Positions 1 through 64,000 of a stretch of DNA of 64,000 nucleotides are shown here, piece by piece (the first letter of the stretch is position 1; each line of letters starts with the position of its first letter). The DNA comes from Glutinoglossum americanum (Eukaryota > Ascomycota > Geoglossomycetes > Geoglossales > Geoglossaceae). Location: contig JAGHQL010000006.1 in the NCBI GenBank assembly GCA_020080175.1, positions 124,001 to 188,000 on the forward strand. Direction: 5' to 3'. The notes under the pieces were generated by a model that worked only from the letters and a program-made list of their open reading frames with translations, did no database searches and was not told the DNA's origin. The position numbers were made by a program, and so were the translations under genes.

Positions 1-2779
1 TGATGGGGGTTTAGGATTTGGGATGTGTTTCAATTATATATACCTACATTCGCGTTGTATATTTTGATGGCGATGTCTCCTACACAACACGGCATGGCTA
101 TTGCGGGTTCCTGCATTTTGACTCTAGCTTTGTGAGGTGTTCTGTTTTCAGAGAGTCAGGTTTGTTCATTCTAATGTCACCAGTGAGTTGCTTGATCGTG
201 TGGGACAAGTGCTTGCGCTTGTAACTACCAATTGCAGCTGTCATGCACGATAAAAACTGTCACTGGCATCAGGAGCAGCACTTAATAGGGTGTAGCACGA
301 TTTGAGTTAAGCAATATTGCTGTGTTGGCGGGGTAATGAACAATGGAGCGTGATTACTAACGAAGGGTGGGGACTTAGTTGAGTAGTGTGTCTATGGCAT
401 TGGAAACACGCGTGGGGGTCCTTACCCCGGTCACCTTACCTCAGCCAGCTTTCCACACCCGATATCCTCCCGGCGTTATAGAATGCTATAAAATCTAGGA
501 GTGACCGCAAACTCTGATTAAATCGAACCAGAATACTCCCTCTCATATCAAAGTGGATAAGCTTCTTACCGTTCACCAATAGTGCATATTCAAAAACACC
601 CTGGTATCTAACTAACCCCCTGGGGGCCGTTTAGGCGATAGCCCCCACCGCCCCACTGCCCCAGCCCTAGCTCTAGCGCGACCTATCTAACGCCTGCCAT
701 AGGGCTCGCAACGGGCCGGTTTCAAGAATTCGTGTTGGATCGTGAGGTCTCGACGGAGTTTTACCATCAGGATGTAACGCTAACTGGTGGCTGACTAGAG
801 CTTAGCTGACGTTTATCGAGACTAACTGGTTAAGGCAACACCCAACCCAACCACATGACTCCGACAATCCTATGATGAGAACACAGCTGCCTTGCGTTAG
901 GGCCGTTTTTTGTTGAAACAACGGGATGACATCACAATGCCCGGATCCAGAACCTAGAGAACTCGTTCATCATCGGGAGGATCAACAACCCTATCTCGGA
1001 CATTGGTGTGTTCTTTGTTTCGTGATATTCTATGGTTACTTCAGATGCACGTACACACTTACTTCTAATGATGTATGTTCGTTCGTTCGTTCGTCCGTTC
1101 GTTCGTTCGGTCATTCATTTTCGCTTAGATTGATTGAGTGAGGAACGAGAGCGATGGGGGATTTGCCCTGTTCGCTTTTGAGAGATTTGACAAAAAACTG
1201 ACTCAAAATTTCGGCTTCTTTCGGCATAGCGTCTGCCGCACATCTCGTGACGGGCTGCCGCTGACTAACACGGCGTAGTCTTGTGTCCTAAAGGCACCAC
1301 CATAATGTTCTTCTCTTTTGTTTTGTATAACAGCCAACAAGTCTTCTTTGATTTTGGTTTTTAAATGCTCTATATCTTGGTATAAAAGAAAATATTTTGC
1401 TCTTTGCTACGGCGTATACTGAGTAACTAAGGCAGGTGATCCCTGCTGGCGGAATCAGTCGGCCTTTTCTCTGATAGATTTGACGAAAAAGTGACACAAA
1501 ATTTCGCGCCATTCACCACCACCGAGTGACGACCACCGGCGGCGCGTGGACCCCTGGTATCATTGGAAAACAACGCCCATGCTGATTTCTCGCTATGCGG
1601 AATTCTTTTATAATAAAATGGAATACTGTAGAGGGGCTGAAACCCACAAACAGCCCTTATATTCTTGGAGGTGCTGACAGATGTCTCAGCTGGCGATGCC
1701 CGATGTATCGAGCCCGAAACAGAACCAATTGATGGGATCGCCTACATAGGGTCTAGAACGATGGATTAGAACCCTCTTGCCAACAAGCAGGTTCGGAGCT
1801 GAGATGGGTGCCAAGGCCCGAGCCTGGCCCCTATCGGCTATGCTTAGCTCTGCAGGACGATTGGCTCCCTTATTGAAGCCGCTGAGCAGCTGTTCTTAGA
1901 GCATCGAGTAAACCCCCTGAATACAGATGGACGCGATATTGCCCGGGTCCTGATTCTTGTGAATTGGGGCCCCGGAAGCTCTTTTTTGTGAGGTATAGGT
2001 ATGCTGCGTATTAATTGCCGGAGGCTTAGCTAAAAGTTCTTTTGGAGAAAACGCTATGCCTCGCTAAGTATGACAGTTTCTAGATCTAACTGCCGCTTTT
2101 GTAATGTCGGCGGGGCTACTGTCGCCTCACACACGGCTCTAGTGCATCAAAGTTCGATATTTGAGCTGATTGGCTAAGTCAGATGCCCGGAGGAGATGAA
2201 CCACAGCCATCGTGTGCGTTGTGGCGCGATCCTCTTCGCTGGTGAAGCCTTGTGCCCCGCCATGCTTTCCTTCATTCACGATCGTAGATTCCGAGTTAGA
2301 GACTAACTACAAACTCGGTTGGCCGGTCCCACAGTACAGTCGAAGCGTATATCCGGAGCACAGGCCCCTTGCCGCGAAAACCAATCCATGTCGTTCAAAC
2401 GCATATGGGGCCTCTGGGAGGTCCTACGGACAGCCGCGATCAGAGCAGTCCCCCGAGGTTGTTACAGATACGTGTATATCCTCACCCCTGCTCCTTACAA
2501 TCACTACTTTGTTAGGACAAGGTAGTTTAGCTAGACTCTTTTTATATCTAGGACTCTAGAGGAAGCGCAAGCATCATATTCCACAGCTCATTGCGCCCGG
2601 CAACACGGAGACTATGGCGACACTCGCGCGGGATCATGGCTACTTGCTCAAGGGTGGAGACGTGTATAAGATCTTTCTGACAGAGATCACGGTGGCTAAC
2701 CTACCGTTCCTAAATTGTATGCCAGCAAATGATAGGGAGGATGTTCTGGCGTATTGATCTCCAATCAACTCACTTAAAC
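1..2779. other. Gene-poor left flank
   Basis: I see no supportable gene here. Reading frames are short, lack conserved motifs and do not join through plausible introns. A frame around 2,580-2,757 is open but matches nothing I know. The only clear structure is a tetranucleotide microsatellite near 1.08 kb. The stretch looks like old, decayed intergenic DNA. Confidence 0.5.
1077..1110. repeat. (TTCG)n microsatellite
   Basis: About seven and a half imperfect copies of the tetramer TTCG, with one C substitution in the middle. It lies in non-coding DNA. Confidence 0.85.
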
Positions 2780-3720
2780 GCCGTCAGGGCGCCGTCCCCA
2801 TCACCGATACCACAAACAATGGCTCAGCAACAACAACAATGGTTTCTTCGGCAGCTAGCAATGTAGCGACTACTCCCTTAAAAAAGGGCGCTAAAATCGG
2901 CATTGGACTTACTATCCCTCTCTTGTGATCTTGGCAGTGGGGATTGCTACTTGGCTCCGGCTCAACCGATGACGCGAACGTAGGCCGTCGTATCGTGGTG
3001 ACAGACCAACAGTCGAAATGAGCCCCCCCATCGCCGAGTCGATGGCTAAAGAAGTTACGGAGTCGCATCAACGGACCAGTTTACTAGAAATGGCTGGCGA
3101 TATACTCGGTATTAAAGATTACGTGTATAGTAGACGTTCTATAAGCATTGCTTCAATTGATTATTGACTGAGTAATTACAAAGGAGCGTCGAGAGAAATT
3201 CTTGTTGGGCGCTGAGGCGCCAAGCCGACCAAATAGGGGCTAGCTAAAATTGGCGTGCCCCTATTCCACGCCAGCGGGAACCCATTGGTTCGCGCCACGA
3301 TTTCGACACTCGGAGCCGGGGCTCCCGCCATATCTGTTTCCGACAGGCTCAGCTCATCACGCACAGGAGAGCAAGCTCCAGGATACTTCGTGAGTGGGGA
3401 TAGACAACGCTCCTACGCCACCGCATCGGATTCCCCCCCTTTAACGTGGGAACCCCCGAACTCCCTTGGGCATCCTCGCCAGTGCAGAACCCACAAGCTC
3501 AACCTCTACGCCAAGCCTTGGACGGGGCAATTCGCCCCGAGGCGGCGGGCCCTACCCAGACAATCGTGCAGAGGCCTGTGAATCTGGTCGAGGGTGCAAC
3601 CAAGACTTCCTGGATACCCGCGAACAACGAATTCGAGAATCGGAGAAGTAGGAAGTAGTGCGCCACCTAGCGCGGCTAAGCGAGATCCATAGGCTTGAAG
3701 CAGAGCAAAAAGAGATCCAG
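2780..3720 (+). pseudogene. Decayed single-pass membrane protein
   Basis: Across two frames the plus strand reads a Thr/Ser-rich stretch (2,800-2,870), then LKKGAKIGIGL and a hydrophobic helix ending in a basic stop-transfer stretch (about 2,880-2,975), then a polar tail to about 3,165. A separate frame at 3,655-3,725 ends with a charged helix (RLEAEQKEIQR). This order, S/T-rich ectodomain, GAxxGIG-type helix and charged cytosolic tail, is common in fungal cell-surface proteins of WSC or mucin-like type. The frame changes inside the helix, so it is probably a host-gene remnant. No signal peptide or extracellular domain could be found upstream. Linking the two parts is inference. Confidence 0.3.
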
Positions 3721-3725
3721 AGGTA

Positions 3726-4414
3726 GTCGGCTGGCCCTCGCAGATAGGGCCTGTCCTGTTTTGAATGTAGTTTCCGCCAGTGTAGCCAAGGTAGATACGT
3801 TATATCTCGGATTTAATTGGGATTTTGGTGTGGCTAAGCGTATGTCCTGTCATGGTGGCTGGCGTCTTGCCCTGCTCTAATATTAAGAGACCTGTAGTTG
3901 ACCACTCGGCTTGCAAGTAACTCCCGTGGTAATATCAATCAACTAGCGGATTAATTATATAGATAATAGGAAGTTTAAATTGGCCAATGAAACTAGAACA
4001 GCTCGCAAGCACTGGGAGCTACTATTCAAATGGCGGGGGAGGGGTTGCCTATGACGCCGCTCGGGCCGTCTAGACTTATTCAGTCGCTTCGCTATCCGTT
4101 CCGATATCCCCCATAATGTCATCCTACATCTTAGTAGCTGTTAGAGGTTATGCTCGATATGCGGAAATGGTAGCTTAGAATTATATAGACTATATAAACA
4201 ACGGGTAGGGGTCAATTGATCAAATTGCTCGCAACTACCTAAATGCTAGCTACGCCACATGAAGCTATATAAGTAGTTGGCTGCCCTGCAGCCCTGCTTA
4301 TATTAATCGTACCATAGCAGCTGAGACGGCACCGCCACTCAACTACCAAGGGGCACCTCCTCAACTCAACAGGGGTGCCGCGAGGTGGTGCCTGAGCATT
4401 CCGTAATACTAGCC
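3726..4414. other. Intergenic, no gene seen
   Basis: No coding signal. Positions 4,352-4,392 can form an imperfect hairpin (GGCACCTCC pairing with a later GAGGTGGTGCC), possibly a remnant of a DNA element or chance. Confidence 0.4.
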
Positions 4415-6690
4415 CTAAGGGATACTAGATGAGAGATCTCTCTGGACTCTTTGCAGAGGCCGCGAGAAGCCAAACCGAAATCGAGGTACGCGAGACATTC
4501 TCTGCAGCACTGTCGTCTCCATTCTCAGTACTGTCTCCCGATACAGCGTCTGTGTAGTCCAGTCGTAAGAACACATGACCGCACGTTGCATACCGCCTTC
4601 ACTGCCGCAAAGTAGCACCGCCACTGGCGGCCTCACCGCCTCGAACATCGTAACAGTCATTGTGTAAGTGTCTACGAGTGTGAACACCTTCAAGTCTCCA
4701 TATCGGCCTCTACTTGCTGCCGCCACCTTACTACGGACTTCATCGTTAACTATAGGGTCGATCCCAACACACTCGCCGAACCCATTCCGCACATGCTGCG
4801 AGATTGGGCTCCCTGAAGGACTCCACTTCAGCCGACCCAAATATGCACCAAAGATGCGGGATTCGATTGTCGCGAGATCGAGGTGGCCCTCGAAGCCAAA
4901 GAACCAGGCTTGTGTGTTCCATAATTTGCCATTGTAAGTGACTCGGACTAAATACGGGGAAGCGAGGAGGATGGGCAGAGCAAGGAGAAGAGGACCATGG
5001 CCATGGTCCTAAGCTTGAGTGCCTCAAAAGTCCCACCCATTAAAACAAGGAAAGGAGATCCGTGAAGGAGCAGGCGCCCGATTGTCCTCTTCCACGTCCC
5101 ACGCCTTGCGGATCTAACTAGAGCAAAAGACTTCCACCGGATAGCGGCACCGAAGGCTCCGTCTAGAATGACAGTTTCGTCGTCTCCTGTCTCCGTGCCG
5201 CTGGCGCCTCCTCCAGTATTGTCAGTGCCTATCCCCGCAACCTGGCATGACGGGTAAATATCCCATAAGTCCGTATCCTAGGCGTCGTCCATAGACAGCC
5301 ACGGAGAATTCCGATCCTTGGGCAAAGTGCATATCAACCGCTCAAGCAGCATGTCGCTGTCGTTAGCCAGGGACAGTCTAGCGAATGCTCGGAATGCCGT
5401 GTCAGTAATGTCGACTGTGGGCCTCTGTCTCAAGAGACCCATCAGCGCATAGGACACGTCTCCAGGGAAGTACTGGTCTTTGGGTGTGTGACGGTCCTTC
5501 AAGCAACGTAACGCGATAGAGACCAGCTCTAGGCGGCTGAGATCAAGGTTGTTGATGTAATGGTCGACCAACTGCCGGGAGATGAGCGGGTCGTCCCAGG
5601 CGACAGCCGCAAAATGTTTCTTCGAGATCTCCCAAGGATCTCCAGCTTGTCCATGGGTATAGACTTTGATTAGGTGCTCATGTGGGCTGAGCAAGGCTTC
5701 GGACAGCGTCCACATTCGTTGCCCCCATACCCTTAGCATATCGCTAGTCGACTGTGGTTCGTGATTCGACCTCGTGTGGCCGACGACGATAACCAATGAA
5801 TGGGCCCCGCGTACTCATCGCTTATGCGGTAAACGTCCTGAGCTAGTTCATCTCTATCAGGCATGCAGCTACCTGCAACCCAGAAAGCAGGCACCCCGGC
5901 TGCTCTAGCTGCTGTCTCAGCGATTAGGTGAAGATTAGTCATGTCCTCGTCTGACTCGTTGTCGAATTGCTTTTGAGTATACCCTATGAAGACATAAGGG
6001 GTGCTGGCTGTCATTTCATTGACTTCTGCCGGGACAAACCCGGAAGACGCGGTCAGGAAATTCAAATATCTCGGCCCCAGCACACGCTCAGATATCCTGT
6101 TGGGAATCCGAGTCGAACCTGTGCCTTCGTAAGGGTTTCTTGTGATTTTGGGATAACCCCAATACCTATAAGGGAACGGATCGTACCATCCGCCATTCTT
6201 GAGGTGGCCCTCGGCCCCGACGGCGCTGAATGGTAGCTACGTGGAGTTATTATAAGTAGCCGTAGCAGGATGGCCCAGCCGTGGTTCGACTTACCACAAA
6301 TAAAAGGGCACAACACGCAGGGATCCACTTTGCGAGTATAACGCCCCAGTCCGACCCACTCCGTTCGGCCGGTTCGGTAGATCCATTGCTGAACGGGAAG
6401 TTGGCAAAGCGAATGAACATTGGGTTGATATTTCGGACGAATGTGCGTCTCCAAGTCGAGTTCCGTTCGCCTTCATAGATGTCGTCCGTGCACTGCACCA
6501 AAAGTTCGGACAGACGCCCGTCGAAAGGGCTCGGATATCTGTCATCATATAGACCTTGCCAGGGCCTTTGCATGGCGTCTCTATGGCGGTGTTGCACCGC
6601 TGAAATATACGTAACTCCAGGAGTTTGGCAAGATTTTGAGAACTCCAATCTAAGCCCGGAATACGAGCTGAACAGGTTTCTGTACCCATG
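4415..6690 (-). pseudogene. Broken HET-like protein gene
   Basis: Read right to left, the minus strand carries consecutive pieces of one large fungal protein in changing frames. Recognisable pieces are YVFIGYTQKQF (about 6,000), AARAAGVPAFWVAGSCMP and DVYRISD (about 5,850-5,910), an IVVGH core with RMWTLSEALLSP (about 5,700-5,790), then FPGDVSYALMGLLRQRPTVD and LANDSDMLLERL (about 5,310-5,480). A DLWDIYPSCQVAGIG stretch and a C-terminal region to 4,430 follow. These motifs match, from memory, a family of fungal proteins related to heterokaryon-incompatibility (HET) proteins. At least three interruptions cannot be removed with GT..AG introns, including a TAG where the family has Trp (about 5,280) and small indels near 5,790 and 4,960. 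I judge it a decayed host gene. Its N-terminal limit is uncertain. Confidence 0.6.
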
Positions 6691-8717
6691 CTGGTGGGCC
6701 CGATCTTGCAGCTGCTTAAGAGAAGTCAGATATTATTATAATTACAGCAAGTTAAGAGGTGATCCTATTATCTCATTACGAACATCATCTCGTCCAGGCA
6801 CTGTCTCTGTAATCCCGACAACTCTAGACACGGGACGCCCCTAAAAACTTGTCACCATAACAGCCGCAAGTTACCGCCAAGACTTCCTACCTGTTGGACC
6901 GGAGACTATGTGTTGTGGTTGGGACGCCGATCAACTTCCGGTGTTAACAAATCGGCGTGGCCTAAGTTGCGTGGCCCCTATTCACTAACACGGGGTTACC
7001 GGTGGTCTTAACACTCGGAACATATGAAGTCCCCCGAATTCCAATGTACTTAGCTTGCTAGATTTTTACATACACTACACACACTGCGCACAGTAGCTAA
7101 TTGAATCAATTCTAATACACATAAACGTTCAATAGAACCCCCCATCCACGGCTATAGGGTTGCCCCTAAGACCCAGTACCAAGGCTAAAGGTCTGAGCGG
7201 AGGTGCGGTTACAGAGATATATCCTAACCGACGATGCCTTACATAAAAAGCGCCGGTTCTCCGTCAAGTAAAGGTGCTCGCCGGCAAAGCGAACCACCGG
7301 CAACCGAACCATTTACTTACACCCAACCCGACCGTGCAATATCCCCCGACGTAGCTACCGTGGCCTATATTAAATTAAATGGGTAAAGAGTCAAGGTTCT
7401 TGCGATTGAGACTCCAGAGGCTGGCCAATTAGTCTCAATTAGAGGTTCTGCAACCTTGCAGGGTGCTCCCTATGCTACAGCCAACCATCGACGAAATGGA
7501 CGGAAAATCGAGCGGGAGGCAAATACGCACCGCCAGACATGCACTCTAGCAGAAGAACAAGCGATAATTGGATGGATTTAGCGATGGTCAGCTCAGGGTC
7601 TCCTATCCGTCATGATATACTACGATCCATCACAGAGTTCTTGATCCGTCATCGCGAAGAGCCTCACCGAGACACCATCTCTACCCACCTTCTAGGCAAA
7701 AACTGGACAATACGATTTACTAAATGTCATATATGCTTGCAATCAATTACTGTTAAGCCTCGGGACCACCCTAGAACGGTCGCTTGCACACCAGAGAACC
7801 TTGGTAGATGGTTAGGCGCAGTACTAGGCAACACCATGCCTCAACACCATCTTCTAGTGGCAAGGATAACCCTAGCAACATCTATGGTTATCCAGATAGC
7901 GACAGCAACTCTTGTGTCATTGTGGTCGCTACAAAATAGGCACCCGGGTGGAAGTGGTTCAATGGTTCAGTCGCCGGTATAGCGGTGAGCCAACGCCAAG
8001 AGCCAAGACAATCCGAACTAGCCAAACATACAAGTGGAATCAACGAGGCTGTCGATCTAAACGGAAATCGCGCTTTTTCAACAGCCTCAACCCACTCCCA
8101 GTCTAGGTCTGGGCCATCTCGTTTATGCAAGTATGCTAGCACAGTACCACCTCGCTGCGTCTGTCTCTTGCGGAGTTCGCCTAAGAATCTGACTGCGTGC
8201 CCCTCATGTCGAAGCGATCGCTGTTCAGCACCCGTTAAGGCTGTCATGTCTACTATGTACGATGACGAATACCACTTCGGCCAGTTTGAGGATGAAGGCG
8301 ACACTAACGTTAAATATATGGACTGGCCACCAGGTAGTTAAGTGTCGTAAAACAACTCACAGCCTCTTCCTGACATTAACCTCCCAGATTCAACCCGGGA
8401 CACACTCCAGCAATGCAGGGGGCAAGATTTGATCAATCAACAATACCCTGAGATGCGCGTAATGTATATGATTGGTCACGTTTTATCCCTTGGCTCTCTC
8501 CCCTGTTGTCTTCTTCCCACCCTTTCCTTCCCCCATCGGTTATTGGGGGGAGGCAGCGGCTGGAATATCCGCTCGCGTAGCAGCAGCTTCGCCCCGCTCG
8601 ACTTGCCACACCACCCAGGTCTGAAGCCCATTCTTCGTCACTTCGCCATCCCTGCGGATTTTCTAGCTGAGAGGCTCTTTTCAGTAACGGATTCCTTCGG
8701 CTCCCGCACCCTCGACG
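6691..8717. other. Gene-poor stretch with unassigned frames
   Basis: Mostly non-coding. A minus-strand frame at 7,888-8,304 has a plausible protein-like stretch (DLDWEWVEAVEKARFPF) but no recognisable family, and a plus-strand frame overlaps it. Neither is supported well enough to call a gene. Upstream exons of the CorA-like gene could also lie here unseen. Confidence 0.4.
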
Positions 8718-9993
8718 ATGGTTGTAATTGTATGTACCCACCTATCCTCAGATGCCTCTCGTGATATAGTGGAGCTGACGCCGTCAGCATCTTGGTTCCA
8801 CTACCTATACAAGGTCGTCAATATAACCTCCGATTCGCCCCCAGAGATTACCGATTTCCACCCAGCAAACGTGAGCCGCCTGTCTCAAGATAATTGGGCC
8901 TGGGCAAAAGGGGCATTTTTCTGAAATGGGGTGGCCCACTTAATGTTCCCCCAAACATAGGTCAACCAAGGGACCCCTGCGTGACATTGATTTGCTTTGG
9001 GGCATCCGGGGCCTTAGAGGAACGTTTCAAAGCGCTTGCGTCGTATCCGAACTGGAGGCAAGCACTCAAGAATCCCTACGATTTGTTTGTGGTTATTCTA
9101 GACCACCTATTCCGAGAGATGTCCCAGCAAACATGGAACCTTGGAGAGGTATTCCGTGACATCGAGTTGGTGCGTCAAGCCTCCATCCAGTCGGTCGTTT
9201 CTAGCCGGCGTTAGCCAATTCAACGGAATTATGTAGAAAACCTTGATGCGCGCGCGAGACGCTACAGACACATCACCCTACGATTTCGTTGGCTTGCACA
9301 TCATAGCCAAGCACTGCATCTACTTGATAGAATCATTCAATGCCCTCATTCGGACCCTCGGGCGGATGCGGGCAGACCACAAGAGACTCTTTCGTAAGGC
9401 TGTGGCTACCCAGACAATGCTAGAATACAGGACAGGGCTGTTTCACTCAGCGAAGCTACGGCTGGTGAGCATGGATTCAAGGACGAAGAACATCATTGCC
9501 CTGGTACGTTATCGCTCTCAGCAGTGATTTGTCATACTAGAGGATTTAGGGACTTACTAGGATAAACACTCCCATGTAGGCATTTAACCTAGTCACTCAA
9601 CAGGACAGCAGAGTGATGCAGAAAGACAGCGACTCAATGAACACAATTGCGGTCCTGACTATGGTTTTCCTACCCGCTTCAACTATCGCCGTAGGTTACC
9701 CTCCTGATCCACTCTCCTTTGTTGCCGGCTAAGTTAATTTCCACTCTCCTTCCTCTTAACCGATCCAGACCATTTTCGGCAGTCAATTCTTCAACCTCGA
9801 CTCCAGCCACGACCCACCGACCTTCATTGTGTCGACGCAATTCTGGATATTTTGGGTCGTCACTCTCCCAGTGACTGTAACCGCCTTGTCGACATGGTGG
9901 ATGCTCCACCAAAGAAGAGTGGGACGTAACTCACCGTGGAAGGTTGGTAAGGCACAGCTCGTGTGGGGTTTAGGTCGGCTTATGGGTAGGTAA
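8718..9993 (+). CDS. CorA-like membrane protein, one T-run frameshift
   Basis: This resembles the large fungal family distantly related to CorA Mg2+ transporters. Three canonical introns (9,194-9,236; 9,504-9,579; 9,691-9,768) join four exons in phase and give about 359 residues. The core reads NIIALAFNLVTQQDSRVM, then SMNTIAVLTMVFLP as the first membrane helix, then a loop and FWIFWVVTLPVTVTAL as the second, followed by a basic tail. This two-helix C-terminus after a helical soluble domain is the CorA layout. The GMN ion-selectivity motif of true CorA is not seen, so transport is not shown. One base appears missing in the T5 run at 8,916-8,920, where the frame changes inside AFF-LKWGG. The start is the first ATG in frame; family members are often longer, so more 5' exons are possible. 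Confidence 0.65.
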
Positions 9994-10565
9994 TTTCAGC
10001 CCAGCCGCTCACCAGATCCTCGTGGTGAGCACTGCCAGAAGAACATCCCCCATAACGGCCAAGCAGCCGTATTATGTATCGCCTATCTATGCTGGGTGGA
10101 AGAGTCCCTCACCAAGTTAGTTTTTCTATAGCTTATGAAGAATAAGGTATGTTTAAGCGGTTAGAAACTATACAAATTAGTTGCTTTACTGCCTATGGGC
10201 GATGGCGGATTGGAGGTTCAAAATTGGCGAAGCCCTAGTCACCTAGGAAGATATTGAGGTAAGATGTTCAAACCAGCACGGGAAATCCAAGTCATATTTG
10301 ATACTCCGACTAGCGACGGCATATCTGAGCGCGCTGTGGTCCTACCAGCTAAAGGTCGGACCCAGAAATCGAGAGCACGAGTACAAAGCTAAGAAAAACA
10401 CCCTATCCCCCCATGCTGCACCCATAGCAATGGCCAACCTGCGTTCAGGTTCAGCAAGGCTTAGCTCAACCAGCGGCCCTCCAAGCACCCGAGCCTGTTC
10501 AACAATAGTTAGCCATCCAATTCCCTCCCTCCCGCAGGGCTAGCCACATAAAGAAACAAGCCTAC
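9994..10565. other. Intergenic, no gene seen
   Basis: Lies between the 3' ends of the convergent CorA-like gene and the secreted-protein gene. No coding or repeat signal noticed. Confidence 0.5.
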
Positions 10566-10886
10566 CTAATCATGATCCACAATATAGCTCCTAACATACC
10601 TATCCGGAACCAAATCGCTACTGCCTTCCCGATTCGAATCCCAAACTTGGTTGTCGCAGCCAGTGTTCCCGTAGAGACGGACTCTGTTGGGGTCTGGCCA
10701 CCAGTCAGTCTTGGGGTTGAAGTAGTAGTCCATGGCCATGGAATCAATGGTCCTCAAGTCAACGCAACCGCTGCTACTGGTTCCGTGCATATCGAGGTGC
10801 TGACCGTTTACGTAGTGGATGGTCAGGGTCCACGCGCTAGCAGCGGAGGCTAAGGTGAGAGCAGTGAAGACCCCAGCGAGCTTCAT
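10566..10886 (-). CDS. Small secreted protein
   Basis: A 106-residue protein starting MKLAGVFTALTLASAASA, a clear signal peptide with cleavage likely after ASA. The mature part of about 88 residues contains TLTIHYVNGQ, two cysteines (SGCVDL and TGCDNQ) that could form one disulfide, and an aromatic, acidic middle (FNPKTDWWPDPNRV). The gene is intron-free and complete. It looks like one of the small secreted proteins typical of filamentous fungi, possibly effector-like. I know of no function. A homologous family with the NPKTDWWPDP pattern seems familiar from other ascomycetes, but that is unverified. Confidence 0.75.
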   Translation of the reverse strand: MKLAGVFTALTLASAASAWTLTIHYVNGQHLDMHGTSSSGCVDLRTIDSMAMDYYFNPKTDWWPDPNRVRLYGNTGCDNQVWDSNREGSSDLVPDRYVRSYIVDHD

Positions 10887-13800
10887 GGTGGGGATGTGGC
10901 TTGTGTACTCGGTTCAAATCGATGATGTAATGCTGGCTGCGGATGTTTTGATCCGGGCTTGGAGTTGCTTGATCGTTGATGGATTTTGGGATACCTTCGA
11001 GCGGACATGAGCTTCCCTTTTATGCTTCCTAGTTCTCACCATTCTCGCCCTCCAGCAACTCTTTCCTCTTGCTAAGAGGCTGTGCAAACCCCAAGATTCG
11101 CCTTAATGTATCCACCGTATCCGCATCTAGTAGAATGCCCTCGGCACTTGTTTCGCGTTACGAAGAGACGTTGAATAAATCACCGTATTGTGATTCAAGT
11201 AATCTTACATAGTAACACACCGCCTCCCTTGGCGTAATCCCCCATCCTCCGGTACATCGCCCCGCCCTCTGCACTTGCGAGTCACCTGGACTATAGACAC
11301 TCCATCATGCGTCAAATGCGCCTAAAGGTACCGTACACAATGTTACCCCTAAAATTCGTCCCATGTGCAACGGCGGTAATATTGAGCATATAGTAACGTG
11401 AACCTAATATCACAATATCTATAGACAGCGTTCCCAGAGGGATAGACTATTGGTTGCCCCGCACCGAGCTTGGCAACAAATTTCCCTTCCTATGAGCAGA
11501 ACCTCACCGCTGCAATATCTTATACAGCCGCAAGTATATCTAAGTAGCCCCTTACGTCCGCAGCTAACCGAGGCATGGCTTGTGCATGTGTACATGTAGT
11601 ACTTACACAAGAATTCGCGAACATGAAAGGGAATGAAACATGCGGGGTGCCAGCAGATGGGGGAACGAGTAAGGTATGTGGTGGAAGGTGAGAATTTAGC
11701 TGCCGCTTAAATATAAGGTACAGTTGCATAGCCCAATTCAATTCATTTATTTGACACTTGTAGTAGGTCCGACATCCCCACAGGCGAGGCACTTCCGGTA
11801 AACATAGCAACTCGCCGCGTGCAAGAGTAGAGCCTAACACATATTTTCTAGCGACTAGAATGGTTGTTACGAATTTGCTTGTAGTGATATCCTTACCAGA
11901 GTTCACGATAGGACAAGCAATGAGACGCCGCTTCGAACTATGAAGGTGACTACGCCTGTAGTTAACAATAGTCACCGCTCTAGTTAGTCGCGCGAGGCCC
12001 TTAAAGGTGCAGAAAGCGCCAACCAGTTTCCGAGAATAATCTTTTAAAATTTTCGAGGGTTTAGGAGACCCACTGGAGCTATCGCGATATACAGCTATCC
12101 GCAAGCCTTACACGGTGTGTATCAAGTAGAAGGGGTTACATTTCGTATTCGTTACTGGAAAGCTTAAACTCAGATTATGTAATACGCCATCTAGCGTGGC
12201 TTGGAGTTAGACGGGGAATACGAGGTGGAGTCCAATAAACTCGGGACGTTTCAGAGAAGACCTCTGGGCGGTTTGGATACGAGCGGGACCGTTCGTTTAA
12301 CTTCTGGGCACGCCTGTGCATACAAGGCCCCTCCCGAATCGAATCACGTGAGATTACGGGTCACATCCCCGATTGTCTTTTTCGTTGCGGTGGAGCAGCT
12401 ATAAGATATTGCGTTTTATCGCTACAACAATTACCGATCTTGAGCTGCCCTGACGTGTGGGCAAGGTAATTTCCTCTTTTCCAGTCGTCTTCTCCGTTGC
12501 CGGGTTGGTCAAGAATGGCGATATTCGGAGCTACGCCACCCTCCCAAAACAGGGATATCGGCAGCAACAAACTAAGACCTAAAGGCCCTTCAGCTAAGAA
12601 AACTGCTAGTTTTCCAATCGCTCCGCAATACGGTGTCGGAGCCGAGATATGGTAATGACTGTTGAGGGCAAGCCCTCATGTAAATTAGCCCAGTGGTTAC
12701 CACTCTAAAAGTTTTTGTTTTCTTAGCTAGACATGTACAACAACACAACTCTCAAGAGACATACTTTTTTCGACCAGAACAACCCATCAGGCGGTGGGCG
12801 GAATTCTAGCCGCTGCTTCCTATATGCGCGTTGCCTTGCCTTTTTTACCCCCTGGCTAGTCATATTTCTGCAGCAGACATTCGCGATTGCTCATGTGTTC
12901 TCAACTACCGGGACACGCTGTAAACCTTTTTGTAGGTATGGTTGTAAGGAAGGGCTATGGTCAACCCTTGCGTGAGTATTATCCCTCATCCATCCTTCAA
13001 TCAAAGATAGCCTGCGTGGTTCCAGAGGGTCAGTCTTGGAGGTTCCCCGATACCGCTCTCTGGTTTGCCCGTATCTTAGGCTTAAGACCGCCCCACGAGC
13101 CGCCGTGAAATACCTGTAAAGAGGGCTGACTAAGGAGCTGTCTCCGCACCCTATTAGGGAGTACGTGCATCTGCCAAGGCAAGCTAATTCGCAGCCTTGC
13201 GTTCTAGCACGTGTTTCCGCGCAACGGGAAATCTTGTGGATAATCTACCTAGTAGTTAGTATATACCCTAATGTACATAGTATGTGCTGCAGATTCATCT
13301 ACGCTAGTACGTGGAGGCTCCAAGAGCCGGGGTGCATGGCATCTACTGGCCTTGTCGGGATGGGGCTACCTTGCCCACTAGATTTTTGGTCAGCGAGTTC
13401 GCATAAGGTATTTACGTACAAAATTCTATGCCTTTTAGCTACGAATGAAAGCACTCCTCCCTCCTCCCCTAAAGTCACGGGCCCCAGTCAGCTGAAGCTG
13501 AAATGTAGTCGCTCTGCTTGGCGTTTGAAATTTCCTAATCGACTGTAGCCTATCGGGTTGTTTATCCTCGAAATCTGGGCACATTAATTTCCCGGTTTAG
13601 GCAATTTTTCTTGGCTTATTTTGCCCCATCAAATCACACGCGCAATCGCCTCCTGGATAGGTCAATGGTGGATACCCCATTTTTCATGTAGCTGCCGATT
13701 TGGTCACCCAATTCTCGTGGCGTCTCTCATTTTGGTGGGGCTGTGTTCGGCTTTGCTAAAGGGTTAGATTGCCACTGCGTCACAGGGAAGCCTGTAGGGT

Positions 13801-13928
13801 TCAGGGCCTCCAGTTGATTGGAGATATAGAGCCCGGGTTCCCGACCTCAAGGAAGTTTAGTAACCTCATTACTTGCCTGCTTCCGCCAAAAGCCTGCATC
13901 TCGTCATCTTTTGGAGCGAGAAAACCAG
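10887..13928. other. 3-kb gene-poor stretch
   Basis: No recognisable gene. The longest open frame, 11,520-12,104 on the minus strand (194 codons), has no signal peptide, motif or typical fungal codon bias, and I do not call it. Positions 10,887-11,010 are the likely promoter of the secreted-protein gene. Confidence 0.45.
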
Positions 13929-14660
13929 ATGCATATCCTACAAAAACTGCGGAGCCTCCTAAGCTCGTCTCTCCTCGCTATCACTGTCATTCATCTAGTC
14001 GCACCACTCACCGTTGCAGGTAGCGGAGATTTTGGGCCGGATACTTGCCTGGAAGGGTGGGTTTGGCGCGAAGCAGTAGCGGGCGATCATGTATGCGTCA
14101 CTCCAGCAATCCGAGCAGCGGCTGCTACGGATAATAGCCGCGCTGCATCTCGACGCAACCCAAGTGGCGGCCCCTTCGGGCCGGATACATGCCTACAAGG
14201 CTATGTCTGGCGTGAAGCTACCCCAACCGACCACGTTTGCGTCACCCCCGCCACCCGGACCCAAACCGCCAACGACAACGGTCAGGTAGTTAAGAGGCGA
14301 GTGATACCGAGCATCTGGATGACTAAATGGTTCCCGGAACCGGTGTGTAATGGAGATATTTGCGGCATTACGTCAGATAACGACATTCCCCGATTCTATA
14401 TCAATGGCGAACACTTCAATATCGGTCCTGTTACCGTCGGTGTCTATCGTAGCAGTAATGGGTCCCCATTGTGGCAAACGACTCTCAACGCTGAGTCTCA
14501 CATTGGCAATATTGCTGGTAGCTTTGGCACAAAGACCAATGTCATCGACTGCGAATTCAGTCCCACCACACAAACGAACGCCTATCTCCGCGCACGCGAT
14601 AATATCTCGAATCGGTGGTCGAATCCAATTTACGTGAAGACCGGCTGCAAGTTCCTATGA
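13929..14660 (+). CDS. Secreted protein with bacterial-type GPDTCLxGYVWREA repeats
   Basis: A 243-residue protein with an N-terminal signal peptide (MHILQKLRSLLSSSLLAIT..TVA). It carries two tandem repeats of about 55 residues: GPDTCLEGWVWREAVAGDHVC followed by VTPAIR, and GPDTCLQGYVWREATPTDHVC followed by VTPATR, each with two cysteines. A C-terminal domain of about 105 residues is rich in beta-type sequence (FYINGEHFNIGPVTVGVY) and has further cysteines. I know the repeat from proteins of actinobacteria and other bacteria, where its role is undefined. The absence of introns agrees with transfer from bacteria, but that is inference. An in-frame ATG six codons upstream (13,911) is possible; I chose 13,929 because the signal peptide begins there. 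Likely secreted; function unknown. Confidence 0.75.
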   Translation: MHILQKLRSLLSSSLLAITVIHLVAPLTVAGSGDFGPDTCLEGWVWREAVAGDHVCVTPAIRAAAATDNSRAASRRNPSGGPFGPDTCLQGYVWREATPTDHVCVTPATRTQTANDNGQVVKRRVIPSIWMTKWFPEPVCNGDICGITSDNDIPRFYINGEHFNIGPVTVGVYRSSNGSPLWQTTLNAESHIGNIAGSFGTKTNVIDCEFSPTTQTNAYLRARDNISNRWSNPIYVKTGCKFL

Positions 14661-15656
14661 AGTCGTTTTTGTTTAGAGATGGTGTTAGGGGTTGGTTGTT
14701 TCTTTCGCGCAAGGTATGGAAGCATTGTGTATTCATGGCGCATGTTTCAGGGGCTAGCGCTCAATGCAGCTATTAGCCTTTATTGGGAAGAAGAGTATTC
14801 GCTATCCTTGCGAGCCAGGAGAATCGGGGTGCTGGCTGTGATATGTTGTAATTCTTATGTTCTTTCGGAGAGCACTATAGTGGGTCATAGGAAGTCTGTT
14901 TTAGTGAGGGCTGGCTGCAGGAGAAACAACGCGCTAATATGGGCAGCTACCGCAAGCCATTACATTTGTAGATTCTCCTAGCGAAATACTCGATCCAGTA
15001 CATATGTCTTGGCTCTTCCTTTATCTTAGTCGGGTAGAGTAACAGGTGAATTGTCTAGAACTTGGTGTTGCCGCTTTTGTGGGTGCCTGCAGGCTTTCCT
15101 CTGACTGACACTGCCAGTCATAGATAAGAGCGAGAGCCGCCGCTTTAGCAAGTCCCGCGGCAGCCTAATAGTGACTAGAATAGCACTAAACCTGCAACTT
15201 TTGTAACAGAGTTGGCCTGGACAACTAAGGCTTTTGGATGATGCGGATACGTGGAAGAGCGGGGAGAAAGAGGTGGGGTTTTTTGACTTGCTAGGGCCGG
15301 TGAGCACCACGCGTTATCGTGTTGTCTAGTTATCTTCGGAAAAGTGCTTTGTAAGGTACTAACTTAGGGTAAAGGCTTCCGTACCGGTTCGCGAAATTTG
15401 GTAGGGTCGCTTCGAAGTATGAATCGTGAATCAGGCTGGACGCTGTACGGCAGCGGGGCGTTGTGAGTCATATGATGCCATGATCGCAACGTTGAACCAT
15501 CGGCGACTGCTCGTTTTCATATAGGATAGTTAGCCCAAGTGTTGTTAATACTCTATCTCCCTTACGGGTATTTTGACCAGACAATGATCGCCGGATCCAT
15601 CTCTCACTATTCCTAATTACTCTCATAGGGGAGAATAACTCTAGCGCCTACAGCCC
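14661..15656. other. Intergenic before the TPR gene
   Basis: No gene seen. I looked for an upstream NB-ARC or NACHT domain that would complete the TPR protein and found no P-loop in any frame. Confidence 0.5.
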
Positions 15657-16919
15657 ATGGGGAGCCTTACAACGAGTTATGGGGAGTTGAGGGGAAGGAA
15701 AGAGGAGGAGATGCAAGAGTCTAGAAAAATACTCTATGTGAAGGAGAGGACACTAGGCGGGGAACACCCCGCGACTCTACAGGCGATGAGAAACCTCGCG
15801 GATTGTTACAGTGAGTCAGGGAGAACGCAGGAGGGACTAGAGCTGTATGAAAGGGTGCTCGAGGCGAGAGAAAGGATACTGGGTAGAGAACACCCTAGCA
15901 CTCTGGAGTCGATGAGCGATCTTGCAACTGAATACGCTGGCCTGGAGAGGCTGCCGGAGGCGCTACTGCTAGACGAAAAATTGTTCGAAGTAACAAGGCG
16001 AACGCTGGGAGAGGATCACCCGGGCAGTTTACGAGCGATGCGCCACCTTGCATCCAGCTACGTCTGCCTTGGAAGGGCGCAAGAGGCATTGCCGCTAATT
16101 ACCAAGGTCGTCGAAGCGAGAAAGCGGATGCTGGGAGAGGACAATCCATCCACTCTACGAGCCATGAGCACCCTTGCACATATATATGAGGAGTTGGGGG
16201 AAACGCAGGAAGCCACGCGGCTAGACGAGAAGGTGTTCAGGGACAGGGCCAGGATCCTGGGAGACGAGCACCCAGATACCCTACGCTCAATGAGGAACCT
16301 CGCAACTGACTACAGCTGGTCCGGAGAGGAACGGGAAGCCGCCCACTTAAGAGAACAGATCCTCCGGATCCAACAGGCCACCCTAGGCGACGAACACCCC
16401 AAGGTCCTCTCGGCAATGCTTGCCCTCAGCATATCCTACGTCCAACTTGGCAGAACTCATGAAGCGCTCCCCCTAGCAGAAAAAGTCTTCAACGCCCGAA
16501 CCCGGACCCTCGGCGCCGAACACCCCGACACCATCCACTCAATCCCTTGTCTCTCGTCCATCTACGTGCGCCTAGACCGAGTCCTCGAGGCAACCCAGCT
16601 AACCGAGGCAGCACTCCTCATCGCCAAACGGGTGATGGGCGAAGACAACGCCTGGACTCTATCGGTGATGGGTAGCGTTACGGAGTGCTTTATGGTGGCA
16701 GGCCGGGTGGAGGAGGCGATTCTCATGCAGGAAGTTCTGGTTGAGAAGAGTAAGAAGGCATCCGGGCCGGGGCACCGGATTACGACCGCCTACGTTAAAG
16801 TTTTGGAGTCTTATGTTAAGGAAAGGCAGCTCGAGAGGATGAATGAGCGGGCTGGGGATAAGAAGAGGTTCTGGAGTAAGGCTATGAAGAGGTTGAAGCC
16901 GAGGAATTGGTTTAGATAG
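15657..16919 (+). CDS. TPR-array protein (kinesin-light-chain type), N-truncated
   Basis: A 420-residue intron-free frame made of eight to nine 42-residue TPRs of the kinesin light chain / NLR type. Each carries the GExHPxTLxAMxxLAxxY..LGRxxEA pattern, for example LGGEHPATLQAMRNLADCY and LGDEHPDTLRSMRNLATDY. The C-terminus is basic (KAMKRLKPRNWFR). Such arrays usually sit C-terminal to an NB-ARC or NACHT ATPase in fungal NLRs and act as ligand-sensing or protein-binding solenoids. Here the frame begins in the middle of a TPR (MGSLTTSYGEL) and no ATPase lies upstream. It is therefore either a free-standing TPR protein or the surviving 3' part of a larger NLR. Repeats are diverged, unlike those of the Clr5-TPR gene. 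Confidence 0.75.
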   Translation: MGSLTTSYGELRGRKEEEMQESRKILYVKERTLGGEHPATLQAMRNLADCYSESGRTQEGLELYERVLEARERILGREHPSTLESMSDLATEYAGLERLPEALLLDEKLFEVTRRTLGEDHPGSLRAMRHLASSYVCLGRAQEALPLITKVVEARKRMLGEDNPSTLRAMSTLAHIYEELGETQEATRLDEKVFRDRARILGDEHPDTLRSMRNLATDYSWSGEEREAAHLREQILRIQQATLGDEHPKVLSAMLALSISYVQLGRTHEALPLAEKVFNARTRTLGAEHPDTIHSIPCLSSIYVRLDRVLEATQLTEAALLIAKRVMGEDNAWTLSVMGSVTECFMVAGRVEEAILMQEVLVEKSKKASGPGHRITTAYVKVLESYVKERQLERMNERAGDKKRFWSKAMKRLKPRNWFR

Positions 16920-17362
16920 GGAACGGGAGGTTAGCGGAGTGGCTGATGTCGGGGTTTGGATGGAAGGAGCCTGTGGAACGTGGTGAACTTAATTCTTGAA
17001 TAGGGGATTCCGGGGGTGCCGCACGATGTCATGACTACAACCGCTGGAGTTTAGCGCGACCTTGATGGTACTTAGCTAATATAATCGGGTTGTTATCAAC
17101 CGATTGGTTATGTGTCGTGGTCCACCTTCCTGTTCCTTGAGATCCGTTAAAACTGCTACAAGGTAAAGATAAAAACTAAATAGTACCGAACCATTTCCCA
17201 GCCCCAACACTCTCACACGAGTCCCCCTTCTTGACCTAATATACTCGGGAAATTTTACAATAAGGAAAAGATACATCAAATATATAATGACACAGAATAG
17301 TTAAAGGGAGAAAGCGGAGTTTTTAGAAATAAAACGGTATGAGGCACTCAGGCACTACCGCA
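16920..17362. other. Convergent intergenic region
   Basis: AT-richer 3' flank between the TPR gene and the ABC gene, which end toward each other. No gene seen. Confidence 0.5.
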
Positions 17363-20300
17363 CTAAAACAAGAGGAATCTCTTCTTTTTCTTCTGCTTTT
17401 GCTGGTAGTTTTCCTCCTGGACGTTATGCCGACTTACGATAGCTAGAAACACCTCGTCCAGCGTCGTGGGGGAGACAGAGTAGTACGCTAGGCGTAACTC
17501 GTCCTTATGCGCTTCGAGCAGACGGAACACCGCGCCGATCCCTCCACTACAGGTACCGCTGGTATCACCGACCCCTCTACCATCTGCACAAGGAGTAATC
17601 TCATCATGACCGCTACCATGTGGTGCAGCTGCCGGTTCAACCTTCCGCTGATTCGCGGGAATACTAAACTTCATCTGCCCATGGTAGCTCCGATCCTCGA
17701 CCGTAGCGTTCGGGAACTTTTCGACGATCCACGCGCGTATGCGGTCCATTTCCTCTGGAGTGGTTTGGGCGGCTTTGCAGGTGATCAAGTGGACATGGTA
17801 GGCATTTCCGTATTTGTGGCGGAGGTGGGTGGGAGTTCCAAGGGCGAGCATTTTTCTGGCAAGGATGCCGACGTGGCTGGCGAGGGCATTGGCTTCTTCC
17901 ATTGAGTGTGTCTGGTTGGGGAGGTCAGAGATCGCTTTTTTCGAGGGGGGAAGAGCTTACGGTGAGGACGAGGGATCGCCCGGGGCTGACTGATAAGAGG
18001 GTTTTCCACATTGTACGTTTTGCGACTGCGTCCATACCGGAAGAGGGCTCGTCAAGGAGGAGAACAGCGGGATTGCCTGAGGTGTGACGTTAGTTTTGGG
18101 GGGGTATTTGTGAAACGTCGGGACGGAAAGCGCATACCCATCAATGCGACTCCAAGACTCAATTTCCTTTTATTTCCTCCTGACAATTTCGCAGCCATTC
18201 TATTCCCATACTCTTCTAGTCCCACAGCGCGTAACACCTCGGAGACATTATGCTCTACATCATTCACGCCCCTGATGCGGGCGTAGAAGCGGAGGTGTTC
18301 TATCGTCGTCATCTCGTCTCTCGCGTCGATCTGGGGACAGACACCGAGACGTGATCGAGCAGATGCGCGATGTTTCCTCACAGAGATATTTTCGACCAAG
18401 ATCTCGCTCTTATTGTCGGATGGCTGAATGTCTCCACGGATGAGGGAAATCGTGGTAGATTTCCCAGCGGCGTTGGGGCCAACGAGGGCAAAGATGTCTC
18501 CTCGCGTGACGCCAAATGTAACGTCTTGGATAGCGATGAGGCTTCCGTAAGCCTTCGTGGCGTGGAGAACCCGCAAACCATCGTTTGAACTGCTTACACG
18601 CTGGAGTTCCTCGGTGACGCTACTCTCTGGAGGTTCGATTTCTTCCGCATCTTCGATTCGGTAAGACTTCCTGAATCTGTTGAACATGGGTCCGCTATCC
18701 CACCACAGAAGAAAGCCAAATAGAGCGAAAGACTGGAGTAGTAGGTACAGGATAGGGCCGCCGTAGAGAGTAATGGCTCCTGGGTAGGGTGCAAGGCGCT
18801 TTCCTTGACATGACACCGCGAACATGTTGCTTAATAGGTTAGTTAGCTGGTAGGCATTTAAGGCTAAGACTAGGGACTGGGGAACTTACATGGCGATAAA
18901 TACAGCGCGGATGAGGTTTCCGGGGGGAGCGATGATAGCTATCGTGTAATGCGCAATTTTAAGCACTGAATCAACCCTTTCGGTTGGGGTAAATGAGAGT
19001 ACACAGAGGTAGGCGATGAAATATGCCAGGAACAAGACTCTAGCAGAAGGTCAGCATTGGGGTTGCCAACGTGGAGCTGGGGTGAGCCAGTGGGATGCAC
19101 ATACGCTTGACCGCCAGAACAGAAGGCGAATGCCGCCAGCTGCGACTTCGCAAACAAAGATATCACATAAGCCAGTAGGATCGATGCCAGACCATAGAGG
19201 AGGATAACTACAAATAAGTATGGCAGGTGGTACCAAACCCCGGTTGATGCGCCAGCGAACAGCCCGATAATGATCACGCTCGAAGCAAGCACAACAAGGA
19301 AATCAAACGTGACATACGCCGTCCACAACGGCAAAGCCCTCACCCCATTCGAATACTGCAACGACCTCACATTTCTCAGCCGCTCCCCCGTCGGATACAG
19401 CGCAAAGAACCCAGGAAAGGCCACCATCGCCAGCCCAAAATATGTCACAAACTGCAACGTGAACCCAGTGCCGGGAGCGTAGGGTATATCGAACGGCTGG
19501 TATTGCGTGCCGATGGAGATATTCGACGAGAGTATAGAGAGCGCGTTGTGCGTGACTATAGTGGAATAGAGATCAAAATTCGCATGATACGCGAAAGTAG
19601 CCGGTGAATCCTTAGCGGGCCCGCCAAGGAAAAATCCGCCGGGAGTGACATTATGAAAATGATTCCGAATATAATCATCGAACTCAGCCAGCGTGTCAAC
19701 AAAATGAATCGACTGCACCAGCCTGCTAACATTACGATCCCCCGTGATCGCCCCCTGGTAGAGTCCCCCAAACTTCATCAGAGAATCCAAACCCAGCCGG
19801 CTGGCCGGCCCAACGACCATGTCGAAGTCTCCCTCAAAGACGTCCCCATGTGCCGACAAGGAGGAAGTTTGCTCCGCGTTGGAACAGCCGCGGTCGCCGA
19901 ACTTGCGGATGAAGGTGCGGACTAGGATCGCGGCGATGATGGGAATCAGGAAGGCGGCGAGAAGGGGCATAAAGTTTCGGCGGAGGACTGTGAGGCGCTT
20001 GCGGAAGAGGACAAAGGCTTGAGCAGGGAGGGAGATGCGGTGGCCGGTATAGAGAGTTACGCCGTTTGCTGGTTCGTTGGGTGGTGGGGTTGGTGTTGGT
20101 CCTTTCTCCCCTCCGGGAAGGGTCGTGGTGTTTGTGCTGACAGGTGTGCTCTCGCTGCCTTCTCCCTCCTTCCGCTCAGGGGGTACAGACTTATCGGCAG
20201 GTTTGACTTCCTCCGCGACGGACATGAAAACATCCTCAATTGTTGGTCCGACGACATTGTACTCTGTGATACCCATTTCTTCGAGCTGGCCGACGAGCTG

Positions 20301-22588
20301 AGCCGCCTGCGATGAGTCTGCAACTGCGTAAGTGGTGGTATGGTCGGGCGCCGCTGGTGCCGTTAATATCGGAAACTCAGCTATGATGGGGGAGCTTGGG
20401 CGGCTAATGGTCGCATCGACGTGGACTTTGTAGCCGCCGCCGAGACGGTGTTTAAGCTCCACAGCTGATCCTTCTACTCGCAGTGTCCCTTTCGAGAGGA
20501 TCGCGATGTGGTCGGCTAGGATTTCAGCTTCGTCTAGAAAGTGAGTTGTCATAATTATCGTCCTCTTTCCGCGCTCAGCCAAGAGGATATCCCAGATCTT
20601 GCGCCGGGATAAAGAGTCCAACCCGCTCGAGACTTCATCGATGCAACACACCTGGCTTCCGCCTGCGAACATCATGCAGAGTTGAAGTTTTCGCTTTTGG
20701 CCGCCGGAAAGGGTTTTAGCTTTGGCATTGAGCTTGCGGTCGAGATCGCAGTCTTTTATCAGGTCACTTATTTGGGCTTTGGAGTCGATATGGGAGGAGG
20801 TTTTTAGTTTGTTGAAGATGCCAACATGTTCCCCGACTGTGAGGTGATCCCAAAGGACGTTCTAGGAACGAACTCAGTTAGCTGAACGGTGATTAAAGGA
20901 TTTAGGCAAGAGTTATGTACCTTTTGAGGGCAGATTCCGAGCCCACCGGTTCCATCTACCCGAATAGAACCATTAGTAAGCCTGAGCAACCCAGCAATAC
21001 ACTCCAGCGTAGTTGTTTTTCCGCTCCCATTGGCTCCAAGAAGCACCGTGATATGGCCCTTGTCCATAGCCAAGGTCAGACCATCCACTGCGATGACGGT
21101 ATCTTTGCGCCTCCCGAAGAGTGGCGCAACATATCGGAAGAACCACCCTGGCTTGTAATGCTTTGAGAACTCTGTCATTTGTACCGTGGGAGTATCGTCG
21201 TCGGCGGTGTTGGACACGACCGTTCTTGCTTTCGAGGATGTACCGTGGAGATGTCTCTCAACGAGAGCTCCAAGCAAGAGGTATGCGAAGATCTGAACTA
21301 TCAAAAAGACCCACAGGACAATACCGATGGTGCCCCAGACGCCACTAGGAGGCCGATGGACCAGGTCAGTCGGGATGTTCTGTTTCTGCCATCGAGCTAT
21401 ATAAATGAAGAAAAACACATAAGTCATCGGTGGGAATAGTAGGCCCAAAACTGTAATGGTTCCCGTATGAGCGCCCCCGTGAGAAACAACCTGGGCAACG
21501 ATAGCGAGCAAAATGGCAATAATAGTCGTCGAGATCCCGCTCAATTGTGCCTTTTTAAAAAATGCCGCGCCAAAGATAGAGAATGAAGTCAAGCTCAACC
21601 CAGCAAGGATATGGAACACGATGAGGACCCCTGGGGACGTCTTGGTGAATAAGCCGTTTGTGAGGACCAGGGACATAATTACCCAGCCCGGCAGGTAGAT
21701 GATGTCGAAAGCCAAATGATGTGAGACGAGACGGGCGAGTTGCGGTTGCCATGTATGGATATTCGTCGCCATAGCGTCTATCAGTTGGGCCATACCAGTC
21801 TCCCGTTCTGTAGCCATGAACCCAACCAACTGATAGATAACCCCAACCACGCCCACAAAAAACGCAACAGCCGTATAATCAATAATACCATTCATAAAGA
21901 TAGTACGTATATTGTCCTCCCGCTCCTGATTCGTCCTTGATGTGTAAGGGTACTCATAGACTTTGCTTGGTAACGAAGAGCGGTCTATAGTGGTGTTGAG
22001 AGAAGCGATAATGGTGTCGATCGTGTTTTGTAGGGGTATGATGTAGACCTCCACGTCGTTCGTGGACTTTCGGACATCGACCCTCGATCCGAGCGCGGCG
22101 TCTGTTCGAAGGGTGTAGTTCCAGATACCTCCGGGTCCTTCTGTCGGCGAAGAATGGAAGACCGCAGCGGCAAAGCAGCTACTCACAAGGCGCAGAGAAT
22201 TCCGACAGACATCCACCAACTCCGTTTCATTCCTCAGCACCTTGACGATCTTCCCCTTGCCCTCCACTAAGGCCACCGACTGGTTAATCACCTTCTCAAT
22301 ATCTCCCCCTTCGTAACCCCCATTCACAAATGCCACTGTGTTCCTCCCACCACTAGCCGCATCCATCGCGACGCTCAAGTCCTTGATAGGGGCAGACGTC
22401 CCTATCCCGTAGTACGCAGGAGGGACGAGGAAACGCCGCGCGTTGGCCAGAAAGACCATGTACGCAATTGGGAGGATGAACGCGCGGAGGAAAGTGCTGG
22501 GTAGGTGGCGGATGAGGGCGATGAGCAGGGTTTTGAGGGTCAACGCCCATGTTTGGCGGGGAAGAACGGAGGATGTTTTCCGCGGCAT
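17363..22588 (-). CDS. Full-size ABC-A (ABCA-like) transporter
   Basis: Six exons (22588-20921, 20861-19105, 19039-18890, 18829-18138, 18076-17961, 17911-17363) with GT..AG introns of 49-65 nt join in phase to about 1,643 residues, the usual size of a full ABCA protein. Order: first membrane domain with a large loop after helix 1; NBD1 with Walker A GANGSGKTT (about residue 518), GICPQK, signature LSGGQKRKL, Walker B VCCIDEVSSGLDSL and H-loop TTHFLDEAE; second membrane domain; NBD2 with Walker A GPNAAGKSTT, GVCPQ, signature LSGGNKRKL, Walker B AVLLLDEPSSGMD and THSMEEA. Both ATP sites look functional. NBD1 has Cys and Val around the Walker B aspartate, and NBD2 has Ala in place of Gly in the P-loop. 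ABC-A proteins move lipids across membranes in animals; the fungal substrate is unknown. The tail ends in a Lys-rich stretch. Confidence 0.92.
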
Positions 22589-23774
22589 TGTGATGACCGG
22601 TGATGCGAATTGGCTGGGAGGGCGTGGGAGGCCAGAAGAATAAGACGGTAGTGAGCTACCCTAACCCCTTCAGTCACAACCCCCGAAGGTCTCCACCGAA
22701 ACGGCGAGAGAAAAGTATTGTGGTACGCCGCTGAAACTCGAGGCAGCACGACAACACACCGTCTTGCTAGTATGCCCCCACTAGCAATGCGCATAGCCCA
22801 TCTATGCGGGAATCGGTCTAGAAAGTCAGAGAGCTAAGGCTTTCGGCAAGGTGGACCGACGTTTGGCCAAGTTGAATTCAACGCCTCCAAGGGTGAATAC
22901 GATCAGACCCTGGCAGCCGACAGCCTATCAAATCGAGCGAAGTTGAGACGCTGTTGGCATGGCTTCTCCAAGCCGCTGGTCGTACGACCGGCGGAGCGGT
23001 TGAATGGGTGAGGAGCCCAAAGCCGCGTAAGCGAGTGAGGCTGATGGTCGGAAAGTCGACGCGCGATTTTCGCGCACCAAGTTATTCCACTCGAAAATGG
23101 ACCAATAGATCTGCGATGTGGTTTTTGGCGTGCGGTTCGACCTCGTATCCAGCGAATTTGCTGGGGCATGACATTTCACAGACCCCGGCAAGTCCTCCGT
23201 GTCTTGCGTCGCCGCAGCACTGCAGCCACATCTGAAAACGGGCAAGCGAGGCGCAGCATGAAGCATGAAGCATGAAGCGGCACGTCCAAAAGACCTAAAC
23301 ACGTGATTAAATTTTTAACGCAGCAGGGGTACGGAGCGGAAAGATACCAAGCAAATACCCAATTTATTGGTTATCATTTTTGCGCTTAGTTATGGAGAGT
23401 ATGGGCCCCTAGATAACTTATGCCATAAAGATTCAGCAACCAGCGGCCTGCACGTGACAATACTATTACAGCTCCCTTCAGGACGGCTGATGGAGCACAG
23501 AGACCTTTAAGCCTCACCCTTAAAAGCCATCCTACCAAGGAGATAAAATACTACACAACAGAATAGACATACCAAAATAGGCCAACTCTGTCCTAGCACG
23601 TGATCTACCCCTCCCTAAGAAGCAACCGTTGCAGATCAATAGATGGATGATGTTATAAGCCGATATCCACATACCGGCACTCCCTTTGACCTATATGTGT
23701 TCAAGTTGCAGATCGGCAGTCCGGTGTTACCAAGACTGCGCTGGCCTCTTGAATCACCCCGGACCAGCCCCGAC
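22589..23774. other. Divergent promoter region, ABC-A / NACHT-ankyrin
   Basis: Non-coding space between two divergent genes. It contains three CACGTGA boxes near the NACHT side and a triple GCATGAAG repeat at about 23,255-23,280. A frame at 23,643-23,774 is in phase with the NACHT first exon and could extend it, but the first likely start is 23,775. Confidence 0.5.
23300..23603 (+). promoter_or_regulatory. Three CACGTGA E-box-like sites
   Basis: Identical heptamers at 23,300-23,306, 23,451-23,457 and 23,597-23,603, all in the same orientation and 172-475 bp before the proposed NACHT-ankyrin start. CACGTG is the core bound by fungal bHLH factors such as Cbf1. That these sites act here is inference. 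Confidence 0.35.
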
Positions 23775-26700
23775 ATGAGTGAACGTAAAAGGCGACATAG
23801 CGGGGGCGAGCGCAGCGGAGAAACGCCAGCGAAACTTTTAGTTACGCAACAGGGGAGAAGTGAGTTCAAAAGTGCCAACAGTGCCAGCGGAGGAGCAATC
23901 TTCCAGGGAAACGTTTCTGCACCAGGCGGCTCGGTCCAGATCAGTATGTCAATCCGCCTCTCGGAGCCTGCGGGTGTTGCTGATGCTGCCCACATCGGAA
24001 GCGCAAAACATTGTACAAGACGAGTCACGTAGGTAGAGCCTATGTATTACCTATTCCATGCCTTACATCGAGATCAACTGAGACACCGCACAGTTGCAAC
24101 CGATGCAAGAGACCGCGAGTGTCTGCATGCTCTATTCGTTACAAACCCCCTTGACGACAAGGCCAATATCGAGACTACAAGGGACAAACTGCTAGATGGC
24201 TCGTGTTCTTGGTTACCTAAAGACCCCTTGTTCATACAGTGGCTGGATAGAGTTGAATCACGGCTCCTTTGGATACACGGCGATCCAGGCAAGGGCAAGA
24301 CCATGCTTACGATATCGTTAATAGAATACTTCAAACGATACTCTAGCCCTAACACAATCCTCGCATATTTTTTCTGTGATGGTAAAGATGACAGACGCAA
24401 CACTGCGGCCGGTATTCTGAGAGGACTCATGTACCAAGTCTTGTGCCAACGGCCCTCCCTCTTAAGCTACCTCCGACAAGAATACGACAGGCAGAGAGAC
24501 CAGCTATTTTCACCCCCAAATGCCCTGTATGCATTGTGGCGGATCTTGCAAAACATGTTGCAGCACCCTACGGACGACGCCCTGTATCTTATGGTCGATG
24601 CGCTCGACGAATGTGAGGTAGAATCCCGTATGGCCTTGCTCAAGCTTATGGAACCTTACATCAATGGCACGGCCGATGGCAAACATTCAACTCCGAACAC
24701 AAATGTCAAATGGCTCTTTACGAGCCGAAATGAACGCCTAATAGACGAATCCTTGACCGGCGCCTTGGATATCAGCCTCGAGGCGAACTCTCCTCATGTC
24801 ACTAACGATGTTAAGAAATTCATCGCGGAAAAACTCCAGCAGCTGACCTTTAATAAAGGCTATGACTGCGAACTTCAGGAGTCTATCCGATCTGAGCTTC
24901 AGCAGAAAGCCGGGGACACCTTTCTTTGGGCCAGTCTAGCGTGCTCGGAACTTGAGAAAGCTGAATCTATCTGGGCGGAGGAAGTGCTCGCCACGTTACC
25001 TCCCGGCCTAGATTCGTTATACAGACGGATATTAGAACAGATCCTCAACAATAAACACCAGGGATCACAACAGATTGTGAAAGATATCTTGTGCTCCGTA
25101 ATAGCTACATTTCGACCGCTCACCCTTCAGGAGCTGGCCGTGATGGCAGACCTACCAATGAAACACCGAAACCACCCGGAATACCTATTAGAATATGTAA
25201 GCCAGTGCGGGTCTTTTTTGACGATCCGCCACGAGACGGTCAATTTTGTGCACCAGTCAGCCAAGGATTACCTCTTATCGGACGAGGCGTCTCTACACTT
25301 CTCACCGGATTTGGCTAAGGAGAATATGGCTCTAGCGGGCCGGTGCGTACGCTACATTTGTGGCGGAGTTTTCAACGCTAGAGCTATCCAGCTGGCTTCC
25401 GAATGCGATGAGGAAATAGTAGTCGCTACCAGCGAAGGTGAAGGGCCAAACCGGGACATCGGAGAGACGAACCCTGACCAAGGCCCTTATCTTGAATACC
25501 CAATAAATTTTTGGTTGGATCACGCGAAACTCGCGTCAACGGAAATAGTAGATGTCTTCAATGGAGAGCCTGAGTTCTTCCAGCTGAAGTCTGGACTAAG
25601 GGACGCTTGGTTTCACTTATACTGGGGTAGCCTACGGAGCTGGCGGAGGACACCTAAGAGGTTTACGCCATTGCACCTCGCAGCTTATTCGGGGTTTCTA
25701 CCGCTGGCCATCAAGGTGCTGGAGAGTAATAAAACACAAGCTGATGCTAAAGATGACTACGGTAGAACACCCCTTTCATGGGCGGCGGAGAATGGGCACG
25801 ATGTTTTAGTACAGTATCTACTCGGTACGGGCCGAGTAGATGTTGATGCTGAGGATTGGTATGGTTGGACACCGCTGTGGTGGGCAGTGATGAATGGACA
25901 AGGGGCCGTGGTGCAACAGCTGGCCACAACGGGTGGAGCCAACGTCGATGCCGTAGACGAGTTTAAGCGAACCCCGCTGGTGTGGGCGCTTGAGAATGGG
26001 CAAGAAAATGTGATCAAACACCTGGTGGCAAGGGGCCAAACCTATACCTATGCCACTGATGGGCATGGCCAAACGGTCCTATCGTGGGCTGCGAAAAATG
26101 GAAAAGAAGAAATCGTGCAGCTCCTCCTACCGTCGGCAGGGGCGAACATCAACGACAAGGACAAGGAAGGCCTCACGCCGTTAGGATGGGCAATCCAGAA
26201 TGGGCATAAGGCTGTGTTGCGGCAGCTAGTGGCAATGGCCGGAGCTAATGTCAATACCACAGATTCGCAAGGTCGGACGGTTCTAATATGGGCCGCGGTA
26301 AACGGAGATGAGGTCACGACCAAACTGCTCCTGGCGTCTGGGCAGGTAAATATCAATGCAACGGACTCCGAAGGCCGGACATCATTACTGTGGGCGGCCC
26401 GGAATGGGCACAAGGCCGTGGCACGGCAACTGGCCTCAATGAGTGGAATTGAGACCAATGCCACCGATGAGCAAGGTCGAACAGCTCTAATATGGGCCGC
26501 GGTAAACGGAGATGAGGTCACGACCAAACTGCTCCTAGCGTCTGGGCAGGTAAATATCAATGCAACGGACTCCGAAGGCCGGACATCATTACTGTGGGCG
26601 GCCCGGAATGGGCACAAGGCCGTGGCACGGCAACTGGCCTCAATGAGTGGAATTGAGACCAATGCCACCGATGAGCAAGGTCGAACAGCTCTAATATGGG

Positions 26701-27440
26701 CCGCGGTAAACGGAGACGATGTCACGGTCAAGCTGCTCCTAGCATCTGAGCGGGTAAACATCAATGCTATAGACCCCGAAGGCCGGACGTCACTATGGTG
26801 GGCAGTTTGGTGCGGGCATAATGCCGTGATGCAGCGGTTAGTCACAACGGGTAGGGCTAAACTAGGTGCCACGGACGGAGCCAGTGAAGTGGAGTTGTTA
26901 ATGGCGGCGATGAGAGGGCACGACATTATACAGTTCCTAGCGTCGGCACATGTGAACGTCAATACTAGGAACGCTATTGGTCTAACGCCACTACTATTAG
27001 CAGTTGAACACAAGCGCGAGGCCGCGGTGCTGCAGCTAGTCACAATGGACGAAACAGATGTGGATGCCACGGACATGGGCGGCCAAACGGCTCTGATGCG
27101 GGCTGCTAGAAGTGGAAATGAGGTCATAGTCCATCTTCTCCTAGCGTCAGGACGGTCTAATATCAATGCTCAAGACTCGTTTAACCGGAAGCCACTGTGG
27201 CATGCGATTAAAGGGTACTCTGATACGTGGGGACACCAGTCATTGGTCGGGCGATACGAGCAAATAGTCCGGCTTCTGCTTGAGAACGGGGCCGACCCTA
27301 GCGAGCGCGAGTTACTACAAGCAGCTCCAAATCCCCACAGCAACAGAGAGATATTCCAGCAGGTGCTGAAGCTTGCCGTGGGTGTTCACCGAAGGGTATT
27401 GCGATACCCCATGGAAGAGAGTGAGGGGGAAGGAGAATAG
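23775..27440 (+). CDS. NACHT-ankyrin NLR-like receptor
   Basis: Exon 1 (23,775-24,012) and exon 2 (24,094-27,440), joined through an 81-nt GT..AG intron, give about 1,194 residues. Residues 1-79 are a polar N-terminus with a Gly/Asn segment (GGAIFQGNVSAPGG). The linker has the usual CLHALFVTNPLDDKANIE before the NACHT ATPase: Walker A GDPGKGKT (about 142-149), Walker B LYLMVDALDE, then a sensor region with LFTSRNE. A winged-helix-like region follows (PLTLQELAVMADLP.. FVHQSAKDYLL), then about fourteen ankyrin repeats from residue 600 to near the end. Such proteins are fungal NLRs, implicated in non-self recognition and cell death. The in-frame TAG at 24,030 lies inside the proposed intron. If the intron is wrong, translation would start at 24,042 and give 1,132 residues. 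Two ankyrin units are almost identical in DNA. Confidence 0.88.
26271..26678 (+). repeat. 204-bp near-identical tandem duplication in ankyrin array
   Basis: Two back-to-back 204-bp units (26,271-26,474 and 26,475-26,678), each coding two ankyrin repeats. I count four base differences, all near the start of the unit. A third, clearly diverged unit follows. The flanking repeats are much less similar, so this is a recent duplication or gene-conversion event. Confidence 0.9.
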
Positions 27441-28582
27441 GAAGAAGGAAAGCAGGTTTAGCCATGAGTTCACCTCCATGCAACGACCTATACACGCATG
27501 CCAGGTAGAAGTTTTTCGACCTACACGCCCTTATTCCATATTCAAGCATCCCCCTCGCCCGAGCCGCTCCACCCACTATAAACACGCCAGCGGAAGTGCT
27601 CAGCAGAGTCGCGAAGTACACGCTCCACCAATGGGAAGCCCACTTCGCGAATAGGATCGGCAACTTTGCGGGTAGGCCGAGCTGCAAAATGCACACGAAC
27701 GCCGCCAAAGGCTGCATACGAGACTGCCCGGTGAAGTCTTTAGCCACCCTACCAGAACTACAATTCGTAAATAAATTAACAACGAACGGCCATGCCGAGG
27801 CGCAAGTCGGTTCATTGAATAACTGGTATTGAACACGAAACTTTCGGTTATTCAATATTACTAGGGTCTCCCGATATGGGGTGCAACTCGCTTTTGCATA
27901 GAATCTATACTCCCGAGGGAGTCGGCCACCGCTAAAGGTTCCTACTTCTTATGGATAGCGGTACTTGTTTCTACAGCTGTTTAGATATGACGCTACTTTT
28001 CACCAATCCTCTTCTCTGTTACGGCCTATACGTTTTAAATTGTATTGAAGTCTGGAGGCTGTGTAAGCTATAGCGTCGTCAAGCACTTGGTACGGTACTC
28101 TACTTCAGTCATAACTAACTGATTTTATTTAGCTTGACCATCATGAACGTGACTTACTAACACGAAGAGAGCTTTTCACTATATGATTACAAAATTATTA
28201 TTCAGGGTAAACTGTTGCTTGACAGCTGGGAATTACTTTTAGTTTTTCTTAATTGAATTTCGCAATAGTATTCTAACACTTATGGCCTAGTGCTATACAC
28301 TATCTATACCTCTATTACCTCCAATAAAAGCGGTTGCAAGTCCTATTTTTAGCTGTTCACTGCAGCTAAAACGTCTCGCGTGGTGATGTCTCCTTACCGG
28401 GCGCCTTATGATTAGTAAGTCACTTCCCCGTGACCCTCCAATCTAGAGATGTACTGGTGCGTAGCAATCACACTGGCAGCTCTCTTCCAACAAACCCTGT
28501 TCACCCTAGGAATATACTATTTCCGCTTGCCGACCTTCGTGAATGGGGAAGCTGTCCACTAATCTTAGGAAGGAACTCCATC
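27441..28582. other. Intergenic, no gene seen
   Basis: AT-rich from about 27,840 onward. No domain-bearing frame found. Confidence 0.5.
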
Positions 28583-28729
28583 ATGAGTCTTAATGGCCTT
28601 TCTGTCGAGACATTGTTGGCGATCCTCGGACGCTTAACTTTCAAAGAGGTGTGCATTCAGGGGTTTCAAGTTATTATCTTTGTGTACGAGACTGGGACTC
28701 TCTATGCATCAGACCAAAGCGCGAAGTAA
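28583..28729 (+). pseudogene. F-box fragment
   Basis: From an ATG the frame reads MSLNGLSVETLLAILGRLTFKE, which fits the first two helices of a fungal F-box (L-x-x-L-x-x-E-x-L-x-x-I). The following 27 codons do not look like an F-box protein and no continuation is found downstream. It may be a truncated F-box gene or its first exon with the rest lost. Weak call based on one short motif. Confidence 0.3.
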
Positions 28730-29108
28730 TTGTAGAATGCTTCCTTCATGGCAGTTCCATGGAGGACGAGAGTACTTTCTGGAGTAATAGTCTGTAGGAT
28801 CGTCGATGCAGGAACGAAAGGGAGTAGAAGACCTGAACGGACAACTCGTAAGGTTTACGTTGCGGCCTACAGCTAGGGCAGGCTTTTCAGATGCGGTGTC
28901 GTAGAGCCGAGTATGCGGCATACCTAGCGGTAGCATGTATGAAAGGCAGAACGCCCAGCACTGAAGGGGTTCCCAGGAGAGCCAAACATCCAATGGCGCT
29001 GCCGTGCTACAACATATTCACTGTGCTACTTTGCATCCCAGCCGAAACACAATTGCGAAGCGACGTGACGGAAATTTCGCGAAAGTATATGAATTCTACA
29101 ATCCAGCA
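28730..29108. other. Intergenic, no gene seen
   Basis: Short gap between the F-box fragment and the 3' end of the cysteine-rich gene. No signal noticed. Confidence 0.5.
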
Positions 29109-29882
29109 TCAACAGGTAGCCCTACATCCTCGACACATCGCATGCTGACAGGCGCAGACTCCTGTGCCCCAGATAGGGCCAGCTGAGCATCCGCAACAGT
29201 ACCAACCTCCCACCCTACATCCTTGGCACCTTACGTGACGACAAGCGCAGATTCCTGAGCCCCATATTGGGCCAACTGAGCACCCGCAACAGTACCAACC
29301 TCCCCCCCTACATCTTTGACACCTTACGTGACGACAAACGCAGATTCCTGAGCCCCATATTGGGCCAACCGAGCAATTGCAACAATACCAATATCCTCCA
29401 CCCTCAGAGCCCACCATATACAAACTCAGCCGTGAGTTTCCGGTCGTCAGCGCCTCGAGCGGGCGCCAGGTTCCGATCCCCATTGGCGGCGCCTCAGGTA
29501 GAGGTCGGAGCCTGCCTCTATCTTGTGTCCCTCCCAATGTTATAGCCTCTGGGTAGTCCCGTCCCCAGATCGCATTCTCTGGAGCCAAGGAGAGGCTCCC
29601 TCCGATCATATTCTCCGAAGCCAAGGGGTAATTCCACCCACCGATCGCATGCCCCGGAGCCAAGGGATAGCCCCTTCCACTAATCACATTCTCCGAAGCC
29701 AAGGGGGAGTTCCAGCCCCTGATCGCATTCCCTGAATTTGGGGAGTAGCTCCCGCCCCTAATTAAATTCCCCGAATTCAAGGGGTAGCTCCCACCTCCGA
29801 TTATATTCCCTGGGGCCAACGAATGGCGCCCTCCCGTGATCTCACTCTCTGAAGTCGAGGGGTAGCCGGTTAGCCGGTTCAT
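29109..29882 (-). CDS. Two-part repeat protein with CxxC zinc-ribbon-like units
   Basis: A 257-residue intron-free frame made of two repeat systems. Residues about 10-115 hold eight or nine copies of a 12-14-residue unit of the type YPLASENxIGG (also SYPLNSGNLIRGG and SLAPENAIWG). After a linker, residues about 165-257 hold three copies of a roughly 31-residue cysteine-rich unit: WYCCGCSVGPIWGSGIC, then ACRHVRCQGCR. Each unit has about seven cysteines and one His, in a C-C-x-C...C-x-C-x-H-x-x-C-x-x-C order that could bind zinc. Short fungal proteins with a WxCCxC...CxxCxH..CxxC pattern exist, but the triplication and the N-terminal array are unfamiliar. No signal peptide is visible, so a nuclear or cytosolic site is likelier than secretion. 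Function unknown. Confidence 0.6.
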   Translation of the reverse strand: MNRLTGYPSTSESEITGGRHSLAPGNIIGGGSYPLNSGNLIRGGSYSPNSGNAIRGWNSPLASENVISGRGYPLAPGHAIGGWNYPLASENMIGGSLSLAPENAIWGRDYPEAITLGGTQDRGRLRPLPEAPPMGIGTWRPLEALTTGNSRLSLYMVGSEGGGYWYCCNCSVGPIWGSGICVCRHVRCQRCRGGGWYCCGCSVGPIWGSGICACRHVRCQGCRVGGWYCCGCSAGPIWGTGVCACQHAMCRGCRATC

Positions 29883-30704
29883 TTGGGAGCTACCTGACAG
29901 GGCCGGAGATCAAGTTTGTTTCTTATTTCGGTCAGGGAGAATTTGCAGCCGGATCGGAGGTCTCTCACCCACTTGAGATCCTGGACCTTTCGAAAATTGA
30001 GTTACTAGTGATTCACTCGTTCTAAGATGCCTTAAATCCGGGTCCAAGAAGTTACCAAGGGTTAGCGACCACAGGACCCCGCTCTTATAGAACCGCGCAC
30101 ACACGCGTTAGCTCAGCCTCATGTATAGTAATAAAAAGTGAGGCGAACAGAGTTGCGGTTTGTGATTGGTTGGGGAGGCGAAACATGGCAGCTTCATTTT
30201 CCTCACGGGTAGGTAAAGCGGGGGACAAAAGTCGTGGGATTTCACAATCATGAACTTCGCAAGCATGAAGAATACAGCAACGAAATGAAGTTTACTAGTG
30301 TAGCCACCAGTCACATTAAGATGGAATCTAGTGGAGATGTTTTAAAGATACCTTAGATTAAATACAAAAATTATGAGAAAAATTTATAAGTCTAATAACG
30401 AGTTCGAAGACCCTTTCCCTTCCGCCCCTCGACCGTCCTAGCTGGCATAGAATCAATATATTTATTTCACTCTTTAGGACCTAGCCGGTCCTATTTCTCT
30501 TGAATAGTTTCTTTGAGTTCTGTCATCATCCTAAGCTGCTACCTTCTGTATCTAATTATTTTTTTAAGACCCTCTACACATTCTCAATCAGGTTGAAATC
30601 TAACGGTGATAGCAGCTATGAGAGTAACAAATTCTATGCTCTGGCTTCCAACAACAAAGTGTACCCTTGCCTCCGGCCCAAAAGAGGTATACTTTTTATT
30701 GTTT
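29883..30704. other. Intergenic, AT-rich in part
   Basis: Promoter side of the cysteine-rich gene and 3' side of the DUF6594 gene. AT-rich around 30,340-30,560. No gene recognised. Confidence 0.5.
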
Positions 30705-31858
30705 CTAGTTTCTCCTAGATCCCATTTGCATAAATACCATAAGAACTGCCGAGTACCTGCTAGTCCACCCCTATCAGTATGTAGGATATCGCTTGCAAAA
30801 GGCTTATCTAGACCAGTACAAGAGAACTTACGCAGCAGTGGCGGCTAAACTTTCGAATGGTCTCGCCACGGTTACAGACGAGATCAAGGACAGGAACAAT
30901 ATAATGAAGCCCGTAATGATAGCGAGCTGGTACAATTGCTGCTGGACATACATAAGCCACCAGAGAGGAGCAATCAGCATGACCAGTCCGACCAAAGTGA
31001 CAACAACAGTCACAAAAACTTCCATCCGCGTGTCGCTGTGATAATGCGTCGTTTCGGGATCATAGAACTCCGGAGCGGGGGTCTACCAATCAGCCCACCA
31101 CACAACAAAAGGCTACCTACCCCGAGCCAACTAAATCAAAATCAAAAAAAAAAACCTAGCCCTACATACCGGCTTCACGCGAAACATACGACTCAGCCTA
31201 AACCCCCTCACCCCCTCCAACAACCGCCTCAACGGCGTCCTAACCTTAGGCACGATGGACACCAAATCATGCGCGCGGCCGATATACCCCGTCTCCTCGT
31301 CGGATATCGCGCCACGATACCGCCAGAGGAGCCAGTTCTCGACGTTCGTGATCTCGTGGGGCTGCGCGGGCGGGCGGGATCGGAGGAACGAGTACGATGC
31401 TACGAAGTCGTCTGGACGCGGCGGATCCGAGGGGGTCAAGTCAGCGCTTCGCGAAACATATGCGCGGCGGCGCCGGTGGGTGAAAGCGCACTGTATTCTT
31501 TTAGTTTCCGGTGGCTCTCGTGGAGGATCTCGGAGCGGCGGGGTATGGGTTCGTGCCGGAAAGAGCCGTTGTTCAGGTGCGGTCCGTCGATTCTCCGGGC
31601 GTCGTCGTCTAGAGACTGGAGTTCATCCTCTAGTTTGGCGATGTCGTCTTGCCATTTCAGTATCACCCTGGTGTTCAGGGCGCCGAATCGACGGATGACG
31701 AAGAAGTCGTTGTCGGAGGCTGCCCACTGGGAGAAGGCTTGGTAGCCGAGGTACTTCCACGGTTTCTTTTCGACTTCTTCCTGTGATATTTTTGTCGGGC
31801 GGTGTGCCGCGTTCGGGAGGCTCTGTTGCGGCGGGAGTGTGGCTAGTTCTGTAGCCAT
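30705..31858 (-). CDS. DUF6594 membrane protein
   Basis: Four exons (31858-31492, 31411-31170, 31082-30832, 30756-30705) with introns of 75-87 nt give 303 residues. The N-terminal half reads GYQAFSQWAASDNDFFVIRRF, then LNTRVILKWQDDIAKLEDEL and NGSFRHEPIPRR. The middle has EYNDFVASYSFLRSRP, then AISDEETGYI and DLVSIVPKVRTPLRRLLE. The C-terminal third holds three hydrophobic helices: FVTVVVTLVGLVMLIAPLWW, LYQLAIITGFIILFLSL and ATAAYSAVLMVFMQ. This is the layout of the fungal DUF6594 family: a coiled-coil-like soluble part, then three closely spaced membrane helices. The splice sites recover each conserved block exactly, which supports the model. Molecular function is unknown; DUF6594 genes are often many-copy in filamentous ascomycetes. 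Confidence 0.88.
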
Positions 31859-32675
31859 CGAGTCTTATGGCGACCTAAGGTATTGTTGGGCCCACTAGGT
31901 GGTTGGAATAGAATGGCTCTTTTCGCTTCTAACGTGATGGAATAGCTCTGACTGAACGGACGGAACGAGGCTCCCTGAAGCCAGGATTTTGTAGAGGTGG
32001 GGCGGGGTTCACTTACACAGGTCATGAGGCTGATCTTTTGCGAGCGGGGCTCGGCCACCCTGTTCTCACCCACCAATCCCTCAACTGCCATCTTCAAAGT
32101 GAAGGCTATTGGCGCTTTCACTGACGGCTCAAGGCTTGGGTCTCGCCCCTTAGAGATACTTCCACCACTCGTATCTACGCATCTCGTAAAGCCTCATTAG
32201 CTAGCACTTGCGGCCCTCATCGTGCTATATTGAACGCCCGCGACCTGTTGCGAGCCATCACACCTGGCGACGCTGCTTGACCTTTTAGGTACCACATCGG
32301 TACGGTGTGCCTATTGTGGCCACAACATTTGGTTGAGCGAAAACACCGATACCCTAACTAGAACCCCAAGCGCATCGCGAATGAAAGTGGCCTACCTTTG
32401 TGAAAATCACCAGGGGATTCTGATTAGCTACTCAAGGTACGTACTTCGAACACGGATTACCCATAAGTTATGATCTAGCCTCCCTCTTAAGGCATCGAGG
32501 TGATGGGCTTCCCAAGCACACCCCAATTAATCCCCTCACCCCAACTTATCTAGATCCTAAACCCTCACATAAACTCTCTTCGCCAGACCCTACAAAATTA
32601 CCCCAGAACACGAAACCATCCACCACAAAACCCCCACCGATACCTCCACAAGCACAACCACCCAACCACCTCCCC
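31859..32675. other. Intergenic
   Basis: Promoter side of the DUF6594 gene (to about 32,150) and 3' flank of the GH55 gene. No separate gene seen. Confidence 0.5.
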
Positions 32676-35536
32676 TTATCCACTCCTAAATATCGCCACC
32701 GTCTCCGAGAACCCATCCCTATTGTCCGCCGCCTTCGCCAAACTCGCCCCATCCCTATCGATCATACTAATACTCCCAATAGTATTCAAGCCATAAAGCC
32801 CCACATTCCTCACCCTCGCCCCCTCAATCGACACGATCGAATTCTGACACCCCCCGGCTCCCGACTGCGAGCAAGCTGCACACCCCCAATTCAAGTCAAC
32901 ACCCCAAATCGACCAACGGGGGTGGGGGGGGGGAATCAATAAAAAGCAGGAAAGAAACGCACCAGTACTCCAGTTATTAAAAAACGAATAAATCCCCGCC
33001 CCGTACCCCAGCACATCCGCCGAATCCACGACCCGCAGCCCCCACGCCGCCGCGCAGTTCCCGCTCTTCCCCGCGCACTTCACCGCGAAGTTCGGGTCGC
33101 GCCACGTGGCGTTATACTTGAACGGCAGCAGGGCCGTGGGGTTGGGCTGGTAGTACGGCGTCTCGGACTGGATCTGGCCCATGAAGATGGACTTCGTGGT
33201 CGCGAACTGGTACTGGTAGAGGGTTGCGTGTTCGACGCCGGTGCCGACGCTGGGTATGTTTAGCTCTGGGGGATGGGGGAGGGGGAGGGGGGAGGCTCAC
33301 AGCCAGATGTTGCCCGAGGCGCTTTCGACGTGCAGGCCGCGGCCGGTGTAGATTGTGATCTGCGCGATGCTCGGGTCGTCGACGTCGTGGTCGGCGGTCC
33401 AGAGCCAGACGTTCTCGAGGTAGATCCCCGTCCCACTGGGTGAGATGTGCATCATCATGAAGGCGGCGATGCAGGATTGTTTGAGGTTCGCAGATGTGAT
33501 TGTGGTTCCGGGCGTGATCGGGCAGTTGGACGCCCGGAGGTTGGAGCCTGCGAAGCCGCCAACCTGGGTGGTTCGTGCCACGTTAGCTTGCCGCTGGGGC
33601 GCGGGGCCGGGGGGTTTTACTCACTCTTGTGTGCACATCCCACATCCCCGATGGCGCCGTGCTAGGGGATGCAAGGTTCCATTGGATTAGAATTGCCCCG
33701 GCTTGCGCTCCCTGCGTGCTGACGATCATGTCTGACCACTCTACTTGCCCTTGCTGTCCCGCTGCGCCAACCTTCACTACCGGCCTCGGGTTCGCCTGAT
33801 TCGCAAACAGACTCCCACTCGACATGATAACCGCGTAACCCTCCCCGACCACCTTCGCCCCGGGCGGGATATTGATCGTATTCGTCACGCGATAGGTCCC
33901 TGCGTCGATAAACGCAACCTGGCCCTGTTGCGTGGCGGTGGTTATCGTATTCTGCAAAGCCGCAGTGTCGTCTGTGACGCCGTCGCCTTTTGCACCTGTA
34001 GCCCGTGCGGACCTAAAGCGCGAGAGGGCTAAGGATTCGTATTGGGGCTTTGAGCGCTCGAAGTAGGCGCCTGATTTTAGGAGGGAGGCCGGGCGGGTGA
34101 AGGCGGTTAGGGGCCCCTGGAAGTTGGTGGGGCCCGACGGGGTGTACGAGTGGCCCTGGCCCCAGGCAGCAATTGTCGTCGTGCCTGCGGTACCGGCTAG
34201 GAGGGTGGAGGAGGGGCCTTGCACGGCGATGGGGACATTGTTTAAGGAGACGTTTTCAAGGATCATAGTCCCGCTTGTGGTGGTTTGGGAGATGGTGTGC
34301 GCGGTGGAGATCCCGACATGAGTGTTGGTTATGCTGCTGTCGAATAGGACGATTGAGCCGACGGCTTGGGCAGAGGTGCCCCCGGCTGCGATGTTGATGC
34401 CGGTGGTGCAGTTGTTGATGTTGATGGATTTATAGGTCCAGCCCCAGTCCCAGAGTTGGTCAATGGCGGTAACAGCGTTGTTGATGGTTATGTTGCGCAT
34501 TGTGAACTGCTGGTTGCCGACTGAGGCGGCTTTGAGGCCCCCGTAGAACACAAGGTCGTTAATCATACCGCCGGAACCTGGTTGAACGAAGGCTGTTAAG
34601 GTGAACCACCCTGCATTTTCCTGGGTAGGGACGACGTACCGCTCTCAATGAAAAGCCCAACATGCTGCGTTCCTGGCGCATCACTCATCTTAAACACGAT
34701 ATTCTGCAAACTCGTTGCCTGTGCCGTTGGCCAATGAATACCCGTTGCTCCTGTACCCGGCGGAATAGCCGTCATATCGATAACGAAATTCCTAATCTGT
34801 CTCCAAAACACGTTTATAGATTCCCACGCAAGACTTCCCCCTGCTTGATATTGATTACCATCGATTACTCCAAACCCAGTTAGTCCTGGGGTAGCTTTGA
34901 GAACGGGTGGGCAGTTGGGGTTGCCGATTAGTTGCGTATAGTAGTAATCGATTATCGAGGAGGAGATGAGGTAGGTACCGGCAGGGAAATAGACTATTGC
35001 GGGGGTGGTGGAGGTGGAGGCGCAGCCAGGGCCGCAGCGGCTACCACTGCTGATTGCATTGTTAATTGCGGCTGTGTCGTCCGTGACGCCATCGCCTGTG
35101 GTTTTACACGGTGGATGTCAATTCACCACGAGATGCCGGCTAGTGCGTGAAGGGAGAGTGAGTTCGACATACCCTTCGCCCCAAAATCCTTCACGTTCCG
35201 GAAAGTCTTATACGACTTATCTGGATTGAACGCCGAGGTACCTTGATGCGTAATCTGCTCCAACCAGTAGGACGCGCACGACGGGGCCACTGCGGCCGCC
35301 GCAGCAACAATTGATGTCGATGTCGACGTCGATGTCGATGAGGTCGTCGAGGACGTGGATGTTGTTGACGTCGTCATGGAACTCGTGGTTGAGGTGGTTG
35401 ACGACGAAGTCGACAACGTAGTCGAGGATGTCGACGTCGTACTCCTAATGGCCGTCGTCCTTGGCTGCTGAGTAGCAGGCGCCGCTCCCACAACCCCAAC
35501 TAGCACCGCGGTCACCGCAAAAATATCGAGGCGCAT
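32676..35536 (-). CDS. GH55 exo-beta-1,3-glucanase, secreted
   Basis: Six exons (35536-35173, 35095-34640, 34577-33625, 33563-33301, 33249-32963, 32875-32676), with introns of 51-87 nt in phase, give about 840 residues, in the GH55 size range. Order: signal peptide (MRLDIFAVTAVLVGVVGAAPA), a Ser/Thr-rich linker of about 55 residues that is probably O-glycosylated, then a first pectate-lyase-3-type beta-helix starting YWLEQITHQG with FGAKGDGVTDDTAAI. A second beta-helix has ATGAKGDGVTDDTAALQN. The double GDGVTDDTAA signature and the late GTGVEHATLYQYQ and SETPYYQPNP stretches are typical of GH55. The enzyme releases glucose from beta-1,3-glucan, in nutrition or wall remodelling. The long S/T linker is less common for the family. 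The start is the first ATG before the signal peptide. Confidence 0.9.
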
Positions 35537-38155
35537 CTTCAAGCCAGGTCAATGAGCGACACCCGGCCTAGACACTCCTCCCAAAGTCAAACCCAGGAAA
35601 ATAGAAAAATGCGAACGAGTGTCTGTAGCTAAAAAACCCCTAGTATATCCTAACGAACGGACGTTGATTCGAGCATGCACGCCCTACCAACACAGCATCA
35701 AGAGAGAGGACAGAACCGCTGCTCCCAGACCAAGAGGGCAGATGAGGAGCCAAGAAGCCCCACGGATGATCGTCGTGTTTAAGGGGTTAAGTCATTTAAA
35801 CTTTCTACATCCTAACGACCCAGTCCCAGTCGGGCAAACACCCAATCCTGAGCCCGATCGAGCGCGCGAACCCTAACAAGCATTTTTAATCGCTCACAGC
35901 GGGAATCCGAACCGAAGAGCTAAGTTGGGAGTAGGCGGGTCGGCGCCAAGGAGCGTCTTCGGGACGTGATTCGTTGAGGGGGTGGAGGTTTAATTTCATC
36001 GCGTGGGATAAGATCGTGTGGGGGGAAGATCGTTGAGCGCCGACAAGCTCCAAACTCCAATCCCCTTGGGCACGTGGATTCGGATGCCCTTGGAAAAGGC
36101 GGTCCTCCCTACTCCCATCTGAGCAGTTCCCACAGACATACACACGCATATTCACATTCCGGCTTCCACCTCGAAAATTTGTTTCCTTTCACCCAACGGA
36201 AAACTAGTTTGCCCGCTAACTGCTAATAAAGCGAAAAAAAAAACCTTTTTCTTCGCATGCGGGCCAATCAGCGATTTAGACCCACTCCACTAATTTTTTA
36301 TTTTTATTTTTATTCTTATTCGCAAGCTAAGTCGGCTGGCCAGTTTGCTCTACTCTCGTATTAGAAAAAAGTCACATGAAAATGCTGGAATGGGCTAAGG
36401 TTCCCTACCTCGTCGTGAAACTGCCTCTGGATTCCTCACCGCATTCCGGGGTTCCTGGTGAGAGCTGTAAATGGGCGCTATCATATACATTCCGAGCCAG
36501 CCGGGAGGGAGATCGCGAGCGAGGGCCATTCTACCGTCAGGAGCTCAAAGGCTCGTTGGGACTTTTAACGCGCATTTACCGGCCTGGGACCGTGTTTTTG
36601 TAATCGTAATTGTCCATCTATCTATGATGATACCTGCCGATGTGCTCGACACCTTGCTCGTGCAACGGAATCTCCCGACAAGCCCCTACGCAAGCTCAGC
36701 ATTTGCCGAGTACCGAACCAGCCAGTCGGGCAGGTCGCTTTTCCCAGCACGGACGTTCCCATGTAGCATTCCCTGTGCGGCGATTTCCCGACACAATGAA
36801 CGTTCCAACACAACGAAAGTCCTCCAAGGGAAAAAACCCCACCAGCCCAGAGACTAGCTATTTTATTCCTTGCAAGGCAGCCACCTATTTTCAGGCTGCA
36901 CAAAGGGCATTCGATCTCGCGCCTTGCCACGCACCCCCCGTCGAAGAAGGCGGGGTCCATTCCCTGCTGCAAATCAAACGCGGCCAGGATGCTGGTCAAC
37001 CCCGGCCAGATCCGATCTCGCCTTCCCCCGGTTAGCCTTACCCGGCTGAAGGTTCTCTGGGTCCCGAGTTCTCATGGATCTCGTCTCCCACAACCCAGTC
37101 CACGGCCGCACCGTCGACGGCTAGCCATCATACCAACCTGAAAACAACCGGACGGGCGACCACCCAAGGCATTCAAGGAGGGAGCGCGCATCGGAGAGCG
37201 GTGAATTGCCGTCAGACAGCCAGCTCACCAAATCGTGGGGCCAGAAAGCCGCCTTATTCCAGATTTACAAACCCCAGCCCCGCCATCCGAATCCGAATGC
37301 TCTGGCAAAAAAAAAAAAAAAAGCTTTCCTTTTTCCTGCCGCCAAGTTCACGCCTTTTGAAAACACCTATTCTTGGGTTATCTCCGAAAGGCGGGCAGCC
37401 TGGTTAACCACTATAGTCAGTCTAGTGAACCCACATCGAGCCACGCGTCCAAGGGCTGAGCGAATTCGGGTCCACATTTGGCTCTTGGCATCTACAAGTC
37501 GCTCAGCTCCTCCTTGGCGCTCCTTGGCGTGGAGCTTGTTTTCGTTAGTATGACTGTCAGACGGAGTGCTGGTTAGTCCGTTATGGCTGTTATTGGGTGC
37601 AAGCGGCCTTGGCGGCTTGCCGCTTTTTGTTCCCTCGAGGGGGCCGGGGTGCAAATGTTGTGCCAACTTGTTTGGGGGCGATTGTTTTTCCTTAAAAAGC
37701 GGCGAGAAGGCTGGGGCGCACACTTACTTGTGTTTCTCCACATCGGCGGTGGGTCCGTCACCCATTGAGCCTAGGGTATGTGGCGATGCCCGCTAGCCCC
37801 CCGATTCGCTCTTAAGTGTTTTCTATTTTGGTAACCTCTTTGCTCTTAACCCCAGCGCAGAGTGAACTAACCACGCATCGCCTTTGAAGCCACGTCGGAC
37901 AACGAGAATACAGTGTCTTGAAGCTTCTCAGGGCTGAAGAAGCACAGCCGAGTTATAGCCGAAACGGGAAACCCGGGCTCGAGTGCTGGTGCTTTTAAAG
38001 ACCATGGATCTCTCCTCCAGGAAGGATAATATCTTCACGGACTCACCAATCTACCCTACAGCCTTCATTTTCTCTCTACCAACCATATTCCCTTTTAGAA
38101 AACATCTCAAGTCCTTTCGGCTTTCTCGCACAGCCCACAAGATCAAATATCCGAC
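35537..38155. other. 2.6-kb divergent intergenic region, GH55 / CAP
   Basis: No gene recognised. It contains AT-rich tracts (36,225-36,320) and an A16 run at 37,307-37,322. The last 300 bp before the CAP gene are CT-rich, as in many fungal promoters. Confidence 0.5.
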
Positions 38156-38758
38156 ATGAAGTCTATCACCCTAATTTTGACCTCTCTGGTCCTCCTCTTC
38201 AGTACCTCCCTCGCTGTACCAGCTCCCATGCCCGCTCCACCCACCCAAACCGACAGTACATTCATCAGCAATGTCCTGACTCGCGTCAACAACTACCGTA
38301 AGCAACACAGCGCTGCTGCTTTGACATGGGATGCTACTCTCGCCGCGTATGCCCGCACGCAAGCGAACGGGTGCAAGGCAGTGCACACTGTAAGCTACCC
38401 TTGCTCTTCCTAACTCGCGACCTTCCACCCCCCTTTCCCCACAAACCCACCCCCACTAACGCGTACCATACAGGGTAAATATGGCGAAAATATCTACAAC
38501 TTCTGGACCACGGATCCTAACCCAAACTTCACAACCTGGACCAACAGCGCCATCGACTTCTGGATGTCCGAAGCCCCGAAATACACCGTCAGCAACCCTG
38601 CTCCCGCCTATCATTTCACCCAGCTCGTGTGGAAGAGCAGCAAGCGCATCGGCTGCGCCTGGTCCGTGAGCAAGTGTCCTGATACCAACTACTATTTCTA
38701 CTGCGAGTTCGACCCTATGGGAAATATTGCGGGTCAGTTTGCCGCGAATGTCTCTTGA
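38156..38758 (+). CDS. CAP superfamily (PR-1/SCP-like) secreted protein
   Basis: Two exons (38,156-38,389 and 38,474-38,758) around an 84-nt intron give 172 residues. The signal peptide is MKSITLILTSLVLLFSTSLAVPA. The CAP domain follows with VLTRVNNYRKQHSAAALTWD (first helix), the GENIY motif, HFTQLVWKSSKRIGCAWS and the terminal YYFYCEFDPMGNIAGQF. The first canonical cavity His is replaced by the QANGCKAVHT region, while Glu of GENIY and His of HFTQLVW are present. Fungal CAP proteins (Pry-like) bind sterols or fatty acids and are exported. It is intact. It is the nearest ordinary fungal gene on the murA side and shows that the surrounding DNA is fungal. Confidence 0.93.
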
Positions 38759-38916
38759 TCTGCCGGGACTGGTGGACTTGGTCCCGCCTGGCTAGTTACG
38801 AGGAAGCCTACTGTTGGCGCTTGGTAGGGTTTAGACGAGGTGAAATTGGTTATACATTCATATAATGGCATCTTTTTAACTAAGCCTCTTTACAGCTCGC
38901 TTTGTATATTACAAAA

Positions 38917-38922
38917 ATAAAA
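38917..38922 (+). terminator. Likely polyadenylation signal of the CAP gene
   Basis: AATAAA about 160 bp after the CAP stop codon, in an AT-rich tail. Position fits, but the motif is weakly constrained in fungi. Confidence 0.3.
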
Positions 38923-39544
38923 GTATCGCAAGCTATATCTAGTGCTTCCAGTATTCTAAAGCTCTAACGGTGCATACCTCTCAAACCTTACTGTGAGTTA
39001 AATTTCACATTATATGCGAAGTGACTTCAAGTCTTGAAAAAGATCTATAATGCCTAGACACGATCGGACTAGGATCTTACGGATATCAGCATGAAACATG
39101 CCGTTGTTTTCTGAGTAGTAGGGGCTTGTAGGGTACGTAGTATAGAATTGAACCGATCGATTGTATTATAATAAGGAGCAGACCCAGAGGCTAGGTGTGT
39201 TAATTGCAAGTGCTAGAGCAACCACCAAAAGGATTCTATTTGTTAGAACCGCTGGTTTGGATAACGCACACGGTAAATGAGAGGAATGATAACGAATAGA
39301 ATTAATGCTGGAAAACCTCTAGGAGGGGTGAGCATCGGCCCGACTATGTAAATGTCATACCGCTAGAATCTATGACGTATGCGGCGTCCTAACACCGCCG
39401 GAGACCGACATTACCTGTAGGTTAACGCTGTAAGCTAGATGTAAGTTTTCGTATTCAATTCAAATTTCTTCAGCAGGTTCAACGGAAATACTGATGGAAA
39501 AAATGCGACTACTCCTATCTAATTCTAATGTATAACTATCAACG
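38923..39544. other. Convergent intergenic region, CAP / murA
   Basis: AT-rich, no gene. Both neighbouring genes end here. Confidence 0.5.
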
Positions 39545-40841
39545 TTATTGTTTCGACACTCTCCCCCCCACGCCCTCAACCTTCCCCTCCAACTGGTCAT
39601 ACCCCCTCTCAATCATCTCCCATTCCCCCACAACCGTCTCCCCTTCCGCCACCAACCCCGCAACCACCAAACACGCACCGGCTCTCAAATCTCTCGCCAC
39701 AACCTCCGCGCCCTTCAGCCTCTCCACCCCCCGCACAACCGCTACAGTGGACTCCCTACTACCTCCACTCACCGTAATATCCGCGCCCATTCGCCGCAAC
39801 TCCGCTACGTGGGCGAAGCGATGCTCGTACAGCGTTTCCGTTATAGTGCTTACTCCGGAGGCAAGGCAGAGGAGGGCCGTGAGAGGAGCCTGAAGGTCTG
39901 TGGGGAAGGAGGGGTAGGGACCTGTTTGGGTGTCTGTTGCTCGGAGATGGGGTGCTTTGTAGACTGTAATGGCATCTTCACCCGCGACTTCTATCCTCGC
40001 TCCTACAGCTCTTAGCTTCTCCACCACTGTGCCCAGACACGCAACCGCGCAGCCCTTAACCGCCAACGACCCACCCACCAAAGCTCCAACAATCATCCAC
40101 ATCCCGCATTCAATCCAGTCACCCATAACCCTATACCTATATAGCTTCAAGGCCATCCGTCCACGAATCCTTATAGTCTCGCTCCCTGCGCCCTCGATAA
40201 AAGCCCCCATACCCACTAGGCAATTCGCCAGATCGCTGATTTCAGGTTCGCGGGCTGCATTGTGGAGCGTGGTGATGCCGGATGCGGAACAGGCGGCGAG
40301 GAGGAGGTTCGCAGTCCCGGTTACTGTGGGCATGGTGAACGTGATTTCTGCACCGCATAATCCGCTTGGGGGTGCGCGCGAGGATTGAGTTCCGCTTAAG
40401 GGTTATTTCAGCGCCCAGCGCACGAAGACCCAGGATGTGTTGATCTATCGGCCTCCCATTACCGCCAATCTCGCACCGCCCCGGCATCGAAACCTTCACT
40501 CCGTCACAACCTGGCCTCCCCACCAACGCGCCCAACACCAAAACACTCACCCTCACCCTACCTGCTAATTCCCTCGGCACAACGACCACACCCCCATCAG
40601 CAATCACATGCGGTGTATCTAGACGAAGGTTCCCGCCTCGCCTCTTGACCTTCGAGCCGAGGTGAGAGAGGATGAGGAGGAGGTTCTGGACATCAATTAT
40701 ATTTGGGGCGTTGCGGAGGATGTGCGAGCCAGGTACGAGAAGGGATGCGGTGAGGAGAGGGAGAGTGGCATTTTTGGAGCCGGAAACAGAGATAGTCCCT
40801 GTTAAGTGGGGAGTCGGCCCATGGATCTTGAGCGCAGACAT
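39545..40841 (-). CDS. murA: MurA: UDP-GlcNAc enolpyruvyl transferase, one C-run frameshift
   Basis: About 431 residues, intron-free, full MurA length (bacterial 417-430). MurA transfers enolpyruvate from PEP to UDP-GlcNAc, the first step of peptidoglycan precursor synthesis. Catalytic residues are all visible: Lys23-Asn24 in SGSKNATLPLL, the Arg-rich strand GRVRVSVLVLG, Cys123 in SMPGRCEIG (the fosfomycin-target Cys115 of E. coli) and Arg130 in GRPIDQHILGLRALGA. Later come NAAREPEISDLAN, the aspartate in FPTDLQAPLTALL, HVAELRRMGA and the arginine in RDLRAGACLVVAG. The Cys-to-Arg loop is two residues longer than in E. coli. The frame changes once, at a five-C run on the coding strand (40,368-40,372). 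With four C the spacing to the next conserved block equals that of E. coli. It is either a sequence error or a very young lesion. Divergent neighbour of murB. Confidence 0.9.
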
Positions 40842-41338
40842 ATTTCTAAACCCGTCGAAGGCGGACGGGAGCTTCTTGGTTCCTGTCCCCAGTCCGATCG
40901 GTAGAATATAGAATATAAAGCGGTCGTTTCTGTTGCCGTCCCTGGCACTGGCTCTGGCGGTTAAATAAAGCGAAAACAGAACCTACCACGCCGAGCTGAA
41001 GCCAAGCAAAATCAAGCATCGCCACGGAGAATCAAGCATTACCACGGGGATGAGCGAGGTAAATTCGCTAATCTCATTTCCCTCAAGCCAAACAGATCCT
41101 CTAGATCGTCAGGGACCATTTCCGGTCATGAACGGAATTTATGGTTCCGGGGGCGCCAAGATCTCGGGTTTGTGGTGTTCCGGGGAGCTGAGGAGGTTTG
41201 GGTTTGCGGCAGCGAGAAGACACCCTGTCTGACAGCTCAACGAGGGCCTCCGAGGGTTTGGTTCATCCGCATACCTGGGATCCCGTCCCAAGTGCAGAAT
41301 GCCAACCCCAAACTCCCCACCACTCAAACTAGATCGCC
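40842..41338. promoter_or_regulatory. Shared bidirectional murA-murB promoter region
   Basis: 497 bp separate the two start codons. There is no ribosome-binding purine box before either ATG. The murB leader is C- and A-rich (CACCACTCAAACTAGATCGCC before ATG, within 41,318-41,338), as in fungal genes. A tandem repeat lies at 41,010-41,047. Coordinate expression is inference. Confidence 0.55.
41010..41047 (+). repeat. Tandem 18-bp direct repeat in murA-murB promoter
   Basis: AATCAAGCATCGCCACGG (41,010-41,027) and AATCAAGCATTACCACGG (41,030-41,047): 16 of 18 bases identical, centre spacing 20 bp, about two helical turns. It sits 169 bp from the murA ATG and 292 bp from the murB ATG. This layout suits a dimeric regulator, but no factor is known to me. 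Confidence 0.6.
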
Positions 41339-42430
41339 ATGCTCGCAATCGAAGAAAACGTCTCCCTCCTCCCTTACAACACATTCCAAATCCCATGCAA
41401 CACCCGCCATCTAGTCAGAATCCGCTCCCAAAGCGATATCCACAAACTCCTCGCCTCCAACTTATTCACCCAAAACATCAAAACCCACCTAATCCTGGGC
41501 GGTGGCAGCAACATCCTCCTCACGACCTCACACTACCCCGGTCTAGTCCTAAAAAACGAAATCCCGGGCCTCCACCCCCTCCGCTCCGACCACACTCACA
41601 CCTACCTCAGCGTCGGCGCAGGCGTAGAATGGAACTCCCTCGTCGCATACAGCATCGCGCATAACCTCGGGGGCATCGAGAACTTGAGTCTAATCCCAGG
41701 GACGGTGGGTGGAGCGACCGTGCAGAACATCGGTGCATACGGCGTCGAGTTCAAGGACGTGGTTGAGAGCGTTGAAGGGGTTTCCCTAGAGAGCGGGGAG
41801 GTACGGAGGTGGTCAAGGGACGAGGGTATGTGGGGATATAGGGATAGTCGGTGGAAACAGGATAAAACCTGGTTCGTAACCGGCGTTGTGATTAAGCTTT
41901 CGAAAACGGGGTTTCACAAACTAACAACCACCTATCCCTCCCTCCACGCCTCCCTCCCGGACACAGAAGCCCCTCTCACTATCCACACCCTCTGCGCCAC
42001 CATAACCGCCCTCCGAACGGCTGCTCTCCCTTCCCCCGCCGACCTGCCAAACGCAGGCTCCTTCTTCAAGAACCCCTCCATCACCCCCACCCTCCTCGCA
42101 CACCTGAAATCCAAACACCCCCACATCCCCCATTTCACCCCCCGTGGCGACGGCGAGTCCTCGTGCGACGGAAGCGAGGCGGTGGTTAAGATTCCCGCAG
42201 CGTGGCTGATCGAACAATGCGGGTACCGTGGAAAGAGGGTTGGGGATGTGGGGTTGTACGAGGGCCACGCACTTGTTCTAGTGAATTTTGGAGGGGGTGT
42301 TGGCGGGACCGGGGAGGGCGTTTGGAGGTTGGCGCGGGGGATAAGGGAGGGGGTTTGGGAGAGGTTTGGGGTGGTGTTGCAGGAGGAGGTAGTGGTTGTT
42401 GGCGGGAGGGAAGCGGATGTTTGGGTATGA
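41339..42430 (+). CDS. murB: MurB: UDP-N-acetylenolpyruvoylglucosamine reductase
   Basis: A 363-residue intron-free frame, close to the 342 residues of E. coli MurB. MurB uses FAD and NADPH to reduce the MurA product to UDP-MurNAc. FAD-binding segments are LILGGGSNILL (54-58 core) and SLIPGTVGGATVQNIGAYGVE (118-137). The active site has Tyr167-Arg168 in GYRDSRW, Ser241 in NAGSFFKNP (the proton donor, Ser229 in E. coli) and Glu350 in VLQEEVVVVG (Glu325 in E. coli). AAWLIEQCGYRGKRVGD and HALVLVN are also conserved. The presence of the Tyr loop and the NAGSFFKNP context indicate the type I (E. coli-like) enzyme. Apart from a longer C-rich insertion around residues 258-280 nothing is missing. The closest bacterial donor cannot be told by eye. 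Confidence 0.95.
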   Translation: MLAIEENVSLLPYNTFQIPCNTRHLVRIRSQSDIHKLLASNLFTQNIKTHLILGGGSNILLTTSHYPGLVLKNEIPGLHPLRSDHTHTYLSVGAGVEWNSLVAYSIAHNLGGIENLSLIPGTVGGATVQNIGAYGVEFKDVVESVEGVSLESGEVRRWSRDEGMWGYRDSRWKQDKTWFVTGVVIKLSKTGFHKLTTTYPSLHASLPDTEAPLTIHTLCATITALRTAALPSPADLPNAGSFFKNPSITPTLLAHLKSKHPHIPHFTPRGDGESSCDGSEAVVKIPAAWLIEQCGYRGKRVGDVGLYEGHALVLVNFGGGVGGTGEGVWRLARGIREGVWERFGVVLQEEVVVVGGREADVWV

Positions 42431-44849
42431 TGGATTGCCTTGGTGGACTGGAAGAGGGGCGGTTGGGTTTAGGCACAGCTAGGTTCGCGAGGGGAGTTGA
42501 TCGTGTTTAAATTATAGGATTGTGGGCACTCTTACCCCCCAAGCCGTGGGTCTGTGATCTGGACTGGCTGATCACTCATGTTTGGCTCATCAACGCCTAG
42601 ATTCTGTGTACCGGCAACTCCAGCCCCGCTGTGGCCGCTGCCATACATAATTGGTTATTGGTGGTTCATGGGTCTGTTGCTGGCGGCAATATTTATCCCA
42701 TTTGGTTAATCGATGATAACTGCCGCCCCCGGCGACTATCTAGCCGCGAGCAGCTCAGAGTCTGTCGACTACCTCTGAATTCACGTTGTTCGCTACAGCC
42801 TCCTTGCCCTTGCGCACCATAATTCACAAATCGATTCGGTAACGTTAGTTCATTCATTTCGCTATCAAATCTAGTATTTAGGGTCGCGATCGCAGGATGG
42901 GCAAAGGCAAGGCGAAGGACGACTCAGATCCCGCACTTGAGGAACCGCAGAGCCACAGGCCATGTGGGAACGGGAGGCTTTGGCTTCACGAATTTCTGCT
43001 GGATCGGCTGCCAGGAGCAAGGTCCTCTCGTACAACTACGATGCGAAATACGTCTTTTTATGCAGAACAGCCAATAGCTACAGTGCGAGATTGTGCGAGG
43101 GATCTCTTGGAGAATATCGACTCGCCAGGAGGTCACCAGATGTGAGCATTCTGTTGGAGTTGTGTGTTAAAACGAGGGAACGAAATGGTCACTAAGGTAA
43201 GAAGCGCCTGTATTGTATTGCTAAAGCGCTGCCTATTGACTATCGACGTGTGAGATACTAGCCAACTTATAGAGCAGAGTACGAACGCGGCCCAGCCAGT
43301 GAGAAGGAGTTAGAAGCCTTCCGGGGACGGGGCCCGACGGGGCGGCCCAGCGGTCAGGCATTATTCAATAAATTCTGTACAGCTACGCCTAGATGCTACA
43401 CCGATAGCAAACGCGCTCTCATATTGCCTACAGTAGCACGGGAGACACGGTGATAAAACAAGTAAGGTTCTAACTCAGGGTTGTGAACTTGAAATAGGCT
43501 AATAAGTTATCTATAGCATGCACCCCTAACAGCAAGCAAGAATCCAGGTTGTACCTAAATATTACGGGGCTGGTATCTACCACTCCCCTCTTCACCACCC
43601 ACCGCAGGTCCTCCATGGCCAATTACGTACGCTAGTATACTCTTGCAAATTGCCAACGTCTTCGTTACCAGGTGCCAGTTATCCCGAGTTGCCCCCCAAT
43701 ACGAATGGACCTCAACTCTCTAAGGGTCAATGGACCGCCTAGTCTAATATTATTACCTCCAAACTTTAAGAGAAACTTATTGCCGAAACTAGAGATCCGA
43801 GTATTGTCTCTCCGTTTTCTAAGATATGCAACTCACCTTAGGAGAACCACTAGATAGGGAATCTCTTTGGGATTGCCTGCAACCCTGCCGCAGCCCTAGA
43901 GGGTCTCGCGTTCAGGAACGCAAAACGCTTGCCAGATCCTAGGGGCTCAACTGTTCGATTACTTCAGGAACAGGAGGGATCCGTGATTTGATGTCATGGA
44001 CCAAGGAAGGGGTTCGCAAAATGGCCCGGGATCCTCAACCGCACTCACGTGTAACTACTCAGAAACCCTACCTTCGCCCGCCTTCCTCAGCGTCTGGCCA
44101 TCCGATCCAAAGCCCCTGCCGCCGACCCCCGCCCTAAAAATCTAACAGCTTGTCAGATCAGGAGTGGCTACCCCGCTGGAGATGGGTGTCGCTGAGTTGT
44201 GCGCCGAAGGGCTGGAGGACATGACTACGGCAAACAGGGACAATGCGAGTGAAGTGGGTGATGGAGAGGAAACCCCATGATGCTAAAGTGTGTGACAAGA
44301 GGGCAACTAGGTGGGAGGCTCCTCACCAGCCAATACCATCCACGAAACCAACGAGCTTAGCAGCACAATTGGTCTCTTTAAGTTAATTGCTATACAAGCT
44401 GTCCACCGCGAAGATGCACAACATGCAAAATATGCCACCATTCTAATGGGGAACCCCAATAGCTCCGACAAGGGCGCCCAATAGCAGATTCCGGGCAACG
44501 ACATGGCCTCCGAGGTTAACGAAGGGGATGTGCGGAGTTTGACTTACGGTGGGGGTAAGTGCCATTATTTATACTTCCTCACCTGACCTAGCCACCGATG
44601 GACTAGAACCATACATACTAATATGAAGCCTCCCCTTTTCTCCTAGCCTCTTTCTAGCATTCAATTACCCAGCGGTATTGGCGCATCACAGGATCCCACC
44701 GGTGAATGGAGTTGTGGGAAAGGCTCCAGGCTGCAGCTTTCGGAAACGTGGTCTGTGAATGAGCATTTTAGCCGACGGGCGTGTGATACCTTCGGGAGGG
44801 GGATTCACTCCGGGAATCCTACCGGGTGAATCCTGGTGGCGTCGCAATG
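42431..44849. other. 2.4-kb stretch without a supported gene
   Basis: A plus-strand ATG at 42,897 opens 82 codons (MGKGKAKDDSDPALEEP..) and a second frame overlaps it to 43,194. I recognise neither and codon use does not choose between them. The rest, 43,200-44,800, has only short frames. Confidence 0.4.
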
Positions 44850-44856
44850 TATATAA
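44850..44856 (+). promoter_or_regulatory. TATA box of the 45.1-kb gene
   Basis: TATATAA in GC-richer surroundings, 217 bp before the start codon of the next gene. Distance and strand fit a core promoter with a leader of about 190 nt. Confidence 0.45.
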
Positions 44857-45072
44857 GGGATCTAGAGGGGCAGATTCTGAAGCTCCCTTTCCCACCGCAT
44901 CTACGTCTGTATTGAGCTTCCTTAAGCCTCCACTTTTCAGAAAATATCCGCACCCTTCAGACTTCAGATTTTGCATTTGAGCATCGGCTTCGCAGGACTT
45001 CAAGGTCGTATCGTTGACATTCTACCTCCCCTTCAGCCCCAGCATTATTATCTACGCCCAAAAGTCTACAAA

Positions 45073-45711
45073 ATGAATCCTTATTATATCCCTGGGGCAC
45101 TCGTCTCGTTTCCGCTCTATGTTCCACGGATGTATCCCAACGAAAACCCTCCACCATACGCCATCGCGGTACAACAGATCCCAGCCGTCGCCGGCCCTCG
45201 TCTGCAAGCACGTCCACACCCGGTTCCACATTACTTCGCCGGCCCGATCGCTCCGGCTGCCCCTCCTGCCCCCCCAGCCGCACCAGCTGCGCCAGCCGCC
45301 GGAGTCCCTCCTAATGATGACGCCCCACCCGGCGCCCGCTTCGGCGGGAACCGCGATGGCCTCCCGCGCGGAGCCAGCTATCTCTATCCGGCAAAGCACA
45401 CGACAATTCACGTGGTCAAGGGGAACTTCGATCCCCTCACCAATCCGGGAACCGAATTCAACTTCTGGGTCTTCAAGGTCGCAACAATCCTCACGATCGG
45501 CGATTTGATACTCCAGCTCGGCGGCCGCGCTGGCGGAAACGATAAGTGCGGGATCACGGAGCTTCTGGAAGTCGGAGACGGGTCGTGGGCGAAAGGGATT
45601 ACTATTTTTCAGAAGGATGACCAGAAAAAACAGACCATGGCCGCTGTGGGATGGGATGAGACCAGGGGGGCGGCAAAGGGGCCTGTTTGGCTGAAAGTCC
45701 ACAAGGGATAG
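45073..45711 (+). CDS. Conserved hypothetical with Ala/Pro linker
   Basis: 212 residues from an ATG with a good context (CAAAATG). Residues 1-60 are rich in Pro and Tyr, residues about 70-95 are an Ala/Pro-rich linker, and the C-terminal 115 residues are a compact domain. That domain reads GLPRGASYLYPAKHTTIHV, then GNFDPLTNPGTEFNFWVFKV, ILTIGDLILQLGG, GDGSWAKGITIFQKDDQKK and GWDETRG..PVWLKVHKG. The domain looks conserved in style and I believe similar proteins occur in other ascomycetes, but I know no function. No signal peptide or membrane helix, so probably intracellular. Intron-free and complete. Confidence 0.7.
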   Translation: MNPYYIPGALVSFPLYVPRMYPNENPPPYAIAVQQIPAVAGPRLQARPHPVPHYFAGPIAPAAPPAPPAAPAAPAAGVPPNDDAPPGARFGGNRDGLPRGASYLYPAKHTTIHVVKGNFDPLTNPGTEFNFWVFKVATILTIGDLILQLGGRAGGNDKCGITELLEVGDGSWAKGITIFQKDDQKKQTMAAVGWDETRGAAKGPVWLKVHKG

Positions 45712-47646
45712 GAGGCCGTTGGGGCCAGTCACTCGACAGCCAACCGGATAAGGGTAGGTTGCTGAGAAGGATGGCACATTTCTAAAAGGAGCCGAAATTG
45801 TGCGACTATATAGCTGACGGGTATGGCGAGTGAGCGAACCGAGCTCCATCGAGGGGGGCTAAAATTTCTTTATATCTATCTTCTCTGTCTGGTCGGAGGG
45901 ACACATAACGAGAGTTGTGGCTTCGGTTTCCGACGCAGGCGTGTTGAGTCGGTTAGTGGCGAGTTCGGTTGTAGGATATAGATACTTAATACTATCGAGA
46001 TCTCTAGAGCATTTGAACGTGTTCCTAGTAGTAGCTTGTGACTTGCTATACGCCTGTTAAGCGTAAGGGATGTGTGCGACTTGTTGCGCATACAAGTCAG
46101 GTTCTTGTGTGTAGTTCGTGCCCCTCCACACCCCTGGATATGCACCTCAGCCCAACCCGCTGAGGTCTCCCAATGCCCTTTCAAGCATTGTCTCCCCCCT
46201 CCTTTCCCAGTCTAACCACTCCACTACTAACCCCTAGCGCGCTGAGTCCTTAACCCCTAAGAGTGACTCGGAATAAACTATCCGATCCCCAACGCAGCCA
46301 CGTATAGCCTCACAGCAGCAGCTTAAGACGAAAAATACAAGGTTGCTAGAAGGTAAGATCCAGTAGGCATTTAAAGGGAGAGGGGGTTTAGGGGATATTC
46401 GGCAGCAGTGCGACGGGTCATGATCCTCGAAGATAAGAACAAGCGGCCTCTCCTGATAGACAAAAGATAGAAAGCAAAAGCATCAAAGGGACGAGCATGC
46501 ACACCGAGGAAACTCCCCAAGCTGAAGGCTGCCCCACCCGGGGGTAGCGAGGCGGAGGGAGAGAAACTTGACCGCGGCGACCCATATACAAGGGCACGGC
46601 TTAGTCTGTTGCAGGCTATTCCACGCGACAAAAAGGGATAACGTCCACAGAATCCGTAAGCACGCAACAGAACATATCCATGCCATACCGAAGAGACTAC
46701 GCGAAACAAGCGTTCCCGGAGGCCTATCTACGCGCCTCGGGCACCCCACCAGCCGCCCGCCACACATCAGCACCGGCATCACATCGCCATCGACTCCGTT
46801 CACACATTGGCATGAGCATGAGGCGGTTTTGGCATATGAGAAGATGCCCCGCCCTCCCGAGCAGCCTAGATGGCCAACTAGCGGAGCCAGTCCTGGTCGT
46901 GTGGTATTTATCCATGAAACGTAGGCGCCAGGGAGGCGGGTTTATCGCTGCGCGCAATAGATAATCGGCGAAGGGATCGCGGAGCGTTGGGTTCGCCGTC
47001 GGGGGAACCTGTGGTGGCTATCTCCCGGGTTGGGGGCTGTGTGTATGTGCTTTTGATGGGGGGCTTCGGAATGGACGGGGGTTGGGCGGCTTCGTTGATG
47101 TTGGGGAGGGGGGGGAGTTTTTTTTTTTGGGCTGGCAGAAGGCAGGGGTTGTGAAGCACTGGTAGTGATTCAAGCTCAGTAGTGGTGAATAGTGGGGGCC
47201 TTTCTCGGCAGGTGATGTTGCGCTTCCGGAGTGAAGTCGACCGGATTAGTGGTCACTCGCGCGATGCCGTCTGGGGATTTAATGGGTGCGAAGCGGGATT
47301 TGCATGGTTGGTCGATGAGGATGGTGTTTGGGTCGTCTCATATAAATAGGATGTCCTCTTTACTCCACTGGGTGCCGATCCAAGGTGTGGAGTGGAGCTA
47401 GAGGTGGGAGGGGCGGTAGTTAGGGTAGCGTTGGCGGCGGGTGAAAACGATTTGGGGTTGGGAGCCGAGCATGGCCTCGAGTATGGTGATTTCTCGTGTA
47501 TCGGAACTGGGCTGCTGCTTTACTAGGGGGGGTAGAGAATAGCGGAGTTCTTCGCTTTTTAGAAAACCTAAGCCAGGGCCGCTACTCTCCATAGCCGGGC
47601 AGAGATTCGTAATTTCGAGATAATTTTCCCTATATAAATCCACAGA
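45712..47646. other. Intergenic, no gene seen
   Basis: Several short overlapping frames without motifs. A G-rich tract followed by T11 lies at 47,101-47,130. Confidence 0.45.
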
Positions 47647-47930
47647 ATGGCAGAAAAAGTCCTCTCGCAGATTTCTTCGCAAGCTGTGCAAAAGCTACTT
47701 TGACGAGCTATGTTCTCTGCTTCAAGATGCAGATCCCCGAGCCAGACTGGGAACGTCATACTCTGAGATCTGCGATGAGCTTGGTCGTTTCAGAATCTGG
47801 GCAGGAAATCTTGGAGCTCTCCAGAGTGTTCATTCATTCACAAAGCTCTCTAGATTATTGCTTAAGAGATGCCCCTAAAATATTTAGTCCAACCCTTAGA
47901 GTCCGAGATGGCCGCTTGCAACGGATGGCC
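47647..47930 (+). pseudogene. Fragment of a fungal DELGRFRIWAGN-type protein
   Basis: Two overlapping frames together give CDELGRFRIWAGNLGALQ and then SQSSLDYCLRDAPKI, a pair of motifs I know from the N-terminus of a widespread fungal family, often with C2H2-type zinc fingers further on. In that family they form one helix-rich domain. Here the frame changes by one base near 47,832-47,838 and nothing recognisable follows, so it is a truncated and broken copy of about 90 residues. Confidence 0.55.
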
Positions 47931-49472
47931 GGTCGCAACGTCAACCTCGTCAAACCCACAACAAACTCTACAGACATGAATTCTTCATATTTAAAATACA
48001 AGAAATAGGTACTAGGATGTAGGCACTGGTGGTTACCAAAACTTAGGATAATTAGAATATGCTGTTGTTGTTTGATTAGCAGAAGCAGTGGCTTTAAGTT
48101 ATTTTCGCAATTGTACGTAAGTTGTATGGCAAAGAACAGTAGAATACGAATCAAGGATTTATAGCCCAAAAATTACATATAGTACCAATCCTACCCTTTA
48201 TTTCCTCTCTGTACACATCACATTAGTATAGGCAATAATTCTTTGATAGCTTAAATAGTGTTTTATAAGACCCGGAAAAAGTGAAGAGTTAAGTATCTTT
48301 TCCACTAAAATACATAAGCGAGGTACTTGCGTTGCAACGGGTCATCTCGGACTCTAGGCCCCGAGAGCGACAAAACGCCCATCTCCACAGCCACGACTAA
48401 CACCCAAACCCAACCCTCCTCCACCTCCAGCATAAAACACCCAGAAAATACCCCCTCATCCAGAAACCAGCACGAGCCACCGCTTCTTTTTTTTCCCCTC
48501 CCCTAAGCCCTCCCATCCGCGACCCCCTCATCCCGCTATTCCTAACCCCCTCATAGCCAGCACCTCATAGCCAGCATAACGGGATGACAGGGATGCCAAT
48601 AACGAAAAAACCAAAATTTCATTTTAATTTTTTTTTGTGTTTCCCGTTTGTGATGGGTTAATTTAACGGCGGGCGAGGGGTGCGGGAGATGGTTTAACCC
48701 AGCTTTTCAATTTTTATTTTTTTATTTTTTTTGGGTGGGGATTTCTGGGGGTTGTGTGGCGGTGGTGGCGGAGTGGAGTGGAGTGGCTGTGCTGTGTGTG
48801 GATTAGTAGAACGCCCGAATCAAAGACGTTACAGCCCTCGGCCAATCCAGACGACCGAGGGGTGTCGCCGCTTTTGGTGGGTTTTGCTCTCCCGATCGCC
48901 AGCGGGCAGGTAGCTATGGATGAGGCATGGGCTTGCCACCCCGATTGGTGCGTATTGAGGAATTCTCTCTCCCTCGACCTAATTTTTTTATTTCTCACGT
49001 TTTGGATTGTCGGGTTTCTTGCTTCTCTTATTGAGTTGGAAAAAAGAAACTCTGCTCGAATGTGCTAAGTTGGAGATTTCTAACTACATATTGTTTTATA
49101 GGAAGGAAAGATGCGTTAGGAAAGTTCTGATAACTAAACCCAAAATCGGAATGTGGCGAAATGCCGTTCGTTAATCGTAAAGGCTGGCTGGGGCGCATAA
49201 ACTAGCTTGCGGCCTCGAAGTCGGTTGGAGGAACGTGATGGCGATCTATGCTGCGGGGACGCGGAATGCGATGGTTTGGGAGATAACCAGTGTGAGTGAG
49301 TTGGAGATATCCAAATGGGGTGCTAGTTGGCCCATATTTGCGTGGTGGTTTGCGACTTGGGGGGTGGCGTTTTAATCTGTTGACCTTAATATATCGCGGA
49401 TGGACGTTGCGTAAGTAGGGTGGTGCTTAGGTGTGACGTGGCAAAGTCTAGATGTGGGGGAGGAGGGTGTGG
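47931..49472. other. Intergenic, low-complexity
   Basis: AT-rich tracts at 48,040-48,300 and 48,600-48,730, plus a short repeated CTCATAGCCAGCA at 48,551-48,577. No gene recognised. Confidence 0.45.
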
Positions 49473-52400
49473 CTAGATGAATGTCCATTGCAGCTCGGCT
49501 GCTTCACGGTGCCTGCCTAGAGTTTGGAGCAGGGAGCGGAGGAGGTCAATGGTCAACCGTGTGTTGCGATGATCTTTCCCAAAAGCCTTCTCTTCCCCTG
49601 CCAATGTCAGGCGGAGCAATTCCTCCGCCTCTCCATACTCGCTCCTACTATACAGCAAGGTACCAAGGGTGTACATACTGGAGAGTGTGCCAGGGTGACC
49701 CTTTCCCAGTACCTTCTCACTTTTTGACAATACTGCCCGGAGTAATTTCTCCGCCTCTTCATACTCGCCCCTACTATCCAGCAAGCTGCCAAGGGCATAC
49801 ATACTGGATAGCGTTTCGGGGTTGTTCTCTCCTAGTATCTCCTCCCTCCTTGATAACACTGTCCGGAGTAATTTCTCCGCCTCTCCAAACTCGCCCCTGC
49901 TATCCAGCAAGCTGCCAAGGGCATGCACACTGGATAGCGTTTCGGGGTGGTTCTCTCCTTGTACCTCCTCCCTTCCTGATAACGCTGTCCGGAGTAATTT
50001 CTCCGCCTCTTCATACTTGCCCCTGCTATCCAGCAAGCTGCCGAGGGCATGCATGCTGAATAGTGTGTTAGGGTGACCCTTTCCCAGTACCTTCTCCTCC
50101 CCCGATAATGCTGTCCGGAGTAATTTCTCCGCCTCTTCATACTCGCCCCTGCTATGCAGCAAGTCGCCAAGGGCGTACATACCGGATAGCGTTTCAGGGT
50201 TGTTCTCTCCTAGTATCTCCTCCCTCCTCGATAATGCTGTCCGGAGTAATTTCTCCGCCTCTTCATACTCGCCCCTGCTATGCAGCAAGTCGCCAAGGGC
50301 ATACATACTGGATAACGTTCCAGGATTGTTCTCTCCTAGTATCTCCTCCCTCCTTGATAACGCTGTCCGGAATAATTTCTCCGCCTCTTCATACTCGCCC
50401 CTGCTATCCAGCAAGCTGCCAAGGGCGTGCATACTGGATAGCGTTTCAGGGTTGTTCTCTCCTAGTATCTCCTCCCTCCTTGATAATGCTGTCCGGAGTA
50501 ACTTCTCCGCCTCTTCATACTCGCCTCTACTATGCAACAAGCTGCCAAGGGCGTGCATACTGGATAGCGTTTCAGGGTTGTTCTCTCCTAGTATCTCCTC
50601 CCTCCTTGATAATGCTGTCCGGAGTAACTTCTCCGCCTCTTCATACTCGCCTCTACTATGCAACAAGCTGCCAAGGGCGTGCATACTGGATAGCNNNNNN
50701 NNNNTTCATACTCGCCTCTACTATGCAACAAGCTGCCAAGGGCGTGCATACTGGATAGCATTTTGGGGTTGTTCTCTCCTAGTATCTCCTCCCTCCTTGA
50801 TAATAGTGTCCGGAGTAATTTCTCCGCCTCTTCATACTCGCCCCTGCTATGCAGCAAGCTGCCAAGGGCGTGCATACTAGATAGCATGTCAGGGTGGGCC
50901 TTTCCTAGTATCTCCTCCCTTGATAATACTGTCCGGAGTAGCTTCTCCGCCTCTCCATACTCGCCCCTGCTACCCAGCAAGCAACCAAGGGCGTGCATAC
51001 TGGATAGTGTGTCGGGGTGGCCCTTTCCCAGTATCTCCTCATCCCTTGATAATACTGTCCGGAGTAACTTCTCCGCCTCTTCATACTTGCCCCTGCTATG
51101 CAGCAAGATGCCAAGGGCATACATACTGGACAGCATGTCGGGGTGGCCCTTTCCCAGTATTTCCCCATCCCTTGATAACACTATCCGGAGTAGCTTCTCC
51201 GCCTCTTTATACTCGCCCCTGCTATCCAGCAAGCAACCAAGGGCATACATACTGAATAGTGTGGAGGGGTGGTCCTTTCCCAGCACCTTCTCCCTCCCCA
51301 ATAATGCTCTCCGCTTAAATTCCTCCGCCGCCCCGAACCGGCCCTGGTCATGCAGAGCGTCGCCTAGTTCAGCCAGGCTCGTCAGCGTATCGATATGCTC
51401 CCTCCCAAGCGTCTTCTCCCTTCCTGCTAGGACCCTCCGGAAAATGCCCTCTGCCGCTTCGTACCTAACATTCCTTTGGAGAACCAAGGCGAGGTGGCTC
51501 GCACTGGATAATGTGTCGGGGTGGTCAAATCCTAGCATCCTCTCTTCGATCTCCAGCATTCGTCTACATAGTTCTATTTCGTCCCCCGGTTCGACCCTGT
51601 CATAGTAGGCCGATACTAGGCCCTCGGCCGCTTGTGACGCACCAGAAGAGTGACGGTTCATCTGGTTGTACGGCAGTCCCATGCTACCACCGGACCCTTG
51701 GTATATTTCACCGACGATTGCGGGTAGTTTGACGGCGGTCAGCGTTGAAGGGTGAGCTGTTTGTCTTGCCCGAGGGCTGTATCTGGCGGTGCTTGTTTCG
51801 GTTCTGGTATGCTGGTAAGCCGAATGGTAGGTAATATTTAGGGTCTCCGTGCTAAAGAGCTCTTGGGCTATCGTGCCAGGCATGCATAAGCCCGGACTGG
51901 GGGGTTGGGGATCGTTAGGTAAGCCCGGAGTTGAGGTTATCGTTTGGTCTATGAGTGTGTTGGGAGCTGAGTCGGTGGCCAAAGGGCCAGCTTGGGGAGC
52001 TAGAAAAGCGGCCGGGCTATGGACGGCGAAAGGGTTAAAAATTGAGCGAGCGAGATCATACTCCGCTGGTGAACCGGGAAGAGGATCTGGGCTTTTGTTG
52101 GCACGGAAATCCGTAGGCGTGCTAACATATTCTGGGTAGGCCGGCGGGTCCGGTAAAACAGCTGGACTTTGGCCGTCAGTATGTAGCACACTCGGAGTCG
52201 GGGGGCCTTCGCCGGCAGGAGTGTAATAGCTGATATCTGATGGTGTGGCTAAGGGTTGAAGATCAGAGAACCATAATGTCTAAGGGAGGGAAGGTAACTG
52301 TTCACCTGCGGCCGGGCTTGGTTGCGACAGGAGGGCATCTTCTGATATGCTCTTCCTCTTGCTAGTGCGGGCAATCTTCTCGGGTTCCACGTCGCGGTCT

Positions 52401-52799
52401 CTAACCCGAAAAGCGGTATCCTTGTCTTCCAACACTTTGCGCTTCTTTTGCTTTCGAATAATAAACTGCATCTCAGCTTCCTTGACGTTCTTGTCTAGGT
52501 GCCACTGCGATATCTTCCTTTTATATTGCCGTTTTCTAAAACGCGCGTCAGCATCCCATTCTCGCTCGACAGGGCTATGTTACAACAAAGAGGGATTGCT
52601 CAGATGAAAAGGGCACATACGTGGCTCGAAACCCATGCTCCGTTTCCATAACCTTCATCACCTCATCGAGCGGTCGGTCATCTATAGAGTAGAGTTGTCG
52701 GAATCTCAGTCGCTGGTCTTCCCAGTCTTTTGCAGAGAGTTGACGACGTCGATTAGGCGGTGGGGGTGGGAGCATGGAAGGGCTAGTGATTTGATCCAT
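49473..52799 (-). CDS. Clr5-domain protein with homogeneous TPR array (gap inside)
   Basis: Three exons: 52799-52621, 52574-52306 and 52248 to the stop at 49473, with introns of 46 and 57 nt. The first splice rebuilds a Clr5 domain (KDWEDQRLRFRQLYSIDDRPL, then HGFRATPVEREW and RQYKRKISQWHLDKNVKE), a putative DNA- or chromatin-binding module at about residues 20-90. A Pro/Ser-rich linker of about 190 residues follows, then at least sixteen 42-residue kinesin-light-chain-type TPRs (EEAEKLLRTALSRREEILGE type). The middle repeats are nearly identical at the DNA level; those at both ends are diverged. Ten N at 50,695-50,704 break the frame, so repeat number and total length (over 1,050 residues) are unknown. 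Clr5 plus TPR is a known fungal combination of unclear role. The start is the first ATG before the Clr5 domain. Confidence 0.85.
49560..51420 (-). repeat. 126-bp coding tandem repeats (TPR units)
   Basis: About fifteen tandem 126-bp units, each coding one 42-residue TPR. Adjacent units between 50,150 and 50,900 differ by only a few bases. One unit near 50,920 is one codon shorter. Homogeneity points to recent unequal crossing-over or conversion. Confidence 0.9.
50695..50704. other. Assembly gap of ten N
   Basis: The 55 bases on each side of the gap are the same repeat segment, so the assembler stopped in a collapsed tandem array. The real gap length is unknown and certainly need not be ten. 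Confidence 0.95.
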
Positions 52800-52997
52800 T
52801 ATCAAGGAAATCCAGTGTAACTTTAGTGGTGACAACTAGCAATCGAATGGCTCCGCTCAATGCAGAAGAGAATCGGAAGAAGGGAGAGACCGCTTTTAAA
52901 TTTGTTCTACGTAGAATCTCACCCAAGACTCGGCAGCCTCGTTTGTAGGAGATTTGATGGGTCGCTAGATGGACACCCCAGTAACCAGCATCTGCAT

Positions 52998-54235
52998 GGT
53001 ACTTTTGCAGACCCAATCCAAAAGGTCAAGCGAGCAGCCAGAGAGACCACCCCGACTGGCCTCGCAAAAGTACCGTGCAGTCGCGGTGCGGTGGAGGAGC
53101 TTCCACCGCCATGCAGCCGCGAATGCAAAAGGACCGTGTCGCCGGGAGGCTGTCGAGTTTCGAGTTGCAAAAGTACCACACAGCACAAGAGCGTTTCACA
53201 CCATTCAAAGCGCGGCAAATCATCGCCAGAATTAATCCCTTTTCGGAACTGTCAAGCCGCCTTCAGCACGACACGCGGCGATGCAGAGGGGAACAAAATG
53301 GAGATAAAAAACAAGGGTGTTGCAGAGACGTGCATGGCTAAGGATTAGAGCCGCGATGGAAGATCTAAACCACGAACCACAGCCGCTGGCGAGTCGGCCC
53401 AACAAGTGTTTCGGAAAGGCTAAAGGCCGCACAAACGCGAGCACCTCCCGCGATCACCACAACTGGGTGGTTGGCGTGGGTTCAAACACCGACATTTTGC
53501 TTAGACGAAAGCTGTGGGAGCTTTCGACCGAGCTTCAAATTTTATCGGGTGTGTTTTGGTTGGGCAGTGTATTCTACCGATTTGCCGCGCAAGGGTTGGG
53601 TCAGCAAAACCGCAAAAGGTCGGTCCGCACGGAAACGCAAGGTTTCTGCAAAAGTCCCCCGCATCTTTGACGAGCTACAATAACAAAGCTGGCTAGGATA
53701 AAACCCACGCGGGAGGGTCCCATAGCAAGTAGCAAATCTGGGCGCAAAGCGAAGCCGATTCCCGTCGGCTGCCGAAACAAAAAAGTTTCGCCAGATGCAC
53801 GGGAAATTTCTGATGAACTTTTTTAGTACGTTAGGGCGAGGCTGAAAGGTTAGGTTATTGTGACGACGATTAGGAAAATGGCACATGGAGATAGGGGGCA
53901 GTTTTGCGGAGATTCGGATCTGGAGTTTTCTTTTCAGGGAGCTGCTCTGACTGCGCGAAATTCCGAGCCCGCATTTTGGAGGCGAACTGTTCAGGCAAAC
54001 TCAGCCGCAAACTTCTGCTGGAATGAAGCAGCATGTCTTGGCGGCTCGCCTTGGAGGTACGCCTCCTCATGCGCGGCTACTTTTGTCTCGCAAATCATTG
54101 GCTTGGAATAGTGTGGATCGCCACGTTCGGCAGCTCTTCCAACCAGCCACCAGTAAGCCTTGCCACACATTTGTGCAGAAGTACTGTGAGCGGGATTGCA
54201 AAAGTCCCGAGGATTGTAAAAGTTGCAAAAGTCCC
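52998..54235. repeat. Dispersed TTGCAAAAGTMCC motif cluster
   Basis: The core GCAAAAG occurs eight times in 1.24 kb between two divergent genes: 52,998-53,009 (minus), then plus-strand copies from 53,064, 53,124, 53,165, 53,612, 53,647, 54,196 and 54,223. Most extend to TGCAAAAGTACC or TGCAAAAGTCCC. Variants lie at 54,174 and 54,214. Chance would give well below one. It may be a binding-site array or a relic of a repeat. The region holds no supported gene. Confidence 0.6.
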
Positions 54236-54579
54236 ACGCGTCATTTTACCAGTAACAACGGCGCAAGGCAAACAAATGATCCTACTCAGGAGACACGTTT
54301 CTGCGGGCCTCTGCGGCGATATAAATACAAAGTCGATTAACTCCTGCACATCAATACAGAGAATTTCAGATTCAGTACAAATTCCATCCAGATACTTAAG
54401 GTACCCACGCAAGTTATTTGCACGATATCTCCTCGAGGTGGCTTCTGCTGGTCTCCGTCCACCCACACCCACCCATCCACACACACACACACACCATCCC
54501 TCCCTCTCTCTCCGCCTGTCTCCGCCCATTACTGATTAGCTCTGCTACCCAGAACACAACACCAAAGCCACCCGCTGCA

Positions 54580-54951
54580 ATGTCTAGCAACTCAGTCCAT
54601 CAATTTCACGCCGATAAACGTCTCAGCGAGCGCCATGAAGCGCAAGCCGCCTCCGGCCCAAAGGTAGTCCACTTACCCCACCATCCTCCTGACACATTAG
54701 CCTTGATGCTAACACATCGGACCACACAGAACCACACAGCCCTCCAACAAAAAACAGCGCATACCGCCATCGCTACTTCCAACACGAGTGTCGAGGTCTC
54801 CACCGCGACACCTCGTCGTGGCGCCTCGACCTTCTCCGCCACAGAAGGTCTGACCCCGATGGAACGTTGGATGAAAGAAGGTCCTCGCGATGAACATTGG
54901 AATGACGTTGCCGTCAAAGCTTTTTGGGATTCGTCGGAGAAGGGGAAATGA
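54580..54951 (+). CDS. Small conserved-looking intracellular protein
   Basis: Exons 54,580-54,663 and 54,730-54,951 around a 66-nt intron (GTAGTC..CACAG, with a perfect TGCTAAC-type branch site) give 101 residues. The intron length is a multiple of three and has no stop, so retention would also be open. The protein is polar, with no signal peptide or membrane helix. Its C-terminus (EGLTPMERWMKEGPRDEHW, then NDVAVKAFWDSSEKGK) looks constrained. The leader is CT- and CA-rich, typical of an expressed fungal gene. Function unknown. Confidence 0.6.
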   Translation: MSSNSVHQFHADKRLSERHEAQAASGPKVVHLPHHPPDTLALMLTHRTTQNHTALQQKTAHTAIATSNTSVEVSTATPRRGASTFSATEGLTPMERWMKEGPRDEHWNDVAVKAFWDSSEKGK

Positions 54952-55688
54952 GGCAGTGATAATAATTTGGGTGGGGCGTTCTGCGATAAGAATTGAAGGC
55001 GAATGAATATTGGTGCTCGGCTCTTGTGTTTGGGCTTAGGGTAAGATCTGGAAATAGGGAAGATATCCGTGTTTTGTTTTTTGGGTTAGGTAGCGGCGGC
55101 AGTTGCCGTTGTTGTATGTCGTCCGATTCGCGGAAGTATCTAGGATACCCCAATCAAAACCAATCGACATTACAACTCACGCCCTGGGCACCGGATATTC
55201 GGGAACGCTTGGGTTCCGAGCATTGTAGGAACATTCGTAAAAAAAAAGTTGAACGGCAACGAGACTGGAGAAATAGAGACTACTCAAAGCCGACGCAAAA
55301 TTATTACATTATATTAGGTCATACCTCGAGCGACAAAACGAGCATCGAGAGGGCCAAAAAAGCTGGCGCGAGTAAGAGATTACGTAGTGTGGATGCGGAA
55401 AAGAGAGAATTTGAGAGTCAAGAGGACCACTTCGCGGGTTTGCGCCAGCTGCCGGCCCGTTTAGCTTGGTGGGTAACGCCAGACAAAAAGCCCGCCAAAA
55501 CCCCGTTTATTTTGTGAAGACTCGATCGAACCGGAGAGTGCGGGAAATTGTAGCGACTCGTTACAAACAGGAACAAGTGAACGGAATTAGTCGCATTAAG
55601 AGTTCGTGTGATATATGATAGGCTGATAACCGAAGCGGAGGCGCCTACCCTTCCACCGTGAGCCCCAGCAGAGGCCGCCCTGCAGATT
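54952..55688. other. Convergent intergenic region
   Basis: A long frame (54,993-55,517) is present on the plus strand but has no motif and poor codon bias. No gene called. Confidence 0.45.
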
Positions 55689-57266
55689 CTAGAAGTGATA
55701 TTCAAGGACCTGAAGCGGCTCCTTAAAATATCTCCCCCGTCTTGAAGCCTCCGGGTCCGCCGGGTCAAACAGCGTGATCTCCTGAGCGAGTTCCCTAAAC
55801 TCCTCGGGATCCCGCTCCTGCCCGATCCGGACGACGGCCTTCCCGAGGACTCCCGCCTCCCGACACAAGGCTCTGAACTGGTCCTGAGCGCCCGAGGGCC
55901 AAAGGCGGCCCTGGCGGTGCTTCAAACAAACGGACCGGGTCGCCGGGCGATTCTCCCGATTGCCGAAGTAGCCTCGCAGCTGGTCGAGGACGGGGTCCGC
56001 GTTGCATGTTTCACGGAACGATGACCCCGCGTTGGAGCCGGGGACAAAAGGACCCCAGGGCGTCCACCGGTAATCGTTGTTATCGATCAAGTCGTCCCGG
56101 AGGCAGAGCTCGCGGATGCCCGTCGGGAGAACCTCGCGCAGCGTTCTTCCCTTACTGGGATCCCAGCCCAAGAGGATGGGGAGCGGAATTTCCAGCTTCT
56201 CGAGACTAGCGAGGCCGCGCAGAGAACCCATGTCTCCGCGCCTTCTCCACGTCCCCAAGATCCACTCGGGGTTGTAGTCGTCGGGCGGGTAGGGTTCGAC
56301 ATTGATGTAATCGACGGATACAGTCAACTCCTTCAAGGACGAGGAGACGAACGCCAGCGCGTCGCTTAGATTCTTCCACCCATGATGGTGCGGCTCTCTC
56401 CACTCCTCAAAATCGAACACGTAATCGTATTGCAAAATCTCCAACCGCGGAGTCGCCTTCAGCATCTTTTGAACCGTCATCACGCTCAGCTTGCTATGCC
56501 GAAGACGAAGAACCGTGAGATTTGGGAGACTCGAGTTGCTGGGGAACTGCGCGAGGCCACGCGAGTCCGGCATGACCATATCGATAGTCCTCAGAGACGG
56601 GATACTGAAGAGCGAGGTCATCTGATCGAAGTTGGGCTGCGGAGTATGGCTCGCCGCTTTCCGCAAGCAAGCATAATCCGAGTTGACCGAATACCTCACC
56701 TCCCTCAGCTTCAGGAACCTGGAAAAATTCCCCGCCGTCTCCGGCGCGGAGATCGCGTGCTTCAGCATCCGACCCACGAAATCGAACAGACGCACGAATC
56801 CGTACCCTAGCTCCAGGGCCTCCAGGTTGTGCAGCCTCGACAGCAAAACCGCAATCAAAACGTCCAGATCCCCCTCCGCGACCGCCTTCCCGGCCTGATT
56901 CTGGAACGCCCACCCGGCCTCCCGTATCGCGGCCAGCACCCTCTTCCGGTCCCTCGGCGACAGCTGGACCTCGTGCAGCGTGCCTCCGGGGGCCCACTCG
57001 TCGTCGTCGCCCACGACGCAGCTGAAGTGCACGTGTTTGACGAGGGCGGCGAGGTCGGGGCGCTCGTAGATGGTGCGGAAGAGGAAGCGGAACGGGGGCC
57101 GGCGCGTGGATTTGTGTCCGTGCCAGGCGAGGTCGATGGTGGAGTAGAGGAAGGGCTCGGTGATGGTGCGGAGGGATTTGCAGGTTTGGGAGAATGAGGA
57201 GAGGGCGGGGAGGTGGGGGAGGATTTGGAGGGTTAGGTCGAGGGGGAGGTCGAGGAAGTTGGGCAT
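55689..57266 (-). CDS. F-box protein with LRR-like body
   Basis: 525 residues, intron-free, from MPNFLDLPLDLTLQILPHLP, which begins an F-box (LPLDLTLQILPHL..LSSFSQTCKSLRTITEPFLYSTI). F-box proteins recruit substrates to SCF (Skp1-Cul1) ubiquitin ligases. The body contains Leu-rich stretches of the degenerate LRR type (NLEALELGYGF, SIPSLRTIDMVMP, SLPNLTVLRLRHSKLS and SSLKELTVSVDYINVEP), common in fungal F-box proteins. An in-frame extension upstream lacks an F-box-typical start, and the chosen ATG is directly before the motif. The gene is GC-rich and complete. Its target is unknown. Confidence 0.8.
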   Translation of the reverse strand: MPNFLDLPLDLTLQILPHLPALSSFSQTCKSLRTITEPFLYSTIDLAWHGHKSTRRPPFRFLFRTIYERPDLAALVKHVHFSCVVGDDDEWAPGGTLHEVQLSPRDRKRVLAAIREAGWAFQNQAGKAVAEGDLDVLIAVLLSRLHNLEALELGYGFVRLFDFVGRMLKHAISAPETAGNFSRFLKLREVRYSVNSDYACLRKAASHTPQPNFDQMTSLFSIPSLRTIDMVMPDSRGLAQFPSNSSLPNLTVLRLRHSKLSVMTVQKMLKATPRLEILQYDYVFDFEEWREPHHHGWKNLSDALAFVSSSLKELTVSVDYINVEPYPPDDYNPEWILGTWRRRGDMGSLRGLASLEKLEIPLPILLGWDPSKGRTLREVLPTGIRELCLRDDLIDNNDYRWTPWGPFVPGSNAGSSFRETCNADPVLDQLRGYFGNRENRPATRSVCLKHRQGRLWPSGAQDQFRALCREAGVLGKAVVRIGQERDPEEFRELAQEITLFDPADPEASRRGRYFKEPLQVLEYHF

Positions 57267-59623
57267 CGTGAGCTGCGGTGAATTGATGGTAGGTGGTGGG
57301 TTATCTGCGACTTTTTTTGTATTGAGAGGCTGGGGCGGCGGTTTTGCGGGGATGGGTGGCGATGAGGATGCGAGATGGAGGAGATGCAACGTGGTGTGTG
57401 CGCGTCCCCGCCTTTTGTGTAACGTCGTCTGACCAAGCAATGGCGCAATAAATAGCCCCCACACCCAAACCCCACCCGTCACACCCCACAGCCACTATTC
57501 CGAAAGGACACGAATTATCATCTGCTGCTCTTGCGATTTTGGCTTGTCGCCTTATTAGATACTGTGAATCTCCATGCGGGATTTGGTATTCTTGAGAAGC
57601 CTGTGCTGGTAGGGAAGTGAGTCACGTGCAGATGTTGCCTCTGGCGAATTCTAAAGTACCGGTTTCTAATAGCTATTACACTACCAAACCCCATTAGGCT
57701 TTCCTGTCCCACTCTATAAACTTTTCTTGCTGCCCGGCTAGTAAAGCGCTAACGCTAATTTAGAGGGCTTCTGGATCTCACACCTCTATCCATACCTACA
57801 TAGCAACGAGACGGTCGAGTCTGTGCATCATTAAGCTACACCCTTGAGGCGGCAACCCCGGTGCACCAAGTTTCTGTGGTGTTTGCTTGTTCGAGATAAA
57901 ATAGAGCTTGGCCGAGATCACAACTCTCGCGGTACGCGCCCCGCGCCGTTGCTCTGTGGCATCTCCGACCAGAAATGAACGTGTTTCCGCAGCATGAATG
58001 AAGGAACTGACCAGTATGAAATTCGATACAAGGTGGGTGGTAAAATGCCCTGGAGTTTCTTCATTGCCGACCTATGTAGTGTCTTTGCGGCGAAAACACA
58101 AGACCTAGAAAATAAAACACGCCGGCCTGAGGGAGGGTTTGGCACCACCGATCGAGTAGGAGCAGATCCGTCGTGTCAGTGAGAGAGATATTTTTAAGAG
58201 TAATCTGCCCTGAGAAATGCTGGAAAAATCCAAGTAGGGAGTTATCAAACTACGCTTGAAGCTTGGTCACAACTGCCGACTAGAATTTCCGAATTCGTTT
58301 TCCACGAATACCTCTTGAAGCTGCGGCATCTGCCTGGATAGCAGCAAAGTTTAGTAGATCAACTGCGGGCACCACCCCCCTCGGGATCAGCTTTTACAAA
58401 TTCAGCCGATCTCTGGCGTCCTCGGCGAATAGGCTCCAGCCCTCCGGAGCTTCCAAGGAAATAGTGTAGGAATAATGGCTGTCTAGACTTCTTGGCGGGT
58501 TACGAGATATGGGATAATAATTACTTCCCGCGCACCAGCTCCATAAAGAAACTCGGATGTGCTAATTAAGGCAGCTTCCAAAAGCCCTGAATGCCTTGTT
58601 GAGGTGAAATACTACGGTTCTGTCCGCGGTTCTGCGCACCATTTCCAACCTGCGAATCCCCAAACCGTTCAACCATTGCGCGACAGCGCTAGGTAGAGAT
58701 CTTGGTGTTCTCCCTTTAACCTCGACCTTGAGCGATACTGGGGCTTTTCACACATTCTAAATGCTGCACTCGGGCTTCTTAGAGAGCGCTACGTGGTTGG
58801 TATTTTACCTTCGTTGCTCTATCGATCTAGAGCACTGCTGCAAACAGACTCTGCATTTGGACTCTTCGGTAGAGGCTGCTTTAAGCAGATTTCCCAATTC
58901 CACCGGCTCGTTAACCCCCCTCCCCTTTCCCAACTTATGCATGAGAACCGCAGCCGACTTTTTACCCCTGCCGAGCTTTCCATTACCCAGATCGAGGTAA
59001 CGCCACAATATTGGCTCGTCCGCCTAGACGCCGAGATGGCGCGATGGCGTGATGGCGTAGTTTTGGGAGGGGCTAAGCCTTTCCGCAAGCGAATCAAACA
59101 TCCCGAAATTCCACGCATAGTTTTAGTGTGGAGATTTAGTTTTTTGGAAGGGATGCGCGAGTCGTGAAGGTAGGAAGGATGAAGGTGCAAACTGCTAGAA
59201 CTTTCTCATCAATGGAGCGATTAAGGGCCGCCACCGATAAAGAAAATTTGGAGTTGCACTGAGGGAGGTGCTAGTGCTGAACTCGGAAAGTTCTCACCGC
59301 TTGCGTTTCAGATCGCTTTCGGTGGCGTTCACAATACAATGCATTATCCACATCTCACAGTCTAGATCGGGCTATAGTCATGCGTAATGCCCCATCCGTC
59401 TTCCCGGTACATCTCCCCGAACTATGAATAGCCAAGTTGCGCCCGCTGAAAATCCGCTCGACGCCACAAGGCTTGCCAAGTGGTCTCAGACCGCTATATC
59501 GGGATCCCTCTCCGGGGGTTCAGGAGAAATCGTTCAGCCATGCGAGGAGATGCACTAATACAAATATCCGCCCGCGAGGCGGCTTGAGGATGGCCAACGC
59601 ACTTACCTCAGAAACTATTCATC
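57267..59623. other. 2.4-kb gene-poor stretch
   Basis: Includes the F-box promoter (to about 57,500). No other gene recognised. A short GATGGCGYGATGGC-type repeat lies near 59,034-59,058. Confidence 0.45.
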
Positions 59624-61480
59624 ATGGTGCCTACCCTAGGACTTCTACTACCCCTGATTGGTGTGTTGTTGGTGGTTGAAGGTACGGCGGCGAAAAACAA
59701 TACGAACTCTACTTCAACCGATCTCTGGCAAACGGGAAAAAACGCGACGACGAATGTTTTCCATACCGACGAGTTCTTCAATGTCCGTGATTGCCCCTAG
59801 GCTCAGCTTTGCCTCACCGCTAACTGCAGAATTAACCCAGGTGTTGACCGAACCCTGTAAACGCTTCTCCGACCACCTCGAAGCCTGTCCCGCCGACTCG
59901 CTCAAAGCGTCCATAGACCGCTTCACAACCGCACAGCTCTTCGCAGAATGCCTTGCACGCCAGTAGCCAACCCCTAACAGCCTCCCCATTGCGCATTGAT
60001 GGAATGCTTACCACGTATCAGATATGGAGACTACTTCGTCTGCTCGCGGCCCTTCGAAAAGCTCAAGTTCTTGCCCGTGGAGGCGTTTCCAGCGATGTAC
60101 AATACAAAGAATTACAGCGATTTGTGGAAGAATTCGAGCCTGTCGAGCTTCCCTACGAAGGAGTCGTGTAGTAGGCCGGGTGTTGTTCCTGTGAGTTTGA
60201 GCTCCCTACGCCCACATCCGCAAGGCCACTGCTAACAAACGTGGGATTTCCAGATCATGAAGAAAGCCTGCGCGTTCGACTACGAAGTGTTGAACGGGAA
60301 CGACTGCTGTTCTTCCCCCGAGGGCAAAGAGCCATGCGGCAAAGAATCGTTCAACCTGCTGGCTTGTAGCATCCAAACGTAACCAACCCCCCCCAACCCC
60401 AACCCAGAGCAGGGCGCTAACACCCCTCCCCTCTCGCCCAGCCTCCACACCTACGTCGGCTGCACAGCCCGCGAAAACGACACCGTCGTCGAAAAGTGCG
60501 TCGTCGCCACAGCCCCGAGGATCAACTTCGTGCCCATCGGCTTCCAGGTCAACAGCAACGGCAACGCCTGCCCGCAGCCCTCCGAGACCATCGCCGCCCT
60601 GGTGCGCTGGTCCATCATCGAATGGCTCATCTTCCTCCTCGGCAACACGCCGCTCATGAAGCGCCTCTGGCAGCGCGCCCGCGGAAAAAGCGCGGAGGAG
60701 CTCCGCTCCAAGCAGTTCCGCGTCAACATTCTCGGGTTCTGGACCTCGCTGGGGCTGGATGTTGGGGAGATTGTCATCGTGGGCACGCTGCTCAGCAAGG
60801 TTGGGTATCAGGTGGATATCTTCAAGGAGTTCGTTATCTGGTCCGTGCGTCCGCGTTCTGCGTTTTTGAACGGGGTGCTGGGGGCCATCGATGGGGGTTG
60901 GTCGAACGAGGCCGTTACGGATATGGTGGCGAATATTTTGCTTTCTATCTTTGGTGGGTACCTGGCTTTTTTTGGGGCGCTTTGCGCTAATCATACCACG
61001 AATCCTATGCGTCCTTTGGTCTGGAAGACCTATATGGCTGGGGGTTTCATGGCCTCTATCTCTACTGATGTGGTCTGGCTCTCGTTCTCTTTTATGTGCA
61101 TTCTTGCTACTTTCTGTTGCTGGAAGGCTCTGGCCCCGCCGTTCAGGCTGATATTCAAGGTTCTGTGGTTTGCCGTGAGCTCTCCATTTATTCAAGCCAA
61201 GGTGTTCTTGAAAAATGGATATCTCCGCATGAGGGGCCGGAAAGACCAGCGGGAGAAATACCTAGCACTGAGCTTGGACAATTCATCCTTGATGGTGTGG
61301 TATTATTCTGCCCTGGCTCTTTGTTTTGTGCTTTTCGTAGGCAATTGGATGTTCTGGACTGGATTTCTACAGTTGTCTGGGGAGTTGTATTGTCCGGGGG
61401 AATTGTCAAAGTTTGATTTGGTTGTTATTGGTCTAATATTTGCACGGACGCTAATCCGTCAAACTTTGCTACATGTTTAG
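59624..61480 (+). CDS. Multi-pass membrane protein with Cys-rich lumenal domain, one C-run frameshift
   Basis: Exons 59,624-59,962, 60,022-60,190, 60,254-60,378 and 60,442-61,480, with introns of 59-63 nt, give about 556 residues. Signal peptide MVPTLGLLLPLIGVLLVVEG; an N-glycosylation-rich, Cys-containing lumenal region of about 270 residues (NNTNST, CPADSLKASIDRF, FNLLACSIQTLHTYVGC); then six or seven helices starting WSIIEWLIFLLGNTPLM and ending near FDLVVIGLIFARTLI. It resembles a fungal family of integral membrane proteins without known function. One extra C in the CCCC run at 59,794-59,797 shifts the frame between DCP and RLSFASPLTAEL. In the second exon I chose the frame with C/G-ending codons that splices in phase on both sides. 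Probably a good gene with a sequence error. Confidence 0.7.
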
Positions 61481-63625
61481 AGGTGGGGTTAGGGGCCTCA
61501 CAGGGCAAAAATGGGGACAGCGTAGGTTTTATCTCTAGGGAAGGCATCCTGAATGTCTGTTATCATTTCCTAATATATATGATGTCATTACCTAAGCCAA
61601 TTCACGTATTTTATTCATCATTAAAATGTTATGCACCTAAGGGAACCCAGCCCTTACTAATGCTAGGCATAATCCCTGCGGCTATAGTTGTGGCTCATAT
61701 GCTGACCGCACTCAACTCGATAAGGTCGGCCTGAGGACACAAGGGGTGGAGTAAGAATACCGACGGTCGCCTTGGAGATATGTAGTCGATAGGCCAACCC
61801 GTACGTATGGCTTCGGATAAAACGATAGAGAGAATAAATTCACACCCACTAGCTCCCTGGATAAGTCTTCCCAGTGCTCTTAGTTAGAAACTAAGGATCC
61901 CATGAGAGATAATTGGCTTCAGGAATACTTCTCGGAGATGCCGGTTAAGCATCCAAACGTAGAGTCGAAATTCAGTATCAGGGCACGGAGCGCAACCAAC
62001 CATTCGAACACCCGATTACTACCACGTGCTTAACGGCGGCACACGTGAGAAGTGCAACACTAGCGAGTTTGTCCACGGGAGGGACCCCGGTAATCCAACT
62101 ATGTCGGAATTCTTCGTTTAGCGAATTACAGAGGAGGCGCAAGTATGCTGCTCGGCAGCATGCATGCATCTTCCCGCCGGAGTAGTCCTCGTATTGCACA
62201 GGGGCTCTCCAGCCGCAGAGTCGTCGTTCGCTGAGCTTGTCTTATATAGAATGCATTTCTATGTATTCCGCTTATTCAATCGGGCCAATTCTACATGCCC
62301 GCAGTCAGGCCATAGTAGCACGCTAGCCTCATCGCGTCTGGAAACCAAGGCATGAGACATGTCGTCATCAGGGATATATTGAAAAGAGGGCCTGATAGTT
62401 TGAAATGGAGGTAGTCGGCTTGGTGGACTGCCTCTGTGCCTCGCTATATGAGAGGCTTGTGACTCGTAAAACCAAGCGATGGCAAGGGTATCCGCCGCTA
62501 CAGCGGCAGCGTAGAGTACTCGGGAGAGCTTCTCAGCGTAACAGAGACACGTTGAGTCGAAAAGAAAAAGAATGCCGCTATGGTGGCACCCGAGACAGGG
62601 CAGGGCTATCAGCTAGGCTTTGGGAGCTAGGCAGACATGCGGTCATTCCGAATCCCATTCATGTGCCTTTACCTAAGCTTACATCGGCATTCGTTTGTGG
62701 GACATTCGGGCGAGCTGATCTGCAAGGTGACATCCGGCTTCGCCGGTGGACCAGCTTTCTAAATTAGCCAGCCGAGCTGCATAGCCCCCGCAGCATTGCC
62801 CATTGGCTAGCTAGGCCGCAAGGATATTGGAGGTTTCATATATGCTGTTTTGAGTGCTGGGACATTTCCACTAGCTATCAGCTACTAGATAACGCGAGCT
62901 ATGGAGTATATGGAGTTCATTTACTCTTCTCGGCTCCAGGATGGCTCCTCGTTTTACTTGTTTAGAAGCGCTAGATTTTTTCGGCTGAATAGTTTTGACC
63001 GGTGCGGGAGTAATACCTTAGAACCGGCCTGCCGGATCGGATGCACAACCTTCTTGTGGCACACTGTACAGGATCGAGGATCTACCCCTAGTCATTTTTT
63101 TGGTTAAGGATCGCAGGATTTTGAAATGGTTCGTCACTTTCATCCAAACAGAAGGGTTTATTTTCGATATAGCACGGTGCTTGACCACCTGCTGCTCATC
63201 GGAGTTTGAGATTTTTATGTTTTCTTTTTCAGGATCGCCGTGGTTCGTTTCGCTGCTTACGCTGCTTATCTCACCCTGTGGGTTGCAGCGAATCATTCTT
63301 GTCAATTGGAACTGGGCATGCCGGTGCCGCTGCGGGTTCGCGTAGAATAGTCCAAACAGATAAAGCGGGCTTGGCCGCTTGGCATGCATAGCCAGCAAGA
63401 CTCGCATGGTGCTTGCACCAATACGAGCATCTCTTCGTCGGCATAAACTGTATTGGAGAAGCTTAATCACGCATGAGCGTAATTGTGGAGCTGAAAATGT
63501 ACTCAGCTGGAAGGCATAAGAACCGTTCCTCCCCCGCTCCATTTCCGAAGTTGGTCGAGAATATTCACCCCGAAATCTAACGGTGAGCTAACGAAACAAC
63601 AGCAAAACATTTACACTTCATCCAA
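61481..63625. other. 2.1-kb gene-poor stretch
   Basis: No supported gene. The longest frame (62,405-62,767) has no motif. The last 100 bp are the leader of the haem-peroxidase gene. Confidence 0.45.
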
Positions 63626-64000
63626 ATGGCTCCGCCATCTTTCGGCCAACGCATCCTTATTTGGATTTTTAAAGTCGTTAATAAAATAATCCCTTGGCAT
63701 CGCCTTCCAAGCTTGATCGGGGTCCTCAACCTCTCTGCCTACCGCGACGAGCTTCGCTCTGAGAACCTCTACGATACTTATCCCTCCGCCGACTTCCAAG
63801 GTACGGCCTCTTCGGCTCCCATGGATGACCCTCGCTTCCTCACTGCGCGAAACTCCGATGGAAAATTCAATTCGCTGGAGCAGCCGCTGATGGGATGCAC
63901 GGGTATGCGATTCGGGCGAAACGTGCCGCGGGAATTCACCGCGCATCCGACGCAAGAGGAACTCCTAACGCCGAACCCGCGAGTCGTTAGCGAGCGGTTA
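63626..64000 (+). CDS. Animal-type haem peroxidase, 5' part
   Basis: The frame is open from ATG at 63,626 to the window edge (125 codons). It starts MAPPSFGQRILIWIFKVV, then LPSLIGVLNLSAYRDELRSEN and DDPRFLTARNSDGKFNSLEQP. It continues LMGCTGMRFGRNVPREFTA, then ELLTPNPRVVSERL. This matches the N-terminal part of fungal members of the animal (myeloperoxidase-cyclooxygenase) haem peroxidase superfamily, where GTRFGRNVP and PNPRxVSxxLLxR precede the distal-His region. The haem-binding residues lie beyond the window, so activity cannot be judged. Some relatives are fatty-acid dioxygenases (Ppo) and others simple peroxidases; the present piece looks more like the latter. Confidence 0.75.
   Translation, partial: MAPPSFGQRILIWIFKVVNKIIPWHRLPSLIGVLNLSAYRDELRSENLYDTYPSADFQGTASSAPMDDPRFLTARNSDGKFNSLEQPLMGCTGMRFGRNVPREFTAHPTQEELLTPNPRVVSERL

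Follow-up and report, generated by a model that had tools for sequence, protein, structure and literature searches.

The DNA analyzed here, a 64-kb stretch of the earth-tongue fungus Glutinoglossum americanum (Geoglossomycetes) that we call the window (positions 124,001-188,000 of contig C274; the genome searched was a 25.8-Mb assembly with 317 contigs), carries the divergent murA/murB pair that a first-pass annotation had reported between 39545 and 42430. As seen from open-frame translation, MurB lies in one frame and MurA homology lies in two, and the pair is real and located in fungal DNA. Judged by its sequence, MurB is a bacterial-type gene common to ascomycetes of at least three classes, if Aspergillus, Penicillium, and Hirsutella are placed in their usual classes. 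The explanation that we prefer, at a probability of roughly 0.48, is that bacteria were the source of murB, and at some point of murA, in a fungal ancestor, and that the UDP-MurNAc route is used outside peptidoglycan. Such a UDP-MurNAc module best explains the fungal clade; in G. americanum itself, decay of murA is nearly as likely.

MurB is intact and groups with other fungal MurBs

The murB gene (41339..42430, plus strand) is an intact frame of 363 aa with the domains PF01565 (63.4 bits, cut-off 26.4) and PF02873 (82.3 bits, cut-off 27), and its scores exceed the MurB equivalog cut-offs of TIGR00179 (182.6 bits versus 144.5) and PRK00046 (325.5 versus 277). Its best solved-structure relatives are MurBs, and its product is the only MurB_C match in the G. 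americanum genome. Tyr167-Arg168, Ser241, and Glu350, which we take to be the catalytic residues, are all present, as the first-pass annotation had claimed for the Tyr-Arg, Ser, and Glu, and are conserved across the other fungal-clade rows (Tyr167 in 38/38; Arg168, Ser241, and Glu350 in 37/38 each). The predicted activity is that of an NADPH-dependent UDP-N-acetylenolpyruvoylglucosamine reductase.

When 79 near-invariant columns were audited, the window MurB departed from nine of them and 170 other rows from at most four, which made the window copy look like an outlier. With bacteria-only columns, of which 104 are invariant across 132 non-fungal rows, the window copy changes 20 and the 38 fungal-clade rows change 10-18, which puts the window just outside the fungal range. 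The retention of Tyr167, Arg168, Ser241, and Glu350, together with the 104-column counts, points to a MurB under constraint in fungi with a slightly looser window copy, i.e., one that is, by its sequence, only a little less constrained than other fungal MurBs.

A profile was built from six fungal-clade MurBs, and the best 120 of its 8,000 matches were used. These 120 include at least 18 proteins named as fungal from at least 16 species (seven Aspergillus, eight Penicillium, and Hirsutella minnesotensis), and the 18 or more fungal MurBs are 41-48% identical to the window MurB; MurBs outside the fungal clade reach at most 47% among the matches listed. The first-pass annotation had named the lack of a homologous pair in any related fungus as grounds for abandoning its proposal; homologues of the single genes do occur in other fungi, MurB in these named species and MurA in A. 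fumigatus, according to PMC3293747.

In the wider MurB tree (89 rows), the 38 fungal-clade rows, 18 of them named as fungi, and the window were separated from the 50 other rows, five of which are named as Bacteroidota, with a support of 99/93. The tree rooted on an outgroup (four distant MurBs from an IMG/VR scan, used only thus) places the window and 19 fungal-clade rows, 13 of them named as fungi, in one clade with a support of 99/88, recovered in 98% of 200 bootstrap trees. The fungal clade adjoins Bacteroidota-type bacterial MurBs. The window MurB branch is long (0.97), so that its position inside the clade is less certain than the fact that it belongs there. Of 20 fungal marker columns it has 8, and of 36 bacterial ones 12, a mix that fits an early-branching window MurB; an independent acquisition from a closely related bacterium would produce such a mix too, but the tree does not favor it. 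In the 89-row tree, the Hirsutella MurB was placed among Eurotiales rows, so fungus-to-fungus transfer may have occurred and the gain cannot be dated from this tree.

As expected of a bacteria-to-fungus transfer, murB groups with fungi beside bacteria and sits in fungal DNA, and its grouping with Aspergillus, Penicillium, and Hirsutella argues that the gene has long been in fungi and is not contamination. MurB supports the horizontal gain from bacteria and long retention that had been proposed for the pair; for MurA, what stands of that proposal is a bacterial-type ancestry, its nearest rows being metagenomic.

The murA reading frame changes within the gene in this assembly

The first-pass annotation had described two intron-free genes, which does not hold here: murB is one open frame, but murA is spread over two, and a description of both genes as intact is wrong for this assembly. 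Across its whole span (40841 to 39545, minus strand), murA has homology in two frames, the first ~155 and the last ~270 residues lying in different frames that join near 40360. The first piece (40242..40841, minus strand; 199 aa from the ATG; PF00275 71.1 bits) matches TIGR01072 at model positions 1-152 with 122.7 bits and is homologous over about residues 1-162 (to about 40356), and the second (39545..40402, minus strand; 285 aa stop to stop; PF00275 182.6 bits) matches model positions 151-415 with 297.7 bits and is homologous from about residue 12-15 to residue 284. The reading frame shifts by one base in the stretch 40355..40375 (minus strand): frame 1 runs ...ITLKRNSILARTPKR, and the other frame takes over at GLCGAEITFTMPTVTGT. 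Together the two pieces cover the whole model with nothing missing, and neither homologous stretch holds a premature stop. Scored singly, neither piece reaches the TIGR01072 equivalog cut-off of 392.7 bits. In this assembly, murA has neither one open frame nor a splice form in which the catalytic loop survives; the frame break may be genuine or may stem from an error in sequencing.

The two pieces follow directly on each other along the model, which leaves no space for an intron, and the completeness of the homologous stretch indicates a frame change instead. The deposited protein FGG08_000539 (P0121; 352 aa) is obtained by excising 40324..40561 (minus strand), a 238-bp intron that deletes the catalytic-Cys loop, which is coding by homology, so that this intron is probably a gene-finder artifact. 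The gene model appears to mask the frame break, and the database annotation of the protein as MurA is misleading. The abutting coordinates and the loss of the Cys loop in the splice that reproduces the deposited protein rule out an intron in murA. A programmed frameshift was also considered and is unlikely: no stop codon interrupts frame 1 where the pieces join, and no known slippery site was seen there by eye.

The catalytic motifs of MurA that the first-pass annotation had listed were recovered. The first piece retains the Lys-Asn, Cys, and Arg (C115 and R120 in E. coli numbering, by position in the printed 1uae alignment); the second retains the PTD, ENR/EHR-F, DLRA, and RGY motifs. The window MurA departs from 13 of 83 near-invariant columns, with a mean of 0.63 departures in 192 other rows; a single row exceeds it, with 16 changes, and is probably the truncated locus L025, and P0145 with 7 and P0123 with 6 come next. 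Additionally, the Cys loop is unusual, reading PGRCEIGGNGRPID against PGGC-IG-RPID in relatives, with a two-residue insertion.

The frame break and the 13 changed columns make decay in G. americanum a live alternative. It is a serious possibility, if a somewhat doubtful one, that the ancestors of this fungus used the pair, that murA is now a pseudogene, and that murB is either without substrate or on its way out; the two-residue insertion beside the catalytic Cys would be a further sign of this, next to the frame change near 40360. The frame change is, however, a single lesion in a gene whose homologous stretches are both stop-free and whose motif residues survive, and MurB is an open frame with only slightly more bacterial-column departures than other fungal MurBs (20/104 versus 10-18). 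The retention for a new role that had been suggested for the pair is half supported: the intact MurB, conserved across fungi, speaks for it, and the state of murA speaks against it.

It is improbable that the pair has instead changed its chemistry and would act on another acceptor without making UDP-MurNAc, by analogy with NikO, the enolpyruvyl transferase of nikkomycin biosynthesis. The unusual cysteine loop and the altered near-invariant positions could be read in this way, and NikO is among the solved relatives of the MurA pieces, but it scores 69.6 bits against up to 227 for MurA with the second piece and 42.8 against up to 99.6 with the first, and no natural-product cluster was recognized nearby among the Pfam-scanned frames of the window.

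Relatives of MurA

Among the best 120 of 7,928 matches, no other protein exceeds 54% identity to the second MurA piece, and among the GTDB loci kept from the matches listed, none exceeds 50%. The sole fungus-named protein in those best 120 is the window's own record. No Bacteroidota name occurs among the MurA matches listed, most of the best 120 of 7,928 carrying no name at all. In a tree of 73 rows, the window grouped with the metagenomic proteins P0123 and P0145 (89/95) inside a clade of 16 rows (99/99), two of which are named as bacteria (P0128, a Myxococcota MAG, and P0153, a Deltaproteobacteria MAG); none of the 30 GTDB loci placed in the tree fell into this clade. P0123 and P0145 share 11 rare states with the window MurA, compared with a mean of 0.31 and a maximum of 7 for 300 random pairs, and they may be fungal MurAs. 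The window murA lies in fungal DNA, and its tree is of bacterial type, with P0123 and P0145 as its nearest rows. Among 377 genomes of the phylum of locus L083, P0130 had no match at E<=1e-145, in a search run without a positive control and at a cut-off that excludes only close kin; weaker P0130 matches, at 55-56% identity, exist.

The pair is joined to fungal flanking genes

The two ATGs of the divergent genes are separated by an intergenic region of 497 bp (40842..41338). GC3 of murA and murB is 0.61-0.70, inside the range of 0.48-0.77 for other window frames. The murA side holds a CAP gene and a pectate-lyase-like gene, with a NACHT-ankyrin gene and an ABC transporter farther left. The intron-bearing fungal flanks of the first-pass annotation were seen in the CAP-superfamily gene (38156..38758, plus strand), where removing an 84-bp GT-AG intron (38390-38473) yields one clean frame; the gene that it had called GH55, with two frames in 33586-35117, matches Pfam PF12708 (pectate-lyase-like).

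The ABC transporter gene (18939-22660, minus strand) is present as two overlapping frames of 618 and 640 aa and is probably intron-interrupted. The NACHT-ankyrin gene (24033-27440) encodes a protein of 1135 aa with a NACHT (NPHP3_N) domain and ankyrin repeats, of the NLR-like fungal receptor type. To the right of the pair are TPR genes, plus an F-box-like gene with weak scores. A TPR-repeat gene contains a 10-N scaffold gap (50695-50704), with a different open frame on either side; the frames 49473-50705 and 50588-52279 may be one such gene split by the gap.

Pfam gave no match for the 261-aa frame on the murB side (44926-45711), nor for any of the ten frames scanned in 42.8-49.1 kb, and one of the 20 short frames scanned near the pair, taken from 53 listed, had a match (the CAP gene). 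No UDP-MurNAc-using gene or gene cluster was recognized among the Pfam-scanned frames of the window.

The 10-N gap is the sole N run of the window, with none in 1-50694, and the pair is joined to the flanking fungal genes without an intervening scaffold gap; a chimeric join, which the first-pass annotation had named as a possible refutation, is not seen at the scaffold level. The gap suggests that the assembly is short-read; no Geoglossomycetes genome paper was found among the papers listed. An assembly chimera or bacterial contamination is hardly credible, since the assembly is indeed scaffolded but position 1-50694 is free of N, MurB groups with fungi, and non-fungal-clade MurBs and other MurAs reach only 47% and 54% identity, respectively, among the matches listed; contamination was rejected on the fungal MurB clade and the gap-free link to the fungal flanks.

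The route would end at UDP-MurNAc

Six-frame searches of the genome found no match to PF01225, the N-terminal domain of MurC-F (a control search had matches in 10 of 14 genomes), and no match to AnmK. PF08245 had one genome match at 26 bits and PF07478 had six at 24.8-40.7 bits (cut-off 24 for each); presumably these are fungal folylpolyglutamate synthase and large ATP-grasp enzymes, which match these models. The best EPSP-synthase match is a frame of 1,369 aa on contig C39, which we take to be AROM, probably. With neither PF01225 nor AnmK, the murA/murB pair could lead no further than UDP-MurNAc. Within the limits of six-frame searches in an assembly that is incomplete, the genome is unlikely to encode the whole peptidoglycan pathway, and the last product to be expected is UDP-MurNAc.

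Under our preferred reading of a UDP-MurNAc module outside peptidoglycan, a fungal ancestor would have taken up murB from bacteria and, at some point, murA as well. Fungi make UDP-GlcNAc for chitin, and the MurA reaction followed by the MurB reaction is an established sequence of two steps. In fungi, MurA would add enolpyruvate from PEP onto the 3-OH of UDP-GlcNAc, and MurB would reduce the product to UDP-MurNAc. The genome has no convincing MurC-F ligase, so the route would stop there and could not reach peptidoglycan. UDP-MurNAc, or a sugar derived from it, might then be put to another use, for example in a glycan that carries MurNAc, in a small molecule, or in signaling to bacteria. A more speculative claim, which we consider rather unlikely, is that such an acquired module is present in three or more classes of filamentous ascomycetes and serves, outside peptidoglycan, to make a muramyl compound (glycan or metabolite) that has so far gone unseen in fungi.

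If fungi do make UDP-MurNAc, muramic acid in soil could not be taken as a marker of bacteria alone, and fosfomycin and other MurA inhibitors may act on targets in fungi. The pair makes testable the use of peptidoglycan's first special sugar in a eukaryote without peptidoglycan, and annotated MurB-type genes occur in species of Penicillium and Aspergillus, a good many of them open to culture and manipulation.

Comparison with known systems

Among the papers listed, none dealt with a fungal MurB, or with a murA-murB pair in fungi, by its title and abstract opening. We presume that a GO term such as 'UDP-N-acetylmuramate dehydrogenase activity' could be a loosely mapped FAD-domain label. This term appears in an A. 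flavus comparison in part of PMC6028093. The main text of PMC11708051, on prokaryotic genes in 829 fungal genomes, contains neither 'muram' nor 'carboxyvinyltransferase'. A fungal MurA homologue is, in contrast, already published: according to a passage of PMC3293747, the A. fumigatus gene Afu2g09590 (udpA) belongs to the MurA family, is strongly hypoxia-induced, and is syntenic in several Aspergillus species, with its function given as unknown. An A. fumigatus gene with the enzyme name of Afu2g09590 is raised in an afpA deletion, according to a portion of PMC12470788. Like the window murA, Afu2g09590 is a bacterial-type MurA in an ascomycete, the likeness being one of family and published description; unlike the window murA, which is frame-broken, it is expressed, and the passage of PMC3293747 makes no mention of MurB.

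The fungal UDP-N-acetylmuramate dehydrogenases of Aspergillus, Penicillium, and Hirsutella share both clade and domains with the window MurB and differ from it in sequence (41-48% identity, best 120 of 8,000 matches). The MurA and MurB of bacterial peptidoglycan synthesis have fold families, motifs, and NCBIfam models in common with the window pair, whereas the window genome lacks a match to the PF01225 ligase domain, is eukaryotic, and has the pair around a divergent 497-bp promoter region. Mealybugs are a further eukaryote with bacterial-type Mur enzymes. In moss and spruce, bacterial-type Mur enzymes of the plastids are encoded by the eukaryote, as described in parts of PMC9434261 and PMC12681378. 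In moss, spruce, and mealybugs, as far as these descriptions go, the pathway reaches peptidoglycan or serves an organelle or symbiont, whereas in the G. americanum genome it is the first two steps only that were found.
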